From Achromobacter xylosoxidans A8 (GTDB lineage Bacteria > Pseudomonadota > Gammaproteobacteria > Burkholderiales > Burkholderiaceae_B), in assembly GCF_000165835.1 (NCBI RefSeq), contig NC_014640.1:3100001-3164000 (forward strand): a stretch of DNA of 64,000 nucleotides, in the 5' to 3' direction. Below the pieces are notes generated by a model. It searched no databases, was not told the DNA's origin, and saw only the letters and a program-made list of their open reading frames with translations. Below are positions 1-64,000 of this stretch, piece after piece. Every line of letters starts with the position of its first letter. The stretch's first letter is position 1. The translations under genes were made by a program, and so were the position numbers.

Positions 1-1170
1 GTGGCGCCCGAGCTGAAAATGCCCGCGCTGACCCAGTTCGTCGACGGCACCGGTCCGGTGTGGTCGGGCAACCTGTTCCCGTTCCTCTTCATCACCATCG
101 CCTGCGGCGCGGTGTCGGGCTTCCACGCCCTGATCTCCTCGGGCACCACGCCCAAGCTGATCGAGAACGAAACCCAGGCCCGCTACATCGGTTACGGCGG
201 CATGCTGATGGAATCCTTCGTCGCCATCATGGCGCTGGTGGCGGCTTGCGTGATCGAGCCGGGCATCTATTACGCCATGAACAGCCCGGCGGCCGTGATC
301 GGCACCACCCCCGACCAGGTCGCCCAGGTGGTGTCCAGCTGGGGCTTCGTGGTGACGCCGGCCGACCTGATCCAGACCGCCAAGGACGTGGGCGAAAGCA
401 CCATCATCTCCCGCGCCGGCGGCGCGCCCACGCTGGCCGTGGGCATGGCCCACATCCTGCACCAGGCCATCGGCGGCCCGGGCATGATGGCCTTCTGGTA
501 CCACTTCGCCATCCTGTTCGAAGCGCTCTTCATCCTGACGGCGGTCGACGCCGGCACCCGCGCTGGTCGCTTCATGCTGCAGGACCTGCTGGGCACTTTC
601 GCCCCGACGCTCAAGCGCACCGACTCGCTGCCCGCCAACCTGATCGCCACCGGCCTGTGCGTGGCGGCCTGGGGCTACTTCCTGTACCAGGGCGTGGTCG
701 ATCCGCTGGGCGGCATCAACACGCTGTGGCCGCTGTTCGGCATCGCCAACCAGATGCTGGCCGCGATCGCCCTGACCCTGGGCACGGTGGTGCTGTTCAA
801 GATGAAGCGCGACCGCTACGCCTGGGTCACGGTGCTGCCGACCTTGTGGCTGCTGGCATGCACGCTGACCGCCGGCTGGCAGAAGCTGTTCCACGCCGAT
901 CCGCGCGTCAGCTTCCTGGCGCACGCCGACAAGTACAACGCGGCCATCGCCGAAGGCAAGGTCCTGGCTCCGGCCAAGTCCCTGGGCGAAATGTCGCGCG
1001 TGGTGTTCAACGACTACATCAACGCCGGCCTGTGCGCGATCTTCATCTTCGTGGTGGTCAGCATCGTGGTGTTCGGCCTGCGTTCGGTGCAGCGCGCGCG
1101 CAACGAGAACAAGCCCACCTCGCGCGAAATGCCGTACGAAACGCTGCCGGCCGCTGCCGGCGCGGACTGA
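1..1170 (+). CDS. cstA: Carbon starvation protein CstA, C-terminal part (5' end outside window)
   Basis: The last 389 residues of a CstA-family inner-membrane transporter; these normally run to about 690 residues, so the N-terminal 40 percent lies before base 1. Family members import pyruvate or peptides during carbon limitation. Visible signs are the conserved stretch SGTTPKLIENE followed by IGYGGMLMESFVAIMALVAA, several hydrophobic helices, the VDAGTRAGRF motif and a final membrane segment before a polar tail. The gene is followed after 18 nt by its usual small partner (1189), so the two form an operon that ends at the terminator at 1407. Family assignment is secure; substrate (pyruvate versus peptides) cannot be told from this part. 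Confidence 0.95.
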   Translation: MAPELKMPALTQFVDGTGPVWSGNLFPFLFITIACGAVSGFHALISSGTTPKLIENETQARYIGYGGMLMESFVAIMALVAACVIEPGIYYAMNSPAAVIGTTPDQVAQVVSSWGFVVTPADLIQTAKDVGESTIISRAGGAPTLAVGMAHILHQAIGGPGMMAFWYHFAILFEALFILTAVDAGTRAGRFMLQDLLGTFAPTLKRTDSLPANLIATGLCVAAWGYFLYQGVVDPLGGINTLWPLFGIANQMLAAIALTLGTVVLFKMKRDRYAWVTVLPTLWLLACTLTAGWQKLFHADPRVSFLAHADKYNAAIAEGKVLAPAKSLGEMSRVVFNDYINAGLCAIFIFVVVSIVVFGLRSVQRARNENKPTSREMPYETLPAAAGAD

Positions 1171-1188
1171 GCAAAGGGGAGACGACGC

Positions 1189-1401
1189 ATGCTGTTCACC
1201 AACATGAGTTCCGCGGCCGGCGCCGCCGGCCGCTACCTGGGGCAGACGCTCCGGCTGATGGTCGGCGTGCCGGACTATGAAACCTATGTGGCGCACATGC
1301 GGCGCACGCACCCTGACCAGGAGCCGATGACTTACGAAGCATTTTTCCGCGAGCGCCAGGACGCGCGCTATGGCGGGAAGAAGCGGATCGGCTGCTGCTG
1401 A
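1189..1401 (+). CDS. YbdD/YjiX family small protein (DUF466), CstA partner
   Basis: A 70-residue protein of the YbdD/YjiX family, which is regularly encoded right after cstA/btsT transporters and is thought to be needed for their transport activity. The typical elements are visible: VGVPDYETYVAHMRRTHP, then MTYEAFFRERQDARYGG near the end, closing with a double cysteine. An AAAGGGGAGA ribosome site precedes the ATG. It is the last gene of the cstA operon and is followed at once by a strong terminator. Confidence 0.9.
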   Translation: MLFTNMSSAAGAAGRYLGQTLRLMVGVPDYETYVAHMRRTHPDQEPMTYEAFFRERQDARYGGKKRIGCC

Positions 1402-1406
1402 CAGAC

Positions 1407-1433
1407 AAGGCCTCGCTCGCGAGGCCTTTTTTT
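1407..1433 (+). terminator. Rho-independent terminator of the cstA operon
   Basis: AAGGCCTC pairs with GAGGCCTT around a small GC-rich loop, followed by seven T. It starts six bases after the stop codon of the DUF466 gene. The palindromic stem could also serve the convergent MFS gene (stop at 1447) on the other strand, although the A run there is only two bases. Confidence 0.9.
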
Positions 1434-1446
1434 CGTCCAGCAGCTT

Positions 1447-2634
1447 CTAGGCGCCGGGTGCTTCCGCCTTTCTGCGCAGCTTTTCGGCGTAGATCACCAA
1501 GGGCACCGCCCCAATGGCGCACAGCGACATCACCAGGAATCCCCCCGGCGCATAACTGCGGTACAGCGCGCCGCCCAGCTGAATGCTGGCGAACATGAAG
1601 ACCCCGCCCGACAACAGCGCATAGAGCGCAATGGCCGAGGTCTTGATCGCCGCGGGCACGTGGCGCGTGATGTACCACATGATGGCGGCGTTGTTGCCCG
1701 CAAGGGTGAAGCACTGCAGCAGCTGCAGCGCGGCGATCAGCGTGGGATCGGTGGTGGCGGATAGTCCGGCCCAGCGAACCGCCGTCATGACGGCGGACGC
1801 CAGGATCAGCCACTGCGCGCCTGTGCGGGCCAGGATGCGGGGCGCCAGGAAGAAGAACAGGACCTCGCTGGCCACGCCTACCACCCACAGCATCGAAATC
1901 AGCGAGGTCGACAGCCCGCTGGCGGTCCAGTACAGCGTGGAATAGGAATAGAGGAAGCCGTTGCTGGCCTGGACCAGCGAGGCCGCCGCGATGCACATCA
2001 ACAGGGGGCGGTCGCGCAGGACCTCGAGCATGGGCAGGCGCACCGCAGGCGCGGGCGCTTCACCGGCGGCGGGGCGCGCCGCGCGGGGTAGCAGCCGTAC
2101 GCAGGCCAGGCAGGCGATGATGAGCAGGATCGACAGCCACATCACCCAGTCGGCGTCGAAGGTCTTGATCAGGTAGCCGCCGGCCACGGTGACCACGGCG
2201 AAGCCCAGCGAGCCGCAGGCGCGCATGACGGTGTAGGAGCTGCCCTGGCCGCGGCCGCTGGCGATGGCCATGCGGTCCATCAGCGGTAGCACCGCCGGGA
2301 AGACGGCGTTGAGCAGCAGGGTGATCGCCAGCAGCCAGCCGGGCGTGCTGCTGAACGGGTAGCAGACGAACAGCACCAGCGACGCCGCCAGGGCCGCGGC
2401 GATCAAGGCGTGCGCGCGGCCGGTCTGGTCGGCCACGTGCGCGACGACCGGCGTGGACAGGATCTTGGGCAGGAAGGACGTGGCGACGATCAGGCCGATC
2501 ATGGCGGGATCCAGGCCGCGGCTGGCGAACCACAAGGGCAGGAAGGGAATGCTGACTCCCTGCAGGCCGTAATACAGGAAGTAAAACCCGTGCAGGGCGA
2601 GGGCGCCTTGCCTGGCGTCGGGATTGCCGCGCAT
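1447..2634 (-). CDS. MFS transporter (HcaT/MFS_1-like)
   Basis: A 395-residue integral membrane protein with about 12 hydrophobic segments, typical of the major facilitator superfamily. The start FYFLYYGLQGVSIPFLPLWF and the following GLI...PKILSTPVVAHVAD segment resemble the HcaT (3-phenylpropionate transporter) / LacY-like MFS subgroup. The gene stands alone, convergent to the cstA operon. Substrate is unknown; aromatic acids or sugars are both known in this subgroup, so the HcaT name would be an over-call. Confidence 0.85.
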   Translation of the reverse strand: MRGNPDARQGALALHGFYFLYYGLQGVSIPFLPLWFASRGLDPAMIGLIVATSFLPKILSTPVVAHVADQTGRAHALIAAALAASLVLFVCYPFSSTPGWLLAITLLLNAVFPAVLPLMDRMAIASGRGQGSSYTVMRACGSLGFAVVTVAGGYLIKTFDADWVMWLSILLIIACLACVRLLPRAARPAAGEAPAPAVRLPMLEVLRDRPLLMCIAAASLVQASNGFLYSYSTLYWTASGLSTSLISMLWVVGVASEVLFFFLAPRILARTGAQWLILASAVMTAVRWAGLSATTDPTLIAALQLLQCFTLAGNNAAIMWYITRHVPAAIKTSAIALYALLSGGVFMFASIQLGGALYRSYAPGGFLVMSLCAIGAVPLVIYAEKLRRKAEAPGA

Positions 2635-2859
2635 AGCGATGAATGGATCCGGCTGAATTGACGCGGCGTAGCATACTCCTAGCCGGGCTGGATTTCAGAA
2701 GCGGCGGAGCCTCGATGCAGGGCATGGTCAAAGAAGAGGCCGCGCCTTGATCCAGGACATTGGCAAAAGTGCACGGGCGGAATTACGCTAGCGTAGTCGT
2801 GGCGTGTATGAGCTGCGCCGCGCGTGCGTTTTCACCATCATTCCTAGGAGTTGCGACCC

Positions 2860-3411
2860 ATGGCCAAGAAACTGGATGAGAAGACCACCAAAGCCCTGAA
2901 AGAGCGGCGCAAGCGCCCGCTGGCGACGCCGACCGACCTGGCGTCGGCGGCCACCAGGGATATTTCCGCCGCGCTGAACCAGATACTGGCCGACGTGTTC
3001 GCGCTGTATCTCAAGACCAAGAACTTCCACTGGCATGTCAGCGGGCCCCATTTCCGCGACTACCATCTGTTGCTGGACGAGCAGGGCGACCAGTTGTTCG
3101 CGATGACGGACCCCATCGCGGAACGCATCCGCAAGATCGGCGGCACGACGCTGCGGTCCATCGGGCATATCGCACGCTCGCAGCGTATCTCGGACAACGA
3201 CGCGGACTATGTGCAGCCCCTGGACATGCTGGCCGAGCTGCGCGAGGACAACAAGGTCCTGGCCGCGGCGCTGCGCGAAGCGCACAACATCACCGACGAG
3301 CACCGCGACATCGCCAGCTCCAGCTTGATCGAAAACTGGATCGATGAAACCGAAAGGCGCACGTGGTTCCTGTTCGAAGCCAGCCGGGAGGGGGATTCGA
3401 CGGGGCATTGA
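2860..3411 (+). CDS. dps: Dps/ferritin-like DNA-protection protein
   Basis: A 183-residue Dps family protein: a four-helix ferritin-like shell that oxidises and stores Fe2+ using H2O2 and protects DNA in stationary phase. The ferroxidase ligands are visible in KTKNFHWHVSGPHF and in the partner helix DYHLLLDEQGDQLFAMTDPIAERIR, where H...D...E positions match the inter-subunit site. The lysine/arginine-rich N-terminus (KKLDEKTTKALKERRKRP) may bind DNA, as in E. coli Dps. ATG at 2860 is chosen over the TTG three codons upstream because AGGAG lies just before it. A TACGCTAGCGTA palindrome at 2784-2795 lies upstream; its role is unknown. Confidence 0.9.
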   Translation: MAKKLDEKTTKALKERRKRPLATPTDLASAATRDISAALNQILADVFALYLKTKNFHWHVSGPHFRDYHLLLDEQGDQLFAMTDPIAERIRKIGGTTLRSIGHIARSQRISDNDADYVQPLDMLAELREDNKVLAAALREAHNITDEHRDIASSSLIENWIDETERRTWFLFEASREGDSTGH

Positions 3412-3460
3412 GGCGCCAGCCAGCCGGGCGCCCTCGTCCTGCCAGGCCGGCTTGCCCGCC

Positions 3461-3961
3461 TCAGCCGTGCTTCCCGAAACCGCCGCTGGCCCACTCCGAT
3501 GCGCGCTGTACGCTCAGCTTGTACGTCGGCGCAACATGGGTTTGTGCCAGTTGCTCGCCGGATTCATCGTAGGCGCTCAGTACGGCGTACGGCTCGTCTT
3601 CATCGGGAACGATATCCAGCTTGACGGTCAGGCGGCCGGCGGCGGCGTCGATTTTCACGCTCTTGTGCAGCGTGGCGTGCAATTGCTGCTCGTGGCGGCG
3701 CAGGACTTCCCTGGCGGTCTTGACCAGGGTGATGAAGGCGGGGGAATCGAGCGGCTTGGGGTTCTTCTTGTCGCGGCCCATGGTCCATGGACCGACCAGC
3801 GCCGGCTCGGCCTCTCCGTCCATGGTCATTTCCACGGCCCAGCCGTCGTCTTCCTCGTTCTTGATGATGCGGGCGGTCCAGCCGTCGTCGCGCCACAGCG
3901 TGGGTAGCTGCTCTTTGCGGTCTTCGGGGGCATCAATATCCGGCATGCGGGCGTCGTTCAC
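3461..3961 (-). CDS. Hypothetical acidic protein
   Basis: I do not recognise this 166-residue protein. It has no signal peptide or membrane segment, is rich in Asp/Glu, and reads as one compact soluble domain (TLWRDDGWTARIIKNEEDDGWA near the start, then a helix TLVKTAREVLRRHEQQL and a beta-rich half ending in YKLSVQRASEW). A GTG start at 3961 is preferred to the ATG at 4000 because AGGAG lies ten bases before it. The gene is convergent to dps. Codon use and the strong GC3 pattern support it as real. Confidence 0.65.
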   Translation of the reverse strand: MNDARMPDIDAPEDRKEQLPTLWRDDGWTARIIKNEEDDGWAVEMTMDGEAEPALVGPWTMGRDKKNPKPLDSPAFITLVKTAREVLRRHEQQLHATLHKSVKIDAAAGRLTVKLDIVPDEDEPYAVLSAYDESGEQLAQTHVAPTYKLSVQRASEWASGGFGKHG

Positions 3962-4112
3962 TGCTGGTTTTCTCCTGAATTCGTTTGCTCGCCAACCCAT
4001 GATTGTGGCGCATCACGGCTTCCTGCCAAAATAGCAGGTGGCTTGGGCGGTTTTCTGACCCGCCGTCGAATTCAGCCCACAAAATACGCAAGTCACCTTG
4101 CCGAACGTGTAC

Positions 4113-4736
4113 TCAGGGATTCCTGCGATACAGCGCCAGAGAGCCGGCCAAGGCCAGCAATGCGCCGCCACAGGCGCGATCCAACCAGAGGGCGCCGTCG
4201 CGCTTGAGCAAGCGGATCGCCTTGGCGCCAGCGGACGCATAGGTAAACATGACGAGAAGGTTAATGGCCGAAAAAACGGTCGCCAGCGTGACGTACTGCG
4301 GTATCTGGGGCGCCTGCGTGGAAATGAACTGCGGCAGAAAGGCCGAGAAAAACAGATAGCCCTTGGGATTGGTGACGGCGACCAGGAAGCTCCGTAGAAA
4401 GACCGAGCGGCCGGCGGGCGCTTGCGCGGAAGACTCGGCGGGTAGCGTCACCGAACCGGACGACCGGAATAGCCGGATACCCAGGTACGCAAGATAGACG
4501 ACACCAATCCATTTGATGGCCGAGAACCAGAATTCGGAGGCCGCCAGCAAGGCGCCCAAGCCCAGCGCCACCGCGCTGATCAGTACGAAATCCGCCAGCA
4601 CCGCGCCCATCATGCCGGGCAGCGACGCGCGGACCCCGAGATTCGCGCCGTTGGCAAGTGCCAGCAGAACCGTCGGGCCGGGTGTCGCAATGCCCACGAA
4701 GGCAACCACGGCGAAAACGAGAAGCGTGTCAGTCAT
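4113..4736 (-). CDS. LysE/RhtB family exporter
   Basis: A 207-residue inner-membrane protein of the LysE/RhtB amino-acid and metabolite exporter family (usual length about 205). The family signature ATPGPTVLLALANGANLG lies at residues 17-34, followed by GVRASLPGMMGAVLADF, and then IKWIGVVYLAYLGIRLFRS; five or six hydrophobic segments are visible. The exported compound cannot be inferred. Its start codon overlaps by four bases the end of a degraded MFS fragment (4733-4963), so it may have inherited that gene's promoter. Confidence 0.9.
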   Translation of the reverse strand: MTDTLLVFAVVAFVGIATPGPTVLLALANGANLGVRASLPGMMGAVLADFVLISAVALGLGALLAASEFWFSAIKWIGVVYLAYLGIRLFRSSGSVTLPAESSAQAPAGRSVFLRSFLVAVTNPKGYLFFSAFLPQFISTQAPQIPQYVTLATVFSAINLLVMFTYASAGAKAIRLLKRDGALWLDRACGGALLALAGSLALYRRNP

Positions 4737-4963
4737 GCGCGGATTTTCCAGTTTGGTCGGCCGCCAGGCAAGTTCAGCTGGATGGCGGTGGCCAGGCCGG
4801 CGCGCCCGGGCGCCGCGATGCGCGTGGCGGCGGCGGCGGCCAAGGCCCAGAACAGGCCGATGGGCGCGAACTCGGTCGCGACCATGCTGAAGGATGCCAG
4901 GCCCAGCACGGTAATGGCGAGCCAGGGGTGCGCAGGAGGAATGTGATGGGATCGAGGGGGCAT
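4733..4963 (-). pseudogene. Remnant of an MFS efflux transporter with a large internal deletion
   Basis: A 76-residue frame that starts like a drug/sugar-efflux MFS protein (PWLAITVLGLASFSMVATEFAPIGL, the usual first helix ending in TEFxPxGL). It then jumps straight into FWALAAAAATRIAAPGRAGLATAI, which in intact proteins of this family (SotB/AraJ type, about 390 residues) lies some 80-100 residues later, at the start of helix 4. Helices 2-3 and everything after helix 4 are missing. An in-frame internal deletion plus 3' loss explains this best. It may still be translated but cannot make a transporter. Confidence 0.65.
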
Positions 4964-5052
4964 CGGGCGGGTGGCTGCGCTTTAGAGAAAGCGCATTCCG
5001 GAAACGGCGGAACGATCCGGCACGTTAGCATCGCAACGCGCCGGACGCAGCA

Positions 5053-5757
<705 letters not shown>

Positions 5758-5800
5758 GATGTCTCCTGGTGGCGGAAGGCCGGAAGGTGGGGCCAGATAT

Positions 5801-6301
5801 TCAAGTTTGCGGGGTGAACGCCAGGGCCACGCCATTCATGCAATAGCGTAGTCCGGTCGGGCGCGGGCCGTCATCGAAGACATGGCCCAGGTGGCCGCCG
5901 CAGTTGGCGCAATGCACGGCGACGCGCGTCATGCCGAAGCTGCGGTCCTTGGTCTCGCCGACGGCGCCGTCCAGCGGTTGCCAGAAGCTGGGCCAGCCGG
6001 TGCCGCTGTCGAACTTGGTGGAAGAGGAGAACAGCGGGTGGGCGCAGCCGGCGCAGGCGTAGGCGCCCTTGCGGTGCTCCTTGTCCAGCGGGCTGGAGTA
6101 GGGGCGCTCGGTCGCTTCGCGGCGCAGAACGTCATATTGCTCGCGCGACAGTCGTTCGCGCCATTGCGCGTCGCTCAGCGTGTAGGGAAAGGTCTGGGCG
6201 GCGGCGGCCGGGCCGCCGCGCGCGGCCAGGACCGGGGCCAGGCCGGCGGCGATGGCCGCCGCGCCGCCCAGGCCCAGGAACTGCCTGCGGTGTAGTCTCA
6301 T
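5801..6301 (-). CDS. msrB: Tat-exported peptide-methionine (R)-S-oxide reductase MsrB
   Basis: A 166-residue MsrB, which reduces the R epimer of methionine sulfoxide. The zinc-binding pairs CAGC (Cys83/86) and CANC (Cys131/134) and the catalytic Cys154 in RYCMNG are all present, with the substrate motif GTGWPSFW between. The N-terminus MRLHRRQFLGLGG plus a hydrophobic stretch and alanine-rich region is a twin-arginine signal, so it is likely folded with zinc and then exported by Tat. It sits 34 nt after the Met-rich repeat gene and 43 nt before msrA, completing a stereochemically full repair set for the periplasm. Confidence 0.95.
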   Translation of the reverse strand: MRLHRRQFLGLGGAAAIAAGLAPVLAARGGPAAAAQTFPYTLSDAQWRERLSREQYDVLRREATERPYSSPLDKEHRKGAYACAGCAHPLFSSSTKFDSGTGWPSFWQPLDGAVGETKDRSFGMTRVAVHCANCGGHLGHVFDDGPRPTGLRYCMNGVALAFTPQT

Positions 6302-6335
6302 GACATGCTCCGGATCGGGGCTGCTCGGGTGGGTG

Positions 6336-6680
6336 TTATTTGCTCATGCCGTCCTTGGACATGCCGCCTTTCGACATGCCGTCCTTGGACATGGAATCCT
6401 TGGACATGCCATCTTTCGACATACCGTCCTTGGACATCCCGTCTTTCGACATGCCTTCCTTGGACATGGAGCCCTTGGACATGCCGTCTTTCGACATGCC
6501 GTCCTTGGACATCGAATCCTTGGACATGCCGCCCTTCGACATGCCGTCCTTGGACATGGAATCCTTGGACATCGAGCCGCCGCCCGCGGCGTCCTTGCTC
6601 ATGTTGTCGGCGGCGTGGACGGCCGCGGCGCCGAAGGCCAGGCACAGGGACAGCGCGGCGGTGGTAGCGATTTTCTTCAT
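6336..6680 (-). CDS. Periplasmic Met-rich MxKDx pentapeptide-repeat protein (MrpX-like)
   Basis: A 114-residue protein: a 23-residue Sec signal peptide (MKKIATTAALSL...AVHA), then a mature part built almost wholly from 16 units of MSK(D/G/E)(G/S), with 17 methionines in about 91 residues. It fits the pentapeptide MXKDX repeat family. In Azospira suillum a comparable Met-rich periplasmic peptide (MrpX), encoded with a YedY-type reductase, scavenges hypochlorite and is repaired by that enzyme; placement here between msrP and msrB fits the same role. The start at 6680 is chosen for the signal peptide; a longer in-frame extension to 6818 runs into the end of msrP and is not supported. Confidence 0.85.
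   Translation of the reverse strand: MKKIATTAALSLCLAFGAAAVHAADNMSKDAAGGGSMSKDSMSKDGMSKGGMSKDSMSKDGMSKDGMSKGSMSKEGMSKDGMSKDGMSKDGMSKDSMSKDGMSKGGMSKDGMSK
6339..6572 (-). repeat. 15-bp tandem repeats coding the MSKDG/S units
   Basis: Sixteen in-frame 15-bp units (the last one partial) in direct tandem, differing mostly in the codons for positions 4 and 5 (Asp/Gly/Glu and Gly/Ser). Near-identity at the DNA level makes slippage and unit-number variation between strains likely. Methionine is invariant while position 5 varies, which suggests selection for Met content. Confidence 0.9.
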
Positions 6681-6714
6681 GATGCGTTCCTTTATGGAGT
6701 ATGAAAGATTCCAC

Positions 6715-7506
6715 CTAGCTGCCGCCGAACCAGTTGTAGCCCTGGTCCTCCCAGTAACCGCCTGGGTAGGTGTTGGTGACGAAAATTGCCTGTATGTGCT
6801 TGGGGTTCTTGTAGCCAAGCTTGGTGGGCATGCGCAGCTTCATGGGGAAGCCGTACTCGGGTGGCAGCGTCTGGCCGTCGTAGGTCAGCGCCAGGATGGT
6901 CTGGGGATGCAGCGCGGTGGGCATGTCGATGCTGGTGTAGTAGTCGTCGGCGCACTTGAAACCGACGTACTTGGCGTTCAGGTCCGCGCCCACGCGCTTG
7001 AGAAAGGCAGAGAACGGCACGCCGCCCCATTTGCCGATGGCGCTCCAGCCTTCCACGCAGATGTGCCGTGTCACCTGGTCGATCTGCGCCATGGCGCGCA
7101 GTTCTTCCAGCCGCCAGCGGCGCTTGTCGGCGACCAGGCCGCTGACTTCCAGCCGGAACGATTCCTCGTCCACATGCCGCACCTCGCCGATGCCGTAATA
7201 GGCGTTGAACGGGAAGGGCCGAGTGATCATGGATTCGGGATAGGTGGGCGCCAGCTTGTTGGGGTCGAAGATCCAGCCCTGCACCCGGTCGTTGAAGCGC
7301 GAAACAGCCGTCAGCGCCTTTTCCACGCTTTCATCGTCCGACAGCGAGCAGCCCGACAGCATGGCCAACCCGCCCAAAGTCAGGCTGCTGCGCAGGAAGG
7401 CGCGGCGCGAGGGTTGTTCGATCCGCTTTTCCAGGATCTTTCCGGCTTCCTTGAGGATGGCCGGGCCGTCCAGGCCGGGCAGGGAGGGACGTTTGTGCTG
7501 GCTCAC
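6715..7506 (-). CDS. msrP: MsrP/YedY-type molybdopterin methionine-sulfoxide reductase, catalytic subunit
   Basis: A 263-residue sulfite-oxidase-fold protein of the YedY/MsrP type, which reduces protein-bound methionine sulfoxide in the periplasm using electrons from a membrane cytochrome b. The molybdenum-ligating cysteine is Cys150 in RHICVEGWSAIGKWGGVPF, the diagnostic motif. The N-terminus has a twin-arginine motif (RRAFLRSS, residues 34-41) followed by MLSGC, a lipobox at Cys53, so it may be a Tat-exported lipoprotein held at the membrane. It starts 10 nt after the cytochrome b gene and is followed by the Met-rich repeat protein. Confidence in family is high; the exact substrate is inferred from neighbours. 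Confidence 0.9.
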   Translation of the reverse strand: MSQHKRPSLPGLDGPAILKEAGKILEKRIEQPSRRAFLRSSLTLGGLAMLSGCSLSDDESVEKALTAVSRFNDRVQGWIFDPNKLAPTYPESMITRPFPFNAYYGIGEVRHVDEESFRLEVSGLVADKRRWRLEELRAMAQIDQVTRHICVEGWSAIGKWGGVPFSAFLKRVGADLNAKYVGFKCADDYYTSIDMPTALHPQTILALTYDGQTLPPEYGFPMKLRMPTKLGYKNPKHIQAIFVTNTYPGGYWEDQGYNWFGGS

Positions 7507-7516
7507 GGAGGGCTCC

Positions 7517-8149
7517 TTATTTGCCGCGGATCATGGCGATCAGGCTGCGCGGCACCAGCGCCACCATCACCAGGTGGACCGCCACGAACGCCGTCAGCAA
7601 GGCCATGGCGATGAAATGCACGCGGCGCGCGGCTTCGTATCCGCCCATCAGTTCGCGCAGCAGGTCGAACTGCACCGACTTCCACAGCACCAGTCCGGAC
7701 AGGACCAGCACGGCGATATCGGCCATCACGAACAGGTAGGCCAGGCGCTGCACCTGGTTGTAGCGGCGCGGGTCGGCGTGGGCGAGCTTGCCGCGCAGTG
7801 CCGCGCCCAGGTCGGCGGCCAGGCTGCGGATGCTCAAGGGGAAGAACTTGCGCCAGAGGCGGCCGGTGGCCAGATTCATGGCCAGGTACAGGACGCCGTT
7901 GAAGAACAGCAGCCACATGCCGGCGAAGTGCCATTGCAGGGCGCCGCCCAGCCAGCCGCCCAGCGTGATCTCACGGGGAAACACGAAGTCGAACAGGGGC
8001 GAAGCGTTGTAGATGCGCCAGCCGCTGGTGACCATGATGACCACGGCCAGGGCATTGAGCCAGTGCATGATGCGCAGCCAGCCCGGATGGATGGGAGCGT
8101 TTGCCGGCGGCATGGACGGCGCGTCGTGGCTTGCGGGAGTGGCCAACAT
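7517..8149 (-). CDS. Cytochrome b561-like membrane subunit, electron donor to MsrP
   Basis: A 210-residue membrane protein with four main hydrophobic helices and histidines placed as haem ligands (IMHWLNALAVVIMVTSGW, LQWHFAGMWLLFFNG, VHFIAMALLTAFVAVHL). It matches the cytochrome b/b6 type subunit that accompanies molybdopterin YedY-like enzymes in Azospira and others and passes quinol electrons to them; it is not the E. coli MsrQ sequence type. ATG at 8149 with CGGAG before it is preferred over the longer frame to 8221. First gene of the five-gene repair operon, divergent from the two-component system at 8300, so the 150-bp gap should hold both promoters. Confidence 0.85.
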   Translation of the reverse strand: MLATPASHDAPSMPPANAPIHPGWLRIMHWLNALAVVIMVTSGWRIYNASPLFDFVFPREITLGGWLGGALQWHFAGMWLLFFNGVLYLAMNLATGRLWRKFFPLSIRSLAADLGAALRGKLAHADPRRYNQVQRLAYLFVMADIAVLVLSGLVLWKSVQFDLLRELMGGYEAARRVHFIAMALLTAFVAVHLVMVALVPRSLIAMIRGK

Positions 8150-8299
8150 GGCGGGGCTCCGGAGGGCTTGTTGTCGTTGGAGCCATTCTTCTCCGGGGCC
8201 GATACCGAAGTCCTCACGCAAACTTAAATTAATTGTGATAACTCGGCGGCGCGGATTGGCGACAATAGGCGCATAGCCCCTCTATAGAGTTTCCCGCCC

Positions 8300-9028
8300 A
8301 TGGACACGCCCCGACGCGTACTCATCGTCGAAGACGACGCCCACATCGCCGAACTGCTGCGCCTGCATCTGCGGGACGAAGGCTATGCGGTCGAGCATGC
8401 CGCCGACGGCAACGAAGGCATGCGGCGGCTGGAGGAAGGCAGCTGGGACGCGCTGGTGCTGGATCTGATGCTGCCCGGCATCGACGGCCTGGAGATCTGC
8501 AAGCGGGCCCGCGCCATGGCGCGTTACACCCCCATCATCATCACCAGCGCGCGCTCCAGCGAGGTGCACCGCATCCTGGGCCTGGAGCTGGGTGCGGACG
8601 ATTACCTCGCCAAGCCGTTCTCCATGCTGGAACTGGTGGCGCGGGTGCGGGCGCTGCTGCGCCGCAGCGACGCGCTGGAGCGCAATGCGCGCATCGACGC
8701 CGGCAGCCTGGCCCTGCATGGCGTGTCCCTCGATCCGGTGGCGCGCACGGCCGAGGTCGACGGCCGCCGGCTGGATCTGACGCCGCGCGAGTTCGACCTG
8801 CTGCATTTCTTCGCGCGGCATCCGGACAAGGTCTACTCGCGCATGGATCTGCTGAACCAGGTATGGGGCTACCAGCACGAAGGCTATGAACACACGGTCA
8901 ATACCCACATCAACCGGCTGCGCACCAAGATCGAGGCGGACCCGTCCGATCCGCAACGCATTCTGACGGTCTGGGGCAAGGGCTACAAATTCGCCGCGGG
9001 ACCGGGCGGCGCGGGAGGCGCATCATGA
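8300..9028 (+). CDS. OmpR-family response regulator
   Basis: A 242-residue two-component response regulator. The receiver domain (residues 1-115) has the acidic pair ED at 11-12, phospho-acceptor Asp55 in LVLDLMLPG and Lys105 in DYLAKPFS. The C-terminal winged helix (about 140-235) has the OmpR/PhoB pattern LTPREFDLLHFFARHPDKVYSR and TVNTHINRLRTKIE. Its stop codon overlaps the start of the sensor kinase gene (ATGA), so the two are co-translated. Divergent placement next to the methionine-sulfoxide repair operon suggests that operon as a target; this is an inference. Confidence 0.95.
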   Translation: MDTPRRVLIVEDDAHIAELLRLHLRDEGYAVEHAADGNEGMRRLEEGSWDALVLDLMLPGIDGLEICKRARAMARYTPIIITSARSSEVHRILGLELGADDYLAKPFSMLELVARVRALLRRSDALERNARIDAGSLALHGVSLDPVARTAEVDGRRLDLTPREFDLLHFFARHPDKVYSRMDLLNQVWGYQHEGYEHTVNTHINRLRTKIEADPSDPQRILTVWGKGYKFAAGPGGAGGAS

Positions 9029-10497
9029 AGCGGTTCACGCTCACCCAACGGCTGTCGGCCGTGTTCGCGCTGCTACTGCTGGCCTGCTGCGGCGCTTCGG
9101 CGTGGCTGCAGATCGCGGCCAATTCCCGCTACGAGCAAGAGGTGGTGCAGCGCCTGTCCAGCGGCCTGGCGCAGCACATCGCCGGCGCCAACGAATTGAT
9201 GGACACCAATGGCTGGAAGCCCGCCGCGGTGCGCTCGCTGTTCGATATGCTGATGGCGGTGAACCCTGCGGTGGAGGTCTATCTGCTGTCCAACGACGGC
9301 CGCATCGTGGGCGATGCCGCGCCCGCCGGCCAGATCAAGCGCGACCGCGTCGACCTGGGACCCGTCCAGCGCCTATTGGCAGGAGAGATGCTGCCGATCA
9401 CGGGCGACGACCCGCGCAGCCTGGACGCGCGCAAGGTCTTCAGCGCCGCGCCGGTGCGCGTGGGCGGGCAGGAGAAGGGCTACGTCTACGTGGTGCTGCA
9501 AGGCCAGGCGCACGACGCGCTGGCGATGGCGGTGTCGCGCAGCTCCGTGCTGCGCACGACGCTGTGGTCCATCGCGCTGGTCGCGCTGCTGGGGCTGGTG
9601 GCGGGCCTGGCGGCCTTCGCCTTGATCACGCGCCCGCTGCGCGGCCTGACGCGGGCCGTGCGCACCTTCGACGGCGACGACGGGCAAGCGCTGGCCGCGC
9701 TGGAGCGTCCGGGCGACGCTTCGGACCGCAATGGCGACGAGATCGCGCTGCTGCGGCGCAGCTTCGTGCAGATGGGCAAGCGCATCTCGGACCAGTGGCG
9801 CGAATTGACGCGTCAGGACCAGCAGCGGCGCGACCTGGTCGCCAACATCTCGCACGATCTGCGCACGCCGCTGACTTCGCTGCACGGCTATCTGGAAACG
9901 CTGAGGCTGAAGGACCAGTCGCTGGATCCGGACGAACGCCGCCGCTACCTGGACATTGCGTTGGCGCAAAGCCGCAAGGTCGGCCGCCTGGCGCAGGAAC
10001 TGTTCGAACTGGCGCGCCTGGAGTCCGGGCTGGTGCGGCTGGAGCCCGAAACCTTTTCCTTGCCGGAACTGGTGCAGGACGTGATCCAGAAGTTCGAACT
10101 GGCGGCCGAGGCCCGCCAGCAGCGCCTGACCACGGATATCCCGCAGGAGCTGCCGCCGGTGCGCGCGGACTTGGGTCTGATCGAGCGTGTGCTGACCAAC
10201 CTGCTGGACAACGCGATCCGCCACAGTCCGCCAGGGGGGCTCATCGAATTGCGGTTGGGCAGCGCGCAGAACCTGGTGCAGGTGCAGGTCAGCGATACCG
10301 GCGAGGGGATTCCGCAGGCGCTGCGCGCCGGCCTCTTCACCCGGGCCAGCGCCTTGAACCGCGGCCCGGGCGATGGCGGCGGTCTGGGATTGGTGATCGT
10401 GCAGCGCATTTTGCAGCTGCATCACAGCGAGATCAGGCTGGTGGACCACGCCGGATCGGGCGCGGTGTTCCAGTTCGACCTGGCTGCGGCGCGTTAG
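9025..10497 (+). CDS. Sensor histidine kinase, partner of the OmpR-type regulator
   Basis: A 490-residue membrane sensor kinase. One helix at residues 12-30, a periplasmic domain of about 140 residues, a second helix around 175-203 and then a HAMP linker. The phospho-acceptor is His277 in NISHDLRTPLTSLHGYLETL; the ATPase domain shows the N box (LTNLLDNAIRHSPPGG), the G1 box (DTGEGIP) and GGGLGLVIVQRIL. The periplasmic domain has no cysteine cluster or obvious ligand motif. If it governs the repair operon it may sense reactive chlorine or oxidised envelope protein, which is a guess from location. Confidence 0.93.
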   Translation: MKRFTLTQRLSAVFALLLLACCGASAWLQIAANSRYEQEVVQRLSSGLAQHIAGANELMDTNGWKPAAVRSLFDMLMAVNPAVEVYLLSNDGRIVGDAAPAGQIKRDRVDLGPVQRLLAGEMLPITGDDPRSLDARKVFSAAPVRVGGQEKGYVYVVLQGQAHDALAMAVSRSSVLRTTLWSIALVALLGLVAGLAAFALITRPLRGLTRAVRTFDGDDGQALAALERPGDASDRNGDEIALLRRSFVQMGKRISDQWRELTRQDQQRRDLVANISHDLRTPLTSLHGYLETLRLKDQSLDPDERRRYLDIALAQSRKVGRLAQELFELARLESGLVRLEPETFSLPELVQDVIQKFELAAEARQQRLTTDIPQELPPVRADLGLIERVLTNLLDNAIRHSPPGGLIELRLGSAQNLVQVQVSDTGEGIPQALRAGLFTRASALNRGPGDGGGLGLVIVQRILQLHHSEIRLVDHAGSGAVFQFDLAAAR

Positions 10498-10523
10498 CGT
10501 CCTGGCCCTGTGGCACAGGACGC
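10497..10523. terminator. Possible terminator hairpin between convergent genes
   Basis: GCGTCCTG pairs perfectly with CAGGACGC across an 11-nt loop, placed directly at the kinase stop codon and 20 nt before the stop of the convergent dikinase gene. There is no T run, so this is at best a weak or protein-assisted terminator. Confidence 0.35.
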
Positions 10524-10543
10524 CAGAAGGCGCTGGGCTGCAT

Positions 10544-13135
10544 TTACTCGTCGCGAGCGCCGGGGTTGGCAGCGCGAACCAGCCGCCGCACCGTGCCGCG
10601 CGATGCGTCCACCTCCAGGACGTCGCCCGTGGCGACCTGTTGCATGATGCCCTGCACATTGACCACCGCCGGGATGCCGAACTCGCGCGCCACGATGGCG
10701 CCGTGCGACAGATAGCCGCCAGCCTCCATGACCAGCGCGCCCGCTCGCAGGAACAGCGGCGTCCAGGCCGGGTCGGTGGACGCGGCGACGAGGATGCCGC
10801 CCGCCGGCATGGCCAGGCCTTCGGACGGCGTGCGGGCCACGAAGGCGCTTGCCCGCGCGCGGCCGCCAGCGGCGGGGGTGCCGTGCCAGGCTGCGGCGGA
10901 ACCGGAATCGCCAGTTGCGGGGGACGTCGGTACGGCCGCGCGGGCCTCGGCGTATTCGGCGTATTCGGCGTATTCGGCGATGACGTCGCGATCCGGGGTC
11001 GAGGCCCACGACTCCAGCTGCGCGCGGCGTAGGGCGGCGCGGTGGCCCGCGGCGGCGGGAGCCAGCCTGGCTTCGGCCAGGGCGACGAGTTCGGCGGCGG
11101 TCAGATGGAAGACGTCGTCCGCGGCGGCCAGGCCGTCTGGACGGACGAAGCGCCGGCCGAGCGCAAGGGCATTCTTGCGGGCCACCGCCAGATAGGCCAC
11201 CAGCACGCTGCGCGCGGCTTCGCGCTGCCTGCCTTCGAGGCCGGCCGCGGTCAGCAGCTTGGCGGCCAGCGGGCGCTGCCAGAAGGGCAATGCCGCGCGC
11301 AGGCGCTGGCGGGCCTGGCTGGCCGAGCTGTCCTGCCGGGCGCGCAAGGCGGCAAGATCGGCGTCGGCCAGTTGCAGCACGCTGTCCAGCAGGTAGGCGG
11401 GGTTTTCGCGCCAGCGCGGGTTGCGCAGATAGGTTTCATAAACGGCGCGGTGGCCATACTGGCGCAGGAAGTCCGCGAAGGCCTGCTTGAAGGGACTGCC
11501 GTCCTGCAAGGCGCTGTGCCAGCCGGCGCTGTCGCGCGCCGGATCGCGCAGCCAGTCCATGGCCTGCGCGTCGGCGGCAGCCAGCCTGGCCAGCGCCATC
11601 AGGGCGTAGCTCTGTGCCGCCGTCACGCTGGGTTCGCCGCCGGCCAGCAGCGCGGCCGTCAGCGCGTGGCCTTCGCCCGGGCAGGCTTTCTCGACCATTT
11701 CCAGCAGCTTATGCAGCGCGCCGCCGCCTGAACCCTGCAGGAAGAAAAGTTGGTCCGCCGCCAGCACTGTGTGGAACTGCTCCCGCAAACGGGCGCCCAA
11801 CTCGGCGTTGGACGCGGGCGCGGGCTGGTCCAGCCAGGCCTGGGCGCGGGCGAACAGTCGCGGCAGGTCCAGTTCCGCCTGCTTGCGCAAGGGGGCCGCG
11901 CGGCGCAGGTAGCGCAGGATGCGCGCGCCATGCCGCAGGCGTTGCGCCAGCGTCAGGGGCGGCACCGCGATCTCGGGCTGCGGGCCGCCCAGCAGCGCGT
12001 TCATGGCTTTCGGCGGCACGCCCAGCGCGTCATGGCCGACCCACTGGATGACGGAGGCGTCCAGATAGACCCGGCCCTGGAACAGCGCCGCCAGCCGCAC
12101 GCCTGGCAGGGTGGAGTAGCCGCTAAGTTCAAAACCCGTGGTCAGCATGCGTTGCGCCATGACGCGGCCCGTATCCCATTCCAGCGCCGACATGGCCAGC
12201 GGCAGGACCTCGCGGGTGTTGCCGCGCGACCAGTACGCGGGCTGCGCGCGCAGCGCCGGATAGGTGTGGCGCGCCGCCGCGGTGATGGGGCGGGCCTGCA
12301 CGATCCAGAAGCGTCGTCCATCCCAGACCCATTCGATGTCATAGCCGCCGCCGGCATAGTCCAGGGCGCGCGCCGCGTCGCGCACGATGTCGCCCAGGGC
12401 TTCGGCCTGCGTGTCGGTCAGCACGGCCTGGGCCGCGCGCGCGGCGGGCGTGGGCGCAAGCACGGTGCCCGAGGCGCCGGCGGGCTGGCTGGCGTGGCGC
12501 TTGGCGCCGATGCGGCGCGCGGCCAGGGGCCATGCCTGGCGCAAATAGTCTTCGCGCAGGCGGTATTCGTCGCCGTCCGCCTCGCCGTCGACCAGCGATT
12601 CGCCCAAGCCCCAGTTGGCGTGGATGAGTATCTCGTCATGCCGTCCCGAGACCGGGTCGATGGTGAAGGCGATGCCGGAGGCGGCGGCGTCGATCAGCGG
12701 CATGACGACCACCGCCATGCCGGCCGGGTTCAGTCCCAGTTTCTGCCGGTAGGCGCAGGCCTGCGGCGTCCATTGCGAATCCCAGATCTGCCGGACGGCG
12801 TCGATTGCCGCTTCGGCGCCGTGCACATTGAGGCAGGACAGATGGATGCCCGCGAACGAAGCGCCCGCCGAGTCTTCCTGAGGGGCGGACGAACGCAAGG
12901 CCAACGGCCGCTCGAGCCAGCCGCGCGCGGCGAGTTCATCGCGCAGAGCCTGGGCCACGGCGGGCAGCGGCGCCTGGCCCGGCTCGCGGTTCAGGCTGAG
13001 CGTGGCGGGCAGCACGAAGCCGTCCGGCACAGGTACGCCCAATTGCGCCATGCGGCCCAGCTGCCAGCCCTTGCCGCCCGCGGCCTGGGGGCCGGCCAGC
13101 GCTGCGCCGGCCCAATCCAGCACGGCGGCAGTCAT
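10544..13135 (-). CDS. PEP/pyruvate dikinase-like phosphotransferase, Rph (rifamycin phosphotransferase) type
   Basis: 863 residues, close to the length of rifamycin phosphotransferase Rph, with the same domain order. An N-terminal ATP-grasp domain (GGKGWQLGRM; LALRSSAPQEDSAGASFAGIHLS; SGIAFTIDPVSG; IEWVWDGRRFWIVQARPI) is followed by a long middle domain (about 330-720) with YGHRAVYETYLRNPRWRENP. A swivelling phospho-histidine domain follows, with His811 in EAGGYLSHGAIVAREFGIPA. Rph enzymes use ATP to phosphorylate rifamycins, giving AMP and phosphate. The linker before the His domain carries a triple EYA repeat (721-729). Overlap by four bases with an upstream TetR gene suggests induction by a small molecule. 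Whether it acts on rifamycins or on another compound is not known. Confidence 0.75.
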   Translation of the reverse strand: MTAAVLDWAGAALAGPQAAGGKGWQLGRMAQLGVPVPDGFVLPATLSLNREPGQAPLPAVAQALRDELAARGWLERPLALRSSAPQEDSAGASFAGIHLSCLNVHGAEAAIDAVRQIWDSQWTPQACAYRQKLGLNPAGMAVVVMPLIDAAASGIAFTIDPVSGRHDEILIHANWGLGESLVDGEADGDEYRLREDYLRQAWPLAARRIGAKRHASQPAGASGTVLAPTPAARAAQAVLTDTQAEALGDIVRDAARALDYAGGGYDIEWVWDGRRFWIVQARPITAAARHTYPALRAQPAYWSRGNTREVLPLAMSALEWDTGRVMAQRMLTTGFELSGYSTLPGVRLAALFQGRVYLDASVIQWVGHDALGVPPKAMNALLGGPQPEIAVPPLTLAQRLRHGARILRYLRRAAPLRKQAELDLPRLFARAQAWLDQPAPASNAELGARLREQFHTVLAADQLFFLQGSGGGALHKLLEMVEKACPGEGHALTAALLAGGEPSVTAAQSYALMALARLAAADAQAMDWLRDPARDSAGWHSALQDGSPFKQAFADFLRQYGHRAVYETYLRNPRWRENPAYLLDSVLQLADADLAALRARQDSSASQARQRLRAALPFWQRPLAAKLLTAAGLEGRQREAARSVLVAYLAVARKNALALGRRFVRPDGLAAADDVFHLTAAELVALAEARLAPAAAGHRAALRRAQLESWASTPDRDVIAEYAEYAEYAEARAAVPTSPATGDSGSAAAWHGTPAAGGRARASAFVARTPSEGLAMPAGGILVAASTDPAWTPLFLRAGALVMEAGGYLSHGAIVAREFGIPAVVNVQGIMQQVATGDVLEVDASRGTVRRLVRAANPGARDE

Positions 13136-13782
13136 GGCGCGGCCGCGGGCGCCACGCCGCGCACGAAGAGGCTGATGGCGGCGTCGAACTCCGCCTTCAG
13201 GCTGGCGCCGGGCAGGTCGAGCCAGCGCAGCATCGCGCCCAGATACAGGAATTGAAGCAGGTGGGCCAGTTGACTGGCGGCAAGATCGGTCCGGGCCTGG
13301 CCAGCGGCCTGCGCCTCTTCGATCAGCGCGGTGTACAGCGCCTGCATGCCGCTGCGCGGATAGCGGTCGTCGTCGCGTGTGCCGGGCTGCAGCGTCGACA
13401 GCCGGTAGCGCAGGTAGGGACCCAGATAGGCGCGGTGCGATTCGGACCAGTGCGCCGAGGCATGCAGCAGCCGCGTCAGGCGCTGCGCGAGGGACGGCAG
13501 GGCACGCAGCGCGGGCTGGAGCGCGTGGACACTGGCGGCCAGTTCCTCATGGAAGCGATGCGCGAGCAGGGCTTCCTTGACGGGAAAATGGTTGTAGAGC
13601 GTTCCCTTGGATACGTCCGCCTGGGCGGCGATCTGTTCCATGGTGACCGCGTCATAGCCCAGGGTTTCGAACAGCCGCCAGGCGGTTTGCGCCAGATGGT
13701 CCAGGGTTTGCAGGCGCTTGCGTTCGCGACGCCCGGCTTCGGGGGCCGTGGATTCGGAGGGGGGAAAGGCGGAAGAGTCCAT
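13132..13782 (-). CDS. TetR-family repressor of the Rph-like gene
   Basis: 216 residues: an N-terminal helix-turn-helix (TMEQIAAQADVSKGTLYNHFPVKEALL, about residues 47-73) and a helical ligand-binding C-terminal domain. It overlaps the start of the Rph-like gene by four bases (ATGA), so both come from one transcript. Ten bases upstream of its start codon lies a perfect 15-bp inverted repeat (13792-13833), the likely self-operator. The inducer is unknown. Confidence 0.9.
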   Translation of the reverse strand: MDSSAFPPSESTAPEAGRRERKRLQTLDHLAQTAWRLFETLGYDAVTMEQIAAQADVSKGTLYNHFPVKEALLAHRFHEELAASVHALQPALRALPSLAQRLTRLLHASAHWSESHRAYLGPYLRYRLSTLQPGTRDDDRYPRSGMQALYTALIEEAQAAGQARTDLAASQLAHLLQFLYLGAMLRWLDLPGASLKAEFDAAISLFVRGVAPAAAP

Positions 13783-13791
13783 GGTGGCGGA

Positions 13792-13833
13792 AATAATTGA
13801 ACGACGAATAATATTGTACGTCGTTCAATTATT
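13792..13833. promoter_or_regulatory. TetR operator: perfect 15-bp inverted repeat
   Basis: AATAATTGAACGACG (13792-13806) is the exact reverse complement of 13819-13833; a 12-base AT-rich spacer containing AATATTGTA lies between. It begins ten bases before the start codon of the TetR gene and is much more AT-rich than the surroundings, so it should overlap the promoter of the tetR-rph operon and allow self-repression. Confidence 0.75.
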
Positions 13834-13867
13834 CTCCGAAAGCCCGCCCTTAGCGAAGCCGGCGGTC

Positions 13868-15025
13868 TCAAGCGGTGGCGGGCATCTCGCCGTGCAGCAG
13901 GTAGTCCATCAATTCACGCACCGAGCGCATGGCGCTGCCGAAGGGCAGCTTGGAGGCGCCGCGGAAGAACAGTCCGCGGCTGACTTCGCCGCGCATGGCG
14001 GCCGCCAGCTTCAGGTCGATGCAGAATTGGCCGAAGCGCGAAAGGCCGTCGCGCAGCCCGCATTGCGTCAGGCAGTCCATGCGCTGGCTGCAGCGCCGCG
14101 CGTCGCAGCGGGTGTTGGCCTGCAGCGTTTTTTCCTGGCGCAGATAACGCGTCAGCCATGGCGTTTCCACGGCGCGGGCGGGCAGGCCCGCCACGCTGGT
14201 GAATTCGGCCAGCTTGTCCGGATCGGCGTCGATCAGCACGCGCTTGAAGTTCTCGTGCGCATCGCCTTCCTGGGTGACGGCAAAGGCCGTGCCGACCTGC
14301 ACACCGTCGGCGCCGTTGGCCAGCCAATGGCGCACCTGCTCGTGGCTGCCCACGCCGCCCGCCACGATCAGGCGCGGCGCGTCCGAACCCAGCGCCAGTT
14401 CCTGGAACAGCTTGTGGCAATCGGCCAGCACGTGCTGGAAGTCGAAGCGTTCGCTGTGGATGTCGTCCAGGCGGGCTGCGCCCAGATGGCCGCCGGCGTG
14501 GCCGGGGTGTTCGATCACCACGGCGTCGGCCATGCGGCCCTTTTTCATCCATTTCTTCAGCACCACGGCCACGCCGCGCGCCTCGGACAGGATCGGCACC
14601 AGCGCCACCTTGGGATAGTCGGCCGTCATCTCGGGCAGGTCCAGCGGCAGGCCGGCGCCCATGACGATGGCATGGGCGCCGCTTTCGCAGGCCTGGCGCA
14701 CCAGGGCGGGATGGTCGCGCACCGCCTTCATCACGTTCACGGCCACCAGGCCGCGCCCTTGCGCCGTGTCCAGCGCCGCGCGTATTTCGCGGTCCAGGGC
14801 TACCTGGTTGGCGCCGTCGATGACGTCGCGGTCATGGCAGCGCTCGGTTTTTTCCATCAGATCGGGATGGTGATGGCGCAAATCCACACTGGCGATGGTG
14901 CCCATGGCGTTCTGGCTGGCGACCGCGCCGGCCAGGCGATGGGCGGATACGCCGACGCCCATGCCGCCCTGGACAATGGGCAGCAATTCGCGTCCGGCGA
15001 GGGTGAGTGATTTGAACCACGTCAT
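13868..15025 (-). CDS. Nitronate monooxygenase / NAD(P)H-dependent flavin oxidoreductase
   Basis: A 385-residue TIM-barrel flavoprotein of the 2-nitropropane dioxygenase family; members oxidise alkyl nitronates or act as FMN-dependent reductases. The start contains PIVQGGMGVGVSAHRLA, then VIEHPGHAGGHLG with the usual catalytic histidine, RLIVAGGVGSHEQV and GADGVQVGTAFAVTQE for FMN phosphate binding. Longer than typical (about 320-350) through a C-terminal part with four clustered cysteines (RCDARRCSQRMDCLTQCG). It is 90 bases downstream of nrdG on the same strand and 34 bases upstream of the tetR operator; no clear link to either operon. Confidence 0.88.
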   Translation of the reverse strand: MTWFKSLTLAGRELLPIVQGGMGVGVSAHRLAGAVASQNAMGTIASVDLRHHHPDLMEKTERCHDRDVIDGANQVALDREIRAALDTAQGRGLVAVNVMKAVRDHPALVRQACESGAHAIVMGAGLPLDLPEMTADYPKVALVPILSEARGVAVVLKKWMKKGRMADAVVIEHPGHAGGHLGAARLDDIHSERFDFQHVLADCHKLFQELALGSDAPRLIVAGGVGSHEQVRHWLANGADGVQVGTAFAVTQEGDAHENFKRVLIDADPDKLAEFTSVAGLPARAVETPWLTRYLRQEKTLQANTRCDARRCSQRMDCLTQCGLRDGLSRFGQFCIDLKLAAAMRGEVSRGLFFRGASKLPFGSAMRSVRELMDYLLHGEMPATA

Positions 15026-15114
15026 GATGAGTCTTTCCTCTTTTCAAGTGGACAGAGGCTAGAGCAAGGGGGAGAGGGTCGCCTTGCGCAGGATCAAGCG
15101 GAGCAGCACCCCGC

Positions 15115-15927
15115 TCAGCGATAGGCGAACTCCTCGAACCATTGCATCAGCAGCGCCAGGGCCGGCGCGCCGAGCGCGCGCACCGGCGGCGCGTCGGGCG
15201 AGCGGCGCGCGCCCTGCACGGCAAAGCGGCGCACGCCGCGGCGCGCCAGCTCGCGCGCCAGGGCCAGCAGCCGGGTTTCGTCCAGCCAGTCCGGATGCCA
15301 GGTGATGCGGCATTCGAAGTCGATGTCGGCAGCCAGCAGCTGCGCCAGGCACGCCAGCGCAGGGCGCTGCGAGTCGCGCCGGCCGGTGATGTCGTCATAG
15401 CCCTGGGCGTCGGCCTTGATGTCCAGGCCGACCCAGTCGAGGTACCGCAGCACGTCGGCCAGGCGCAGGGGGTAGATGCCGGCGGTATGCAGCCCGACGC
15501 GGTAACCCATGCGCCTGACGTCGCGGATCATCTGCGGCAGGCGCGGCTCGCTCAAGGGTTCGCCGCCGGAAAATACGATGGCGTCGAGCAGGCCCTTGCG
15601 CGTTTCCAGGAAGGCGCGCGTCTCGCGCCAGTCGTAGCGCGCGGCGCGGGTCTGCAGTTCGACGTTGTGGCAGTAGTGGCAGCGCCAGGGGCAGCCCGCG
15701 ATGAACACGACCGCGGCCAGTTGCCCCGGCCAGTCCACGGTGGAAAAAGGCACCAGCCCGCCGACCGCGGGCGAATGCCGCGGCAGGGGCTGGGCCACCG
15801 GTTGCGGCGGCGCCGGGTAGGCCGGCCGCGCCGTCAGCCGCCGCGTGCCCGGGCCGCAGCCCGGGGTGGACGCGGCGGCTTGTGGCGCGCCTTCAGGCGC
15901 TGCGTTCGACGAAGAAGCGGCGTTCAT
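15115..15927 (-). CDS. nrdG: Anaerobic ribonucleotide reductase activating protein NrdG
   Basis: A radical-SAM activase that makes the glycyl radical on NrdD. The 4Fe-4S motif CPWRCHYC (Cys79, 83, 86) is preceded by VPFSTVDWPGQLAAVVFIAG and followed by VFSGGEPL, both typical of the NrdG/PflA-like group. 270 residues, with a roughly 50-residue proline/alanine-rich N-terminal extension that looks unstructured. Its start overlaps the end of the 60-residue glycyl-radical gene by 35 bases, so the two are tightly coupled in the nrd operon. A start further inside the extension cannot be excluded. Confidence 0.92.
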   Translation of the reverse strand: MNAASSSNAAPEGAPQAAASTPGCGPGTRRLTARPAYPAPPQPVAQPLPRHSPAVGGLVPFSTVDWPGQLAAVVFIAGCPWRCHYCHNVELQTRAARYDWRETRAFLETRKGLLDAIVFSGGEPLSEPRLPQMIRDVRRMGYRVGLHTAGIYPLRLADVLRYLDWVGLDIKADAQGYDDITGRRDSQRPALACLAQLLAADIDFECRITWHPDWLDETRLLALARELARRGVRRFAVQGARRSPDAPPVRALGAPALALLMQWFEEFAYR

Positions 15928-16075
15928 TGAATTCGCCCTGTTTGCCGGTGTTGAAGGAAGCGACGGGGCGGTGGTAGCCCATGACGCGGGTCCAGATTTC
16001 GCAGCGCACGCGCTGGCTGTCGTCCAGCCGCAGGGCGGGAGCGGTGGTGACTTCGGGAGCGATCAAGGTTTGCAT
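15893..16075 (-). CDS. nrdD: Separate glycyl-radical domain of anaerobic ribonucleotide reductase (NrdD C-terminus)
   Basis: A 60-residue protein whose second half, RVMGYHRPVASFNTGKQGEF, is the glycyl-radical loop that ends ordinary single-chain NrdD proteins; Gly33 in RVMGY is the expected radical site. GAGGA lies six bases before the ATG, so it is translated independently. It is 73 bases after the stop of the NrdD core and in a different frame. Core (664) plus tail (60) adds up to about the length of E. coli NrdD (712). The N-terminal 25 residues have no evident match. The tail must bind the core in trans, as YfiD does for pyruvate formate-lyase. Confidence 0.88.
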   Translation of the reverse strand: MQTLIAPEVTTAPALRLDDSQRVRCEIWTRVMGYHRPVASFNTGKQGEFNERRFFVERSA

Positions 16076-16148
16076 GGCGGTTCCTCAGGGAGTGAATGCC
16101 GGGCGGCTGCCCGGCGGTCCGGTTGGGGCCTGTCGTGGTGACCAGGTC

Positions 16149-18143
16149 CTAGGCCGGGGTGCAGCATGCCGATTGCTTGGCCAGCAGCTCGGCATCGCAT
16201 TTCGGGCAGAACTCGTGGTGCCCCGCCAGATAGCCGTGGTTGGGGCAGATGGAGAAAGTCGGCGTGACCGTGATGTAGGGCAGCCGGAAGTTCGACAGCG
16301 CGCGGCGCACCAGCTGCTTGCACGCGGCGGCGGAAGACACGGCCTCGTTCATGTACAGGTGCAGCACGGTGCCGCCGGTGTACTTGCCTTGCAGCGTTTC
16401 CTGCAGCTCCAGCGCATGGAAGGGATCGTCGGTGTGGCCCACCGGCAACTGGCTGGAGTTGGTGTAGTAGGGCTGAGTCTCGCTGCCCGCCTGCAAGATG
16501 GCGGGATAGCGCTTGCGGTCCTCGCGGGCGAAGCGGTAGGTGGTGCCTTCGGCGGGCGTGGCTTCCAGGTTGTACAGATGGCCGGTCTCTTCCTGGAATT
16601 CGGTCATGCGGGCGCGCACGCGGTCCAGGAGGCGCACGGCCAGGGCGTGTCCCGCCGCAGAGGTGATGTCCTCGGCGTCGTCCGTGAAGTTGCGGACCAT
16701 CTCGTTGATGCCGTTCACACCCAGCGTGCTGAAGTGGTTGCGCAGAGTGCCCAGATAGCGGCGGGTATAGGGATAGAGACCCTGGTCGATATAGCGCTGC
16801 ACCACTTTTCGCTTGGTTTCCAGCACATCGCGGCCCAGCTCCAGCAGATGGTCCAGGCGCTGCATCAGCCGCGCTTCGTCGCCGCGGCAGGTATACCCCA
16901 GGCGCGCGCAGTTGACCGTGACCACGCCGACCGAGCCGGTCTGCTCGGCCGAGCCGAACAGGCCGTTGCCGCGCTTGAGCAATTCACGCAGGTCCAGCTG
17001 CAGGCGGCAGCACATCGAGCGCACCATGTGCGGTTCCAGGTCCGAGTTCAGGAAGTTCTGGAAGTAGGGCAGGCCATAGCGCGCCGTCATCTCGAACAGG
17101 CGCTCGGTGTTGGGATGGTCCCAGTCGAAGTCGGGCGTGATGTTGTAGGTGGGAATGGGGAAAGTGAATACGCGGCCCTTGGCGTCGCCGGCCATCATGA
17201 CCTCGATGTAGGCGCGGTTGATCATGTCCATCTCGGTCTGCAGTTCGCCGTAGGAGAACGGCATTTCCTCGCCGCCGATGTACGGGATCTGCTCCTTCAG
17301 GTCCGGCGGGCAGGTCCAGTCGAACGTGAGGTTGGTGAAGGGCGTCTGCGTGCCCCAGCGGCTGGGCACGTTGAGGTTATAGATGAGTTCCTGCATGGAC
17401 TGCTTCACTTCCGCGTACGTCATGGCGTCGCGGCGGATGAAGGGCGCCATGTAGGTGTCGAAGGAACTGAACGCCTGCGCGCCGGCCCATTCGTTCTGCA
17501 GCGTGCCCAGGAAGTTGACGATCTGGCCGATGGCCGCCGACATGTGGCGCGCCGGAGTCGCTTCCACCTTGCCGGGGATGCCGTTGAAGCCTTCGGTCAG
17601 CAGTTGGCGCAGCGACCAGCCGGCGCAATAGCCGCTCAACATGTCCAGGTCATGGATGTGGATGTCGCCTTCGCGGTGGGCGCGGCCGGCTTCGGGCGCA
17701 AACACGTTGGACAGCCAGTAGTTGGCGGTGACCTTGCCCGCCACGTTCAGGATCAGGCCTCCCAGGCTGTAGCCCTGGTTGGCGTTGGCGTTGACGCGCC
17801 AGTCGCGCTGGTCCAGGTATTCCTCCATGGCGCTTTCCACGTCCACCAGCGTGTGGCGCAGCGAGCGCAGCCGGGCGTGCTGTTCGCGGTGCACGATGTA
17901 GGCGCGCGCGGTGCGCCAGTGGCCCGCCTGGACCAGGGCTTCCTCGACGCGGTTCTGGATGGTTTCGACGCCGGGGCAGGGGTTGCCGGCCAGCGCGGCG
18001 ATGACGCCGTCGGTCAGCGTTTGCGCGCCCGCCAAGTCCAGTTCCCCGGTGCTCTGGCCGGCCGCCGCCATGGCTTGGGCGATCTTGTCGCGGTCGAACG
18101 CCGCGACCCGGCCGTCGCGCTTGAGGATGTGCTGGATATGCAT
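16149..18143 (-). CDS. nrdD: Anaerobic ribonucleoside-triphosphate reductase NrdD, core lacking the glycyl radical loop
   Basis: 664 residues of a class III ribonucleotide reductase, which makes dNTPs without oxygen. An ATP-cone at residues 1-90 (MHIQHILKRDGRVAAFDRDKI) senses ATP/dATP, followed by the ten-stranded barrel (HIHDLDMLSGYCAGW; MTYAEVKQSMQELIYNLNVP; FPIPTYNITPDFDWDHPN). The protein ends soon after the zinc site CPNHGYLAGHHEFCPKC, before the RVMGY radical loop, which is supplied by the next gene. ATG at 18143 is preferred because family members begin M-x-I-Q-H; the ATG at 18155 lies inside the left NrdR box. The operon continues with the glycyl-radical gene and nrdG. Confidence 0.93.
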   Translation of the reverse strand: MHIQHILKRDGRVAAFDRDKIAQAMAAAGQSTGELDLAGAQTLTDGVIAALAGNPCPGVETIQNRVEEALVQAGHWRTARAYIVHREQHARLRSLRHTLVDVESAMEEYLDQRDWRVNANANQGYSLGGLILNVAGKVTANYWLSNVFAPEAGRAHREGDIHIHDLDMLSGYCAGWSLRQLLTEGFNGIPGKVEATPARHMSAAIGQIVNFLGTLQNEWAGAQAFSSFDTYMAPFIRRDAMTYAEVKQSMQELIYNLNVPSRWGTQTPFTNLTFDWTCPPDLKEQIPYIGGEEMPFSYGELQTEMDMINRAYIEVMMAGDAKGRVFTFPIPTYNITPDFDWDHPNTERLFEMTARYGLPYFQNFLNSDLEPHMVRSMCCRLQLDLRELLKRGNGLFGSAEQTGSVGVVTVNCARLGYTCRGDEARLMQRLDHLLELGRDVLETKRKVVQRYIDQGLYPYTRRYLGTLRNHFSTLGVNGINEMVRNFTDDAEDITSAAGHALAVRLLDRVRARMTEFQEETGHLYNLEATPAEGTTYRFAREDRKRYPAILQAGSETQPYYTNSSQLPVGHTDDPFHALELQETLQGKYTGGTVLHLYMNEAVSSAAACKQLVRRALSNFRLPYITVTPTFSICPNHGYLAGHHEFCPKCDAELLAKQSACCTPA

Positions 18144-18148
18144 GACTG

Positions 18149-18195
18149 ACACCATATGTAGTAGGGTGTGAAAACTCTACCACCACATATGGTGC
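18149..18195 (-). promoter_or_regulatory. Pair of NrdR boxes upstream of nrdD
   Basis: ACACCATATGTAGTAG (18149-18164) and, on the opposite strand, GCACCATATGTGGTGG (18180-18195) both fit the NrdR consensus acaCwAtATaTwGtgt at nearly all strong positions. The gap is 15 bases, giving 31 bp start to start (three helical turns), the known layout for NrdR-controlled ribonucleotide reductase operons. The left box ends six bases before the likely start codon, so the promoter must be covered. Confidence 0.82.
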
Positions 18196-18231
18196 GCGTA
18201 TCGCCCCGCGCGGCTGGGATGTCAGTCTTGC

Positions 18232-18245
18232 TTGATGCGCGTCAA
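18232..18245. promoter_or_regulatory. FNR/Anr-type site upstream of nrdD
   Basis: TTGATGCGCGTCAA matches the FNR consensus TTGATnnnnATCAA in 9 of 10 fixed positions. It lies about 95 bp before the nrdD start and upstream of the NrdR boxes, which fits oxygen-responsive activation of the anaerobic enzyme. The exact promoter between it and the boxes is not clear. Confidence 0.65.
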
Positions 18246-18272
18246 ACGCGCGCTTCGGAAGCTTTGGAAGCT

Positions 18273-18623
18273 TCAGAAGCCGATGCCGACCCCGGCCAGG
18301 GATATCGCCACGGCCAGCGCGGCGGTGCCGGCGGCCGGGCGGGGCGCCCAGGACAGCATGCCGACCCAGAGCAGGGCGCCGGCCGAGAGCCAGCCCAGCC
18401 ATGCCACCACGCCCACGGTATTGCCCCACAGCCCGACGCAGGGCAGCAAGGCCAGCGCCAGCAACAGCAGGCCGGCGCCGCGCAGCACGCGAGTGTGGCC
18501 GGCGGACGGATCGCGTCCCCAGATCTGGTCGTAATGGCGCGGCATGGCCAGGCTCAGGCAAGCCATGCCCGAGTAGGTCAGCAGCAGCGCCATGGAAATT
18601 GCGTACAGGTCGTTGATGTTCAT
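18273..18623 (-). CDS. DUF3325 small membrane protein
   Basis: A 116-residue protein with four hydrophobic helices starting MNINDLYAISMALLLTYSGM and a conserved-looking LSLAMPRHYDQIWG after the first helix. It matches the DUF3325 family, which is repeatedly found downstream of PepSY-domain iron genes. It overlaps the upstream PepSY gene by four bases (ATGA). Function is unknown; context suggests a helper in iron-siderophore reduction. Confidence 0.8.
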   Translation of the reverse strand: MNINDLYAISMALLLTYSGMACLSLAMPRHYDQIWGRDPSAGHTRVLRGAGLLLLALALLPCVGLWGNTVGVVAWLGWLSAGALLWVGMLSWAPRPAAGTAALAVAISLAGVGIGF

Positions 18624-20227
18624 GCGGCCGCCTCTGCGTCACTACGGGGATTGCGCCGGGCGGGCGCGCTTGCGGGCCGTCGCCACAACAACAGGGCCGC
18701 CCAGCCCGATAGTACGCCGAACGCGACGGACGTCAGTTCGACACCCGCGCTTTCCCAGTCGCCGCGGGCGATCTGGGCCAGGGGATGGTCGCCCAGGGTG
18801 ACGAGCGACAGCGCCGGCAGCAGCAGGCACAGCGCCGACAGCAGGGCCAATTGCGAGATCCAGGCGCGGCGCGGGCTGCACAGCCAGGCATGCGCCAGCG
18901 TCAGCGCCCATATGGCGAAGAAGCAACGCAGCTCCCACAGCGCGCGGTTTTCCAGCGCCACGGGCAGCAGGCGGTTGGCCCAGAAGTAGCCGATGCAGGC
19001 GATGGCCAGTCCGGCCAGCGCGGCCACGTTCAAGCCTTCTATCAACCGGTACACGCGCGCCGTCGCGCTGCCGAATTCGCCGCCATGTTTGGCGCGGCGC
19101 TTGACCATGAACAACAGCGCGCCCGTGCCCATCATGGCCGCACCGGCCAGGCCGCAGATGAAGTACAGCCATTTCATGGCCAGGCCGCCGAACTTGACCA
19201 TATGCAGACCGCTCATCACCTGGAATGTCAGGGAAGGCGCGCCGCCGTGGACCCCGCCTGGGGGCCGTACGCGCAGCAGTTCGCCGCTGGCGGAAAACTC
19301 GGCCATGCCGGTGGTGGCGCTGAGGTTCCTGGCGTCGTCGGTGGCTTCATTCCAGCCATAGACGCCGATGCGCATGGAGCTGTCTTCGGGGTTGTTGATG
19401 ACGATGGCGCGCGCCGTCTGCCCGATCAGTTGCTCGCCGCGGGCCACGATGGGTTCCAGCGCCGGCATGCTCTGAGCCACGCCGGTGCGCGCCGGCCGGT
19501 CCTCGCCGGACAGTTCGGCCAGGAACAGGCGGCTGGCCCGCGGATCGGCGCCATAGGTTGCCGCGACGGGGGCGGGCATCAGTATCGCGCTCGATATGAC
19601 GATGCCGGTGTAGGCAATCATGAACTGGAAAGGCAGTGTCAGGACCGCCACCGCGTTGTGCGCGTCCAGCCAGGAGCGCTGGCCCTTCTTCGCGCGGAAG
19701 GTGAAGAAGTCCTTGAAGATGCGCTTGTGCGTGACCACGCCCGAAATCAGGGCGACCAGCATGGCCATGCTGGCGAAGGCGACGATCCACAGGCCCAGGC
19801 CGGCGTCGTGCAAGGTGTAGTGGAAATCCACGAAATGCGAGCCGCCCTGCGTTGCGCGGGCTTCGGCCTCGTGGTGGTCGTCAAGTTCCGCGCCGGTATC
19901 GGGGTCCAGTTCGGCGTCGGCATACTGGCCGTTCTTGTCGAACCAATAGGCGGTCAGCCCGTTGTTGTGAAAGCGGTCGACCGGCCAGATTTCCCACATG
20001 CCCGCGCCCGCATGGTTGCGCGCCATATAGTCCACGGCCAGTTCCAGCCGGCGGGCGCGGTCTACCGGGACGCTTTCCTTTTGCGCGGCCCGTGCTTCCG
20101 CCTCCTGGTGCTCGGGCGTCATCCAGTGCGTGATGGGTTCGGAGAAAACGGCCAGCGAGCCCGTCAGGAAGACGGTGAACAGCAGCCAGGAAAACCACAG
20201 GCCGACCCAGGTGTGGAGCCAGGCCAT
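18620..20227 (-). CDS. PepSY-associated membrane protein, ferrisiderophore reductase-like
   Basis: A 535-residue inner-membrane protein of the PepSY/PiuB group; relatives such as FoxB reduce ferric siderophores at the inner membrane. It begins AWLHTWVGLWFSWLLFTVFLTGSLAVF, has a periplasmic PepSY region, then HKRIFKDFFTFRAKKGQRSWLDAHN, VMSGLHMVKFGGLAMKWLYF and C-terminal helices. The ATG at 20227 has no ribosome site. The frame stays open upstream through LKSGFRLS, and AAAGAGG lies six bases before a CTG codon at 20251, the position where the paralog at 55315 starts with GTG KGGFRQS. The true start may therefore be CTG. Co-transcribed with DUF3325; a Fur-like site lies upstream. Confidence 0.88.
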   Translation of the reverse strand: MAWLHTWVGLWFSWLLFTVFLTGSLAVFSEPITHWMTPEHQEAEARAAQKESVPVDRARRLELAVDYMARNHAGAGMWEIWPVDRFHNNGLTAYWFDKNGQYADAELDPDTGAELDDHHEAEARATQGGSHFVDFHYTLHDAGLGLWIVAFASMAMLVALISGVVTHKRIFKDFFTFRAKKGQRSWLDAHNAVAVLTLPFQFMIAYTGIVISSAILMPAPVAATYGADPRASRLFLAELSGEDRPARTGVAQSMPALEPIVARGEQLIGQTARAIVINNPEDSSMRIGVYGWNEATDDARNLSATTGMAEFSASGELLRVRPPGGVHGGAPSLTFQVMSGLHMVKFGGLAMKWLYFICGLAGAAMMGTGALLFMVKRRAKHGGEFGSATARVYRLIEGLNVAALAGLAIACIGYFWANRLLPVALENRALWELRCFFAIWALTLAHAWLCSPRRAWISQLALLSALCLLLPALSLVTLGDHPLAQIARGDWESAGVELTSVAFGVLSGWAALLLWRRPASAPARRNPRSDAEAAA

Positions 20228-20304
20228 GGACAGGCGGAAACCGGATTTCAGGACGAGCCTCTTTCTTGTTGGTGCCGCCGCGAGCCGGACGGTCTGATTT
20301 TATT

Positions 20305-20323
20305 GAGAATAGTTCCAATTCTA
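20305..20323 (-). promoter_or_regulatory. Fur-like site upstream of the PepSY/DUF3325 operon
   Basis: GAGAATAGTTCCAATTCTA agrees with the 19-bp Fur consensus in about 11 positions and has the TTGAGAATAG core also seen at 50899. It sits in an AT-rich pocket 54-78 bp before the candidate start codons. Suggests iron repression; the match is moderate. Confidence 0.5.
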
Positions 20324-20517
20324 GTCTAAATGGGGACGAGGCAGACCGCGTCGTCGCCTTGTATTTTCCGTGCCGCGGGCGGCAACCGGCGCGGGCCGCC
20401 CTGGACATAGCGCGAGCGAGCGCGGACCGGGCATGGCAATTGCTGGGTAGGCGCTCCATCCGCATATCCGCCGCGGGCATGCGCGGATGCCCCATGTGAA
20501 CGAAAGAGGAGCGCCCA

Positions 20518-21132
20518 ATGAAACGCAAAGCCGGAAACACCTCGCAAATCGAGGAATTGTTGTACCAGGCCCTGGAGACCGAGATAGGCGGTCTGGCCGT
20601 CTATGAAACCGCCGTGACCTGCGCGGTGAATGAGGATCTGAAGAAGGAATGGCTCGGCTACCTGGAAGAAACGCGCACCCATCGCCGCGTACTGTTGACC
20701 GTATTCGAGAAGTTGCGCCTGGATCCGGAGGCGCAACCCCCGGGCAGGCAGGTGGTGCGCCATATCGGCGAATCGCTGGTCAAGGCCATGAAGATGGCGA
20801 TCAACGCCGGCGACCCGGACGCGGCCCAACTGGTGGCCACCGAATGCGTGGTGCTGGCCGAGACCAAGGACCACGCCAACTGGTCCCTGATCGGCGTGAT
20901 TGCCGAACAGCACAGCGGCGACCAGGCCAAGGTGCTCAAGCAGGCGTACGACGCCGTCGCCACGGACGAGGACCATCACCTCTATCACACGCAAGGCTGG
21001 TCGCGCGAGTTGTGGATCCAGTCCCTGGGATTCCCTGCGGTGCTGCCGCCTCCCGAAGAGGTCAAGCAGGTAGAGAGCGCCATTGGCGCGTCTCGGGCCG
21101 AGCAGGCGCGCGGCAAGATGCTGAGCCACTAG
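20518..21132 (+). CDS. Ferritin-like protein, function unassigned, in operon with catalase
   Basis: A 204-residue soluble helical protein. Acidic and histidine residues are spaced as in ferritin-like di-iron bundles: ETEIGGLAVYE in helix 1, YLEETRTHRR in helix 2, ECVVLAETKDHANW in helix 3 and DAVATDEDHHLYH in helix 4, giving two E-x-x-H-like pairs. GAGGAG precedes the ATG. The catalase gene starts nine bases after its stop, so the two are co-expressed, which fits a stress role in iron or peroxide handling. I cannot name the family more closely. Confidence 0.7.
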   Translation: MKRKAGNTSQIEELLYQALETEIGGLAVYETAVTCAVNEDLKKEWLGYLEETRTHRRVLLTVFEKLRLDPEAQPPGRQVVRHIGESLVKAMKMAINAGDPDAAQLVATECVVLAETKDHANWSLIGVIAEQHSGDQAKVLKQAYDAVATDEDHHLYHTQGWSRELWIQSLGFPAVLPPPEEVKQVESAIGASRAEQARGKMLSH

Positions 21133-21141
21133 GAGATTGCG

Positions 21142-23535
21142 ATGCCAGGCAAGAAAGCAGCAGGCAAGCGCGGCGCGGGCGCGGCCGTGGACACGGCCTA
21201 CATGAATACGGACAGCGGTCCGGCGTCCGGCCCCGCGGGCAAGCCCAGCCACCCGGCGCTCAAGCGCGCCGCGGCCGTGGGCGCGACGGCCGCGGCCATC
21301 CTCCACAATGCCGGCAAGGCCGCGGAATATGGCGAGGAAGGGGCGCGTTGTCCCTATGCCGGCGCCCACGTGGCTGACGCGGATCCTGCCGCGACGGCCA
21401 GTTCGTTGTCCGAAGCCGAGACCTCGGACAAGACTGGGGGCGCAGCCGCGGCCGGGGTCAATGCGGCCGACGGACGGCTGGAGCGTGTGCGGGCCGATTC
21501 GAGCGGACAAATGCTGACCACCAACCAGGGTGTGCGCGTCAGCGACAACCAGCACTCGCTGAAGGCCGGCCTGCGCGGGCCGGCCTTGCTCAAGGACTTC
21601 ATCCTGCGCGAGAAGATCACGCATTTCGACCACGAGCGGATTCCGGAACGCATCGTGCACGCGCGCGGTTCAGCCGCGCATGGCTACTTCGAATGCTATA
21701 AGCCGCTCACTGACCTGACGGCCGCGTCGCTGTTCGCCGAAGCCGGCAAGCGCACGCCGGTATTCGTGCGCTTTTCGACCGTGGCAGGCGAGCGCGGCTC
21801 CAAGGACACGGCCCGGGACGTGCGCGGCTTCGCCGTGAAGTTCTATACGGACGAGGGCAACTGGGACCTGGTCGGCAACAACATGCCCGTGTTCTTCATC
21901 CAGGACGCGATGAAGTTTCCGGACCTGGTGCATGCCGTCAAACCCGAGCCACACCATGGCATGCCCCAGGCCGCATCCGCGCACGACACCTTCTGGGACT
22001 TCGTGTCGCTGATGCCGGAATCCACCCACATGCTGATGTGGCTGATGTCGGATCGCGCCATCCCGCGCAGCTACCGGATGATGCAGGGCTTCGGCGTGCA
22101 TACCTTCCGCTTCGTCAACGCCACCAGCGAGTCGCGTCTGGTGAAGTTCCACTGGAATCCGCTGTTGGGCACGCATTCGCAGGTTTGGAACGAGGCTGTC
22201 AAAGTGTCCGGCGCCGACCCCGACTTCCACCGCCGCGATCTGTGGGAGGCGATCGATGCCGGTAATGGCCCGCAATGGGAACTGGGCGTGCAGGTGTTCA
22301 CCGAGGAGCAGGCGGAAGGATTCAGCTTCGACGTGCTGGACGCCACCAAGATCGTGCCGGAAGAACTGGTGCCCGTTGTGCCCGTCGGGCGCATGGTACT
22401 GGACCGCAATCCCGACAATTTCTTCGCCGAGACCGAGCAGGTTGCCTTCTGCGCGGCCCACGTCGTGCCCGGCCTGGACTTCACCAATGATCCGCTGCTG
22501 GCCGGGCGCATCCATTCCTACGTGGACACGCAGATATCGCGCCTGGGCGGACCGAACTTCCACGAAATCCCGATCAACGCGCCGCTGGCTCCCGTGCACA
22601 ACAACCAGCGCGACGGCATGCACCGCCAGGCCATCCATCGCGGACGCGTGGCCTACGAGCCCAATTCGCTCGCCGGCGGCTGTCCGTTCCAGGCCGGCAT
22701 GGAGGGCTTCGTGTCGTTTCCGGAGCCGGAGACGGGCGACGAACTGCGCGGACATCCCGAGAAGTTTGCCGAGCACTACAACCAGGCAACGCTGTTCTAT
22801 GAAAGCCAGGCGGACTGGGAACAACGCCACATCGTCGATGCCTACGCCTTCGAATTGAGCAAGGTCACGGTGCCTGCGGTGCGCCAGCGCATGGTCGCGT
22901 CGCTGCGCAATGTGTCCGAAGCGCTGGCGCAGGGCGTGGCCGAGCAGTTGGGCATGGCCTTGCCCGAGCCTTTGCCGCGCGCGATCGAGAGTCCACCCAA
23001 ACCCGAAATCGCGGTGTCGCCGGCCTTGTCGCTGACCGCTCGCCCAGGCGAGGCCGGCATCGCGACCCGCAAGGTCGCGATCCTGGTGGCCGAAGGCGCG
23101 GATGGCAAAGCCGTGGCCGCCGTGGCGCAAGGGCTGATCGCGGCCGGCGCCGTGGTGCGCCTGGTGGGGCAGCGCATCGGTCCCGTCCCAACGGATGAGG
23201 GTGGGGCCGTGGACGCCGACGCCTCCCTCGACAATCATCCTTCCGCGCTATTCGATGGGGCGGTGGTGGCGGGAGGCGAGGCCGCCGTGGCGCGCCTGCG
23301 CGAGGACGGGCGGGCGCTGGAGTTCCTGCGCGATGCATTCCGCCACGGGAAGACTCTGATGGGCGTGGGCGCAGGCGCGCAGCTCTTTGCTGCGGCAGGC
23401 ATCGCACCGGGCCAGGCCGACGCGGGCTTGCTGATCGTGGACGCGGCGACTGCGGCCAAGAGTGTGTCCGCATTCATCGATGCCCTGGCCAGGCACCGCC
23501 ATCCCGAAAGGGAGACGTCGCCGCCCATGGTGTGA
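21142..23535 (+). CDS. katE: Large-subunit catalase HPII
   Basis: A 797-residue clade II catalase (E. coli KatE is 753), converting H2O2 to water and oxygen. The catalytic His is in [15 protein letters not shown], the distal Asn in [15 protein letters not shown], and the proximal haem-ligand Tyr in [15 protein letters not shown] flavodoxin/DJ-1-like C-terminal domain (about residues 640-785, [22 protein letters not shown] onwards) is complete. The N-terminal 110 residues are low-complexity, with an alanine-rich stretch and SNGGRA-like polar repeats of no clear fold, longer than in E. coli. Preceded closely by a ferritin-like gene. Confidence 0.97.
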
Positions 23536-23659
23536 GAATGCCCAGGCGCCAGCATGGGTGCGGACGCCTCTTGACAAGCCACATGCGCCTGCCAATACTG
23601 CACTGGCAAGTCGGGGCGAGCGCGCTTGGCGCTTGCCGTCCTTCAGACAAGGGGGCTGT

Positions 23660-24238
23660 ATGCGTCGCGCGTCCGTTTTGCCTATGTACCGTTGGGGTTG
23701 GCTGTCGGCCAGCCTTTTCTTGTGGGCTGCCTGTTTTTTCCTGGCGCCACAGGCCAGGGCGGAGTCCGCGGCCGAGCTCAGCCGGGAGGCGCGCAGCGCG
23801 CTGGATCGCCTGTACCAGCAGGAACCCAGGACACGTGAATTGGGCAAGAAGGCGGTGGGCGTGCTGGTGTTCCCCCGCATCCTGAAGGGCGGCCTGCTGG
23901 TCGGCGCGGAAACCGGCAACGGCGCGCTCATCCGGGGCGGCAAGGTCCAGGGTTACTACAACATATCGGCGGTCTCGTTCGGCCTTCAGGCCGGCGCGCA
24001 GGAGTTCAGCTATGCGCTGTTCTTCATGAACGAGCCGGCGCTGCAGTACCTGGACCAGAGCGACGGCTGGTCGCTTGGCGCCGGCCCCAGCCTGGTCGTG
24101 GTGGACGATAGCTATGCCGCCAGCATTACCACCACCACCCTGAGCCAGGATGTATACGCCGTGCCATTCGGCGGACAGGGACTGATGGCCGGCATGGGCC
24201 TGCAAGGGTCCAAGATCACCCGCACCCAGCCCGACTGA
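23660..24238 (+). CDS. SYLF-domain (YSC84-like) exported lipid-binding protein
   Basis: 192 residues with a Sec signal peptide (hydrophobic core LSASLFLWAACFFLAPQARA) and a SYLF/Ysc84 domain: LGKKAVGVLVFPRILKGGLLVGAETGNGALI, then GLQAGAQEFSYALFFMNEPAL and the C-terminal DVYAVPFGGQGLMAG. SYLF proteins bind phospholipid in eukaryotes; bacterial versions are envelope proteins of unclear role. AAGGGGG is close before the ATG at 23660. Stands alone after the catalase gene. Confidence 0.88.
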   Translation: MRRASVLPMYRWGWLSASLFLWAACFFLAPQARAESAAELSREARSALDRLYQQEPRTRELGKKAVGVLVFPRILKGGLLVGAETGNGALIRGGKVQGYYNISAVSFGLQAGAQEFSYALFFMNEPALQYLDQSDGWSLGAGPSLVVVDDSYAASITTTTLSQDVYAVPFGGQGLMAGMGLQGSKITRTQPD

Positions 24239-24261
24239 GGGCAGGCGCCAGCCCGCTACCG

Positions 24262-25242
24262 CTAGTCCAGGGTGATGCCGGCGCGCGCCGCGACCTCTGA
24301 AAAGGTGCGCAGTTCCTTGGTGATCTGCGCCTTGAATGCCGGCCCGGGCAAATAGACGGGATCCAGCGCCAGGTCCGCGACCGACTTGCGCACTTGCGGA
24401 TCCTGCATGATTTCCGCCACGGCGCGGCTCAGAGTGTCGACCACCGGGGCCGGCGTGCGCGCCGGCGCCACCAGCGCGTACCAGCCGACGAAAGACACAT
24501 CCGGCATGCCCGCTTCGGTGAAGGTGGGTACGTCGGGCAGCTGCGGCATGCGGCGCTCGCCCGTCACGGCCAAGGCGCGGATCTTGCCGGCGCGGACCTG
24601 CGGCGCGGCCGAAGACACGGTGTCCACGCCCAGGTCGACCTCGCCGCCTATCATCGCCGTGACCAGCTGCGCGCTGCCCTTGTAGGGCACCGGCGTCATC
24701 TTCGCGCCCGCGGCCTCCGCGTACATTTCGCCTGCCAGATGGGGGGCCGATCCGGCGCCGAAGGTGCCGTACATCAGGCTGTCCTTGCCGCTGCGCTGCT
24801 TGGCCAGCGCGGCCGCTTCCTGGATGGTGCCGGCCGCCAGCCCGTTCTTGGCCAGCAGCACCACGGGCGCCATCGCGACGATGGCGATGTGTTCGTAGCT
24901 CTTCTGCGGATCATAGGGCAGGCCGGGCTTGAGCGCCGGCAGCACGGTGTAGGTGGTGCTGCCCGACAGCATCAGCGTGTAGCCGTCGGGCTGCGCGCGC
25001 GCTGCCGCTTCCGCGCCAATCACGGTGGAGGCGCCGGGACGGTTCTCCACGATGACGGCCTGGCCGAATTTGCCGGACAGCTTGTTGGCCAGCAGCCGCG
25101 CCACGGCGTCGGTCGCCCCGCCTGGGGTAAAGGGCACGACGATCTTGATCGCCTGTTCGGGATAGGCGGCGTGGACGCCGCCGGCATGCGCGAGGGCGGC
25201 AAGGCTTGCGGCCGCCAGGGCGGCGCGGAGTTTGACGGTCAT
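24262..25242 (-). CDS. Bug-family tripartite tricarboxylate transporter solute-binding protein
   Basis: 326 residues with a Sec signal peptide ending GGVHA and the Bug/TctC signature AYPEQAIKIVVPFTPGGATDAVARLLANKLS, followed by VIVENRPGAS and later IRALAVTGERRMPQLPDVPTFTEAGMPD. These periplasmic proteins capture organic acids or similar ligands. It lies 14 bases after the M20 peptidase gene, so one operon; the ligand may be the peptidase product or substrate. No TctA/TctB membrane genes are nearby, as is usual for Bug proteins in this group. Confidence 0.93.
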   Translation of the reverse strand: MTVKLRAALAAASLAALAHAGGVHAAYPEQAIKIVVPFTPGGATDAVARLLANKLSGKFGQAVIVENRPGASTVIGAEAAARAQPDGYTLMLSGSTTYTVLPALKPGLPYDPQKSYEHIAIVAMAPVVLLAKNGLAAGTIQEAAALAKQRSGKDSLMYGTFGAGSAPHLAGEMYAEAAGAKMTPVPYKGSAQLVTAMIGGEVDLGVDTVSSAAPQVRAGKIRALAVTGERRMPQLPDVPTFTEAGMPDVSFVGWYALVAPARTPAPVVDTLSRAVAEIMQDPQVRKSVADLALDPVYLPGPAFKAQITKELRTFSEVAARAGITLD

Positions 25243-25256
25243 GACGGAGGTCCCGG

Positions 25257-26678
25257 TCAGTTGGCGTTGGAAGACGGGCTGGCGGCCGCCTGGCGCAGGG
25301 CGTTGCCCTGATCGCCCAGGTCCCAGAACAGGCCAGCCATGATCGCCAGCCCCTCGCGGGCGACGCTGCCCAGCAGGTGTTCGTTGGGCGCGTGCTGGGC
25401 GCAAGCCGGATAGGAATGCGGCACCCACAAGGTGGGCAGGCCCAGCTGGTCGGCGAAGATGTCGTTGGGCAGCGATCCACCCAGGTTTGGCAGCAGCGCC
25501 GGCCGCTTGCCGGTGCTGCGCTCCAGCGAGGCCGCGGCCCAGCGCACCCAGGGATTGTCGGGCGACAGGCGGGTGGCGCCGGCCTGCATGCCGATGCGTA
25601 CCTGCACGTCCTCGAAGCCCGCCGCGCGCAAATGTTCCGTCACGTGGGTCTCCAGCGCGCGCCAATCCGTGCCTACCACGAAGCGCAACTGGCACCAGGC
25701 CACGGCTTCGGGCGGTATGGCGTTGACCGGTTTGGCTGGATCGCCGGCGCCGAAAGTCAGGACGTCCAGGCTGTTCCAGCCGAACACCTTCTCGGGCGCG
25801 CTCAGCCCGGGCTCGCCCCACCATGCGTTGATGTCGGGATCGTCCTGGCCGCCGCCGACTTCCAGGTCGGCCAGCGCCTCGGCCACCGCCTGCGGGATGG
25901 GGGGCGGGCGCAGGCCTGGCACCGTGATGCGGCCGCGCGCATCGACCAGCGTGGCGATGGCGTGCGCCAGCACGATGGCCGGGTTGGCCAGCAGGCCGCC
26001 CCAGTTGCCTGAGTGATAGCCGCGTTCGCGCAAGCGCAGTTTCAGTTCGAAGTTCACCGCGCCGCGCGAGCCCATGAAGAGGGTCGGGCGCTGCGCGCTC
26101 AGGCGCGGCCCGTCGCTGGCGATGAACACGTCCGCCGCCAGCGCCTCGCGCTGGGCCTGGCAGAAGGCGGCCAGTCCGGGGGAGCCCGCTTCCTCGCCGG
26201 TCTCGATCAGCCAGATGGTATTGAAGCCGAGCGCGCCGCCGCGCGCGGCGATGACCTGGCGCAGGGCTTCCAGGTTGATGCTGTGCTGGCCCTTGTTGTC
26301 GGCGGTGCCGCGCCCGTACCAGCGGTCGCCCTCGACCTGCAGGCGCCAGGGATCGCGGCCGGCTTCCCATTTGGCGGCATTGCCGTGCACCACGTCGCCA
26401 TGGCCGTACATCAGCACCGTGGGCAGGCCGGCCTGCTCGATGCGGCGCGCCACCAGGATAGGCAGGTCGGCGCCGGAGGGGTTGGGATGCACCTCACAGG
26501 CGAAGCCCAAGTCCCGCAGCAGCGGAACCAGCTCTTCGTCCAGGTAGGCGTGCTGGGCGGGGGCTTGGTCAGCCACTTCGCTTTCCGTCGCGTAGGCGAC
26601 GCGGCGGGCCAGGGCGGCTTGAAGGTCGCCGTTGTCATAGGCTTGAACGGCTTGGAGCAGGGCTTGTTCGCGTATCAC
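25257..26678 (-). CDS. M20-family metallopeptidase (dipeptidase-like)
   Basis: 473 residues with M20/ArgE/CPG2-type zinc motifs: VLMYGHGDVVHG (first His/Asp), GRGTADNKGQH (bridging Asp), IETGEEAGSPG (catalytic Glu pair), and a C-terminal PNLGGSLPNDIF...HAPNEHLL with the last His. The insert between is the dimerisation domain. These enzymes cleave dipeptides, acylated amino acids or carbamoyl derivatives. Expressed divergently from a LysR gene (26773) and followed by a Bug protein, so probably a regulated peptide or amide catabolic operon. True substrate unknown. Confidence 0.9.
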   Translation of the reverse strand: MIREQALLQAVQAYDNGDLQAALARRVAYATESEVADQAPAQHAYLDEELVPLLRDLGFACEVHPNPSGADLPILVARRIEQAGLPTVLMYGHGDVVHGNAAKWEAGRDPWRLQVEGDRWYGRGTADNKGQHSINLEALRQVIAARGGALGFNTIWLIETGEEAGSPGLAAFCQAQREALAADVFIASDGPRLSAQRPTLFMGSRGAVNFELKLRLRERGYHSGNWGGLLANPAIVLAHAIATLVDARGRITVPGLRPPPIPQAVAEALADLEVGGGQDDPDINAWWGEPGLSAPEKVFGWNSLDVLTFGAGDPAKPVNAIPPEAVAWCQLRFVVGTDWRALETHVTEHLRAAGFEDVQVRIGMQAGATRLSPDNPWVRWAAASLERSTGKRPALLPNLGGSLPNDIFADQLGLPTLWVPHSYPACAQHAPNEHLLGSVAREGLAIMAGLFWDLGDQGNALRQAAASPSSNAN

Positions 26679-26772
26679 TTCGTTGCCTGGGATGCTGAGG
26701 GAGGCACAAAGTTATTACGCTTCACCGCATGCCACAATTAGATAATTAGCATTCTTTCATTGCCATAAAGGC

Positions 26773-27708
26773 ATGGATAAAAGGGGCGCCATGATTTCGC
26801 TGGGCTTGAGGTACTTCCTGGAGGTCGCGCGCTGCGGCTCGATCGCCGGCGCCGCGGCTGCGCAGCACGTGGCGGCCTCGGCCGTCAGCCGGCAGATCGC
26901 CAAGCTGGAGGACGGGCTGGGCATTGCATTGTTCGAGCGGCAGGCGCGCGGCATGGAACTGAGCGAGGCCGGCCGCCAATTGGCCGCCTATGCCAATGCC
27001 GCGGCGCTGGAAGCAGAGCGCGTCACCACCGAGATACGCCAGCGCAGCCACCTGGGCGACGTGACCATACGCCTGGCCTGCACCGAGGGTTTCGCCCACC
27101 GTTTCCTGCCCATGTGCATGGCCGAGTTCAAGCGGGTCCGGCCCGAAGCCCGTTTCCATCTGCACGTGGAACGCCCCGAGGAAGTCAGCCGCCAGATCCT
27201 GGAAGGCCTGTCGCAGCTGGCGCTGCGCTACACCACCGCGCAGGATGACCGCCTCAAGACCGAACTGCTGGTGCGCGCCCCGGTCTATGCGGTGATGTGC
27301 CGGAACCATCCGCTGGCCAGCCGGCGCAGCCTCAGCATGCGCGACCTGGCGAAGGTGCCGCTGTCGCTGGGCGATCAGGGCACCACGGTGCGGCAGTTGT
27401 TCGACGCGGCTTGCGCGAACGCGGGGCTGCACATCGAGCCGGCCTATGTATCCAACCATTCCGCGGCCTTTCTGCCCATGCTGCCCGGCAGCGAGATCGT
27501 GGCGCTGTCGGGCTACCTGACCATGTTGGGACAGCGCGACGGAGAGGGCCTGGCCGCGGTGCCGTTCAGCAATCCGGAGATGCGGCAGCGGAGCATCCAG
27601 GTGCTGACATTGCAGGGCCGGACGCTGCCGGCGCTGGCCCGCGAGTTCCTGGAGTTCATGGCGCAGCGGCTGACGGCCACGCCCAAGGCGCCGGAAGCGG
27701 ACGCCTGA
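26773..27708 (+). CDS. LysR-family regulator, divergent from the M20/Bug operon
   Basis: 311 residues, LysR winged helix at the N-terminus (LRYFLEVARCGSIAGAAAAQHVAASAVSRQIAKLEDGLGIALFERQARG) followed by a ligand-binding domain. The 94-bp gap to the M20 gene is shared, the classical LysR layout. AAGGGG lies four bases before a second ATG at 26791 (MISLGLRYF), which is an equally plausible start. Confidence 0.9.
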   Translation: MDKRGAMISLGLRYFLEVARCGSIAGAAAAQHVAASAVSRQIAKLEDGLGIALFERQARGMELSEAGRQLAAYANAAALEAERVTTEIRQRSHLGDVTIRLACTEGFAHRFLPMCMAEFKRVRPEARFHLHVERPEEVSRQILEGLSQLALRYTTAQDDRLKTELLVRAPVYAVMCRNHPLASRRSLSMRDLAKVPLSLGDQGTTVRQLFDAACANAGLHIEPAYVSNHSAAFLPMLPGSEIVALSGYLTMLGQRDGEGLAAVPFSNPEMRQRSIQVLTLQGRTLPALAREFLEFMAQRLTATPKAPEADA

Positions 27709-27807
27709 GGCGGGCGCCTGAGGCGAAGGCCTGAGGGGGCGGCCAGAGGCAGATGTCATCGGCGCTCGTCCGAGAGGGAGGCCGCGCGGGCGGCCCCCGG
27801 ACCAGCG

Positions 27808-28782
27808 TCAGTCCAAAGAGATATTGGCCTCCTTGACCACGGCCGCAAAGCGCGCCGAGTCCGCGTCGCGGGCCTGGGCCAGCGCGGCGGCGTCCTGCGG
27901 CCAGGCGTCAAAGCCATAGGTCTCGAAACGCTTGCGCACCGCGGGCGTCACCACGGCCTGGGCGATGGCGTCATTGATGCGCTTGACCACGGCATCCGGC
28001 GTGCCCTTGGGCGCGAAGGCTGCGACCCAGGTCTTCAGTTCGAAGTCCTTGGGGCCGCCAGCCTCGCTGACCGTGGGCACGTCGGCGTAGGAACCCAGGC
28101 GCGACGGCGCCGCCAGCGCCAGCAGCTTGACCCGCTTGGCCTGGTACAGGTTCTGCACCGTGGCGGCGGTGCCGAAGGCCCAGTCCACTTCGCCGTTGGC
28201 CACTGCCGTGTAGAGCTGGGCCAGGTCCTTGAAGGGGACGTGGGTCATGTTGGTCTGCGTGGCGGTCTGGAACATGGACGTGCCCACGTGCGCCACGCTG
28301 CCCATGCCCCAGGTGCCGTAGGTCAGCTTGCCGGGCTGGGCCTTGGCCGCCGCGATCAGATCGGTGACATTGTTCCAGGGCGAGGAGGCCGATACGACCA
28401 TGAAGAAATGCGTGGTGTAGATCGGCGCCACCGGCACGAAATCCTTGACCGGATCGAAGGGCAGGTTGCGGTAGAGCTGCGGCTGCAGCGTCATGTGGGT
28501 GTTGTCCACCACGGCCAGCGAGTAGCCGTCGGGCGTGGCGCGCTTGACCTCGCCGATCGCCAGCCAGCCGTTGGCGCCGGGCTTGTTCTCGACGATGAGC
28601 GGCTGCTTCCAGGCCGCCGTGAGCTGTTCGCCCAGCATGCGGGCGACGGCGTCGGGACCGCTGCCCACCGAGTACGGCAGCACGATGCGCACCGGCCGTT
28701 CGGGGTATTTGTCGGATTGGGCCTGTGCCGAGGCGCAGGCCAGGGCGCCGGTCAGCGCCATGCACCAGAGGGTATTTTTCAT
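27808..28782 (-). CDS. Bug-family solute-binding protein
   Basis: 324 residues with a signal peptide (MKNTLWCMALTGALACASAQA) and the Bug signature DKYPERPVRIVLPYSVGSGPDAVARML, IVENKPGANG and a late LLALAAPSRLGSYADVPTVSEAG. GGAGGAGAC before the ATG at 28782 is a strong ribosome site. It is the last gene of the aryl-CoA-type operon running from 34393, 107 bases after the monooxygenase, and probably delivers the substrate of that pathway. Confidence 0.92.
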   Translation of the reverse strand: MKNTLWCMALTGALACASAQAQSDKYPERPVRIVLPYSVGSGPDAVARMLGEQLTAAWKQPLIVENKPGANGWLAIGEVKRATPDGYSLAVVDNTHMTLQPQLYRNLPFDPVKDFVPVAPIYTTHFFMVVSASSPWNNVTDLIAAAKAQPGKLTYGTWGMGSVAHVGTSMFQTATQTNMTHVPFKDLAQLYTAVANGEVDWAFGTAATVQNLYQAKRVKLLALAAPSRLGSYADVPTVSEAGGPKDFELKTWVAAFAPKGTPDAVVKRINDAIAQAVVTPAVRKRFETYGFDAWPQDAAALAQARDADSARFAAVVKEANISLD

Positions 28783-28889
28783 GTCTCCTCCACTTTCCAT
28801 GGATGGTTCGCGGCGCTTCCCGGCGCCGCTTATCGTTGAGGCCGCAAGCGCGGATAAAAGCGCCGCGGCCGGGTACTCAAAACAGCGCT

Positions 28890-30038
28890 TCAGGACACGG
28901 CGGCCGCTTCCGGATGCCGCGCCTCGTAGGCAGCGGCGAAGCCCGGATCGCGCTGGCGCAGGTCGTCGTGGCTGACTTGGCCGGTGCGGCGCATGTAGTC
29001 GTAGGCGAAGGACACCGGGTCCAGGTGCATCTTCTCGGCCACGTTCTCGTACCAGTCCAGGCTGCGCGCGGCGGCGGTCTGGAAATTGGCCGAAGCCGGA
29101 CGGCGCTGCGCCTCGAAGTGCGCGAACGCGGCCTGCGCGTCGTCGGGATGCTGCGTCAGGCCCTGATGTAGCGCGATCGCGTCCTGCATCGCCATCCGGG
29201 TGCCGGAGCCCAGCGAAAAATGCACGGTGCGCAGTGCATCGCCCAGCAGCACGATGTTGCCGTGCGACCAGCGCTCGTTGCGCACGATGCTGGCCTCGAA
29301 CCACAAGGAGCGGTTGCCCAGCAGTTCGTTCGCGCCCAGGTCGGCGCGGAACACCTCGGCGCAATAGCGGCGGCTGGCGTCCTCGCTGGCCGAGTCCAGG
29401 CCGGCGCGCTGCCAGGTGTCCGGGTCCACTTCCACCAGGAAAGTGCTGAGATCCTTGCTGTACTGGTAGCTGTGGGCGATGAAGATGCCGTGGTCTGTTT
29501 CGCGGAAGATCAGCGATACCGGATGGAAGCGCTGGCGGGTGCCATACCAGGCGAACTTGTTGCGGCGGCGTTCGAAGCTGGGGCGGAAGTGCTCGGCGTA
29601 CTGCTTGCGCACGGCGCTGTTGCTGCCGTCGGCGGCCACTACCATGTCCACTTCCGCGGCCAGCCGCCCGATGTCCTCGATCCGCTGCTCGTGCAGGATC
29701 TTCACGCCGGCTTCCAGGCAGGCTTTTTCCAGGACTTCCAGCATGTCGATGCGGGCCGTGCGCGAGAAATGGTTGCCCTGGACCTGGACGCGGGCGCCCT
29801 GGTGGATGATCTCCATGTAGTCGCAGCGTTCGTGGTGCGCCACGAAGGCCTTGAAGAATTCCGGGTCGGCCTCGCGCAGGAAGGACAGGCCGATGTCCGA
29901 GAACACCACGCCCCAGCCGTAGGTGGCGCCGCGCGGATTCTGTTCGTAGACGGTGATGTCGTGCTGCGGGGCATGCTTCTTGGCCAGCAGCGAAAAGTAC
30001 AGGCCGGCGGGGCCTGCTCCGATGATGGCGATCTTCAT
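28890..30038 (-). CDS. FAD-dependent monooxygenase, salicylyl-CoA/anthraniloyl-CoA hydroxylase-like
   Basis: 382 residues, flavoprotein hydroxylase with the dinucleotide motif MKIAIIGAGPAGLYFSLLAKK and the FAD ribityl-binding NIVLLGDALRTVHFSLGSGTRMAM. The segment YEQNPRGATYGWGVVFSDIGL is typical of the monooxygenase half of bifunctional salicylyl-CoA 5-hydroxylase/anthraniloyl-CoA monooxygenases (about 780 residues), but here only this half is present. Start overlaps the thioesterase stop (ATGA). Together with an acyl-AMP ligase and thioesterase this suggests ring hydroxylation of an aryl-CoA; the actual substrate is not proven. Confidence 0.82.
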   Translation of the reverse strand: MKIAIIGAGPAGLYFSLLAKKHAPQHDITVYEQNPRGATYGWGVVFSDIGLSFLREADPEFFKAFVAHHERCDYMEIIHQGARVQVQGNHFSRTARIDMLEVLEKACLEAGVKILHEQRIEDIGRLAAEVDMVVAADGSNSAVRKQYAEHFRPSFERRRNKFAWYGTRQRFHPVSLIFRETDHGIFIAHSYQYSKDLSTFLVEVDPDTWQRAGLDSASEDASRRYCAEVFRADLGANELLGNRSLWFEASIVRNERWSHGNIVLLGDALRTVHFSLGSGTRMAMQDAIALHQGLTQHPDDAQAAFAHFEAQRRPASANFQTAAARSLDWYENVAEKMHLDPVSFAYDYMRRTGQVSHDDLRQRDPGFAAAYEARHPEAAAVS

Positions 30039-30511
30039 TTTGCTTGGCTCCTGTTTGCTTCGGCCTGCGCGCAGGCTTCCTGATATGACTGCAAGGCGCC
30101 GCGCAGCGCGGCGGGCACTTCGATGGCGCGCCGTTCGCCGCGCGCCACGCAGATCGGGGTCAGCCGGGCATCGAAGGCGGGCTGGCCGCGCACGCTGCCG
30201 GCGACGTGCAGGGTGTAGGTGCGGGTGCGGATTTCCTCGACCCTGACGCACATGTCGAATTCCTCGTCCGGCCACAGCGAGGCCTGGAAGTCGAAGGCCA
30301 GCGCGCGCGTCGGCGTGCCGAAACCATGCTCGTCCTTGATGCGCTGCGGCGTGCCGTTGAACAGATGGCCGTAGAACAGTTCGGCCGCCGACAGCACGTA
30401 TTCGCCGAAGGTGACGGTGTAAACCACGCCGGCGGGATCGCAATCGCCCCATTTGACGCGGCGGCGCACGATGAACGGCGTCTCGCTCACTACGTATTCA
30501 GTGCTGGTCAT
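30035..30511 (-). CDS. 4-hydroxybenzoyl-CoA thioesterase-like hotdog protein
   Basis: 158 residues with the hotdog-fold active-site motif RVKWGDCDPAGVVYT, in which Asp acts as catalytic base, as in 4-hydroxybenzoyl-CoA thioesterase. Overlaps the acyl-AMP ligase by 14 bases and the monooxygenase by four, so it belongs to the same operon. Expected role: release of a hydroxylated aryl acid from its CoA ester after the monooxygenase step. Confidence 0.87.
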   Translation of the reverse strand: MTSTEYVVSETPFIVRRRVKWGDCDPAGVVYTVTFGEYVLSAAELFYGHLFNGTPQRIKDEHGFGTPTRALAFDFQASLWPDEEFDMCVRVEEIRTRTYTLHVAGSVRGQPAFDARLTPICVARGERRAIEVPAALRGALQSYQEACAQAEANRSQAK

Positions 30512-32186
30512 TGCCGTTCTCCCTGGCCTTGGCGGCCTCCTGGTTGAGCATTTCCGCGACGCTATGGCGCAGGGCGGCCTTGTCGAGCTTGCCGACCTTG
30601 GTCACGGGAAAGGCCTCGATCTGTTCGATGCGTTCCGGGCACTTGTATTTGGCCAGCCCCTGGCCGGTGAGGAAATCCGCCAGTTCCGTCAGGCTCGGCG
30701 CCTTATGCCCGGGCCGGACGATGACGAAGACGCAGCCTTTCTCGCCATAGAAAGGGTCGGGCATGGCCACCAGCCGCGCCTCGGAAATGGCCGGATGCGC
30801 GCCCACCAGCGCCTCGACTTCCTCGCAGCCGATCTTCTCGCCGCCGCGGTTGATGTTGTCGCGCAGGCGGCCCTCGAAGGCGTAGCAGGTTTTCCCGTCC
30901 ACCACGCGCGCCGTCATCATGTCGCCGGTGCGGTAATAGCCGTCGGAGGTGTAGGCCGAGGCGTTGGCGGCGGGAGCGTCGAAGAACCCCGGCAGGGTGG
31001 CGGGGCCGCGGAAGCAGAGTTCGCCCATTTGCCCTTCGGCCACTGGCTCCTCAGTGCCGGGCGCCAGCAGGCGGATGTCGTCTTCGGCGCAGCCCGAGCG
31101 TCCCTGGGTGTGGTGCCGCTCGTACTCGGACGCGTCGGCGGGCGAGCCCAGCAGCAGCCCTTCGGTGATACCGAACAGATTGGAGCAGGGCACGTTCAGA
31201 TGGGCTTCGAGCCGGTCGGCCGCGCTCATGGTGATGAACAGGCGCAGCGTGGACAGGTCGTAGCGCGCCAGGTCGGGGAAGGCCATGAGCTGCGGCGCTA
31301 TCGGCCCGATGGACATGGCGCGGGTGACGCGGTGGCGCTCGATCAGCTCCAGCATGCGCGGCACGTCGACCCGTGGCATCAGCACCGCGGATACGCCCAT
31401 GGCGATCACGGGAATCAGCACATAGACCTGGGCGGCGTTGTGCAGCAGGGGCAGCGCCCAGATGATGCGGTCGTCGTCCTGCATCTTGTAGCGCCGGGCG
31501 CAGGCCAGCGAATGGCCCAGGTACTCGGCATGGAAGCGCGGGATGATCTTGGGCATGCCGGTGGTGCCGCCCGACAGCTGGAAGCTCAGCACGTCTTCGC
31601 AGCCGGGGCCCTGGTCCGCCAGGATGAGGCGGGCCTCGGCCAGCGGCATCGCGTCCAGCAGCGCATGGAGCGACACGCCGTGCGGCGAGTCGCCGCGCGC
31701 TACGACCAGGTGCTCCAGCGTGTCGCTCGCGGCCAGCATGCCCGCGGCGAAGGCCGGCAGGTCGAACTTGCCGAAGTCGGCTTGCACGAAATAGCCGCGG
31801 GCGCGAGTCTGGCGCGTCAACTGGCCGATCTCCAGTTCGCGGTGCTGCGGCAGCGAACAGACGGGTACGATGCCCGCCTTGTAGCAGGCCAGCAGGGCCA
31901 GCGCCGTTTCCAGCGTGGTGCCCATCTGGAAGATGGCGCGGTCCGCCGGCGCCAGGCCGAGTTTCAGCAAGGCGGCGGCCAGCCGATCGGTCTGTTCATC
32001 CAGTTCGCGGAAACTCAGGCTGCCTTCGTCGATGATCAGCGCGGTGCGCTCGGGGCAACGCAGGGCGGTGGCGTGCAGCGCCGCGCCCACGGTCGAGCGC
32101 TCCCACGCGCCGCTGGCGAAGTACTGGCGGGCCCGTTCGGCGTGGTGGTAGATCACGCCCTCTATGGGGTGGCGTATATCTCGCAT
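30498..32186 (-). CDS. Aryl acid AMP-/CoA-ligase (2,3-dihydroxybenzoate-AMP ligase-like)
   Basis: 562 residues of the acyl-adenylate family. The phosphate loop FQLSGGTTGMPKIIPRFHAEY closely follows the EntE/DhbE pattern; adenine motif FGITEGLLL, then YRTGDMM, hinge GRLRDNINRGGEKIGCEEVE, and the catalytic lysine in VTKVGKLDKAAL. It activates an aromatic acid to its AMP and then CoA ester. GGAGGAGAC before the ATG is a strong ribosome site. The operon has no carrier-protein or siderophore synthetase, so a catabolic role is more likely than siderophore making. Confidence 0.88.
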   Translation of the reverse strand: MRDIRHPIEGVIYHHAERARQYFASGAWERSTVGAALHATALRCPERTALIIDEGSLSFRELDEQTDRLAAALLKLGLAPADRAIFQMGTTLETALALLACYKAGIVPVCSLPQHRELEIGQLTRQTRARGYFVQADFGKFDLPAFAAGMLAASDTLEHLVVARGDSPHGVSLHALLDAMPLAEARLILADQGPGCEDVLSFQLSGGTTGMPKIIPRFHAEYLGHSLACARRYKMQDDDRIIWALPLLHNAAQVYVLIPVIAMGVSAVLMPRVDVPRMLELIERHRVTRAMSIGPIAPQLMAFPDLARYDLSTLRLFITMSAADRLEAHLNVPCSNLFGITEGLLLGSPADASEYERHHTQGRSGCAEDDIRLLAPGTEEPVAEGQMGELCFRGPATLPGFFDAPAANASAYTSDGYYRTGDMMTARVVDGKTCYAFEGRLRDNINRGGEKIGCEEVEALVGAHPAISEARLVAMPDPFYGEKGCVFVIVRPGHKAPSLTELADFLTGQGLAKYKCPERIEQIEAFPVTKVGKLDKAALRHSVAEMLNQEAAKARENGNDQH

Positions 32187-32210
32187 GGTTGTCTCCTCCT
32201 GGCCCGTGTC

Positions 32211-33110
32211 TCAGTGGCGCACGGCCGAGATCAGGACGCGGTCCCGATCCAATACGTCGATCGTGCCGCTGACGCCGCCGGTGAACAAGCCGTACCAGAC
32301 GGCGGGCTTGAGCCCCAGGGCCTTGCGCTGGAACTCCAGCGGGCCGTCGGCGACGATGCAGTCGAAATGCTCGCCCGGCAGCACCGTGCAGTTCTCGCGC
32401 TCGGAAGCGTCCTGCACCAGGGAAGAGAATTCCTCGACCCGGGGCACGAAGATCCGCACGCGCGGCTCGGCGGCGCTGTCCGCCATCTGCAGCCGGTCTT
32501 CCAGCAGCGCGGCCTTGCGCGCCCAGACGTCGTCGATATGCCGGATGCGGCCGCCGGCGGATTCCGCATCGGCTTCGGCCTGCATGGCCGCGCGCAGCGT
32601 CAGGTCGGCGTCGATCGCGTCGACCTCGCCCAACGGGCGCAGCTTGCGCGTGAATTCGATGAAGTAGCCGTTGGGATCGCGCACATAGATGGATTCGATC
32701 ACCTCATGGCGGGTTTCGACGGAGACTTCCAGCCCGGCGTCCTGCAGCTTCTGCTTCCAGGCCTTGAGCTCGTCTTCACTGTCGACCAGCCAGGCGGTGT
32801 GGGTGGCGTCGAACACGTGGTCCTCGGGCAGCGGCCGCATGCTGCTGCGTCCGCGCAGCGCCTCCGGTTCGTCCGAGCCCAGGTAGTAGAAGAACGCAAT
32901 CGTGCTGCCCTGGCCGCTATCGAAAAAGAAGTGCAGGAAGTCCGGGTGCGTAGCGGGACCCCAGCCGCGCGCGGAGATCACATGGACCAGTGGCAGGCCG
33001 AGGATGTCGCGATAGAAGGCGACCGTTTCGCGCAGGCGCCAGGTGGGCCGCGCCGTGTGGTCCACGCCGTGCAGGCGCAGGGGGGCGGGGGTCTTGGGGG
33101 TTGCAGTCAT
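32211..33110 (-). CDS. VOC-superfamily (glyoxalase/extradiol dioxygenase-like) protein
   Basis: 299 residues. The first half is a clear VOC module: GVDHTARPTWRLRETVAFYRDILGLPLVHV and YVRDPNGYFIEFTRKL, with His and Glu placed as metal ligands. The second half is more diverged and could be a second, degenerate module. GGAG six bases before the ATG at 33110 decides the start; an ATG 18 bases upstream lacks one. In the aryl-CoA operon it may act as a dioxygenase, isomerase or lyase on a ring intermediate; no closer assignment is possible. Confidence 0.78.
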   Translation of the reverse strand: MTATPKTPAPLRLHGVDHTARPTWRLRETVAFYRDILGLPLVHVISARGWGPATHPDFLHFFFDSGQGSTIAFFYYLGSDEPEALRGRSSMRPLPEDHVFDATHTAWLVDSEDELKAWKQKLQDAGLEVSVETRHEVIESIYVRDPNGYFIEFTRKLRPLGEVDAIDADLTLRAAMQAEADAESAGGRIRHIDDVWARKAALLEDRLQMADSAAEPRVRIFVPRVEEFSSLVQDASERENCTVLPGEHFDCIVADGPLEFQRKALGLKPAVWYGLFTGGVSGTIDVLDRDRVLISAVRH

Positions 33111-33133
33111 GACTTGCTCCGTCGACATTCGGA

Positions 33134-34393
33134 TTAGAGGAAACGCTGGCGCAGCCAGGCGGCCAGTTCGCGGCCGGCGGCATAGCGCCCGGGTTCTTCG
33201 CTTTCAGCCAGCGCGCGGCCGTGGTGGTCGCCGCGGATGCGCAGGTGGGTCTTGTCCGGCGCGGGGATGGCGTCGTGGATGGCGCGCACGTCGGAAGGGA
33301 AGCAGGCCTGGTCGCCGGTGTATTCGATGATCAGCGTGGGCTGGACGATGCCGCCTGCGGTGCGTTCCATGCTGGCGTTGGACGACAGGCCGGACCAGGT
33401 CGACAGCCAGCTCTCCGGCGTGCAAAAGCGGGCGAAGCCGACGGCGCCGAAGTTCGACGCATAAGGGTCCTTGCCCCACAGCGAGCCCGGGTGGCGGTCG
33501 GACGGATCCAGGCTGAGGTCCAGGCAGCGCAGGTCGGCGTCGGTGCGCCAGACCACCAGCACGGGCGTGTGCGCCGCCTGCCGGCGGCGCTCGGCGGAAG
33601 CGTCGGCGCCGCTCTTGACGTCGGCGCGCGCCGCCAGGCGGTCGGCGATCATCTGCCGCGCCTGCGCGTCCAGGCGGGCCACGCGTTCGCGCTGCGCCTG
33701 GCGGTAGCGGGCGACGAACTCCGGCGCATAGCGCGCCTGGCCCTTGGGGCGGTAGCCGTTTCCGGGCGCCAGCGGATCGAGTTCCGGCGCCACCGACAGC
33801 GCGTCGTTCTCGTCGGCGACGGACGGGTCGATGCAGTTCAGCAGCAGCGCGCCCTGGCCGGGGTGGGGGCCTACCAGCACCAGCCCATGCACCTCGGGCA
33901 TGTCCAGTTCATCCAGCCCGCTGGCCTTGCCGCCCGGCGTACGGGCGACGCGTTCGCTGGCGGCCAGGCCGGCCTGCTGCGCATAGAACGCGTACAGGCC
34001 GGCGCCGCCGGAATTGCCCAACAGCACGATTTTCTTGAAACCCTGCTCGCGCAGGAAGCGCAGGCCGGCGGCCACATCCTGCAAGGCCTGTTCATGTTCC
34101 AGCCTGAGGTCGTTGCCGACTGAGCGGGCGCCCTGCGACCAGGCAGCTAGGCCGGCGCCGACGATATCGGGGATCAGGTAATGGCAGGCCATGAACTCGC
34201 GCGGATGCATGACGCAGACCACGGTGTCGGGGCGCGGACCGGCCGGCTGGTAGAGCGATCCGGAGGTGGCGGCGCCGTCCGCGGTGCGCAGCACGACGTT
34301 GCGGGTCGAGGCGCCGGCGGGCAGGTCGCGAGGATTCCAATCGGTGTTGAGAAAGCCGGCGGTGATCTGGCTGGAGGGGGTGGCGGTAGTCAC
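33134..34393 (-). CDS. Alpha/beta hydrolase, first gene of the aryl-acid operon
   Basis: 419 residues. The nucleophile elbow is LLGNSGGAGLYAFYA (Gly-Asn-Ser-Gly-Gly), with a late Asp in EYTGDQACFPSDV and a His in IRGDHHGRAL, giving a plausible Ser-Asp-His triad; an insert of about 150 residues forms a lid. AGGAG lies seven bases before a GTG start at 34393. Likely opens the pathway by cleaving an ester or amide, or acts on a ring-cleavage product. Divergent from a TetR gene, with paired operators between. Confidence 0.82.
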   Translation of the reverse strand: MTTATPSSQITAGFLNTDWNPRDLPAGASTRNVVLRTADGAATSGSLYQPAGPRPDTVVCVMHPREFMACHYLIPDIVGAGLAAWSQGARSVGNDLRLEHEQALQDVAAGLRFLREQGFKKIVLLGNSGGAGLYAFYAQQAGLAASERVARTPGGKASGLDELDMPEVHGLVLVGPHPGQGALLLNCIDPSVADENDALSVAPELDPLAPGNGYRPKGQARYAPEFVARYRQAQRERVARLDAQARQMIADRLAARADVKSGADASAERRRQAAHTPVLVVWRTDADLRCLDLSLDPSDRHPGSLWGKDPYASNFGAVGFARFCTPESWLSTWSGLSSNASMERTAGGIVQPTLIIEYTGDQACFPSDVRAIHDAIPAPDKTHLRIRGDHHGRALAESEEPGRYAAGRELAAWLRQRFL

Positions 34394-34449
34394 ATTCGTC
34401 TCCTGTGGCGATGGTCCGTGGACCTCGGTTTGACGTATTAGACGAATAT

Positions 34450-34494
34450 TTGACTTTAGTGTCAATTAAATTTAAAAAACTGACAGTAGCGTCA
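34450..34494. promoter_or_regulatory. Two TetR-type operators between the hydrolase operon and the TetR gene
   Basis: TTGACTTTAGTGTCAA (34450-34465) and TGACAGTAGCGTCA (34481-34494) share the palindrome TGAC-N6-GTCA and begin 30 bp apart, almost three helical turns. They lie in an AT-rich stretch 57-101 bp upstream of the hydrolase GTG start, so they probably cover its promoter; the TetR gene start is 119 bp away. Confidence 0.7.
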
Positions 34495-34612
34495 AAAATG
34501 AGGGACTCAACAGGGGCAAAACAATGCCCGGCGCGACCGGGACGCCGAAACGCGCATGCCATAATTTCGGGACGGGGCCGTCCCGGACGGTCTATTCGAG
34601 GAACATCGCAAC

Positions 34613-35323
34613 GTGAACGACGCAAGCACCAAGGGAGCGCTGAAGGGCGAAGCGCTGCGCACCGCCATACTCGACGCCGCGGCCACGCTCTTCATCAAGC
34701 GCGGCTCTGGCGGCACCAGCATCCAGGACATCGCCGAGTCCCTGGGCCTGAGCCGCACTGCCGTCTATTACTATTTCAAGAGCAAGGACGCGATCCTGCG
34801 TTCGCTGACCGAGGACGTGCTGAGCGCGGCCAAGAAAATGGCCGGCGAAACCGCCACTCGCGAAGACCTGGATCCGGTCGAGGCGCTGCGCGCCCTGGTC
34901 ACGCAGCATGCCGATCTGATCCTGTCGCGCACCGCCGAATTCCGTGTGGCCGACCGGACCGAGGCCGACATGACGCCCAAGCAGCGCGCGGCCGTGCAGG
35001 CGTCGCGGCGCAACGTGCTGGAGAACTTCAGCCGGGTCATCGAAAACGGCATCCGCGACGGCCAGTTCCGCATGGTCGATCCCCACGTCGCGGCTTTCAG
35101 CCTCATCGGCATGTGCAACTGGTCGGCATGGTGGTACAAGCCGGACGGCAGGCTGGGCCGCGCGGAAGTTGCGGCCATCATGGCCGACATGGCCGTGCAA
35201 TCGCTGTTGCGCGACGCCGCCCGGCGGCCGCGCTCGCCGGACGTGCGCGAGTCGCTGCGGCTGGTGCGCGAGGATCTTGATTACCTGGAAAAGCTGGTGC
35301 TGCCTGGCGGGCCGCAGGCCTGA
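34613..35323 (+). CDS. TetR-family regulator of the aryl-acid operon
   Basis: 236 residues with an N-terminal helix-turn-helix (SIQDIAESLGLSRTAVYYYFKSKDAIL, about residues 38-64) and a helical effector domain. GTG start with GAGGA ten bases before it. Divergent from the hydrolase operon with two TGAC-N6-GTCA palindromes between, so it is the probable repressor. The effector may be an aryl-CoA ester, as for PaaR/BadM-like regulators of such pathways (inference). Confidence 0.9.
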   Translation: MNDASTKGALKGEALRTAILDAAATLFIKRGSGGTSIQDIAESLGLSRTAVYYYFKSKDAILRSLTEDVLSAAKKMAGETATREDLDPVEALRALVTQHADLILSRTAEFRVADRTEADMTPKQRAAVQASRRNVLENFSRVIENGIRDGQFRMVDPHVAAFSLIGMCNWSAWWYKPDGRLGRAEVAAIMADMAVQSLLRDAARRPRSPDVRESLRLVREDLDYLEKLVLPGGPQA

Positions 35324-35348
35324 TTGCCGCAGATGCGGGCGGCTTGGG

Positions 35349-35981
35349 GCGGCAGGGCTTCGAGCTTGCGGAGGTCGGGGTGCTTTAGCCGCCGAGGCTG
35401 CCCTGCGCCATTCCGATGCTCGCCCCGGCGGGGCTGCGCTTCGGATGGCTCCGGGGTCCTCGGCTGGTAGTCGCCCAATGCGGTGGTTTTGGATCTTGCT
35501 CATGGGCAGACGCCGTGAGCCGGTGGCCGGGCGGAGGGATCCGAAGCGCAGCCCCACCGGGGCGAGATCGGAATCCCGCAGTCCGGACGCCGGCGGCTCA
35601 AGAACCCTGCCTCACAAAACCGAAGTGCGAGGCGGCAGGGCTTCGAGCTTGCGGATGTTGGGGTTCTTTAGCCGCCGAGGCTGCCCTGCGCCATTCCGAT
35701 GCTCGCCCCGGTGGGGCTGCGCTTCGGATGGCTCCGGGGTCCTCGGCTGGTAGTCGCCCAATGCGGTGGTTTTGGATCTTGCTCATGGGCAGATGCCTTG
35801 AGCCGGTGGCCGGGCGGAGGGATCCGAAGCGCAGCCCCACCGGGGCGAGCATCGGAATCCCGCAGTCCGGACGCCGGCGACTCAAGAACCCTGCCTCACA
35901 AAACCGAAGTGCGGGGCGGCAGGGCTTCGAGTTCGCGGATGTCAGGGTTCTTTAGTCGCCGAGGCTGCCCTGCGCCATTCC
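35349..35981. repeat. Tandem 283-284 bp intergenic palindromic repeat, two full copies and a partial third
   Basis: Copy 1 is 35349-35631, copy 2 is 35632-35915, and a third copy stops after about 65 bases near 35981; copies 1 and 2 differ at only about ten positions. Each full copy holds a long inverted repeat with 36-37 base arms (35410-35446 with 35539-35574; 35693-35729 with 35822-35858) around a loop of roughly 90 bases. The block fills the gap between two convergent genes (TetR and IclR). Frames in it exist on both strands but follow the palindrome and are not credible genes. It resembles REP/BIME-type chromosomal repeats, possibly working in termination or supercoiling. Confidence 0.85.
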
Positions 35982-35989
35982 CGGTTCCG

Positions 35990-36718
35990 CTAACCGACTT
36001 TCCCCGTCAGGCGCCGCGCCGCCTCCTGCACCGCCGCCAGATGGGCGGCGACATAACGATGCACAGGCGCAGTCAGCGTTACTGCGGCAGCGATTTCGCC
36101 ATTGAGCAAAAAGACGGGCGCGGATATGCCCGCCACTTCCGCCAGGCGGTCGCCCATGGCGGCGAAATAGCCGTCGGCGCGGATGCGGGCGTACAACTCC
36201 TGTTCAGGCCCGGGCGCGTGGCCCAGCACCGGGTCGTAGGCCGTCAATACGCGTCCGCCGCTGCCGCGATCCAGCGGCAGCAGATCGCCCGCGCGGATGT
36301 GGTCGCGCACGGGATGCGGGGAATCCACGCGGTACAGGCACAGGCGCGCATCGCCCTGGCGCACGTGGTAGGCGGCGCTTTCGCCGGTGGCCGCGACCAG
36401 GTCGCGCAGCACCGGCAGGACGACGTGCTCCAGCGAAAACGAGGAAGCGTAGATGCCGTGCAGGCGCGCGACTTCCCCGCCCAGGGCATAGCGGCCGTCA
36501 TCCAGGCGCTGGATCCAGCCGGCGTGTTCCAGCGACGCCAGCAGCCGCAGGACGGTGCTCTTGTACAGGCGCGTGCGCTCGGCCAGCTCGCCCAGGGACA
36601 GGGCTTTGTCGCGGGGCGTAAACACCGACATCAAGCTCAACGCGCGATCTACCGCCGCCACGCCGCCTGCGGCGGCGTCGGCGTCGGCGAGCGATTCCGT
36701 GGCGGCTTTACGCGGCAT
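35990..36718 (-). CDS. IclR-family regulator
   Basis: 242 residues: N-terminal winged helix (AVDRALSLMSVFTPRDKALSLGELAERTRLYKSTVLRLLASLEHAGWI) and the IclR effector domain (YHVRQGDARLCLYRVDSPHPVRDHI). Divergent from the HMG-CoA-lyase-like operon at 36919. Three related 17-bp palindromes in the shared gap (36756, 36865, 36885) are the likely operators. Confidence 0.92.
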   Translation of the reverse strand: MPRKAATESLADADAAAGGVAAVDRALSLMSVFTPRDKALSLGELAERTRLYKSTVLRLLASLEHAGWIQRLDDGRYALGGEVARLHGIYASSFSLEHVVLPVLRDLVAATGESAAYHVRQGDARLCLYRVDSPHPVRDHIRAGDLLPLDRGSGGRVLTAYDPVLGHAPGPEQELYARIRADGYFAAMGDRLAEVAGISAPVFLLNGEIAAAVTLTAPVHRYVAAHLAAVQEAARRLTGKVG

Positions 36719-36755
36719 CCCGATCTCCGGTGCGTCGAATCATGGGTAGGACCAT

Positions 36756-36772
36756 GTTCCATCCTTTAGAAC
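36756..36772. promoter_or_regulatory. IclR-type operator 1
   Basis: GTTCCATCCTTTAGAAC, a near-perfect palindrome with fixed outer bases RTTCYAT...RGAAY. It lies 37 bp upstream of the IclR start codon and shares this pattern with two further sites next to the HMG-CoA-lyase-like gene, which fits self-control by IclR. Confidence 0.55.
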
Positions 36773-36860
36773 GAATCATGCGCATTGTAGGCGGCGTCTG
36801 GCGCTGGATTCGTGGTTTTCCCTGGGCGCGTGGCGCTTGACAGCGGAAAGCTGCGTACTC

Positions 36861-36905
36861 AATAATTCTATCTTAAGGAATTATGTTCTATAAGATAGAA
36901 TTATT
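36861..36905. promoter_or_regulatory. Overlapping IclR-type operators within a perfect 15-bp inverted repeat
   Basis: The arms 36861-36875 (AATAATTCTATCTTA) and 36891-36905 are exact reverse complements around a 15-base spacer. Two 17-bp palindromes of the RTTCYAT-N4-WRGAAY type, 36865-36881 and 36885-36901, sit inside, 20 bp apart. The right arm ends 13 bases before the start codon, so in RNA the arms could also form a hairpin near the ribosome site. Operator function is favoured because of site 1 upstream. Confidence 0.6.
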
Positions 36906-36918
36906 GGAAAATCAAACC

Positions 36919-37857
36919 ATGGCTCAATCCAACGCCCACACACCCGACGTCCTGATCAGCGAGGTCGGCCCGCGCGATGGCTTGCAATCCGTCAAGGCAA
37001 CGATGGCCACGGCGGATAAGTTGCGTTGGATCGACGCCTTGATTGCGGCCGGTGTGCGCGAGATCGAAGTCGCTTCCTTCGTGCCGGCGCGCCTGCTGCC
37101 GCAGATGGCCGATGCCGCAGAAGTGGTGCGCCATGCGGCGGGGCATGCCGGCATCACGGTCATGGCCCTGGTCCCCAATGCGCGCGGCGCCGAAGCGGCG
37201 CTGCGGGCCGGCGTCCACAAGCTGACCATGCCGGTGTCGGCGAGCCGCGCACACTCGCTGGCTAACGTGCGCAAGACACCCGAGGACATGGTGGAGGAAG
37301 TGCGCGCCATCGTACGGCTGCGCGACGAGCTGGCTCCCGCGGTCAAGCTGGAGGCCGGGATCTCAACGGCCTTCGGTTGCACCTTGCAGGGCAGCGTGCC
37401 CGAAGACGAAGTCATCCGCCTCGCCGCGCTGTGCGTGGCGGCGGGCGCCGATGAGTCGGGACTGTCGGACACCGTGGGTTACGCCAATCCCGCGCAAGTG
37501 CGCCGGCTGTTCCGCCGCCTGCGCGCCGAACTCGGGGAAAAGGCCGGCGCGGCCCACATGCACAACACGCGCGGCCTGGGCCTGGCCAACTGCCTGGCGG
37601 CCTGGGAGGAGGGCGTGCGCACGTTCGACAGTTCCCTCGGCGGACTGGGCGGATGCCCGTACGCGCCCGGTGCGTCCGGCAATGTCGTGACGGAGGACCT
37701 GGTCTTCATGTTCGAGGCCATGGGCGTGCGCACCGGCATCGACCTGGATGGAATCGTCGCCGCGCGCGCGCCGCTGGCCGCCGGCCTGCCCGGCGAGCCG
37801 CTGTACGGCATGACCCCCGACGCCGGCTTGCCCAAAGGATTCGTCCGGCGGGCTTGA
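36919..37857 (+). CDS. Hydroxymethylglutaryl-CoA lyase-family protein
   Basis: 312 residues, HMG-CoA lyase-like TIM barrel. Metal and substrate motifs: ISEVGPRDGLQSVK at the start, MPVSASRAHSLANVRK, DTVGYANPAQV, AAHMHNTRGLGLANC (His ligands) and the catalytic cysteine loop GGLGGCPYAPGASGN. It cleaves a 3-hydroxy-3-methyl-acyl-CoA into acetyl-CoA (or pyruvate-type product) and a keto acid. ATG at 36919 with a weak GGAAA before it. It is followed by a CoA-transferase and Bug protein, suggesting activation by CoA transfer and then cleavage, for example of 3-hydroxy-3-methylglutarate or citramalate (inference). Confidence 0.88.
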   Translation: MAQSNAHTPDVLISEVGPRDGLQSVKATMATADKLRWIDALIAAGVREIEVASFVPARLLPQMADAAEVVRHAAGHAGITVMALVPNARGAEAALRAGVHKLTMPVSASRAHSLANVRKTPEDMVEEVRAIVRLRDELAPAVKLEAGISTAFGCTLQGSVPEDEVIRLAALCVAAGADESGLSDTVGYANPAQVRRLFRRLRAELGEKAGAAHMHNTRGLGLANCLAAWEEGVRTFDSSLGGLGGCPYAPGASGNVVTEDLVFMFEAMGVRTGIDLDGIVAARAPLAAGLPGEPLYGMTPDAGLPKGFVRRA

Positions 37858-37948
37858 TCGCCCGTGCCCCTGCGGCCCTACACACCAGAAACATGCGGCT
37901 AGACCGGCCTGTGCCGGAACCGCCGCGACTTGCAGAAGATCCACGCCC

Positions 37949-39145
37949 ATGTCCAGCCACGCCCATCCGCGCCTTCCGTACGAACACATCCGCGTCGTCG
38001 AATTCACCCACATGGTCATGGGTCCCACCTGCGGCATGCTGCTGGCGGACCTGGGGGCCGAAGTCATCAAGGTTGAACCCGTGGGCGGCGACAGCACGCG
38101 CCGCTTGCTCGGGTCGGGCGCGGGCTTCTTCCCCATGTTCAACCGCAACAAGAAGAGCATCGCCCTGGACCTGAAGCAGCCCGAGGGAATCGAAGCCGCA
38201 TTGCGGCTGATCGACTCGGCCGACATCGTCAGCGAGAACTTCAAGGCCGGCGTGATGGAGAAGCTGGGCCTGGACTACGCCACGCTCAAGCAGCGCAATC
38301 CCCGCCTGATCTACGTCAGCCACAAGGGCTTCCTGCCCGGTCCCTACGAACACCGGACGGCGCTGGACGAAGTGGTGCAGATGATGGGCGGCCTGGCTTA
38401 CATGACGGGGCGTCCAGGCGATCCGCTGCGCGCGGGCGCCAGCGTCAACGACATCATGGGCGGCATGTTCGGCGCCATCGGCGCCATGGCGGCGCTGGCC
38501 CAGCGCGAACAGACGGGCGCAGGCACGGAAGTGCAGGCATCGCTGTTCGAGAACAACGTCTTCCTGGTGGGGCAGCACATGATGCAGTACGCCGTCACCG
38601 GCCGGGCCGCCGCGCCCATGCCCAGCCGCATCTCGGCCTGGGCCATCTACGACGTGTTCACCGTCAAGGACGGCGAACAGATCTTCCTGGCCGTGGTCAG
38701 CGACAAGCAATGGGGCATCTTCTGCCGCGCTTTCGGACTTGGCGAGCTGCTGGCCGACCCCCGTCTGGCCAGCAACAACGACCGCGTGCAGGCACGCGAT
38801 TGGTTGATGCCGCAGTTGCGCTCGCATCTGGCGGATCGCAGCGCGGCGGAACTGGCGGCTGTGTTCGAGCGCGAAGGCCTGCCCTTCGCGCCGATCACGC
38901 GGCCCGAGCAGCTGTTCGAGGATCCCCACCTGGCAGCCACCGGCGGCCTGGCGCCCATCGCGCTGGAAGACGGCCGGGAATCGCGGGTGCCGCTGGCGCC
39001 TTTCACGCTGGGCGGCGCCCAGCCCGGAATACGCCTGCAGCCGCCTGCGGTGGGCGAACACACCGACGCGCTGCTGCGCGGCGTCGGCTATCGCGACGAT
39101 GAAATCGCGGCCTTGAAAGCAAGGCAAATCACACAAGGAGACTAA
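37949..39145 (+). CDS. Class III CoA-transferase (CaiB/BaiF family)
   Basis: 398 residues. Start IRVVEFTHMVMGPTCGMLLADLGAEVIKVEPVGGDSTR is the family signature for CoA binding; the catalytic aspartate is expected in RTALDEVVQMMGGLAYMTG. Family enzymes move CoA from a donor such as succinyl-CoA to a carboxylic acid. Ninety bases after the lyase gene and two bases before the Bug gene, so one operon: uptake, CoA activation and cleavage. Confidence 0.92.
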   Translation: MSSHAHPRLPYEHIRVVEFTHMVMGPTCGMLLADLGAEVIKVEPVGGDSTRRLLGSGAGFFPMFNRNKKSIALDLKQPEGIEAALRLIDSADIVSENFKAGVMEKLGLDYATLKQRNPRLIYVSHKGFLPGPYEHRTALDEVVQMMGGLAYMTGRPGDPLRAGASVNDIMGGMFGAIGAMAALAQREQTGAGTEVQASLFENNVFLVGQHMMQYAVTGRAAAPMPSRISAWAIYDVFTVKDGEQIFLAVVSDKQWGIFCRAFGLGELLADPRLASNNDRVQARDWLMPQLRSHLADRSAAELAAVFEREGLPFAPITRPEQLFEDPHLAATGGLAPIALEDGRESRVPLAPFTLGGAQPGIRLQPPAVGEHTDALLRGVGYRDDEIAALKARQITQGD

Positions 39146-39147
39146 CC

Positions 39148-40134
39148 ATGATCACGCTATCCCGCCGCGCCTTCCTGGGCGCCGCGCTTTGCGCCGCCGC
39201 CTTGCCTCTGCGCGCCCAGAGCGCGGGCGGCTATCCCAACGGCCGGCCCGTGCGCCTAATCGTTCCCTACACCCCGGGCGGCGGTACGGACTCGGTGGCG
39301 CGCGCCATCGCGGCCAAGGTCACGGCGATGGCCGGCTGGTCGGTGGTGGTGGAAAACCGTCCTGGCGCCGGCGGCAACATCGGCATGGACTTCGTGGCCA
39401 AGGCCAAGCCCGACGGCTACATGCTGGGCTTGGGCCAGACGGCCAATCTGGCCATCAATCCCGCCCTGATGCCGCAGATTCCCTTCGACGCGGGAAAAGA
39501 CTTCGCGGCGGTCTCCCTGATCGCTTCGCTGCCGGTGGTGCTGGTGGTCAAGGCCAACGCGCGCTGGCAGACCCTGGCCGACCTGATCAAGGACGCGCGC
39601 GCCGAGCCCGGCGCCATCAAGCAAGCCCTGGCGGGCTCGGGCACGGTGGGGCATCTGGCCGGCGAACTGCTTGCCTATCAGGGCAAGTTCCAGGTGTTGA
39701 ACGTGCCGTACCGCGGCGCTGCGCCGGCGCTCAACGACCTGTTGGGGGGCAATACCGACTACATGTTCGCCACGCCGCAGGCTGCCCAGGAAATGCTCAA
39801 GGGCAAGGTGCTGCGGCCGCTGGCCGTCAGTTCCAGCGCGCGGCTGGCGATCCTGCCCGATGTGCCTACCGTGGCCGAGTCCGGCTACGAGGGATTCGAG
39901 GCGTTGGACTGGAAGGCGCTGGTCGCGCCGGCCGGCACGCCGCCCGAGGTCGTCAAGGCCGTCAATGCGGTCGTGGAGAAGGTGCTGGCCGATCCGGCCA
40001 CCGTGGCCATGTTCACCGCCGAGGGCAGCACCGCCATGGGCGGCTCGCCGGAGGCCGCGCAGCGCTACATCCAGGAAGAACAGAAGAAGTGGGCGCGCCT
40101 GATACGCGAAGCCGGCATCCAGACAGCGGCGTGA
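39148..40134 (+). CDS. Bug-family solute-binding protein
   Basis: 328 residues. The N-terminus MITLSRRAFLGAALCAAALPLRAQS reads as a Tat-like signal (SRRAFLG), unusual among the three Bug proteins here, whose others look like Sec signals. Bug signature YPNGRPVRLIVPYTPGGGTDSVARAI, then VVENRPGAGGNIGMD and LPDVPTVAESGYEGFEA. Two bases after the CoA-transferase stop, so clearly in the operon; it probably captures the acid handled by the lyase. Confidence 0.93.
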   Translation: MITLSRRAFLGAALCAAALPLRAQSAGGYPNGRPVRLIVPYTPGGGTDSVARAIAAKVTAMAGWSVVVENRPGAGGNIGMDFVAKAKPDGYMLGLGQTANLAINPALMPQIPFDAGKDFAAVSLIASLPVVLVVKANARWQTLADLIKDARAEPGAIKQALAGSGTVGHLAGELLAYQGKFQVLNVPYRGAAPALNDLLGGNTDYMFATPQAAQEMLKGKVLRPLAVSSSARLAILPDVPTVAESGYEGFEALDWKALVAPAGTPPEVVKAVNAVVEKVLADPATVAMFTAEGSTAMGGSPEAAQRYIQEEQKKWARLIREAGIQTAA

Positions 40135-40169
40135 GGCGTTTGTTCGCTGCGCGCAAGCGGGGGGGACGA

Positions 40170-43100
40170 TCAAGGCGGCGGATAGCCTGCTCTGCCGGGC
40201 TTGGCCGCCTTCCATTTCAGCCGCAGCCTTTCCAGCGCCAGATACACAATGGGCGTGGTGTACAGCGTCAGGAACTGGCTGATCAGCAGGCCGCCGACGA
40301 TGGCGATGCCCAGCGGGCGGCGCAGTTCCGAGCCTTCGCCCATGCCCAGCACCAAGGGCAGGGCGCCCAGCAGCCCTGCCAGGTTGGTCATGACGATGGG
40401 CCGCAGCCGCAGCATGGCGGCGCGGTGGATGGCCTGCTCGGGCGTCAGTCCTTCGCGCCGTTCCAGGCTGAGCGCGAAGTCGATCATCAGGATGGCGTTC
40501 TTCATGACGATGCCCACCAGCAGGAACAGCCCCAACAGCGCAATCAGCGTGAATTCGATGCCCGCCAGACGCAGCGCCAGCAGCGCGCCCACGCCGGCCG
40601 AGGGCAGGGTCGACAGGATGGTGAGCGGATGCAGCGGGCTTTCATACAGGATGCCCAGTACCAGGTAGATCGCCACTAGCACCGCCAGGATCAGCCAGGG
40701 CTGGTCCTGCAGGCTTTGCTGGAAGTTGCGCGCGTCGCCGCCCAGACGGGTCTGGATGTAAGAGGGCACCATCAGCTTGGCCATGGCGGCGTCGATGGCC
40801 ACCAGGGCCTGCTCCAGCGACACGCCCTCGGCCAGCGAAAAGCCCACGCCCACGGCCGCGAACAGGCCGTCATGGAACACGCGGTCGTTCACCAGCCCGT
40901 AGTCGTAGGTGGCGAAGGCCGTCAGCGGCACGCGGGTGCCGTCCGCCGCCACCACCTGCACCTGTTCCAGCACCTCGGGATCCTCGGTGTAGCGCGGGTC
41001 CAGCTCCAGCACCACGCGGTACTGATTCATGGCGTCATACAAAGTCGCGACCTGGCGCTGGCTGAAGGAGTTGCTGAGCACGCTGCTGATGGTGCCCATG
41101 TCCACGCCCAGGCGCTGCGCGGCCGCGCGGTCGATGTCGATCACGACCTGCTGGGTGGCGCCATCGCCTTGCGCGTCCACGTCGCGCAGCTCGGGTATTT
41201 CCTGCATGGCCTTGGAGATCTTGCGCGACCATTGCCGCAAGGCCGGCACGTCGCTGGCCATGATGGCCAGCTCATGGTCGCCGGAGTTGCCGAAGCCGCC
41301 GGGCATGCGCAGGTCCTGGTCCACGTTCAGGAAGAACATGCCGCCCGGCACCGCCGGGGCGTTGGTGCGCAGCCAGTTGATGACCTCGGTCGACGATTCC
41401 TTGCGTTCGGCGGCGGGCTTCAGGCGGATCAGGAACAGGGAATTGCTGATCCCCAGGCTGCCGCCGTTGTAGCCGATGACGTCCTGCACCGCCGGATGCT
41501 TGAGCACCAGTTGGCGGTACATGTCGATCTTGGGCTGCATGACCTGGAACGAAAAGCCGTCGTCGCCGCGCACGAAGCCCACCAACTGTCCTGTGTCCTG
41601 CACCGGCAGGAAGCCCTTGGGCGCTTGCACGTACAAATAGACATTGAGCCCCACCACGCCGGCCAGCAGCAATAGCGTCAGCCTGGCGTGGCCCAGCACC
41701 CGCCACAGGGTGCTGCCGTACCAGGCGTGGATGCGCGCGAAGGCCGCCTGCATGCGCGACGGGCGTATGTCTGCGCCGGACGCCGCCGGACTGGCGGGCT
41801 TGAGCCAGCGTGCGCACAGGCTGGGGATGATGGCCACCGAGACCACCAGCGAGATGACGGTGGCGGCGACCAGGGTGATGGAGAACTCGCGGAACAGCCG
41901 CTCGACCAGACCACCCATGAACAGGATGGACACGAAGACCACGCTCAGCGCCACCGTCATGGCCACCAGCGTGAAACCCACCTCGCGCACGCCGCGCAGC
42001 GCGGCCTTGCGCGGCGACAGGCCGCGCTCGATGTGGCGCGAGATGTTCTCCAGCACCACGATGGCGTCGTCGACCACCAGGCCGGCCGCGACGATCAGCG
42101 CCATCAGCGACAGGTTGTTCAGCGAGAAGCCCCACAGGTACATGACGGCGAAGGTGGCGATCAGGCACACCGGAATCGCCACGCTTGGTATCGCGGCGGC
42201 CCGGGCATTGCCCAGGAACGCCCACACCACCAGGATCACCAGCGCCGTGGCCAGCGCCAGCGTGATGTGCGCTTCGCGCAGGGTGGCGTTGATGCCGGGC
42301 GAGCGGTCCAGCGCCACGGTCAGGTCCACGTCGGCCGGCATCAGCGCACGCAGCCCGGGCAGGGCCTGGTTGATGGCGCCTATGGTCTCGATGATGTTCG
42401 AGCCCGGCTGGCGGCTGATGGTCAGGACCACGGCCGGGTTGCGGTTGTGAAAGCCGCTGCTGTAGCGGTTCTCGACCGAGTCGCTGACGCGCGCGATCTG
42501 CGACAGCCGGATCACGGCGCCGTCCTGGTGGCGCACGATCAGGCTTTCGTAGTCGCGCGCGGCCCGGGGCTGTTCGGGCGTGCCGACCTCCCAGCGCTGG
42601 CTGGCGGAATCCAGCTGGCCCTGCGGCCGCATGGGCGCGGCGTCGGCGATGGCCTGGCGCACTTCGTCCAGCGCCACGCCGTAGTGGGCCAGGGCGTTGG
42701 AATTGACCTGCACCCGCACCGCGGGCAGGGAACTGCCGCCCATGGTCACTTCGCCCACGCCGTTGATCTGCGAGATCTTCTGCGCCAGCACCGTCGAGCC
42801 CAGATCGTAGAGCTCGCCCGCGGGGCGGGTGGACGAACTGAGCGCCAGCGCCATGATGGGCGCCTGGGACGGATTGACTTTGCGGTAGCTGGGATTGCCG
42901 GGCATGCCCGAAGGCAGTTCGGCGCGGGCGGCGTTGATGGCGGCCTGCACGTCGCGGGCGGCTTCGTTGATGTCGCGGTCCAGGTCGAACTGCAGCTGCA
43001 CGCGGGTGGCGCCCTGGTTGCTGGACGAGCTCATCGAACTGACGCCCGCGATGCTGCCCAGTGCGCGTTCCAGCGGCGCGGCCACGGTGCTGGCCATGCT

Positions 43101-43265
43101 TTCGGGGCTGGCGCCCGGCAGCTCGGCCCGTACTTCGATGGTGGGGAAGTCGACCTGGGGCAACGGCGCCACCGGCAGCAGCCGCCACGCGACCGCGCCC
43201 AGCAGGGTCAGCGCGATCGCCAGGAAGATGCAGGCGGTCGGGCGGTGCAGCAAGGCGCGGATCAT
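40170..43265 (-). CDS. mdtC: RND multidrug efflux permease, MdtC-like
   Basis: 1031 residues of the HAE1 RND family, 12 transmembrane helices and two large periplasmic loops. The start [40 protein letters not shown] and the helix-4 proton-relay acids in [21 protein letters not shown] are present. It follows an MdtB-like permease with a four-base overlap, the two-permease layout of MdtABC, where MdtB and MdtC form a mixed trimer. Drives export of compounds such as bile salts or novobiocin in E. coli; the range here is unknown. Confidence 0.92.
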
Positions 43266-46200
43266 GGCGCCGGGCCTTCAACCCCGGGCTTGGCGGCCGC
43301 GGCGCCGCGGCGCTGGCCCAGGCGATGGAAGAACAGGTACACGGCGGGCGTGGTGAACAGGGTCAGCACCTGGCTGACCAGCAGCCCGCCCACCATGACC
43401 CAGCCCAGCGGCTGGCGCAGTTCCGCGCCCGAACCCGTGGCTAGCATCAGCGGCAGCGCGCCGAACAGCGCGGCCAGCGTGGTCATCAGGATGGGCCGCA
43501 GACGCAGCAGGGCGGCCTCGCGGATCGCGGCCTGCGGCTCCAGGCCGCGCGAGCGTTCGGCCTCCAACGCGAAGTCCACCATCATGATGCCGTTCTTCTT
43601 CACCAGCCCGATCAGCAGGATGATGCCGATGACCGCGATCAAGTCCAATGGACGCCCGGTAAGCAGCAGCGCCAGGAAGGCGCCCACCGCGGCCGAGGGC
43701 AGGGTGGACAGGATGGTCACCGGATGGATGGCGCTTTCATACAGCATGCCCAGCACCAGGTACATGGTGACCACCGCCGCCAGCATCAGCCACAGCGTGT
43801 TCGACAGCGAGGCCTGGAAGGCCGCCGCCGCGCCCTGCAGCCGCAGCTCCACGCTTAGCGGCATGCCGATTTCCTGCTGCGCCGACTCGATCGCGGCGAT
43901 GGCTTCGCCCAACGATCCGTCAGCCGGCAGGTTGAACGACAGGTTGACCGCGGGAAATTGCGACAAATGGTTCACGGCCAGCGGTACCGCACGTTCGCTG
44001 ACGGTGGCCAGCGCCGACAGGGGGATCGCCTGCCCGTCTTCGGTCTGCAAGTGGATGCGTTCCAGCGCGTCGGGGTTCAGGGCCAGCTTGCGGTCCACTT
44101 CCAGCACGACCCGGTACTGGTTCGACTGCGTGAACAGCGTGGCCACCTGGCGCTGGCCGAAGGCGTTGTATAGCGTCTGCGCCACGTCGTCCATCGTCAC
44201 GCCCAGGCGGGCCGCGGCGTCGCGCGAGACCTGCAGATAGGCCTGGCGGCCGTCGCCTTGCAGGTCCGAGGAGACGTCGGCCAGTTCGGGCGCCTGCGCC
44301 AGACGCGCCATCAGCGCATGGCTCCAGCGTGCCAGCAACTCGCTGTCCGGCGAGGTCAGTGTGAACTGGTATTGGCCGCGGCTGACGCGGTCCTCGATAT
44401 TGAGTTCCTGCACCGGCTGCAGGAATAGCGAGATGCCGTGGACCTCGCGGGCGCGCGCATCCAGCCGCGCCATGATGTCCGCCAGCGGCGCGCTGCGCTC
44501 CGACCAGGGTTTCAAGTTGATCAGCAGCCGCCCGGTGTTCAGGGTGGTATTCATGCTGTCGATGCCGATGAAGGACGACAGGCTGGCCACGTCCGGGTCC
44601 GCCAGCAGCGCCGCGGCCACCGCCTGCTGACGCCGCGACATGGCGTCGAACGAGGTGCTTTGGGACGATTGCGTGACGCCTTGCAGCGTGCCGCCATCCT
44701 GGGTCGGGAAGAATCCCTTGGGCACGGCCAGGTACAGCAGGCCGGTCAGCGCCACCGTCGCCAGCATCACCGCCAGGGTCAGCCGCTGGTGGCGCAAGGT
44801 CAGGTCCAGCCAGCCGGCGTAGCGCGCCTGGACGCGGTCCAGCAGGCCGGGGCGCGTCGGCTCATGCGCCGGCAGCAGCCGCGCGCACATCATGGGCGTC
44901 AACGTCAGCGATACCGCCAGCGATATCAGGATGGCGACCGCCAGCGTGACCGCGAACTCGCGGAACAGCCGGCCCACCACGTCTTCCATGAACAGCAGCG
45001 GGATCAGCACCGCGATCAGCGACAGCGTCAGGGACACCAGCGTGAAGCCGATCTGGCCGGCGCCCTTGAGCGCCGCCGCCATGGGGCTGTGGCCCTGCTC
45101 GCGGTAGCGCGCAATGTTCTCCAGCATCACGATGGCATCGTCCACCACGAAGCCCGCGCCTATGGTCAGCGCCATCAAGGTCAGGTTGTTGGTGGAGAAC
45201 CCTGCCAGGTGCATGAAGCCGAAGGTGCCTATCAGGGACAGCGGCACCGCCAGGCTGGGGATCAGCGTGGCGGGCAGGTTGCGCAGGAACAGGAAGGTCA
45301 CGAGCACCACCAGGCCCACGGCGAAGGCCAGCTCCCATTGCACGCCGCGCACCGACGCGCGGATGCTTTCGGTGCGGTCCGTCAGCACGCGGACCTGGGC
45401 GGCGGCCGGCAGGCTGGCCGTCAACTGCGGCAGCAGGGCCTTGACCTGGTCGGCCACGGCGATGACGTTGGCGCCCGGCTGGCGCTGGATGTTGACCAGC
45501 ACGGCCGGCTGCTTGTCGACCCAGGCGGCCAGGTATCGGTCTTCCGCTCCGTCCTCGACGGTGGCGACCTGGCCCAGCCGCACCGGCGCGCCGTTGCGCC
45601 AGGCCACGATCAGCTCGCGGTACTCCTCGGCGCTCTGCAATTGGTCGTTGGCGTCCATGATGACCGAGCGCACCGGCCCGTCGAAGCTGCCCTTGGGCTG
45701 GTTCGAATTGGCCTTGGAGATGGCTTCCTGCACGTCGGCCAGCTGCAGTCCGCGCGCGGCCAGCGCCATGGGATTGACCTGCACCCGCACCGCCGGCCGC
45801 TGGCCGCCGGCCAGGCTGACCATGCCCACGCCGGACAACTGCGACAGGCGTTGTGTCATGCGGGTGTCGACCAAGTCGTAGACCTGGGGCAGGGGCAGAG
45901 AATCGGACGTGACCGCCAGCGTCAGGATGGGCACGTCGGCGGGGTTGACCTTGCGGTACACGGGGGGCGTCGGCAGGTCATTGGGCAGCAGTGCGCCGCT
46001 GGCGCTGATGGCCGCCTGGACTTCCTGCTCGGCCACGCCCAGCGACACGTCCAGCGAGAATTGCAGCGTGATCACCGAGATGCCGCTGCCGCTGGTGGAG
46101 GACATCTGCTTCAGGCCCGGTATCTGCCCGAAGCGCCGCTCCAGCGGCGCGGTGACGGTGCGCGCCGTCACGTTCGGACTGGCCCCGGGATACTGCGTGG

Positions 46201-46342
46201 TCACCTGGATGATGGGGTAGTCCACCTGCGGCAGCGCCGCCACGGGCAGCATGCGCCACGCCAGGATGCCCGACAGCAGCAGGGCGATCATCAGGAAGGA
46301 CGTGGCGACAGGGCGCAGGATGAAGGGGCGCGACAGGCTCAT
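43262..46342 (-). CDS. mdtB: RND multidrug efflux permease, MdtB-like
   Basis: 1026 residues, RND permease. The start [39 protein letters not shown] is close to E. coli MdtB; the proton-relay acids lie in [21 protein letters not shown]. Overlaps mdtA (upstream) and mdtC (downstream) by four bases each, so the three subunits are made from one message. Confidence 0.92.
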
Positions 46343-47511
46343 GATTTCTGCGGTTCGACTATCTGCACATCGCGGCCGTCATGCAGGCGGTCCACGCCTT
46401 CGACCACCACGCGCTCATTCTCGGTCAGGCCGGATTGCACGACGATGCGGCCGGCGTTGGCGGGGCCCAGTTCCAGCACGCGGCGGCTGGCGCGACTGTC
46501 TTCCCCGATGACGAACACAAAGGCGCCTTCGGATCCATATTGGATGGCCGCCGTGGGAATGGTGATGACGTGGTCCTGCTGCACCACCGCCAGGCGGATG
46601 TTCACGAACTGGTTCGGAAACAGCGATTCGTCGGCATTGGGAAAGCGCGCGCGCAGCTTGACCGTGCCGCTGGCGGCCTGGATGCGATTGTCCAGCGCTT
46701 CCAGTGTGCCCTCGGCCAACAGGCGGCGGTCATCCGCATCCCAGGCCTGGACCCGTAGCGCGGCGTCGCGCGCCTGGGCCCGGCGTAGGATGTCCAGACG
46801 CGTTTCCGAAATGCTGAAGAGGGCCGAGATGGGTCGGGTCTGGACCAGCGTGGTCAGACCGTTGGCGTCGTCGGCGCGGACGTGGTTGCCGGCATCGACA
46901 CGGCGTAGCCCGATGCGGCCGTCGTGCGGCGCGACGATGCGCGTGTGATCCAGCAGCCGGCGGGCGTCGGCCACCTGGGCCTGGTTGCGTTGCCGCTGGG
47001 CCGCGTAGGCGCGCACCTGGGCTTCGGCGGTATCGAGTTGCTGGCCCGCCACCGCTTCCTGCCGCGCCAGTTTGCGGTAGCGCTGCCGGTCCGCCTGGGC
47101 GTTATCCAGCAGCGCCTGGGTCCGCGCCAGTTCGCCTTCGGCCGCGGCCAGCGCCGCCAGGTAGGGACGCGCGTCGATCTCGGCCAGCAACTGGCCGCGC
47201 GCAACGGCCTCGCCTTCGGTGAAATGCAGCTTCAGCAGTTCGCCATCGATCTGGCTGCGCAACGTGACCTGCGCCAACGGTGTAATGGTTCCGAGCGCAT
47301 GCAGATCGCGCTGCAGCGGACCGGCGGTGGCTGCCTCGATCGCGACGGCAACCGGAATCTGGCCGTACTCGGGGGGGCGCGCGGCGGGGGAACCCTTGGA
47401 TCCGGCGTACCAGAACGCCAGGGTGGCCAGGGTTGCCAGCGCGAATGCAGCGGCAATCAGGACCAGGCGTTGACGTGGGGAAGCGGGGCCCGCGGAGGGG
47501 GGCTGGGACAT
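46339..47511 (-). CDS. mdtA: RND periplasmic adaptor subunit, MdtA-like
   Basis: 390 residues: an N-terminal membrane anchor ([22 protein letters not shown]), lipoyl-like halves ([49 protein letters not shown]) around a coiled coil, and beta-barrel domains, as in MdtA/AcrA adaptors. ATG at 47511 is used; a TTG four codons upstream is the alternative and neither has a strong ribosome site. No outer-membrane TolC-type gene is in the operon, so a distant one must be shared. Confidence 0.92.
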
Positions 47512-47659
47512 CAGGACTGCCAAGCGTGGGGGTTACGGACAGTCGGAATTCTATATGAATAAAAACTATTCGCGTTTTTGCGTCAGGAGATCGTCAGGTT
47601 GCCGTGGGCCGCGAGTGATCGACCACGTGATGGCGGGGCCTCGCCCTGGCGCCTTGTGC

Positions 47660-48406
47660 CTACCTCTTGACCGAATCGCGATACGCGACGGCATACATCG
47701 TTGCCACCGCGAACGTAATCGGAATGCAAAGCAGCACGCTCGCCGCGCTCTGCGCCAGCCCGGTGGCCGTGTAGTCGTACGCGAGCATGCGCAAGCTGGA
47801 GCCGGCGTGGCCCGCCACCGCGACCAGCAGCAAGAGCGCGAGCATCAGCGGCCAGCGCTTGTAAGGCATCGCGCCCCGCGTGCCGCGAAAACCGTACTCG
47901 CCGGTCACTGCCGCGCGCGGCAGTCCCAGACCGTACACCGCAAGCGCGTACAGCACCGGCGCCCAGATCAACGCCAGCGAGGCGAACAGGGCGCCCCAGA
48001 ACAGATTGTCGTTCGACCCGCCCAGCACCATGTAGATCACATAGGGCAGGTCCCCGGTGGCGCGGGCCACAGCCGTCGCCGCGATGACCAGCACGCCGAG
48101 CAGCGCCAGATGGCGGGCTTGCGCCGTGCCGCCGCGGGCGGCGGCGACGCCTGGCGAGGCTGGCAGAGCGACCACGCAATGCCAGGCGAACGTCATGCGC
48201 GCCAAGGCGATCAGATTGATCAGTGCCAAGGCGAGAAACAACCAGCCTCCGTACGGGAACAGGTTGGCAATCAACAAGGCGAAGGGCAGCGACAGGGTGA
48301 ATACCGCCAAGGACCAAGGCGCGGCGGCCAGCATGGCGCGGCCCTGCTGGCGGATGGTGTCAGCCGTCGCTGCGAGGAAGCGGCGTGCTCCGGGTTTGCT
48401 CGACAA
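47660..48406 (-). CDS. Hypothetical multi-pass membrane protein
   Basis: I do not recognise this 248-residue protein. It has about six hydrophobic helices (PWSLAVFTLSLPFALLIANLF; GGWLFLALALINLIALA; LALLGVLVIAATAVA; LFWGALFASLALIWAPVLYALAVYGLG; MLALLLLVAVAGHAG; VLLCIPITFAVATMYAVAY), short loops and a basic C-terminus. The TTG start has AAGG ten bases before it; an ATG further in (MLAAAPW) is possible. Its stop lies 148 bases from mdtA on the same strand with no sign of a link. Confidence 0.7.
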   Translation of the reverse strand: MSSKPGARRFLAATADTIRQQGRAMLAAAPWSLAVFTLSLPFALLIANLFPYGGWLFLALALINLIALARMTFAWHCVVALPASPGVAAARGGTAQARHLALLGVLVIAATAVARATGDLPYVIYMVLGGSNDNLFWGALFASLALIWAPVLYALAVYGLGLPRAAVTGEYGFRGTRGAMPYKRWPLMLALLLLVAVAGHAGSSLRMLAYDYTATGLAQSAASVLLCIPITFAVATMYAVAYRDSVKR

Positions 48407-48418
48407 GGGGTCTGCGCC

Positions 48419-48982
48419 TTACTTGCTGCGGTAGTTGTTGGCTTCGCGCTCACCGGCCCATTTGCGCAGCGCGGCGATGAACTCGGGGCAGACGTTGCCG
48501 TCCACCTGGCTGTCGATGATGATGCTGTTCTGCATGCGCATCACCACGCTGCATTCATAGACCTTCGTGCGGCCGCTGTAGTAGCCGTGGTTGGTATTCT
48601 GGAACACGGGCGTGGCGGCGCTGGTCGAGGTGGCGGGAATCATGCCGACCACCTGCTGCGAGGTGCCGGTCGAAACCCATTCTGTATAGGGTGCGGTCTG
48701 GTAATCGGACCAGATCAGCTCCATGGTGTTGCCCACCCCGCGCTTTTTCGACGGCTCGCCCAGCGCCGTGATGGCGTCGGCCACCGGACGGCCCTTCATG
48801 TTCTTGGCCACGTTCACGCTGGGCGATAGCGACAGCCCCGACGAGAAGATATTGGTCAGCGACGGCAGCGTCGAGCTGCCTCCGGTGGGCATCGGCGCGC
48901 AGCCGCCCAAGGCAGCCAGGGCCAGCGACACCGGCAGGGCGCGGCCCAGCCACCAGGTCGAACGGAGTCGCGATGTATTCAT
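48419..48982 (-). CDS. Putative lipoprotein
   Basis: 187 residues with an N-terminal signal ending in a lipobox, LALAALGGC, so probably lipid-anchored (the residue after Cys is Ala, favouring the outer membrane). The body has GRPVADAITALGEPSKK and a C-terminal half with two cysteines (YECSVVMRMQNSIIIDS; GNVCPEFIAALRKWAG). Starts at 48982. The motif ALGEPSK recalls small outer-membrane lipoproteins of the SmpA/BamE-like type, but the match is too weak to claim. Its stop is 12 bases from the TTG start of the membrane protein gene, so they may be co-transcribed. Confidence 0.75.
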   Translation of the reverse strand: MNTSRLRSTWWLGRALPVSLALAALGGCAPMPTGGSSTLPSLTNIFSSGLSLSPSVNVAKNMKGRPVADAITALGEPSKKRGVGNTMELIWSDYQTAPYTEWVSTGTSQQVVGMIPATSTSAATPVFQNTNHGYYSGRTKVYECSVVMRMQNSIIIDSQVDGNVCPEFIAALRKWAGEREANNYRSK

Positions 48983-49352
48983 GCTGAGCCCAAGCTCCCT
49001 CAAAGATCCGGCGTGCCGCAACATAATTCAGCGGCCGCAAGATTTTGTCTTGTTTTGGTTTCGTTTCGTGACGAGTCGTATCGCTCGGCCGCAACGCTGA
49101 CAGGGCAGCGGAGAACGCGCAAGCGCCCGCGCAACGCTGCGCCGGAAGGGGCCGATGTTACCGAAAAAATAGTGGCACATCAGTTTTCAGGCGCCGCAAA
49201 ATTGGTTACGTAATACCTGGAAACGCGCCAAACCGGCTCGCGGAAGACAAACTGTAACGTGCTACGATCCGCGCGTTCTGCGCCCCGGGGCGCCTTGGCG
49301 ATCAGGCATCGCGGGGCTGCGCGGCGCCCTAACCACTGGATATTGCACACCC
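48983..49352. other. 370-bp intergenic region between divergent genes
   Basis: Separates the lipoprotein gene (minus strand) from the DUF4189 gene (plus strand), so promoters for both must lie here. The stretch 49155-49260 is more AT-rich than its surroundings; TACGAT near 49263 could be a -10 element for the plus-strand gene, without a good -35. No repeat, tRNA or small reading frame with a ribosome site was seen. Confidence 0.4.
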
Positions 49353-50201
49353 ATGATGCTCGCGCGATTGCTGCTTCAGTTCCGTTCCACAGTGGCCGCA
49401 CTGGCCGGCGCAGGCGCGCTGGCACTGGGCCTCGCCGCCGCGCCCGCAGCGCATGCCGATACGCTGTACGGCGCCGTGGCCACCGACGAAGCGCACGCCA
49501 AGCTGTATTGGGTCATGCCCGAAACCTCCACCAAGGAAGCGCAGGACGCCGCGCTGGCCAAGTGCAACAAAGCTGGCGGCAAGGGCTGCAAGAGCGTCAC
49601 CTCGTTTTCGGACAGCTGCGTGGCGTTCTCGCGCAATTCGCGCAATGACCTGTTCTGGGGCACCAGCGTGTCGTCGGAAGTCGCCGCGAAGAAGGCGATC
49701 CGCACCTGCACCAACGACAGCGCCGACGGCAAGTGCAAGCTTGCCGTCATGCCCTTGTGCGCCGGTCCCGGCTACAGCGAAGCCGAACTGAAGGCGCCCG
49801 ACACCGCCACGCCCGCCCAACTCGAAGCCCTGTCGGCCAAGCTGGATTCGCGTGGCTACTGGGGCTCCGTGGCCGAGAAGGAGTCGGGCCAACTGACCTA
49901 CGCCGACGGCTATCCGAGCGAGAAGGAAGCGGTCGACGCCTTGCTCAAGTGGGAAGACTGCGTCGGCTGCCGCACGGTGCTCACCTACACCGACACCTGC
50001 GTCGGCATGGCCTGGGGCAAGGGCAGCGAGGGCCGCGGCACCAGCTTCACCGCGAAGAACCCGGACCCCGTGGCCGCGCGCAACGAAGCGCGCGCCATTT
50101 GCAACGCCAAGAGCGGCGGCCTGACCTGCGTGGCCTTCGTGCGCTGCTCGGGGCGCGCATATATCAGCGGGTACAAGGGCGAGGACGAGAAGGCCAACTG
50201 A
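49353..50201 (+). CDS. Exported protein with two DUF4189-like domains
   Basis: 282 residues, Sec signal peptide ending AAPAAHA. The mature part contains two related modules, each with YGAVA or WGSVA start, an alanine/cysteine-rich helix and paired cysteines (ALAKCNKAGGKGCKSVTSFSDSCVAF; LKWEDCVGCRTVLTYTDTCVGMAWG...ARAICNAKSGGLTCVAFVRCSGRAY). This is the DUF4189 pattern, small secreted disulfide-rich domains of unknown function. The 12 or so cysteines suggest oxidative folding in the periplasm. Confidence 0.82.
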   Translation: MMLARLLLQFRSTVAALAGAGALALGLAAAPAAHADTLYGAVATDEAHAKLYWVMPETSTKEAQDAALAKCNKAGGKGCKSVTSFSDSCVAFSRNSRNDLFWGTSVSSEVAAKKAIRTCTNDSADGKCKLAVMPLCAGPGYSEAELKAPDTATPAQLEALSAKLDSRGYWGSVAEKESGQLTYADGYPSEKEAVDALLKWEDCVGCRTVLTYTDTCVGMAWGKGSEGRGTSFTAKNPDPVAARNEARAICNAKSGGLTCVAFVRCSGRAYISGYKGEDEKAN

Positions 50202-50373
50202 AGGAGGCCTTCTGGCGACTCTCCGGCGTGGATTGCGCCTGTAGCATGGCCTGCTGTCGCGTAATGCGGGCCTTATGTAATTACGCCTCAGCAGGCAAAG
50301 ACAGGTGGTTCAGGCGAGGGGCTCGGCGCTACACTGCAAGCTCCGGGGTCTCTCGCCACCGATGGAGCTTTTC

Positions 50374-50841
50374 ATGAAAAAGTCCATATACCCCAGTACC
50401 GCGACGCTTCTTTCCCTGTTCTGCCTGTGCGCCGCCGCACAGACCGTCACTCCGCTCAAAGGGCAGTCGCCCCAAACCACCCAGCAAGACATCAGCGCAT
50501 GCCAGGCTCTAGCAGGCAGCGGCGCCAGCGCCAGCACGGACGATCCTAAATCCGGCGGGCGCGTCCGTGGCGCAGCAGCCGGCGCGGCAGCGGGTGCGGC
50601 GGTAGCCGGCGCGCGCGGCAATCAGCACGAGGAGGTCTACGATCGGATGAGCGATGACGCCAAGCAGCAATACCGGCAGAATCAGGCCAAGGACGCGGCG
50701 GCGGCAGGGATGGTCGTGGGCGGTTCGCGGCAACGCCAGGACCGCCGTCAGGATCGAGCTGAAGCGTCGCAGCAGAATTCGGCAGCCGCCTCCACGTATA
50801 GCACTTGCATGCAGCAGCGCGGGTATCAAGTGGCGCCGTGA
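50374..50841 (+). CDS. Glycine-zipper envelope protein
   Basis: 155 residues: a signal peptide (MKKSIYPSTATLLSLFCLCAAA), a polar stretch, then the glycine-zipper-like GGRVRGAAAGAAAGAAVAGARG and a glutamine/arginine-rich C-terminus with a second AAAAGMVVGG. Resembles small YMGG-type periplasmic or outer-membrane proteins. GGAG is eight bases before the ATG at 50374. Function unknown. Confidence 0.75.
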   Translation: MKKSIYPSTATLLSLFCLCAAAQTVTPLKGQSPQTTQQDISACQALAGSGASASTDDPKSGGRVRGAAAGAAAGAAVAGARGNQHEEVYDRMSDDAKQQYRQNQAKDAAAAGMVVGGSRQRQDRRQDRAEASQQNSAAASTYSTCMQQRGYQVAP

Positions 50842-50898
50842 TCCGCGAGGGTTGCAGGGCTGGCCGATGAACGGCGCGGGGCGGCTTTGATTTGCGAT

Positions 50899-50913
50899 TG
50901 AGAATAGATCTCA
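50899..50913 (+). promoter_or_regulatory. Fur box upstream of the ECF sigma gene
   Basis: TGAGAATAGATCTCA is a palindrome and matches the 7-1-7 Fur consensus TGATAATnATTATCA in about 10 of 14 fixed positions. It ends 36 bp before the ATG of the FecI-like sigma factor, the expected place for iron repression of such a system, and shares TTGAGAATAG with the site at 20305. Confidence 0.7.
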
Positions 50914-50948
50914 GTACAATCCGGCCACTTTCAAACGACCTGCGCCGC

Positions 50949-51617
50949 ATGAGCCGCAACCCTTTGCTGGCGTCCAACACGACGCCCGCATCCGCCGACG
51001 ACACAAACGGGAACGCCAGCGCGATCGCCAAAGCCTACGCGCGCTGGCGGCTGCCGCTCATGCGTGGCCTGGCCCGGTTCAAGGGCAGCATTGGCAGCGC
51101 CGAAGATGCGCTGCACGATGGGGTCGTCAAATGGGTGGCGGCCAGTCCCGCGTTGGACTCCACGGATGAGCAGGGCGCCTACTTGCGCAGGACGGTGTTG
51201 AACGGCGTGGCCGACGAGTTCCGCGAACGCAAGGCGGGTCGGCGGCTGCAGACGGTGTCGTTCGACGAGGCCGAAGTGGGCGTGCAGGCGCTGGCGGCGG
51301 GCGATGCCTCATGTCCCATGCGCGCGGCGGCGCATCAACAGCGTCTGGAGCGGCTGGGCGCTGCCTTGCAGGAACTCCCCGAGCGCCAGCGCGAAGCCTT
51401 TGTGCTGAGCCGTTTCGATGGGCTGACCCAGGACGAAGTCGCCGCCCGCATGCAGATTTCGCGGCGCATGGTGGTCAAGCATCTGGCGCGCGCCATCGCC
51501 TACTGCGAGGTCCGGGTGCACTATGCTACGGTTGCGCAAATGCAGCAATTGCATCGGCCCGTCGGCGATGACGCCGGCCTGGACAATAACAACAATAGCG
51601 ACTCCGCCTCGTCATGA
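50949..51617 (+). CDS. FecI-like ECF sigma factor
   Basis: 222 residues, ECF sigma-70. Region 2 is seen in IGSAEDALHDGVVKWVAA and QGAYLRRTVLNGVADEFRERKAGRRLQ, region 4 in LGAALQELPERQREAFVLSRFDGLTQDEVAARMQISRRMVVKHLARAIAYCE. Start at 50949 gives the usual length. It overlaps the FecR gene (ATGA) and lies under a Fur box; with FecR and the STN-type receptor it forms a surface-signalling set that turns on the receptor when its siderophore is present. Confidence 0.93.
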   Translation: MSRNPLLASNTTPASADDTNGNASAIAKAYARWRLPLMRGLARFKGSIGSAEDALHDGVVKWVAASPALDSTDEQGAYLRRTVLNGVADEFRERKAGRRLQTVSFDEAEVGVQALAAGDASCPMRAAAHQQRLERLGAALQELPERQREAFVLSRFDGLTQDEVAARMQISRRMVVKHLARAIAYCEVRVHYATVAQMQQLHRPVGDDAGLDNNNNSDSASS

Positions 51618-52678
51618 CCGATACGTCTTCCTCAGCCTCGCCGGATAGGCTCGCCTTGCATGAGGCGGCCGCCGAGTGGCTGGTGCGTCGCCAGGACGCC
51701 AGCTGGTCGGACGCGGATGAGCAGGAACTGCATGCCTGGCTTGCCGCCCGTCCCGCGCATCGGCAGGCGTATTCGCGGGTGTCGCGAACCTGGCAGGACT
51801 TGTCGCAGGCGCCGCGGCCTGCGCTGGCCTCCGACGGGCAGGCCACCGCAAGTCCAACCAGATCCTCGCCGCGAAAAGCGCCGGGAAATGCGTCCGGCCG
51901 CCGAGCCGTCCAGCCAGAATTCTGGGGGGCGTTGCTGGGGCAACCCGTCTTCTCGAAGGCTTTCGCCGCCGCCTGTGCGGCGCTGGTCGTGGGCGGCGGC
52001 TACGGCTGGTATCGCTGGGACAACACGCCCGGCTATGTGCTGAGCGTGAGCACGGCGGCGGGAGAGGTGCGTCAGCTGGACCTGCCCGACGGCTCCCATG
52101 TCGCGCTGAATTTCGGCAGCACGCTGGAGGTCCGCTACTATCCGCGGCGCCGCGAACTGGTGCTGAACCAGGGCGAAGGGTTCTTTGACGTGGCGCCGGA
52201 CACAGGCCGGCCATTTACCGTCGATGCGCGCCAGAGCCGGATCACCGTGGTGGGCACGGCCTTCAATGTGCGCAACACGCCCGATGAAGTCATCGTCAAG
52301 GTGTCGCACGGCCGTGTGCGGGTGCAGCCCGATCGCGGCAAGGCTGGGTCGGAGTTGTCGCTGGGCGCGGAGCAAGGCGTGACCGTGGATGCGCGAAACG
52401 CCACCTATCAGGCGGTGGCCGCGGTGCCGGACGGCGTCGGCGGATGGCGCAATGGCCGTCTGGTGTACCGGCGCACGCCGTTGGGCGAGGTGGCCCAGGA
52501 AGTCGCGCAGTACCTGGGCAAGCCGGTTGCGCTGGCCAGCCCGGGCCTGAAATCCCTGCCCGTCTCGGGCTTCGCCGCGACCAACGCGCCCGCCGCATTC
52601 CTGGAAGCCTTGCCGGATTTGCTGCCGGTGCAGGTCAAGCGCGCGCCTGACGGCGGCTATCTCATCCTGGACCGCTGA
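51614..52678 (+). CDS. FecR-type anti-sigma/signal transducer
   Basis: 354 residues. N-terminal cytoplasmic domain of FecR type (AAAEWLVRRQDASWSDADEQELHAWLAARPAHRQAYSRV), one membrane helix (AFAAACAALVVGGGYGWY, about residues 117-134), then the FecR periplasmic domain (GEVRQLDLPDGSHVALNFGSTLEVRYYPRRRELVLNQGEGFFDVA; ITVVGTAFNVR). It receives the signal from the receptor's N-terminal domain and controls the ECF sigma factor encoded upstream. Confidence 0.93.
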   Translation: MTDTSSSASPDRLALHEAAAEWLVRRQDASWSDADEQELHAWLAARPAHRQAYSRVSRTWQDLSQAPRPALASDGQATASPTRSSPRKAPGNASGRRAVQPEFWGALLGQPVFSKAFAAACAALVVGGGYGWYRWDNTPGYVLSVSTAAGEVRQLDLPDGSHVALNFGSTLEVRYYPRRRELVLNQGEGFFDVAPDTGRPFTVDARQSRITVVGTAFNVRNTPDEVIVKVSHGRVRVQPDRGKAGSELSLGAEQGVTVDARNATYQAVAAVPDGVGGWRNGRLVYRRTPLGEVAQEVAQYLGKPVALASPGLKSLPVSGFAATNAPAAFLEALPDLLPVQVKRAPDGGYLILDR

Positions 52679-52799
52679 GCGTCCGGAAATCTAGCTGAAA
52701 ATTATTTTTGTTTATATGCGGTGCGCGGGTTCCCAATCCCGTCCCGGAATCCGTTTACTCCCGCAAGGCCGGTAGCGGCCAACAACAATGGGAGTGGGA

Positions 52800-55268
52800 A
52801 TGGGACGGGGATTGTTGAAAGACGCGCTTGCTGGCGGCGCGTTGACGGCGGGCATGCAGCTCAGGGCCATGCCGGTGATGGTGGCGTGCGCGCTTGCCGT
52901 TCTGGCGTCGCCCGTCGCAGTGCAGGCGCAGCAGGCGCAGGCGGATTTCAGCATTCCGGCGCAGCCGCTGGAGCATGCCTTGAGACTGTTCTCCGAGCAA
53001 TCCCGGCATCAGGTGCTGTTCGACGAGGCGGTGGTGGCGGGCAAGCGCGCCCCTGCGGTCAATGGCCGCTACACGCCGCGGGAAGCGCTCGACCAACTGC
53101 TGGCCGGCACGAATGTGCGCGTCAATAGCGCCAGGCCGAACGTGTACACCTTGACGGTGGTCGGGCAATCCTCGTCCGACGCGGTGATGCTGCAATCGGT
53201 GACGGTCACCGGCAGCGGCATGGGTGGTCCGACCACCGAAGGAACCGGCTCGTACACCAGCGATGCCATCACGATCAGCAAGATGACGCAGTCGGTCAGG
53301 GAGACGCCGCAGTCGGTCAGCGTGCTCACGCGCCAGTTGCTCACCGATAAAAACCTGACCACGCTGGACGAGGCGCTGGCGCAGACGACTGGCGTAACGA
53401 AGTCCGCAAGAAACTTTGGCAACCACAAGTTCTCGATACGCGGGTTCACGGTAGACGACAACAACTACCTGGTCGACGGCGTGGCCGGCGTGGTCTACGC
53501 CCCGGTGGGCTGGCTGCCCATCGATACCGCCGTTTTCGACCGGGTGGAAGTGTTGCGCGGCGCGGCGGGCTTGATGCTGGGCTCGGCAGATCCCAGCGGC
53601 GCGATCAACATGGTGCGCAAGCGTCCGCGCGGCGAAGGCCATTTCGAGGGATTCACGACGGTGGGTTCCTGGGATAACTACCGCATGGAACTCGACGGCG
53701 GCGGCCCGCTTAACGAGTCCGGCACGGTGCGCGGCCGCCTGGTCACCGCCTATCAGGACCGCCATTACTTCTACGACGGCACCAAGTCGAAATCGCCCCT
53801 GGTCTACGGCGTGATCGACGCCGATCTCGGGAGCGACACGACGCTGACGCTCGGCGCCCGCCACCAAGCCACCGACACGGATGGCTACTGGATTTTCGGC
53901 TTGCCGCGTTATACCGACGGCGGCGCGCTGGACGTTTCGCGTTCGACTTCGTTGCTCCAGGACTGGAACCGGCAGAAGGGCCAGGTGAATGAAGTGTTCG
54001 CCGAAGCCGAGCACCGGTTCAACCAGGACTGGAAGGCGCGCCTGTCGCTCAACCATACCGAGGTCGACCTGGATCAACGCGTGGCCATTCCGATCGGCGG
54101 CGTGGATCGGGCGACCGGCGTGGGCTCGCGCTTCTACACCATCTATTTCAACAATGCGCGCGTCAAGAACGATGGCATGGACCTGAACACCACGGGCAGT
54201 TTCCGGGCGTTGGGCGGCACGCACCAGATCCTGCTCGGCACCAGCTGGTCGCGCCAGCGCGTCAACCAGAAGACGGCGAATCTGGACACAGATACGCCCA
54301 TCAACGTGTACGATCCTGACCATTCCTCCATCCCCGAACCGACGCGTCCGGCCTGGGACAGCAAGGAAACGTCGCGTCTGGAGCAGACCAGCGTGTACGG
54401 CAGCATGCGGTTGCAACTGGCGGACCCGCTGCACTTGCTGCTGGGCGGCAAGTTCAGCTGGCTGAAGTACCGGTCCAACGATGGGCTGACGGGCAGGATG
54501 ACCCGGGACTATGAGCAGAAGCATGAATTTACGCCCTACGCCGGACTGGTCTATGACCTGGACCAGCAATGGTCCGTCTACACCAGCTATGCGGACACCT
54601 ACCAGCCGCAGAGCACCTACGTAACGTCTTCGGGCAAGCCGCTGGACCCGTCGATCGGCGCCAACTACGAGGCGGGCGTGAAGGGCGAACTCTACGACGG
54701 ACGCCTGAACGTGTCCGCGGCGGTGTTCGCTGTGAAGAAGTCCGGCATTGCGGTGGAAGACATGGCGGCCACGGGCAGCTGCCCGGGCTCGCTGGCTTCG
54801 CCCAATTGCTATCGCAACGGCGGCACGTTGCGTAGCAAGGGCTTTGAATTGGAAGCCAGCGGCGAACTGTCGCCGGGCTGGCAGGTAATGGCCGGCTACA
54901 CCTACGTCACCAGCCGCGACGACGAGGGCGGGACGATCAGCGCGGAGACTCCGCGCCATCTGTTCCGCCTGTCCACCACGTACCAACTGCCGGGCCGCTG
55001 GAATGCCTTCAGCGTCGGCGGCGGCGTGTCGGCGCAAAGCGGCTACTCATACGATGCCTACGACGACGAGTCGGTGCGGATGGGCGCGCCCGGCCGCGCC
55101 GTATGGGATCTGCGCGCGGGCTATCGCATCAACAAGCATTGGTCCGCCAGCCTGAACGTGGCGAACGCGTTCGACAAGGACTATTACGGCATGGTCAGCC
55201 AGATCCGTCGCGGCAACCATTATGGCGAACCTCGCAACGTGATGCTGACCTTGCGGGGTACGCTGTGA
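52800..55268 (+). CDS. TonB-dependent siderophore receptor with STN signalling domain
   Basis: 822 residues. Signal peptide ending AVQA, STN domain (ADFSIPAQPLEHALRLFSEQSRHQVLF, about residues 45-125), plug (SVRETPQSVSVLTRQLLTD; FSIRGFTVDDNNYLVDG; VEVLRGAAGLMLGSADPSGAINMVRKRP) and a 22-strand barrel. Plug and barrel resemble the FhuE/FpvA/FoxA hydroxamate-type group. GGAG five bases before the ATG at 52800 decides the start. The C-terminus ends in ...GTL rather than the usual aromatic residue, which is odd for a Bam substrate. The STN domain should signal to the FecR protein encoded before it. AT-rich DNA at 52685-52720 may hold its own sigma-dependent promoter. Confidence 0.93.
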   Translation: MGRGLLKDALAGGALTAGMQLRAMPVMVACALAVLASPVAVQAQQAQADFSIPAQPLEHALRLFSEQSRHQVLFDEAVVAGKRAPAVNGRYTPREALDQLLAGTNVRVNSARPNVYTLTVVGQSSSDAVMLQSVTVTGSGMGGPTTEGTGSYTSDAITISKMTQSVRETPQSVSVLTRQLLTDKNLTTLDEALAQTTGVTKSARNFGNHKFSIRGFTVDDNNYLVDGVAGVVYAPVGWLPIDTAVFDRVEVLRGAAGLMLGSADPSGAINMVRKRPRGEGHFEGFTTVGSWDNYRMELDGGGPLNESGTVRGRLVTAYQDRHYFYDGTKSKSPLVYGVIDADLGSDTTLTLGARHQATDTDGYWIFGLPRYTDGGALDVSRSTSLLQDWNRQKGQVNEVFAEAEHRFNQDWKARLSLNHTEVDLDQRVAIPIGGVDRATGVGSRFYTIYFNNARVKNDGMDLNTTGSFRALGGTHQILLGTSWSRQRVNQKTANLDTDTPINVYDPDHSSIPEPTRPAWDSKETSRLEQTSVYGSMRLQLADPLHLLLGGKFSWLKYRSNDGLTGRMTRDYEQKHEFTPYAGLVYDLDQQWSVYTSYADTYQPQSTYVTSSGKPLDPSIGANYEAGVKGELYDGRLNVSAAVFAVKKSGIAVEDMAATGSCPGSLASPNCYRNGGTLRSKGFELEASGELSPGWQVMAGYTYVTSRDDEGGTISAETPRHLFRLSTTYQLPGRWNAFSVGGGVSAQSGYSYDAYDDESVRMGAPGRAVWDLRAGYRINKHWSASLNVANAFDKDYYGMVSQIRRGNHYGEPRNVMLTLRGTL

Positions 55269-55314
55269 CCGGCCATGCGCGGGCCGGTGATTGCAGCGGC
55301 CAGCGGGCGTCGGC

Positions 55315-57207
55315 GTGAAGGGGGGATTCCGCCAGAGCATGTCCTGGCTGCACACCTGGTGCGGCCTGACCTGTGGCTGGCTGCTGTGCGCGATTTTCCT
55401 GACCGGCACGCTCAGCGTGTTCCGGGAGCCCATCACGCGCTGGATGGAAGCGGGGCCGCCGCCGGCTCCCGCCGCCGGGGCCGCCGACGCGCGACAGTGG
55501 CTGGCGCGCGCTACGCAGGAGCTGTCATCCCGGGCAGCGGCGGCTTCCGCCTGGGATATCTCTTTGCCGGCTCAGCCAGGCTGGTCCGTGCAGCTGTCCT
55601 GGCGCACGGGCGATGGCGTTCGTCATGAGGTCTGGCTGGACTCGCGGACGGGCGCGGTGCAGCCTGCGCCCCAGGTGCGCGAGACGGAGGGCGGCCGGCA
55701 TTTCATGTCCTTCCACTACACCCTGCACGGCGGCCTCCCGGGCTACTGGCTGGTGGGCTGGATATCCATGTGCATGCTGGTCGCGCTGGTCTCCGGCGTG
55801 GTGGTGCACAAGCGCATCTTCAAGGACTTTTTCACCTTCCGGCCGGGCAAGGGACTGCGCAGCTGGCTGGACGCGCACAACGCCACGGCGGTGCTGACGC
55901 TGCCGTTCCTGTTCATGATCGGCTACACCGGGCTGGCGTTCTTCTACTCCAGCTACATGCCTTGGCCGCTGCATGCGGCGTATGGCGACGACGCCGGCGC
56001 CTATCGCCGCTACCAGGCGGAGCTTGCGCCCACGCCGCCGGCGCCTCGCATCGCCGGGCAGGGCGTTGGCGCAGTTCCGGATCTCTACCCCTTGCTGTCG
56101 CGAGCACGCGAGCTGACGGGACAGGACGCGGCGCGGATCACCATCGATCGTCCGGGCGACGCGCGCAGCGTTGTCCTGGTGTCCGGCCGCAAGCCCTTGG
56201 CCGGCGCCGCGCCGCGCCTGCTCACCGAGAGCAGCCGGGTCGCATTCGCTGCGGCCAGCGGAACGGTCTTGCAGCTTGTGCCCGCCCATCACGAGGAGCT
56301 GGCAGCGAAGCAGGTCCATGAGACGATCGAAGCCCTGCACAAGGCGGACTTCGGCGGATGGACCATCAAGTGGCTGTACTTCTTCAGCGGCCTGATAGGC
56401 ACCGCCATGATCGCCATCGGTACGCTGCTGTTCTCCATCAAGCGGCGCAAGAAGAGCGAGCATGAGTTCGGCGAAGCCACGGCGCGAGTCTACCGCTGCG
56501 TCGAGGCCCTGAACGTCGCGGCGCTGGCGGGCATTGCCCTGGCAAGCATCGCCTACTTCTACGGCAACCGGCTGATTCCGGCCGCCTGGCCGGACCGCAG
56601 CGCCTGGGAGATCCGCTTCTTCTTCGCCGCGTGGGCGGCCACCTTGGTCCACGCGCTCTGGCGTGCGCCGCGCCTGGCCTGGATCGAGCAATTGGCCGCG
56701 GCGGCCGTGCTCTGCCTGGGGCTGCCGATATTGAACTGGGCTACGACGGGCCGTCATTTGTGGGCTTATGCCGTCAGTGGAGAGCAACTGCCGGCGGCTG
56801 TGGAGCTTACCGCGCTCGCATCCGGCCTGCTGCTGGCATACATGGTCCGCGCGTTGCGGCGGCACTGGAAGGATGGGCCGGCGGGTGTCGCGCAGCCGCC
56901 GCGAAAGGCGCAGGCCGCCAGTGGCGGCGCCGCGGCGCATCGATGGGGGATCGTCAGCCGCGTGGTGGCGGCGGCCGCAGGCGGCTATCTGCTTTCCGCC
57001 TTGGCCATGTCGGCGCTGGCGCTGACGTGGCCGGCGGCTGGCGCATCGCCGGCAGTCGGCGTGCTGGCTGCAACGCTCTTGAGCTTTGTCGTGTATACCG
57101 CGATCGGGGTGGGCGTATTCGGCGCCCGTAGCGCGGGACGGGCGTGGGCGCTGATCGCGGTGGCTTGCCTGATGTCTGGGGTGGTCGTGCTCGGTCTGCG
57201 CGCGTAG
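55315..57207 (+). CDS. PepSY-associated ferrisiderophore reductase-like membrane protein
   Basis: 630 residues, paralog of the protein at 18620: WLHTWCGLTCGWLLCAIFLTGTLSVFREPITRWM at the start, HKRIFKDFFTFRPGKGLRSWLDAHNATAVLTLPF, and IKWLYFFSGLIGTAM, then extra C-terminal helices (three more than the paralog, after residue 540). Directly downstream of the TonB receptor, so it likely reduces the ferric siderophore that the receptor brings in, like FoxB with FoxA. A GTG start at 55315 (KGGFRQS) is used; AGCGGG before it is a weak site, and the ATG at 55339 is possible. Confidence 0.87.
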   Translation: MKGGFRQSMSWLHTWCGLTCGWLLCAIFLTGTLSVFREPITRWMEAGPPPAPAAGAADARQWLARATQELSSRAAAASAWDISLPAQPGWSVQLSWRTGDGVRHEVWLDSRTGAVQPAPQVRETEGGRHFMSFHYTLHGGLPGYWLVGWISMCMLVALVSGVVVHKRIFKDFFTFRPGKGLRSWLDAHNATAVLTLPFLFMIGYTGLAFFYSSYMPWPLHAAYGDDAGAYRRYQAELAPTPPAPRIAGQGVGAVPDLYPLLSRARELTGQDAARITIDRPGDARSVVLVSGRKPLAGAAPRLLTESSRVAFAAASGTVLQLVPAHHEELAAKQVHETIEALHKADFGGWTIKWLYFFSGLIGTAMIAIGTLLFSIKRRKKSEHEFGEATARVYRCVEALNVAALAGIALASIAYFYGNRLIPAAWPDRSAWEIRFFFAAWAATLVHALWRAPRLAWIEQLAAAAVLCLGLPILNWATTGRHLWAYAVSGEQLPAAVELTALASGLLLAYMVRALRRHWKDGPAGVAQPPRKAQAASGGAAAHRWGIVSRVVAAAAGGYLLSALAMSALALTWPAAGASPAVGVLAATLLSFVVYTAIGVGVFGARSAGRAWALIAVACLMSGVVVLGLRA

Positions 57208-57259
57208 AGGCCAGTGGCGCTATCCGCAACCACGGAAGGGGGAAATGTCAAAAATCGTG

Positions 57260-58165
57260 TCATATCCCTTTCAATCGCGCCTGCATCAACTCCAGTAACC
57301 CCCGCACCCGCGCCGTCGCTGAATGCCGGTGGCTATAGGCCCCCAGCAATTGCAGCGGCGCGGGCTGCAGATCCAGCGGCACTTCCACCAGGCGGCCTGC
57401 CGCAAGGTCTTCCTGGCAGCCGAAGGCCGCCAGTATGGCGAAGCCTATGCCTTGCCGCGCGCCGGCGCCCGCGAGCTCGCCGCTATTGACGCGATAGCGG
57501 CTGCGGACCGGCACCTTGATGATCGCGCCGGCGGCGTCGACAAATTGCCAGGGCTGGCCTTTTAGCGCGTTCAGCGTGGTGATGCAGGGCAGGGACTTGA
57601 GTTCCCGCGCGTGGCGCGGCGTGCCGGTCTTGGCCAGCAAGCCAGGCGCGGCGACGACGACGCTGGGCAGGGTGGCCAGTTCGCGGGTGATGAAGGCGCT
57701 GTCGTCCTGGCGGCCCCGATGGAAAACGATGGCGAGATCCACGTCTTCCTCCCGCAGCGCCTCCAGGCCGTTCATGCGCGTGTCGCATTCCAGTTCCACG
57801 CCGGGGTGCAGGCTGCAGAATTCGGCCAGGATGGGAGCCAAGAGTCTTGGAGCTTCGCCGGGCATGCACATCTTCAGGGGGCCGCGCAGCTCGCGTTGCG
57901 CCGCACCCAGTTCTTCCTCGGTGGCGAGCAGGACGTCGAGCAAGGGCTTGGCGCGTTCGTACAGCAGCCTGCCGGCTTCGGTCATGCGCAGGTGGCGGGT
58001 GCTGCGTTCCAGCAGGCGCACGCCCAGCTTGCGTTCCAGGGAGGCGACGTGGCGGCTGACGTTGGACGAAGGCAGGGCCAGCAGCCGGGCAGCGCCGGCG
58101 AAGCTCTGTTCGTCGACGACCGCGGCATAGACGCGGACGGTGTTCAGGTCCAGGGCATCGCGCAT
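57260..58165 (-). CDS. LysR-family regulator
   Basis: 301 residues, winged helix LNTVRVYAAVVDEQSFAGAARLLALPSSNVSRHVASLERKLGVRLLERSTRHLRMTEAG, then the effector-binding domain. ATG at 58165 is used; an ATG 39 bases upstream lacks support. Divergent from the flavin monooxygenase gene at 58304, so it probably regulates it. Confidence 0.9.
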   Translation of the reverse strand: MRDALDLNTVRVYAAVVDEQSFAGAARLLALPSSNVSRHVASLERKLGVRLLERSTRHLRMTEAGRLLYERAKPLLDVLLATEEELGAAQRELRGPLKMCMPGEAPRLLAPILAEFCSLHPGVELECDTRMNGLEALREEDVDLAIVFHRGRQDDSAFITRELATLPSVVVAAPGLLAKTGTPRHARELKSLPCITTLNALKGQPWQFVDAAGAIIKVPVRSRYRVNSGELAGAGARQGIGFAILAAFGCQEDLAAGRLVEVPLDLQPAPLQLLGAYSHRHSATARVRGLLELMQARLKGI

Positions 58166-58303
58166 GATTATCCCATTTGAGGTATTAAACCGCCCCATTT
58201 TCACACGCTAGTTCTCTTCAGTGGCGAAACCTAAGATGTTGTCATCGTTTGACGTGCCGCCGCCGGTGGTGCGTGCGGGCGGTCTTTACTGGAGCGCTGC
58301 AGC

Positions 58304-59527
58304 GTGGAAATCGGAATATTGGGGGGCGGCATTGCGGGCTTGAGCGTGGCGCTGGCTTTGCGCAAGCAGGGGCACATGCCGCGGGTCTACGAGCGCCGGG
58401 CAGGGCCGGCGACCATGGGGGCTGGCGTGACGCTCTGGCCCAATGCCGGCTTTGTGTTGGAGGAACTGGGGTTGCTGCAAGACATCGCGGCGGTGGGCGG
58501 GCGGCCGGTTGCGATGCGCCGCCAGGATGCGGCAGGCAATCCCTTGGGCGGCCTTGATATCGCGTTGCTGGACCGGATAATGGGATATCCCAGCCACACG
58601 ATACTGCGCCGGGACCTGCTGGCAGTGCTGTTGGACCACGTGGCGCGCGCCGGCATCCCGGTGGAATATGGGCATCGGGCGCTGGCGATCGATCTGGACG
58701 ACGATGGCCGGGCCGTGGCGCGGTTCGAGAATGGCCTGAGTATCCGTCCGGACCTGCTCATCGGCGCCGATGGCCGCATGGATTCGGTGGCTCGCCGATT
58801 CGTTGCGGGCGATAGCAAGCCGGTGTATCAGGGCTTCGTGAACTGGATAGGCGTGGCGCAGGCGGACAGCGCGCTGGTCGATGAAATCGCCATCCAGGAC
58901 TATTGGGGCGCGGGCGAGCGCTTCGGCGCCGTGGCGGTGCGGCCGGGACTGGTCTATTGGGCGGGGGCGCAGGCGCGGCCCTTGCGCGCGGCGGCTTCTG
59001 CCGCGGACTTGCGCCAGGAGGTCGAGACCTTGTTTGGCGGTTGGCCCGAGCCTGTCGCCCGCATCATCCGCGCAACGCCGGCGCACGCCATCCACCTGAT
59101 CGCCGTGCATGATCTGGAGCCCCTGAAAACCTGGAGCCGGGCCAATGTGCTGCTGGTGGGCGATGCGGCGCATGCGCCCTTGCCGACATCGGGGCAGGGC
59201 GCGTGCCAGGCGCTGGAGGATGCCTGGCATCTGGCCCGATGCCTGGACGGCGCGGACCAGGGGCTGGATGCAGCCCTGCGGGACTTTGCCCGGATACGCG
59301 TTCCCAAGACCACGCAGTTGATCGAACAGGCGCGGGGGTTTGCGCGCGGCCTGTTCGCCACCGATCCCGCAACCTGCCGCATGCGGGACGAGCGCGCCAA
59401 GGCGTCCGATCCCGTGCGCGACGCGCAAGCCCTGGCGCGAGGATGGGCTCAAGACTTGCCGATGCCCGGCGGTTTGGATGTATCGGCGGAAGAGGAAATG
59501 GGCTTCGGCAGCCTGTATCGCGTCTGA
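58304..59527 (+). CDS. FAD-dependent aromatic hydroxylase-like monooxygenase
   Basis: 407 residues, class A flavoprotein monooxygenase. Motifs: GILGGGIAGLSVALALRKQG (nucleotide binding), ADGRMDSVARRF (DG motif, at LLIGADGRMDS), and VLLVGDAAHAPLPTSGQGACQALEDA (GD motif). Similar in layout to UbiH/3-hydroxybenzoate 6-hydroxylase-type enzymes. GTG start. Divergent from a LysR regulator, with 138 bp between. The aromatic substrate cannot be named. Confidence 0.88.
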   Translation: MEIGILGGGIAGLSVALALRKQGHMPRVYERRAGPATMGAGVTLWPNAGFVLEELGLLQDIAAVGGRPVAMRRQDAAGNPLGGLDIALLDRIMGYPSHTILRRDLLAVLLDHVARAGIPVEYGHRALAIDLDDDGRAVARFENGLSIRPDLLIGADGRMDSVARRFVAGDSKPVYQGFVNWIGVAQADSALVDEIAIQDYWGAGERFGAVAVRPGLVYWAGAQARPLRAAASAADLRQEVETLFGGWPEPVARIIRATPAHAIHLIAVHDLEPLKTWSRANVLLVGDAAHAPLPTSGQGACQALEDAWHLARCLDGADQGLDAALRDFARIRVPKTTQLIEQARGFARGLFATDPATCRMRDERAKASDPVRDAQALARGWAQDLPMPGGLDVSAEEEMGFGSLYRV

Positions 59528-59586
59528 AGGGGACCGCGGGCACGCGGCTTGCTGAGTGTCATGTCCGGTTGGACTGGAACACCACC

Positions 59587-60207
59587 ATGCCGAGCACCCG
59601 CATTTCCAAACGGCAGTCACCCGGTAAGCGATCGGAGCGCGCCGAAGGTACTGCTCGAGCCTCAGCCGGCCATGCCGCAGCCGGCCGCGCCAAAGCCGGC
59701 AGTGCCAAAGCTGGCAGTGCCAAAGCCCGCCGAGCCGTAGGCCGCCGCGCCTCAGCCGGCCACGCCTCAGCCGGCCGCACCTCAGCCGGCCGCACCTCAG
59801 CCGGCCGCGCCAATCCAATATCCCGCTTTTTCGATCATTTCGCCGCCCATGTGACAAGGTGGGCGGGGTCGCCGATCGCGTTCGGGCTGGCGCTCATCAC
59901 GGTGATCATCTGGGGCGCATCCGGACCTGCGTTTGCCTATTCTGAAGTCTGGCAGTTGGTGATCAATACCGGGACGACCATTGTGACCTTCCTGATGGTT
60001 TTCCTTATCCAGCAAAGCCAGAACAAGGACAGCGAGGCGCTGCATCTGAAATTGGATGAACTGCTGATCGCGCTCAAGGGCGCGGACGAACGACTGGTCG
60101 ACGCCGAGCGCCTGGACGAAGACAAGCTGCTGGCCCTGGCCGCCGCCTGCACGGCGCGCGCCAGGAAGGAACGGCGCCAGCGCATGCATAGCCGGAGAAA
60201 GCCATGA
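59587..60207 (+). CDS. Low-affinity iron permease family protein with a basic repeat N-terminal tail
   Basis: 206 residues. Residues 80-180 match the bacterial low-affinity iron permease family: FFDHFAAHVTRWAGSPIAFGLALITVIIWG, then WQLVINTGTTIVTFLMVFLIQQSQNKDSEALHLKLDELL, with two membrane helices. Residues 20-75 are an Ala/Lys/Arg/Gly-rich tail made of repeats such as ASAGH and TSAGR, like a histone H1 tail; no other in-frame start removes it. Overlaps the next gene by four bases (ATGA). Role in metal transport is by family name only. Confidence 0.82.
   Translation: MPSTRISKRQSPGKRSERAEGTARASAGHAAAGRAKAGSAKAGSAKARRAVGRRASAGHASAGRTSAGRTSAGRANPISRFFDHFAAHVTRWAGSPIAFGLALITVIIWGASGPAFAYSEVWQLVINTGTTIVTFLMVFLIQQSQNKDSEALHLKLDELLIALKGADERLVDAERLDEDKLLALAAACTARARKERRQRMHSRRKP
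59749..59810 (+). repeat. 15-bp tandem repeats in the permease N-terminal tail
   Basis: Four consecutive 15-bp units of the form (G/A)CCTCAGCCGGCC(G/A)C coding (A/T)SAG(R/H); an isolated further unit lies at 59657. GC-rich, in frame, and likely prone to slippage. Confidence 0.8.
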
Positions 60208-61286
60208 CCGAAACCAAACCGATGGTGCGCAAGGGGCAATACGCAGGCCCGCTTACGCGCGAGGAGTTCCGCTTGCGCTTCATGCGGCGCTTCTACGATC
60301 CCGCCTTCCTGGTTGAGCGCGAGGCGCTGGAACGCCTGGAAACGATCGCCTGGAACGCCTATGAAGAGGGCCGCAAGTCGCCTGTCACCGTCAAGGCCGG
60401 GGCGGGCTACGCCGATCCCGACTACGACTTGTCGGTCGAATGGAAGGAAACGCGCGACCGGCTGGAGCGCGCCGCCGTGGCGCAGCGGGATCCAGGTACG
60501 GCATCGCGCGTCCTGGTCGTCGTCGGCGCCGCGCGCAATGATGGCACCTGTCCGGGCGAAGTCTCCAAGAGCTGGCGGCTGGCGGGCATCGTCCTGAGCG
60601 AATTGCAGACGGCTGGCATGCAGACCGACATGCTGGACCTCAGCCGCCTGACGTCCGAGTACCAATACCAGATCCATCCCTGCAAAGGCTGCGTGTCGAC
60701 CGCGATGCCTTTATGCCATTGGCCGTGCAGCTGTTACCCGAACCACTCGCTGGGGCAGGACAACGACGCCATGGCCGGCATCTATGAGCAGTGGGTCGCG
60801 GCCCACGGCGTGATCCTGATTGCGCCCACCTACTGGTACCAATCGCCCAGCCCCTTGAAGCTGATGATAGACAGGCTGGTCTGCGCGGATGGCGGCAATC
60901 CCGATCCCACGCTGACCGGCGGCAAGGATCCGCTGAAGGCCAAGCAGGTCGAATTGGCCGGCTGGCCGTACCCCAAGCATCTGGCCGGCCGCGCCTACGG
61001 CCTGGTGGTGCACGGGGACGTGGCGGGGATCGAATCGCAGCGGCGCGCGCTCACCGACTGGCTGGACTGGATGGGGCTGATCGACGCGGGAGCGGCATCG
61101 CGCCTGGATCGCTACATCAGCTATTACCGCCCGTATGCCACCAGCCACGACGACCTGGACCAGGATCTGGCGGTGCAGCAGGAAGTGCGCAATGTGGCGC
61201 GGGCCATGGCCAATTTCCTGCCGCGCCTGCGGCAGGGCGAATGCGCGTCACAGGACCAGGGCATCCGCAATCCCCGCCCCAAGTAA
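60204..61286 (+). CDS. Flavodoxin-fold NAD(P)H-dependent oxidoreductase
   Basis: 360 residues. A helical N-terminal part (1-95), then an FMN-reductase/flavodoxin-like domain: SRVLVVVGAARNDGTCPGEVSKSWRLAGIVLSEL (phosphate-binding loop) and VILIAPTYWYQSPSPLKLMIDRLVC. A cysteine-rich segment HPCKGCVSTAMPLCHWPCSCYPN between them has five cysteines, with no assigned function, possibly metal or cluster binding. Overlaps the permease gene (ATGA), so the pair is co-translated; a flavin reductase next to an iron permease could supply Fe2+, an inference. Confidence 0.83.
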   Translation: MTETKPMVRKGQYAGPLTREEFRLRFMRRFYDPAFLVEREALERLETIAWNAYEEGRKSPVTVKAGAGYADPDYDLSVEWKETRDRLERAAVAQRDPGTASRVLVVVGAARNDGTCPGEVSKSWRLAGIVLSELQTAGMQTDMLDLSRLTSEYQYQIHPCKGCVSTAMPLCHWPCSCYPNHSLGQDNDAMAGIYEQWVAAHGVILIAPTYWYQSPSPLKLMIDRLVCADGGNPDPTLTGGKDPLKAKQVELAGWPYPKHLAGRAYGLVVHGDVAGIESQRRALTDWLDWMGLIDAGAASRLDRYISYYRPYATSHDDLDQDLAVQQEVRNVARAMANFLPRLRQGECASQDQGIRNPRPK

Positions 61287-61325
61287 ACCGCAGTAGCATG
61301 AAAGCAGGAACAGACAGGAGGCCCC

Positions 61326-61592
61326 ATGGAAAACGCCAAATGGGATTTCGAACTTGAGCGTCCGATCGAGGACCAGGGCAGCTGGAGCATAGGATACGTG
61401 CTGGTGCCACCGCTCGCGGGTGCGCCGCAAGAGCGGATAGCCATCGAGGAGCGCTTCGTTTCGGCCCAGGTGGCCATCGATGAAGCGACGCGGCTGGCGC
61501 AGATTCACGTGGCGGACCTGAACGGCGACACGGCGTCGTTCGAGAAACCGACGGATACGGAAGTGCCGTTCGGCAAGAATCCGCGCTTCTGA
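61326..61592 (+). CDS. Hypothetical small protein
   Basis: 88 residues, not recognised. Soluble and acidic, with WDFELERPIEDQGSWSIGYVLVPPLAG and a short helix AQVAIDEATRLAQIHVADL. GGAGG precedes the ATG by four bases, and the frame has good GC3, supporting it as real. It is 39 bases after the flavodoxin-like gene, possibly in one transcript. Confidence 0.65.
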   Translation: MENAKWDFELERPIEDQGSWSIGYVLVPPLAGAPQERIAIEERFVSAQVAIDEATRLAQIHVADLNGDTASFEKPTDTEVPFGKNPRF

Positions 61593-61676
61593 AGCCTCTT
61601 GCGCAGGCTTGGTGGCATGGCGCTTGCTGATTCCCGGCTGCGGCGGATTTCGCCGCACTTCCTGATAGGTGCTGCG

Positions 61677-61883
61677 ATGCCCCAGATCCAATTCGAGTTG
61701 GCCTTGCATCCGATAACGATGGCGTCCGTGCCGCCACCCGGGACTGCGGCCCATCGTCCGCCGCCGGTGAACCCGGACGATGCCAGCGACAGCGCTCAGG
61801 GCGACGAAGTGCCAGACGAGGACATCGAGCCCGCCGACACGACGTCCGAGGACAACGCCGCCGAAGGCTCGGCTGACCGATAG
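61677..61883 (+). CDS. Hypothetical short acidic protein
   Basis: 68 residues from the ATG at 61677. The second half is proline- then Asp/Glu-rich (NPDDASDSAQGDEVPDEDIEP). No ribosome site is clear and there is no domain. It may be a real small gene, but coding by chance in GC-rich DNA is possible. Confidence 0.35.
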   Translation: MPQIQFELALHPITMASVPPPGTAAHRPPPVNPDDASDSAQGDEVPDEDIEPADTTSEDNAAEGSADR

Positions 61884-62060
61884 CCTCGAGACCCGGACTG
61901 CGCGCCCGCGCAAAGCCGGCGCGCAGGAGCGGCAGCAGTCGCGAGGGCGCATGCCCGGGCCAAGGCAACGAGGCATCGAGGCCTCGGCAGGCGCTGCCGC
62001 GTCTAAAATGGCGCTCCGATCATTTCGAGGCGCCCATGGCGCCGCCTGCCCAGGTTCCCC

Positions 62061-62882
62061 ATGCAAGAAAACACGTCCGCCGCGCAGCCGGCATCCGGAA
62101 CGCCGCAACGCCAGAGATTCGAGTCGCTCACGCAGACGCTGGAGGCGCAGCGCGCCCGCCTGCGCCGGTGGCAGACCGTACAGCCGGAATACCAGAAGAA
62201 GTACGAGGACGCGCTGGCGCCGCTGGAGACGGACGAGGTCGAACTGAAGGCCAGGCTGGTGGCCTGCTTTGACCATGCCTGCAAACAGAAGGAACTGACC
62301 AAGGCGGAACGCGCCCTGGCGTCCGAGATCGCGGCGCAGCTGGCAGAGGAGACGCTCGACGCCATCGTGCTGGACGGCACGCCGGCAGAATGCGACGTGG
62401 AGAGGTTGAAGGCCCTGTATCTCAAGCATGGCGGCTCGGACTACGACGCCGGGCTGGAGGATGAAGAGGACGAGGAAGGCGTAGCGGCGCTGCGCGGACC
62501 GGCGGCCGCCGCGCCAACTCCCGAGACGCTCGCGGAAATCGATGCGCTGGTGGCTGCCGGCCCCGATCGGCTGGCCGAAATCGGTGAGGACCGCTACGCG
62601 CAGTACAACCAGGCGCTGGAAGCGCAGCTCGCCATCCTGGCCGGCGACATCGCGGCCGAGGAAGATGGCTTCAAAGCCCGGTACCACTTCGATCCCGCGC
62701 AATCCATCGACCCGGCCGACCTGATGGAAGACCTGGACGCGGAGATCGCCGACGCCCAGGAATACATAGGCGAACTCGAATTCGAACTATCGCAGTTCGC
62801 GGACATGCAGCAGGTCAAGGCCTGGCTCAAGGCCATGAAGCAGCAGCTGGCCGCCACGCGTCGCCGCGAAGGGCGCGGCTAA
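62061..62882 (+). CDS. Hypothetical coiled-coil protein
   Basis: 273 residues, mostly helical, acidic, with no signal peptide. The first half (RFESLTQTLEAQRARLRRWQTVQPEYQKKYEDALAPLETDEVELKARLVACFDHACKQKELTKAERALASEIAAQL) resembles the region that precedes the J domain in some betaproteobacterial DnaJ-like proteins. The second half (ETLAEIDALVAAGPDRLAEIG...FELSQFADMQQVKAWLKAMKQQ) has no J-domain HPD. So it may be a J-less relative. An acidic run GLEDEEDEEG links the halves. Confidence 0.7.
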   Translation: MQENTSAAQPASGTPQRQRFESLTQTLEAQRARLRRWQTVQPEYQKKYEDALAPLETDEVELKARLVACFDHACKQKELTKAERALASEIAAQLAEETLDAIVLDGTPAECDVERLKALYLKHGGSDYDAGLEDEEDEEGVAALRGPAAAAPTPETLAEIDALVAAGPDRLAEIGEDRYAQYNQALEAQLAILAGDIAAEEDGFKARYHFDPAQSIDPADLMEDLDAEIADAQEYIGELEFELSQFADMQQVKAWLKAMKQQLAATRRREGRG

Positions 62883-62890
62883 AGTAAGGA

Positions 62891-64000
62891 TCAGGCCGCC
62901 GGACGCCGCGCGACGGGCACCACCTTCATCACCGGCGCGGCGCTCTTGCCCGCATCGGCGCGCGGCCGGATCATCATCGGGAAGAAGCGCCACAGGTATA
63001 GCCCGAACGCCAGCGCCCAGGCCGTCGCCGAGGCATGTAGCAAGCCGATGGTGGCGGCGGTCGGGAGCAGGGCGGCCAGGCGCAGCAATGCCGCCAATAT
63101 CATCAGCGCATAGCTCAAGACCATGCTGCGGTCGGTCCGCAGCGGCCGCCCCAGGTGGCCGAGCGCGGTGCGCGTGACCATGCCCAGGATCAACACCGAG
63201 AAACCGGCCACGCCGATCACGTGCGCGGGCCAGGCCGGCCGCAGCACATAGCCGGCCAGTTGCGCCGCGCCCACCAACAGGCCTATGCCCAGGCCGCCAT
63301 AACCCGCGTACAGGATCCATAGCAGCGGCACCTTTCGCACCGCCCAGGGCTTCCACGATATCCATTGCGCCAGGGCGATCAGTCCGGTGGCGGCCAGCGC
63401 CAGCGCGGCCGCCTGCGGCTGGCCCGCCAGCAGGCAGGCGATGGCGACTATGCCGGTACCCAACTGCCAATGGCCGCTGCGGGTGTGGGGCGGAATGTCC
63501 AGCCCGGCCACCGCGCGCTTGGCGAAGAAGGGGATGACGCGGCGCGCGATCAGCAGCGTCAGCACCGCCATGCACAGCAGGCCGGCATTGAAGTAGCGCA
63601 TCAGCGCGAAGTAGTCGCCCTGGACCGAGGCCCAGAGATAGAGCGCGTTGGTCGCGGCCAGGCCCAGCAGCAGAAAGGGAATGCCGTAATTGCGCTGGTT
63701 GCGCGTGACGGCAACGGCGCGGCCCAGCGCGCCCGCGGCCCACAGGAAGAACAGCAGGTCCGCCGCAGCGGCCACCACGAAGGCCGTGCGTCCGGGCACG
63801 AGATAGCCCGCGCGCGCCACGATCCAGACCGCGCACAGCGCCGCCAGGGGCGTGCCCCGCAAGGGGTTCTTGCCGGTCCAGTTGGCGCCCGCCGTCAGCA
63901 GGAATCCCACGGCGATGGTGGCGACGAAGCCCCACAGCATCTCGTGCGCATGCCAGAACATGCCATTCAACACGCCCGTCAGGCGGGCAGGGGCATGCAC
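62891..64000 (-). CDS. NnrS family haem-copper membrane protein (N-terminus outside window)
   Basis: The visible 369 residues belong to NnrS, a 12-helix haem- and copper-containing membrane protein that helps bacteria grow under nitric oxide or nitrosative stress. The signature FWHAHEMLWGFVATIAVGFLLTA and later WISWKPWAVRKVPLLWILYAGYGGLG and LILGMVTRTALGHLGRPL are present. The true start lies past base 64000, so about 30 or more residues are missing. Convergent to the coiled-coil gene, with eight bases between stops. Confidence 0.9.
   Translation of the reverse strand: MHAPARLTGVLNGMFWHAHEMLWGFVATIAVGFLLTAGANWTGKNPLRGTPLAALCAVWIVARAGYLVPGRTAFVVAAAADLLFFLWAAGALGRAVAVTRNQRNYGIPFLLLGLAATNALYLWASVQGDYFALMRYFNAGLLCMAVLTLLIARRVIPFFAKRAVAGLDIPPHTRSGHWQLGTGIVAIACLLAGQPQAAALALAATGLIALAQWISWKPWAVRKVPLLWILYAGYGGLGIGLLVGAAQLAGYVLRPAWPAHVIGVAGFSVLILGMVTRTALGHLGRPLRTDRSMVLSYALMILAALLRLAALLPTAATIGLLHASATAWALAFGLYLWRFFPMMIRPRADAGKSAAPVMKVVPVARRPAA

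Follow-up and report, generated by a model that had tools for sequence, protein, structure and literature searches.

The class III (anaerobic) ribonucleotide reductase encoded by Achromobacter xylosoxidans A8 is very probably a two-chain enzyme, in which a core with ATP-cone, barrel, MCCR finger loop and zinc module is complemented by a separate 60-aa chain with the radical glycine and the tail. The genes were analysed in a window of 64,000 nucleotides, the whole stretch of DNA under study, and follow one another on its minus strand in the order nrdD core, 60-aa ORF and nrdG (Table 1). Judged from gene sequences, the radical piece of the anaerobic enzyme, which is sensitive to oxygen, is a separate small protein in many bacteria.

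Anatomy of the locus

Table 1. Positions of the features of the split nrdD locus within the window
Feature	Position	Strand	Description
nrdD core	16149..18155	-	668 aa from first ATG; ATP-cone and barrel, finger-loop motif MCCR, no glycyl-radical loop
Zinc module CPNHGYLAGHHEFCPKC	16197..16247	-	core residues 637-653, near core end; zinc role presumed from the family (excerpt of PMC11226230)
Gap, core stop to small-gene ATG	16076..16148	-	73 nt; GAGGAA before ATG
Small glycyl-radical gene	15893..16075	-	60 aa, holds RCEIWTRVMGYHRPVASFNTGKQGEFNERRFF; PF13597 positions 532-562
Gly33 codon	15977..15979	-	predicted radical glycine; aligned with T. maritima NrdD Gly621, weak profile match (E 0.32)
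nrdG, radical-SAM activase	15115..15927	-	TIGR02495 (NrdG2) 180.8 bits, cut-off 131.15; overlaps small gene by 35 nt
Candidate FNR/Anr-like palindrome TTGATGCGCGTCAA	18232..18245	.	upstream of nrdD

Read from the second ATG at 18143, the core is 664 aa long and ends in CPNHGYLAGHHEFCPKCDAELLAKQSACCTPA, followed by a TAG stop. It matched NF006126 with 1120.9 bits (profile positions 3-657 of 684, over the cut-off) and PF13597 (NRDD) with 581 bits, also over the cut-off, with only profile positions 2-528 of 562 covered. The ATP-cone profile PF03477 was matched by core residues 9-94. The original prediction had described a 664-residue core ending past its zinc module without an RVMGY loop, and both the sequence and the PF13597 match stopping at 528 bear this out.

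Positions 532-562 of PF13597 were matched by the small chain (E 2.5e-7, over the curated cut-off), whose gene is in a different frame from the core and carries the motif RVMGYHRP with Gly33. The coordinates and this match agree with the predicted 60-residue gene in another frame 73 nt downstream, and the ribosome site ascribed to it was located as GAGGAA upstream of the ATG. In Pfam searches of the small protein with E up to 1, PF13597 was the sole match and PF01228 was absent. A profile of 32 small chains met T. maritima NrdD at residues 616-645, a weak match (E 0.32) that includes Gly621, the radical glycine according to passages of PMC4493059; the same paper gives the MCCR finger loop for NrdDh4. 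A class III NrdD is recognised by a radical glycine at the C-terminus of the same chain, and here the loop (532-562) is in another gene.

Only the core and the small gene matched NRDD in the 7.36-Mb genome (3 contigs). A single PF02867 reductase (class I or II) was present, and PF01228, the glycyl-radical domain, was not found at E 0.1. With no radical glycine in the core and no further glycyl-radical domain found in the genome, the small chain is apparently an obligate subunit. A cognate radical-SAM activase is present, nrdG being the gene next to the small gene. The palindrome upstream of nrdD is a candidate FNR/Anr-like site; one resembling it was seen, as a raw count, in 21 of 59 related upstream regions.

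Proposed operation of the two chains

From the observed gene anatomy, the core and the small gene would be cotranscribed and separately translated. The small chain is predicted to dock on the core beside the zinc module and to place its RVMG loop in the barrel. NrdG would form the glycyl radical on the small chain, and by analogy with one-chain members of the family the radical would then be transferred to the cysteine of the active site. A further extension of the model is that a cut or used small chain could be replaced by a fresh copy, as the original prediction supposed for oxygen damage, and that phages or plasmids with a lone small gene could supply the chain to a host core.

The C-terminal domain of Prevotella copri NrdD, as described in part of PMC11226230, consists of the zinc site, then the buried glycine loop and then the tail, so that the cut falls between zinc site and loop. 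A cysteine five residues ahead of the RVMG arginine was invariant in 32 aligned small chains and was kept in 94% of 77 viral small chains; threonine replaces it in 4 of the 7 nearest single-chain forms (L033, L034, L056 and L103). The cysteine may help docking. An AlphaFold model of the stop-read-through chain from Thiobacillus thioparus had a mean pLDDT of 74.9, with 58 and 42 in the radical-loop blocks and 29-31 beyond, the loop being of low confidence.

Distribution of the split

PF13597 was searched in drawn samples of 101 family, 369 class and 398 phylum genomes, each sample including the A. xylosoxidans genome and some genomes being shared, with genome tallies made by hand from the result rows. 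The cut-off was exceeded in 34 family, 38 class and 56 phylum genomes. Complete split cores of this lineage numbered 31, 25 and 13, respectively, and came from 64 different genomes. In each of these 64, whose complete cores have no loop, the small gene was present, and by scripted inspection of the loci it adjoined the core in 63; in the other (G761) the core stood alone and the small gene and nrdG were located ~9 kb away. Three further genomes (G234, G390 and G413) had fragmentary cores with the small gene present. A similar split was also observed in a distant NrdD lineage (G744 and G812, two loci 98% identical).

Chance is ruled out by the conservation in the family sample, where all 31 complete cores have an adjoining partner gene. 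The split had been proposed to be stable, and the 64 of 64 complete loop-less cores with a small partner, in all three frames and in one case unlinked, sustain this. The small gene is conserved in related genomes, and among the complete same-lineage cores of the family sample there was no full-length nrdD by which a frameshift in A. xylosoxidans could be recognised. Separate dosing of the small chain, also proposed, has little to support it in the 63 genomes, of 64, where core and small gene are neighbours.

A scan of named genomes matched at least 583 stretches, of which at least 565 were confirmed and the best 80 were kept. These 80 loci were mostly from beta-proteobacteria, Achromobacter being closest among the matches listed, and all 80 had nrdG by tblastn. 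Seventy-eight were labelled adjacent-split; L248 was also split, and the small gene of L226 lay 0.6 kb short of where the fetched DNA ends.

Close single-chain relatives were few. Fused loci fetched from the samples comprised five at 48% identity or more to the core (L032, L033, L034, L056 and L103) and 28 at 21-26%, with some fused matches (e.g. G022, G084 and G361) excluded from these identities. The single-chain forms L034, L064 and L068 had 68-75% identity to the core. In a 63-row core tree built by a quick method, single-chain L064 and L068 were placed within split forms (values 94 and 91, both unstarred), and single-chain L103 grouped with split L063 as its sister (starred). With the distant rows included, at least three fission or fusion changes are required by the starred branches; the deep parts of the tree, with long branches, are unsure. 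Fission with later re-fusion and several fissions would both fit this tree. Single-chain lineages on plasmids were those of Acidiphilium and Actinomyces oris.

Plasmid copies and annotation

Twenty-nine plasmid records matched the small chain, with fused forms counted, and 27 matched the core. The split was found on pHG1 of Cupriavidus necator H16 and in Bradyrhizobium ottawaense, Shinella and Sulfuricurvum kujiense, the four loci being annotated 'ribonucleoside triphosphate reductase' plus a small 'nrdD'. The small gene of H16 encodes 66 aa. In several relatives the small gene likewise appears in RefSeq under the name 'nrdD', as the second gene so called. Allochromatium vinosum pALVIN01 and A. 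tepidum pAt1 matched the small chain and are outside the 27 core-bearing plasmid records; no nrdG annotation was present in the viewed stretches of these two plasmids.

In a passage of the C. metallidurans genome paper NrdDG is given as Rmet_5137 and Rmet_5139, and we infer that the small gene bears the number left out between them. For C. necator H16, the accessible part of PMC2864759, citing Siedow 1999, describes nrdDG as essential for complete denitrification; the requirement concerns nrdDG as a unit and is countered by B12. As the H16 locus is split, this reported requirement implies an enzyme that functions in vivo in its split form.

Lone copies in viral DNA

An IMG/VR scan produced 191 confirmed viral stretches, the best 80 of which were examined; the viral records may all be fragments. 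The fetched DNA of 79 of the 80 loci contained no core, the exception being L147, and nrdG was found by tblastn in none of the 80, against 80 of 80 named-genome loci. Forty-two records taken as 20 kb or longer were searched whole: 41 had the loop piece of NRDD only and L147 had the core. In the other 38 loci the core was sought by tblastn of the A. xylosoxidans core on the fetched DNA. The L147 core is in two pieces and that record may be host DNA. Terminase family phrog_2 was present in 12 of the 42 long records, L147 among them.

Viral neighbours were surveyed for 84 of 296 ORFs, mostly the longest. Of 157 PHROG families, the 25 listed as most frequent included amidase, integrases, virion structural protein, terminase, head and head-tail proteins, clamp and clamp loader, and Pfam added portals, capsid and DNA polymerase. 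The L117 small gene comes after those for DNA polymerase and clamp and ahead of one for a clamp loader. L172 has a PHROG-matched polymerase and an ORF order similar to that of L117, and L182 has ORFs similar in size and place, one of which is 71% identical to the L117 polymerase. A thymidylate-synthase-like ORF, recognised by eye only, was seen upstream in L117 and L172.

Five motif residues (Gly, Asn, Lys, Glu and Arg) were conserved in 99-100% of the 77 viral copies in the alignment, a figure biased by scan and extraction patterns that required the motif (77 of 80 loci extracted). Viral and host small chains had a median best identity of 81% over 36 residues (77 viral copies), and pN/pS over all host pairs (0.34) and viral pairs (0.40) was saturated. 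Among cultured phages, 2 records matched at E 0.01 and, when a different query was run at E 10, 13 matched; query coverage stayed below 80% in every one. MT835493 is an unannotated record among these matches. One lone copy was located on a mobile-looking bacterial contig (G367) with RecT, YqaJ, RadC, a sliding clamp and a PF02867 ribonucleotide reductase. Over 36 aa it was identical to the subunit of its own genome (96% nt identity).

Because some phages and plasmids carry the small protein alone, it may be an exchangeable part, and these gene contents make a mobile radical subunit plausible. Together with the copy on the G367 contig, they lend indirect support to the exchangeability put forward in the original prediction. 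In its full form the proposal is that the radical subunit of NrdD would be a mobile part open to exchange, and that phages and plasmids without core or activase slot a chain of ~45-70 aa into the host enzyme, renewing or raising the anoxic dNTP supply during infection. This proposal is tentative, with a probability a little under even.

It could instead be that the chains cooperate while their division is selectively neutral: the fission would be ancient and preserved by chance, exchange and independent control would be absent, and the phage copies would be passengers. That core and small gene have stayed neighbours in 63 of 64 genomes favours this account, as does a tree suggesting that both fission and re-fusion occur (L064 and L068 inside split forms), and it has a substantial though somewhat smaller than even probability. 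Against it, the lone viral copies retain the radical motif, for which the search patterns partly selected, and the placing of the L117 gene between DNA polymerase and clamp loader, with similar order in L172 and L182, is unlike random capture.

Less probably, the lone phage and plasmid proteins are no longer NrdD subunits and belong to another enzyme or role. Such a change would agree with the failure to find a core in 41 of the 42 viral records searched whole, or nrdG in the 80 fetched loci, and with the PF02867 (class I/II) reductase near the lone gene on the G367 contig. It is unlikely in view of the motif residues kept in the viral copies (extraction biased), of PF02867 being matched in 0 of the 42 long viral records and of the near-identity between the G367 copy and its own genome's subunit.

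Probable separate translation of the small gene

Frames and distances were compared in 188 core loci. The set overlaps between sources and is non-independent (L019 and L203 seem to be the same contig), and it includes two distant-lineage loci; partial L113 and L217 were excluded, as were L002, L099, L110, L115 and L116. The core was split with an adjacent small gene in 151 of these loci, distributed 37/50/64 over the three frames, with the radical motif 31-397 nt past the core stop. Most split small genes have their own ATG with a purine-rich site.

The two frames might still be joined in translation, by programmed frameshift, stop read-through or bypassing, to give a one-chain NrdD. The small gene lies directly past the core in most genomes and shares its frame in 25 of 79 named-genome loci, with one stop between in 20 of these, as joining would allow. 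The use of all three frames, the variable distance from stop to motif, the separate start sites, the small gene ~9 kb from the core in G761 and the lone small genes on phages and plasmids make joining highly improbable. A programmed frameshift gene was rejected on the need for a conserved frame and distance, and an intron on the varying frames and distances, the unlinked gene in G761 and a gap of merely 73 nt. With the split widespread and not due to frameshift, the two-chain NrdD of the original prediction is the best reading.

A 36-codon block of the small gene had a pN/pS of 0.083 (11 Achromobacter or same-genus loci, 53 pairs, some near-duplicates), a ratio showing signs of purifying selection on the small gene in the genus. 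An nrdD broken by mutation or sequencing error, the small ORF being a remnant, could be imagined from the single-chain relatives, some 68-75% identical (L034, L064 and L068), and is refuted to a negligible probability by the conservation of the split in 31 of 31 family-sample complete cores and 64 of 64 over three samples, by this pN/pS and by separate annotation of the small gene in plasmid records.

Relation to known systems

One-chain NrdD (T. maritima, P. copri, T4 and E. coli) has in common with this enzyme the barrel, the ATP-cone (in many), the zinc module, the glycine loop and NrdG. The difference is that here the glycine loop and tail form a second chain, with the cut just past the zinc module. 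Each of these parts was known before, and the small gene already has an annotation. YfiD/GrcA of E. coli and Y06I of T4 are likewise small autonomous glycyl-radical proteins, also phage-borne. The earlier comparison with YfiD needs correcting as regards the partner: YfiD/GrcA and Y06I repair pyruvate formate-lyase, an enzyme with its own glycine, whereas the core described here has none. The domain of the small chain is of the NRDD type, in contrast to PF01228, which we take to be the defining feature of YfiD/GrcA.

In the portions of the literature searched, class III ribonucleotide reductase is described with the radical on the C-terminus of the same chain, and no description of an NrdD split was found in the open-access literature, few subscription papers being covered. 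The available text of Andorfer et al. 2021 (PMC8683613) treats YfiD/GrcA and Y06I as the sole validated spare parts and allows that others may exist; split NrdD offers a direct test of this for other glycyl-radical enzymes. The mobile-part reading, if true, would provide the NrdD counterpart of the T4 and E. coli spare parts, validated so far for pyruvate formate-lyase only. In a natural two-chain form the radical site could be added, omitted or replaced in vitro, and glycyl-radical transfer and oxygen damage would thereby be open to study without mutation of the core.

Ribonucleotide reductases distributed over more than one gene include NrdJab of P. aeruginosa (part of PMC4860495), a split class II enzyme and thus of another class, with no radical glycine. 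Phage nrdD genes in pieces through introns, inteins or breakage (excerpt of PMC3653736) are interrupted genes, whereas here the radical piece is carried alone. The lone phage copies point to an auxiliary gene of very small size through which DNA synthesis without oxygen could be controlled. Positions 112-159 of phrog_4132, a phage family of unassigned function whose 179 aa make it longer than the small chain, were matched by the A. xylosoxidans small chain and by 4 of 4 viral chains tested, and this family would gain a likely function.

Small radical genes on viral, plasmid and mobile-looking DNA

Among the best 80 of the 191 viral stretches from IMG/VR with a match to the small glycyl-radical gene, 79 carried the small NrdD radical gene with no core detected, and nrdG, the activase gene, was found in none of the 80. 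In one viral record (L147) the NrdD core was matched in two pieces with the small gene also present; this record is perhaps host DNA. Small genes annotated as nrdD were located on two Allochromatium plasmids, pALVIN01 of A. vinosum and pAt1 of A. tepidum, and no core match was obtained on either plasmid record. A lone small gene was also present on a mobile-looking contig (L115, contig C3 of genome G367) together with RecT, YqaJ, RadC, a clamp and a class I/II reductase (PF02867). Over the 36 residues compared it was identical to the genome's own copy (L098:1803-1991). The small chains matched positions 112-159 of the 179 in phrog_4132, a PHROG family of unknown function, which likely holds an NrdD-type glycyl-radical domain.

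Cys25 and the upstream region

Cys25 of the small chain was invariant in all 32 aligned split forms, and its position was occupied by Thr in 4 of the 7 nearest single-chain forms. FNR/Anr-like sites were located in 21 of 59 related upstream regions. Palindromes at window 18148-18195 resembled NrdR boxes by eye; they gave no match in an NrdR-box pattern search.

Coordinates of features in the window and on the plasmid loci
Feature	Location	Remark
FNR/Anr-like palindrome, candidate	window 18232-18245	upstream of nrdD
Cys25 codon of small chain	window 16001-16003	
Small 'nrdD'	L278:4980-5189	Allochromatium plasmid pALVIN01
Small 'nrdD'	L279:2460-2645	Allochromatium plasmid pAt1

Other NrdD arrangements

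In a distant second NrdD lineage, represented here by two split loci (L093:3412-3594 and L096, 98% alike), a stop is followed by a small loop gene in frame. On a Bradyrhizobium japonicum plasmid (NZ_CP126016.1, 48282-51612) the match to the nrdD core falls into two parts, and the record's annotation places an IS3-like transposase beneath the match.
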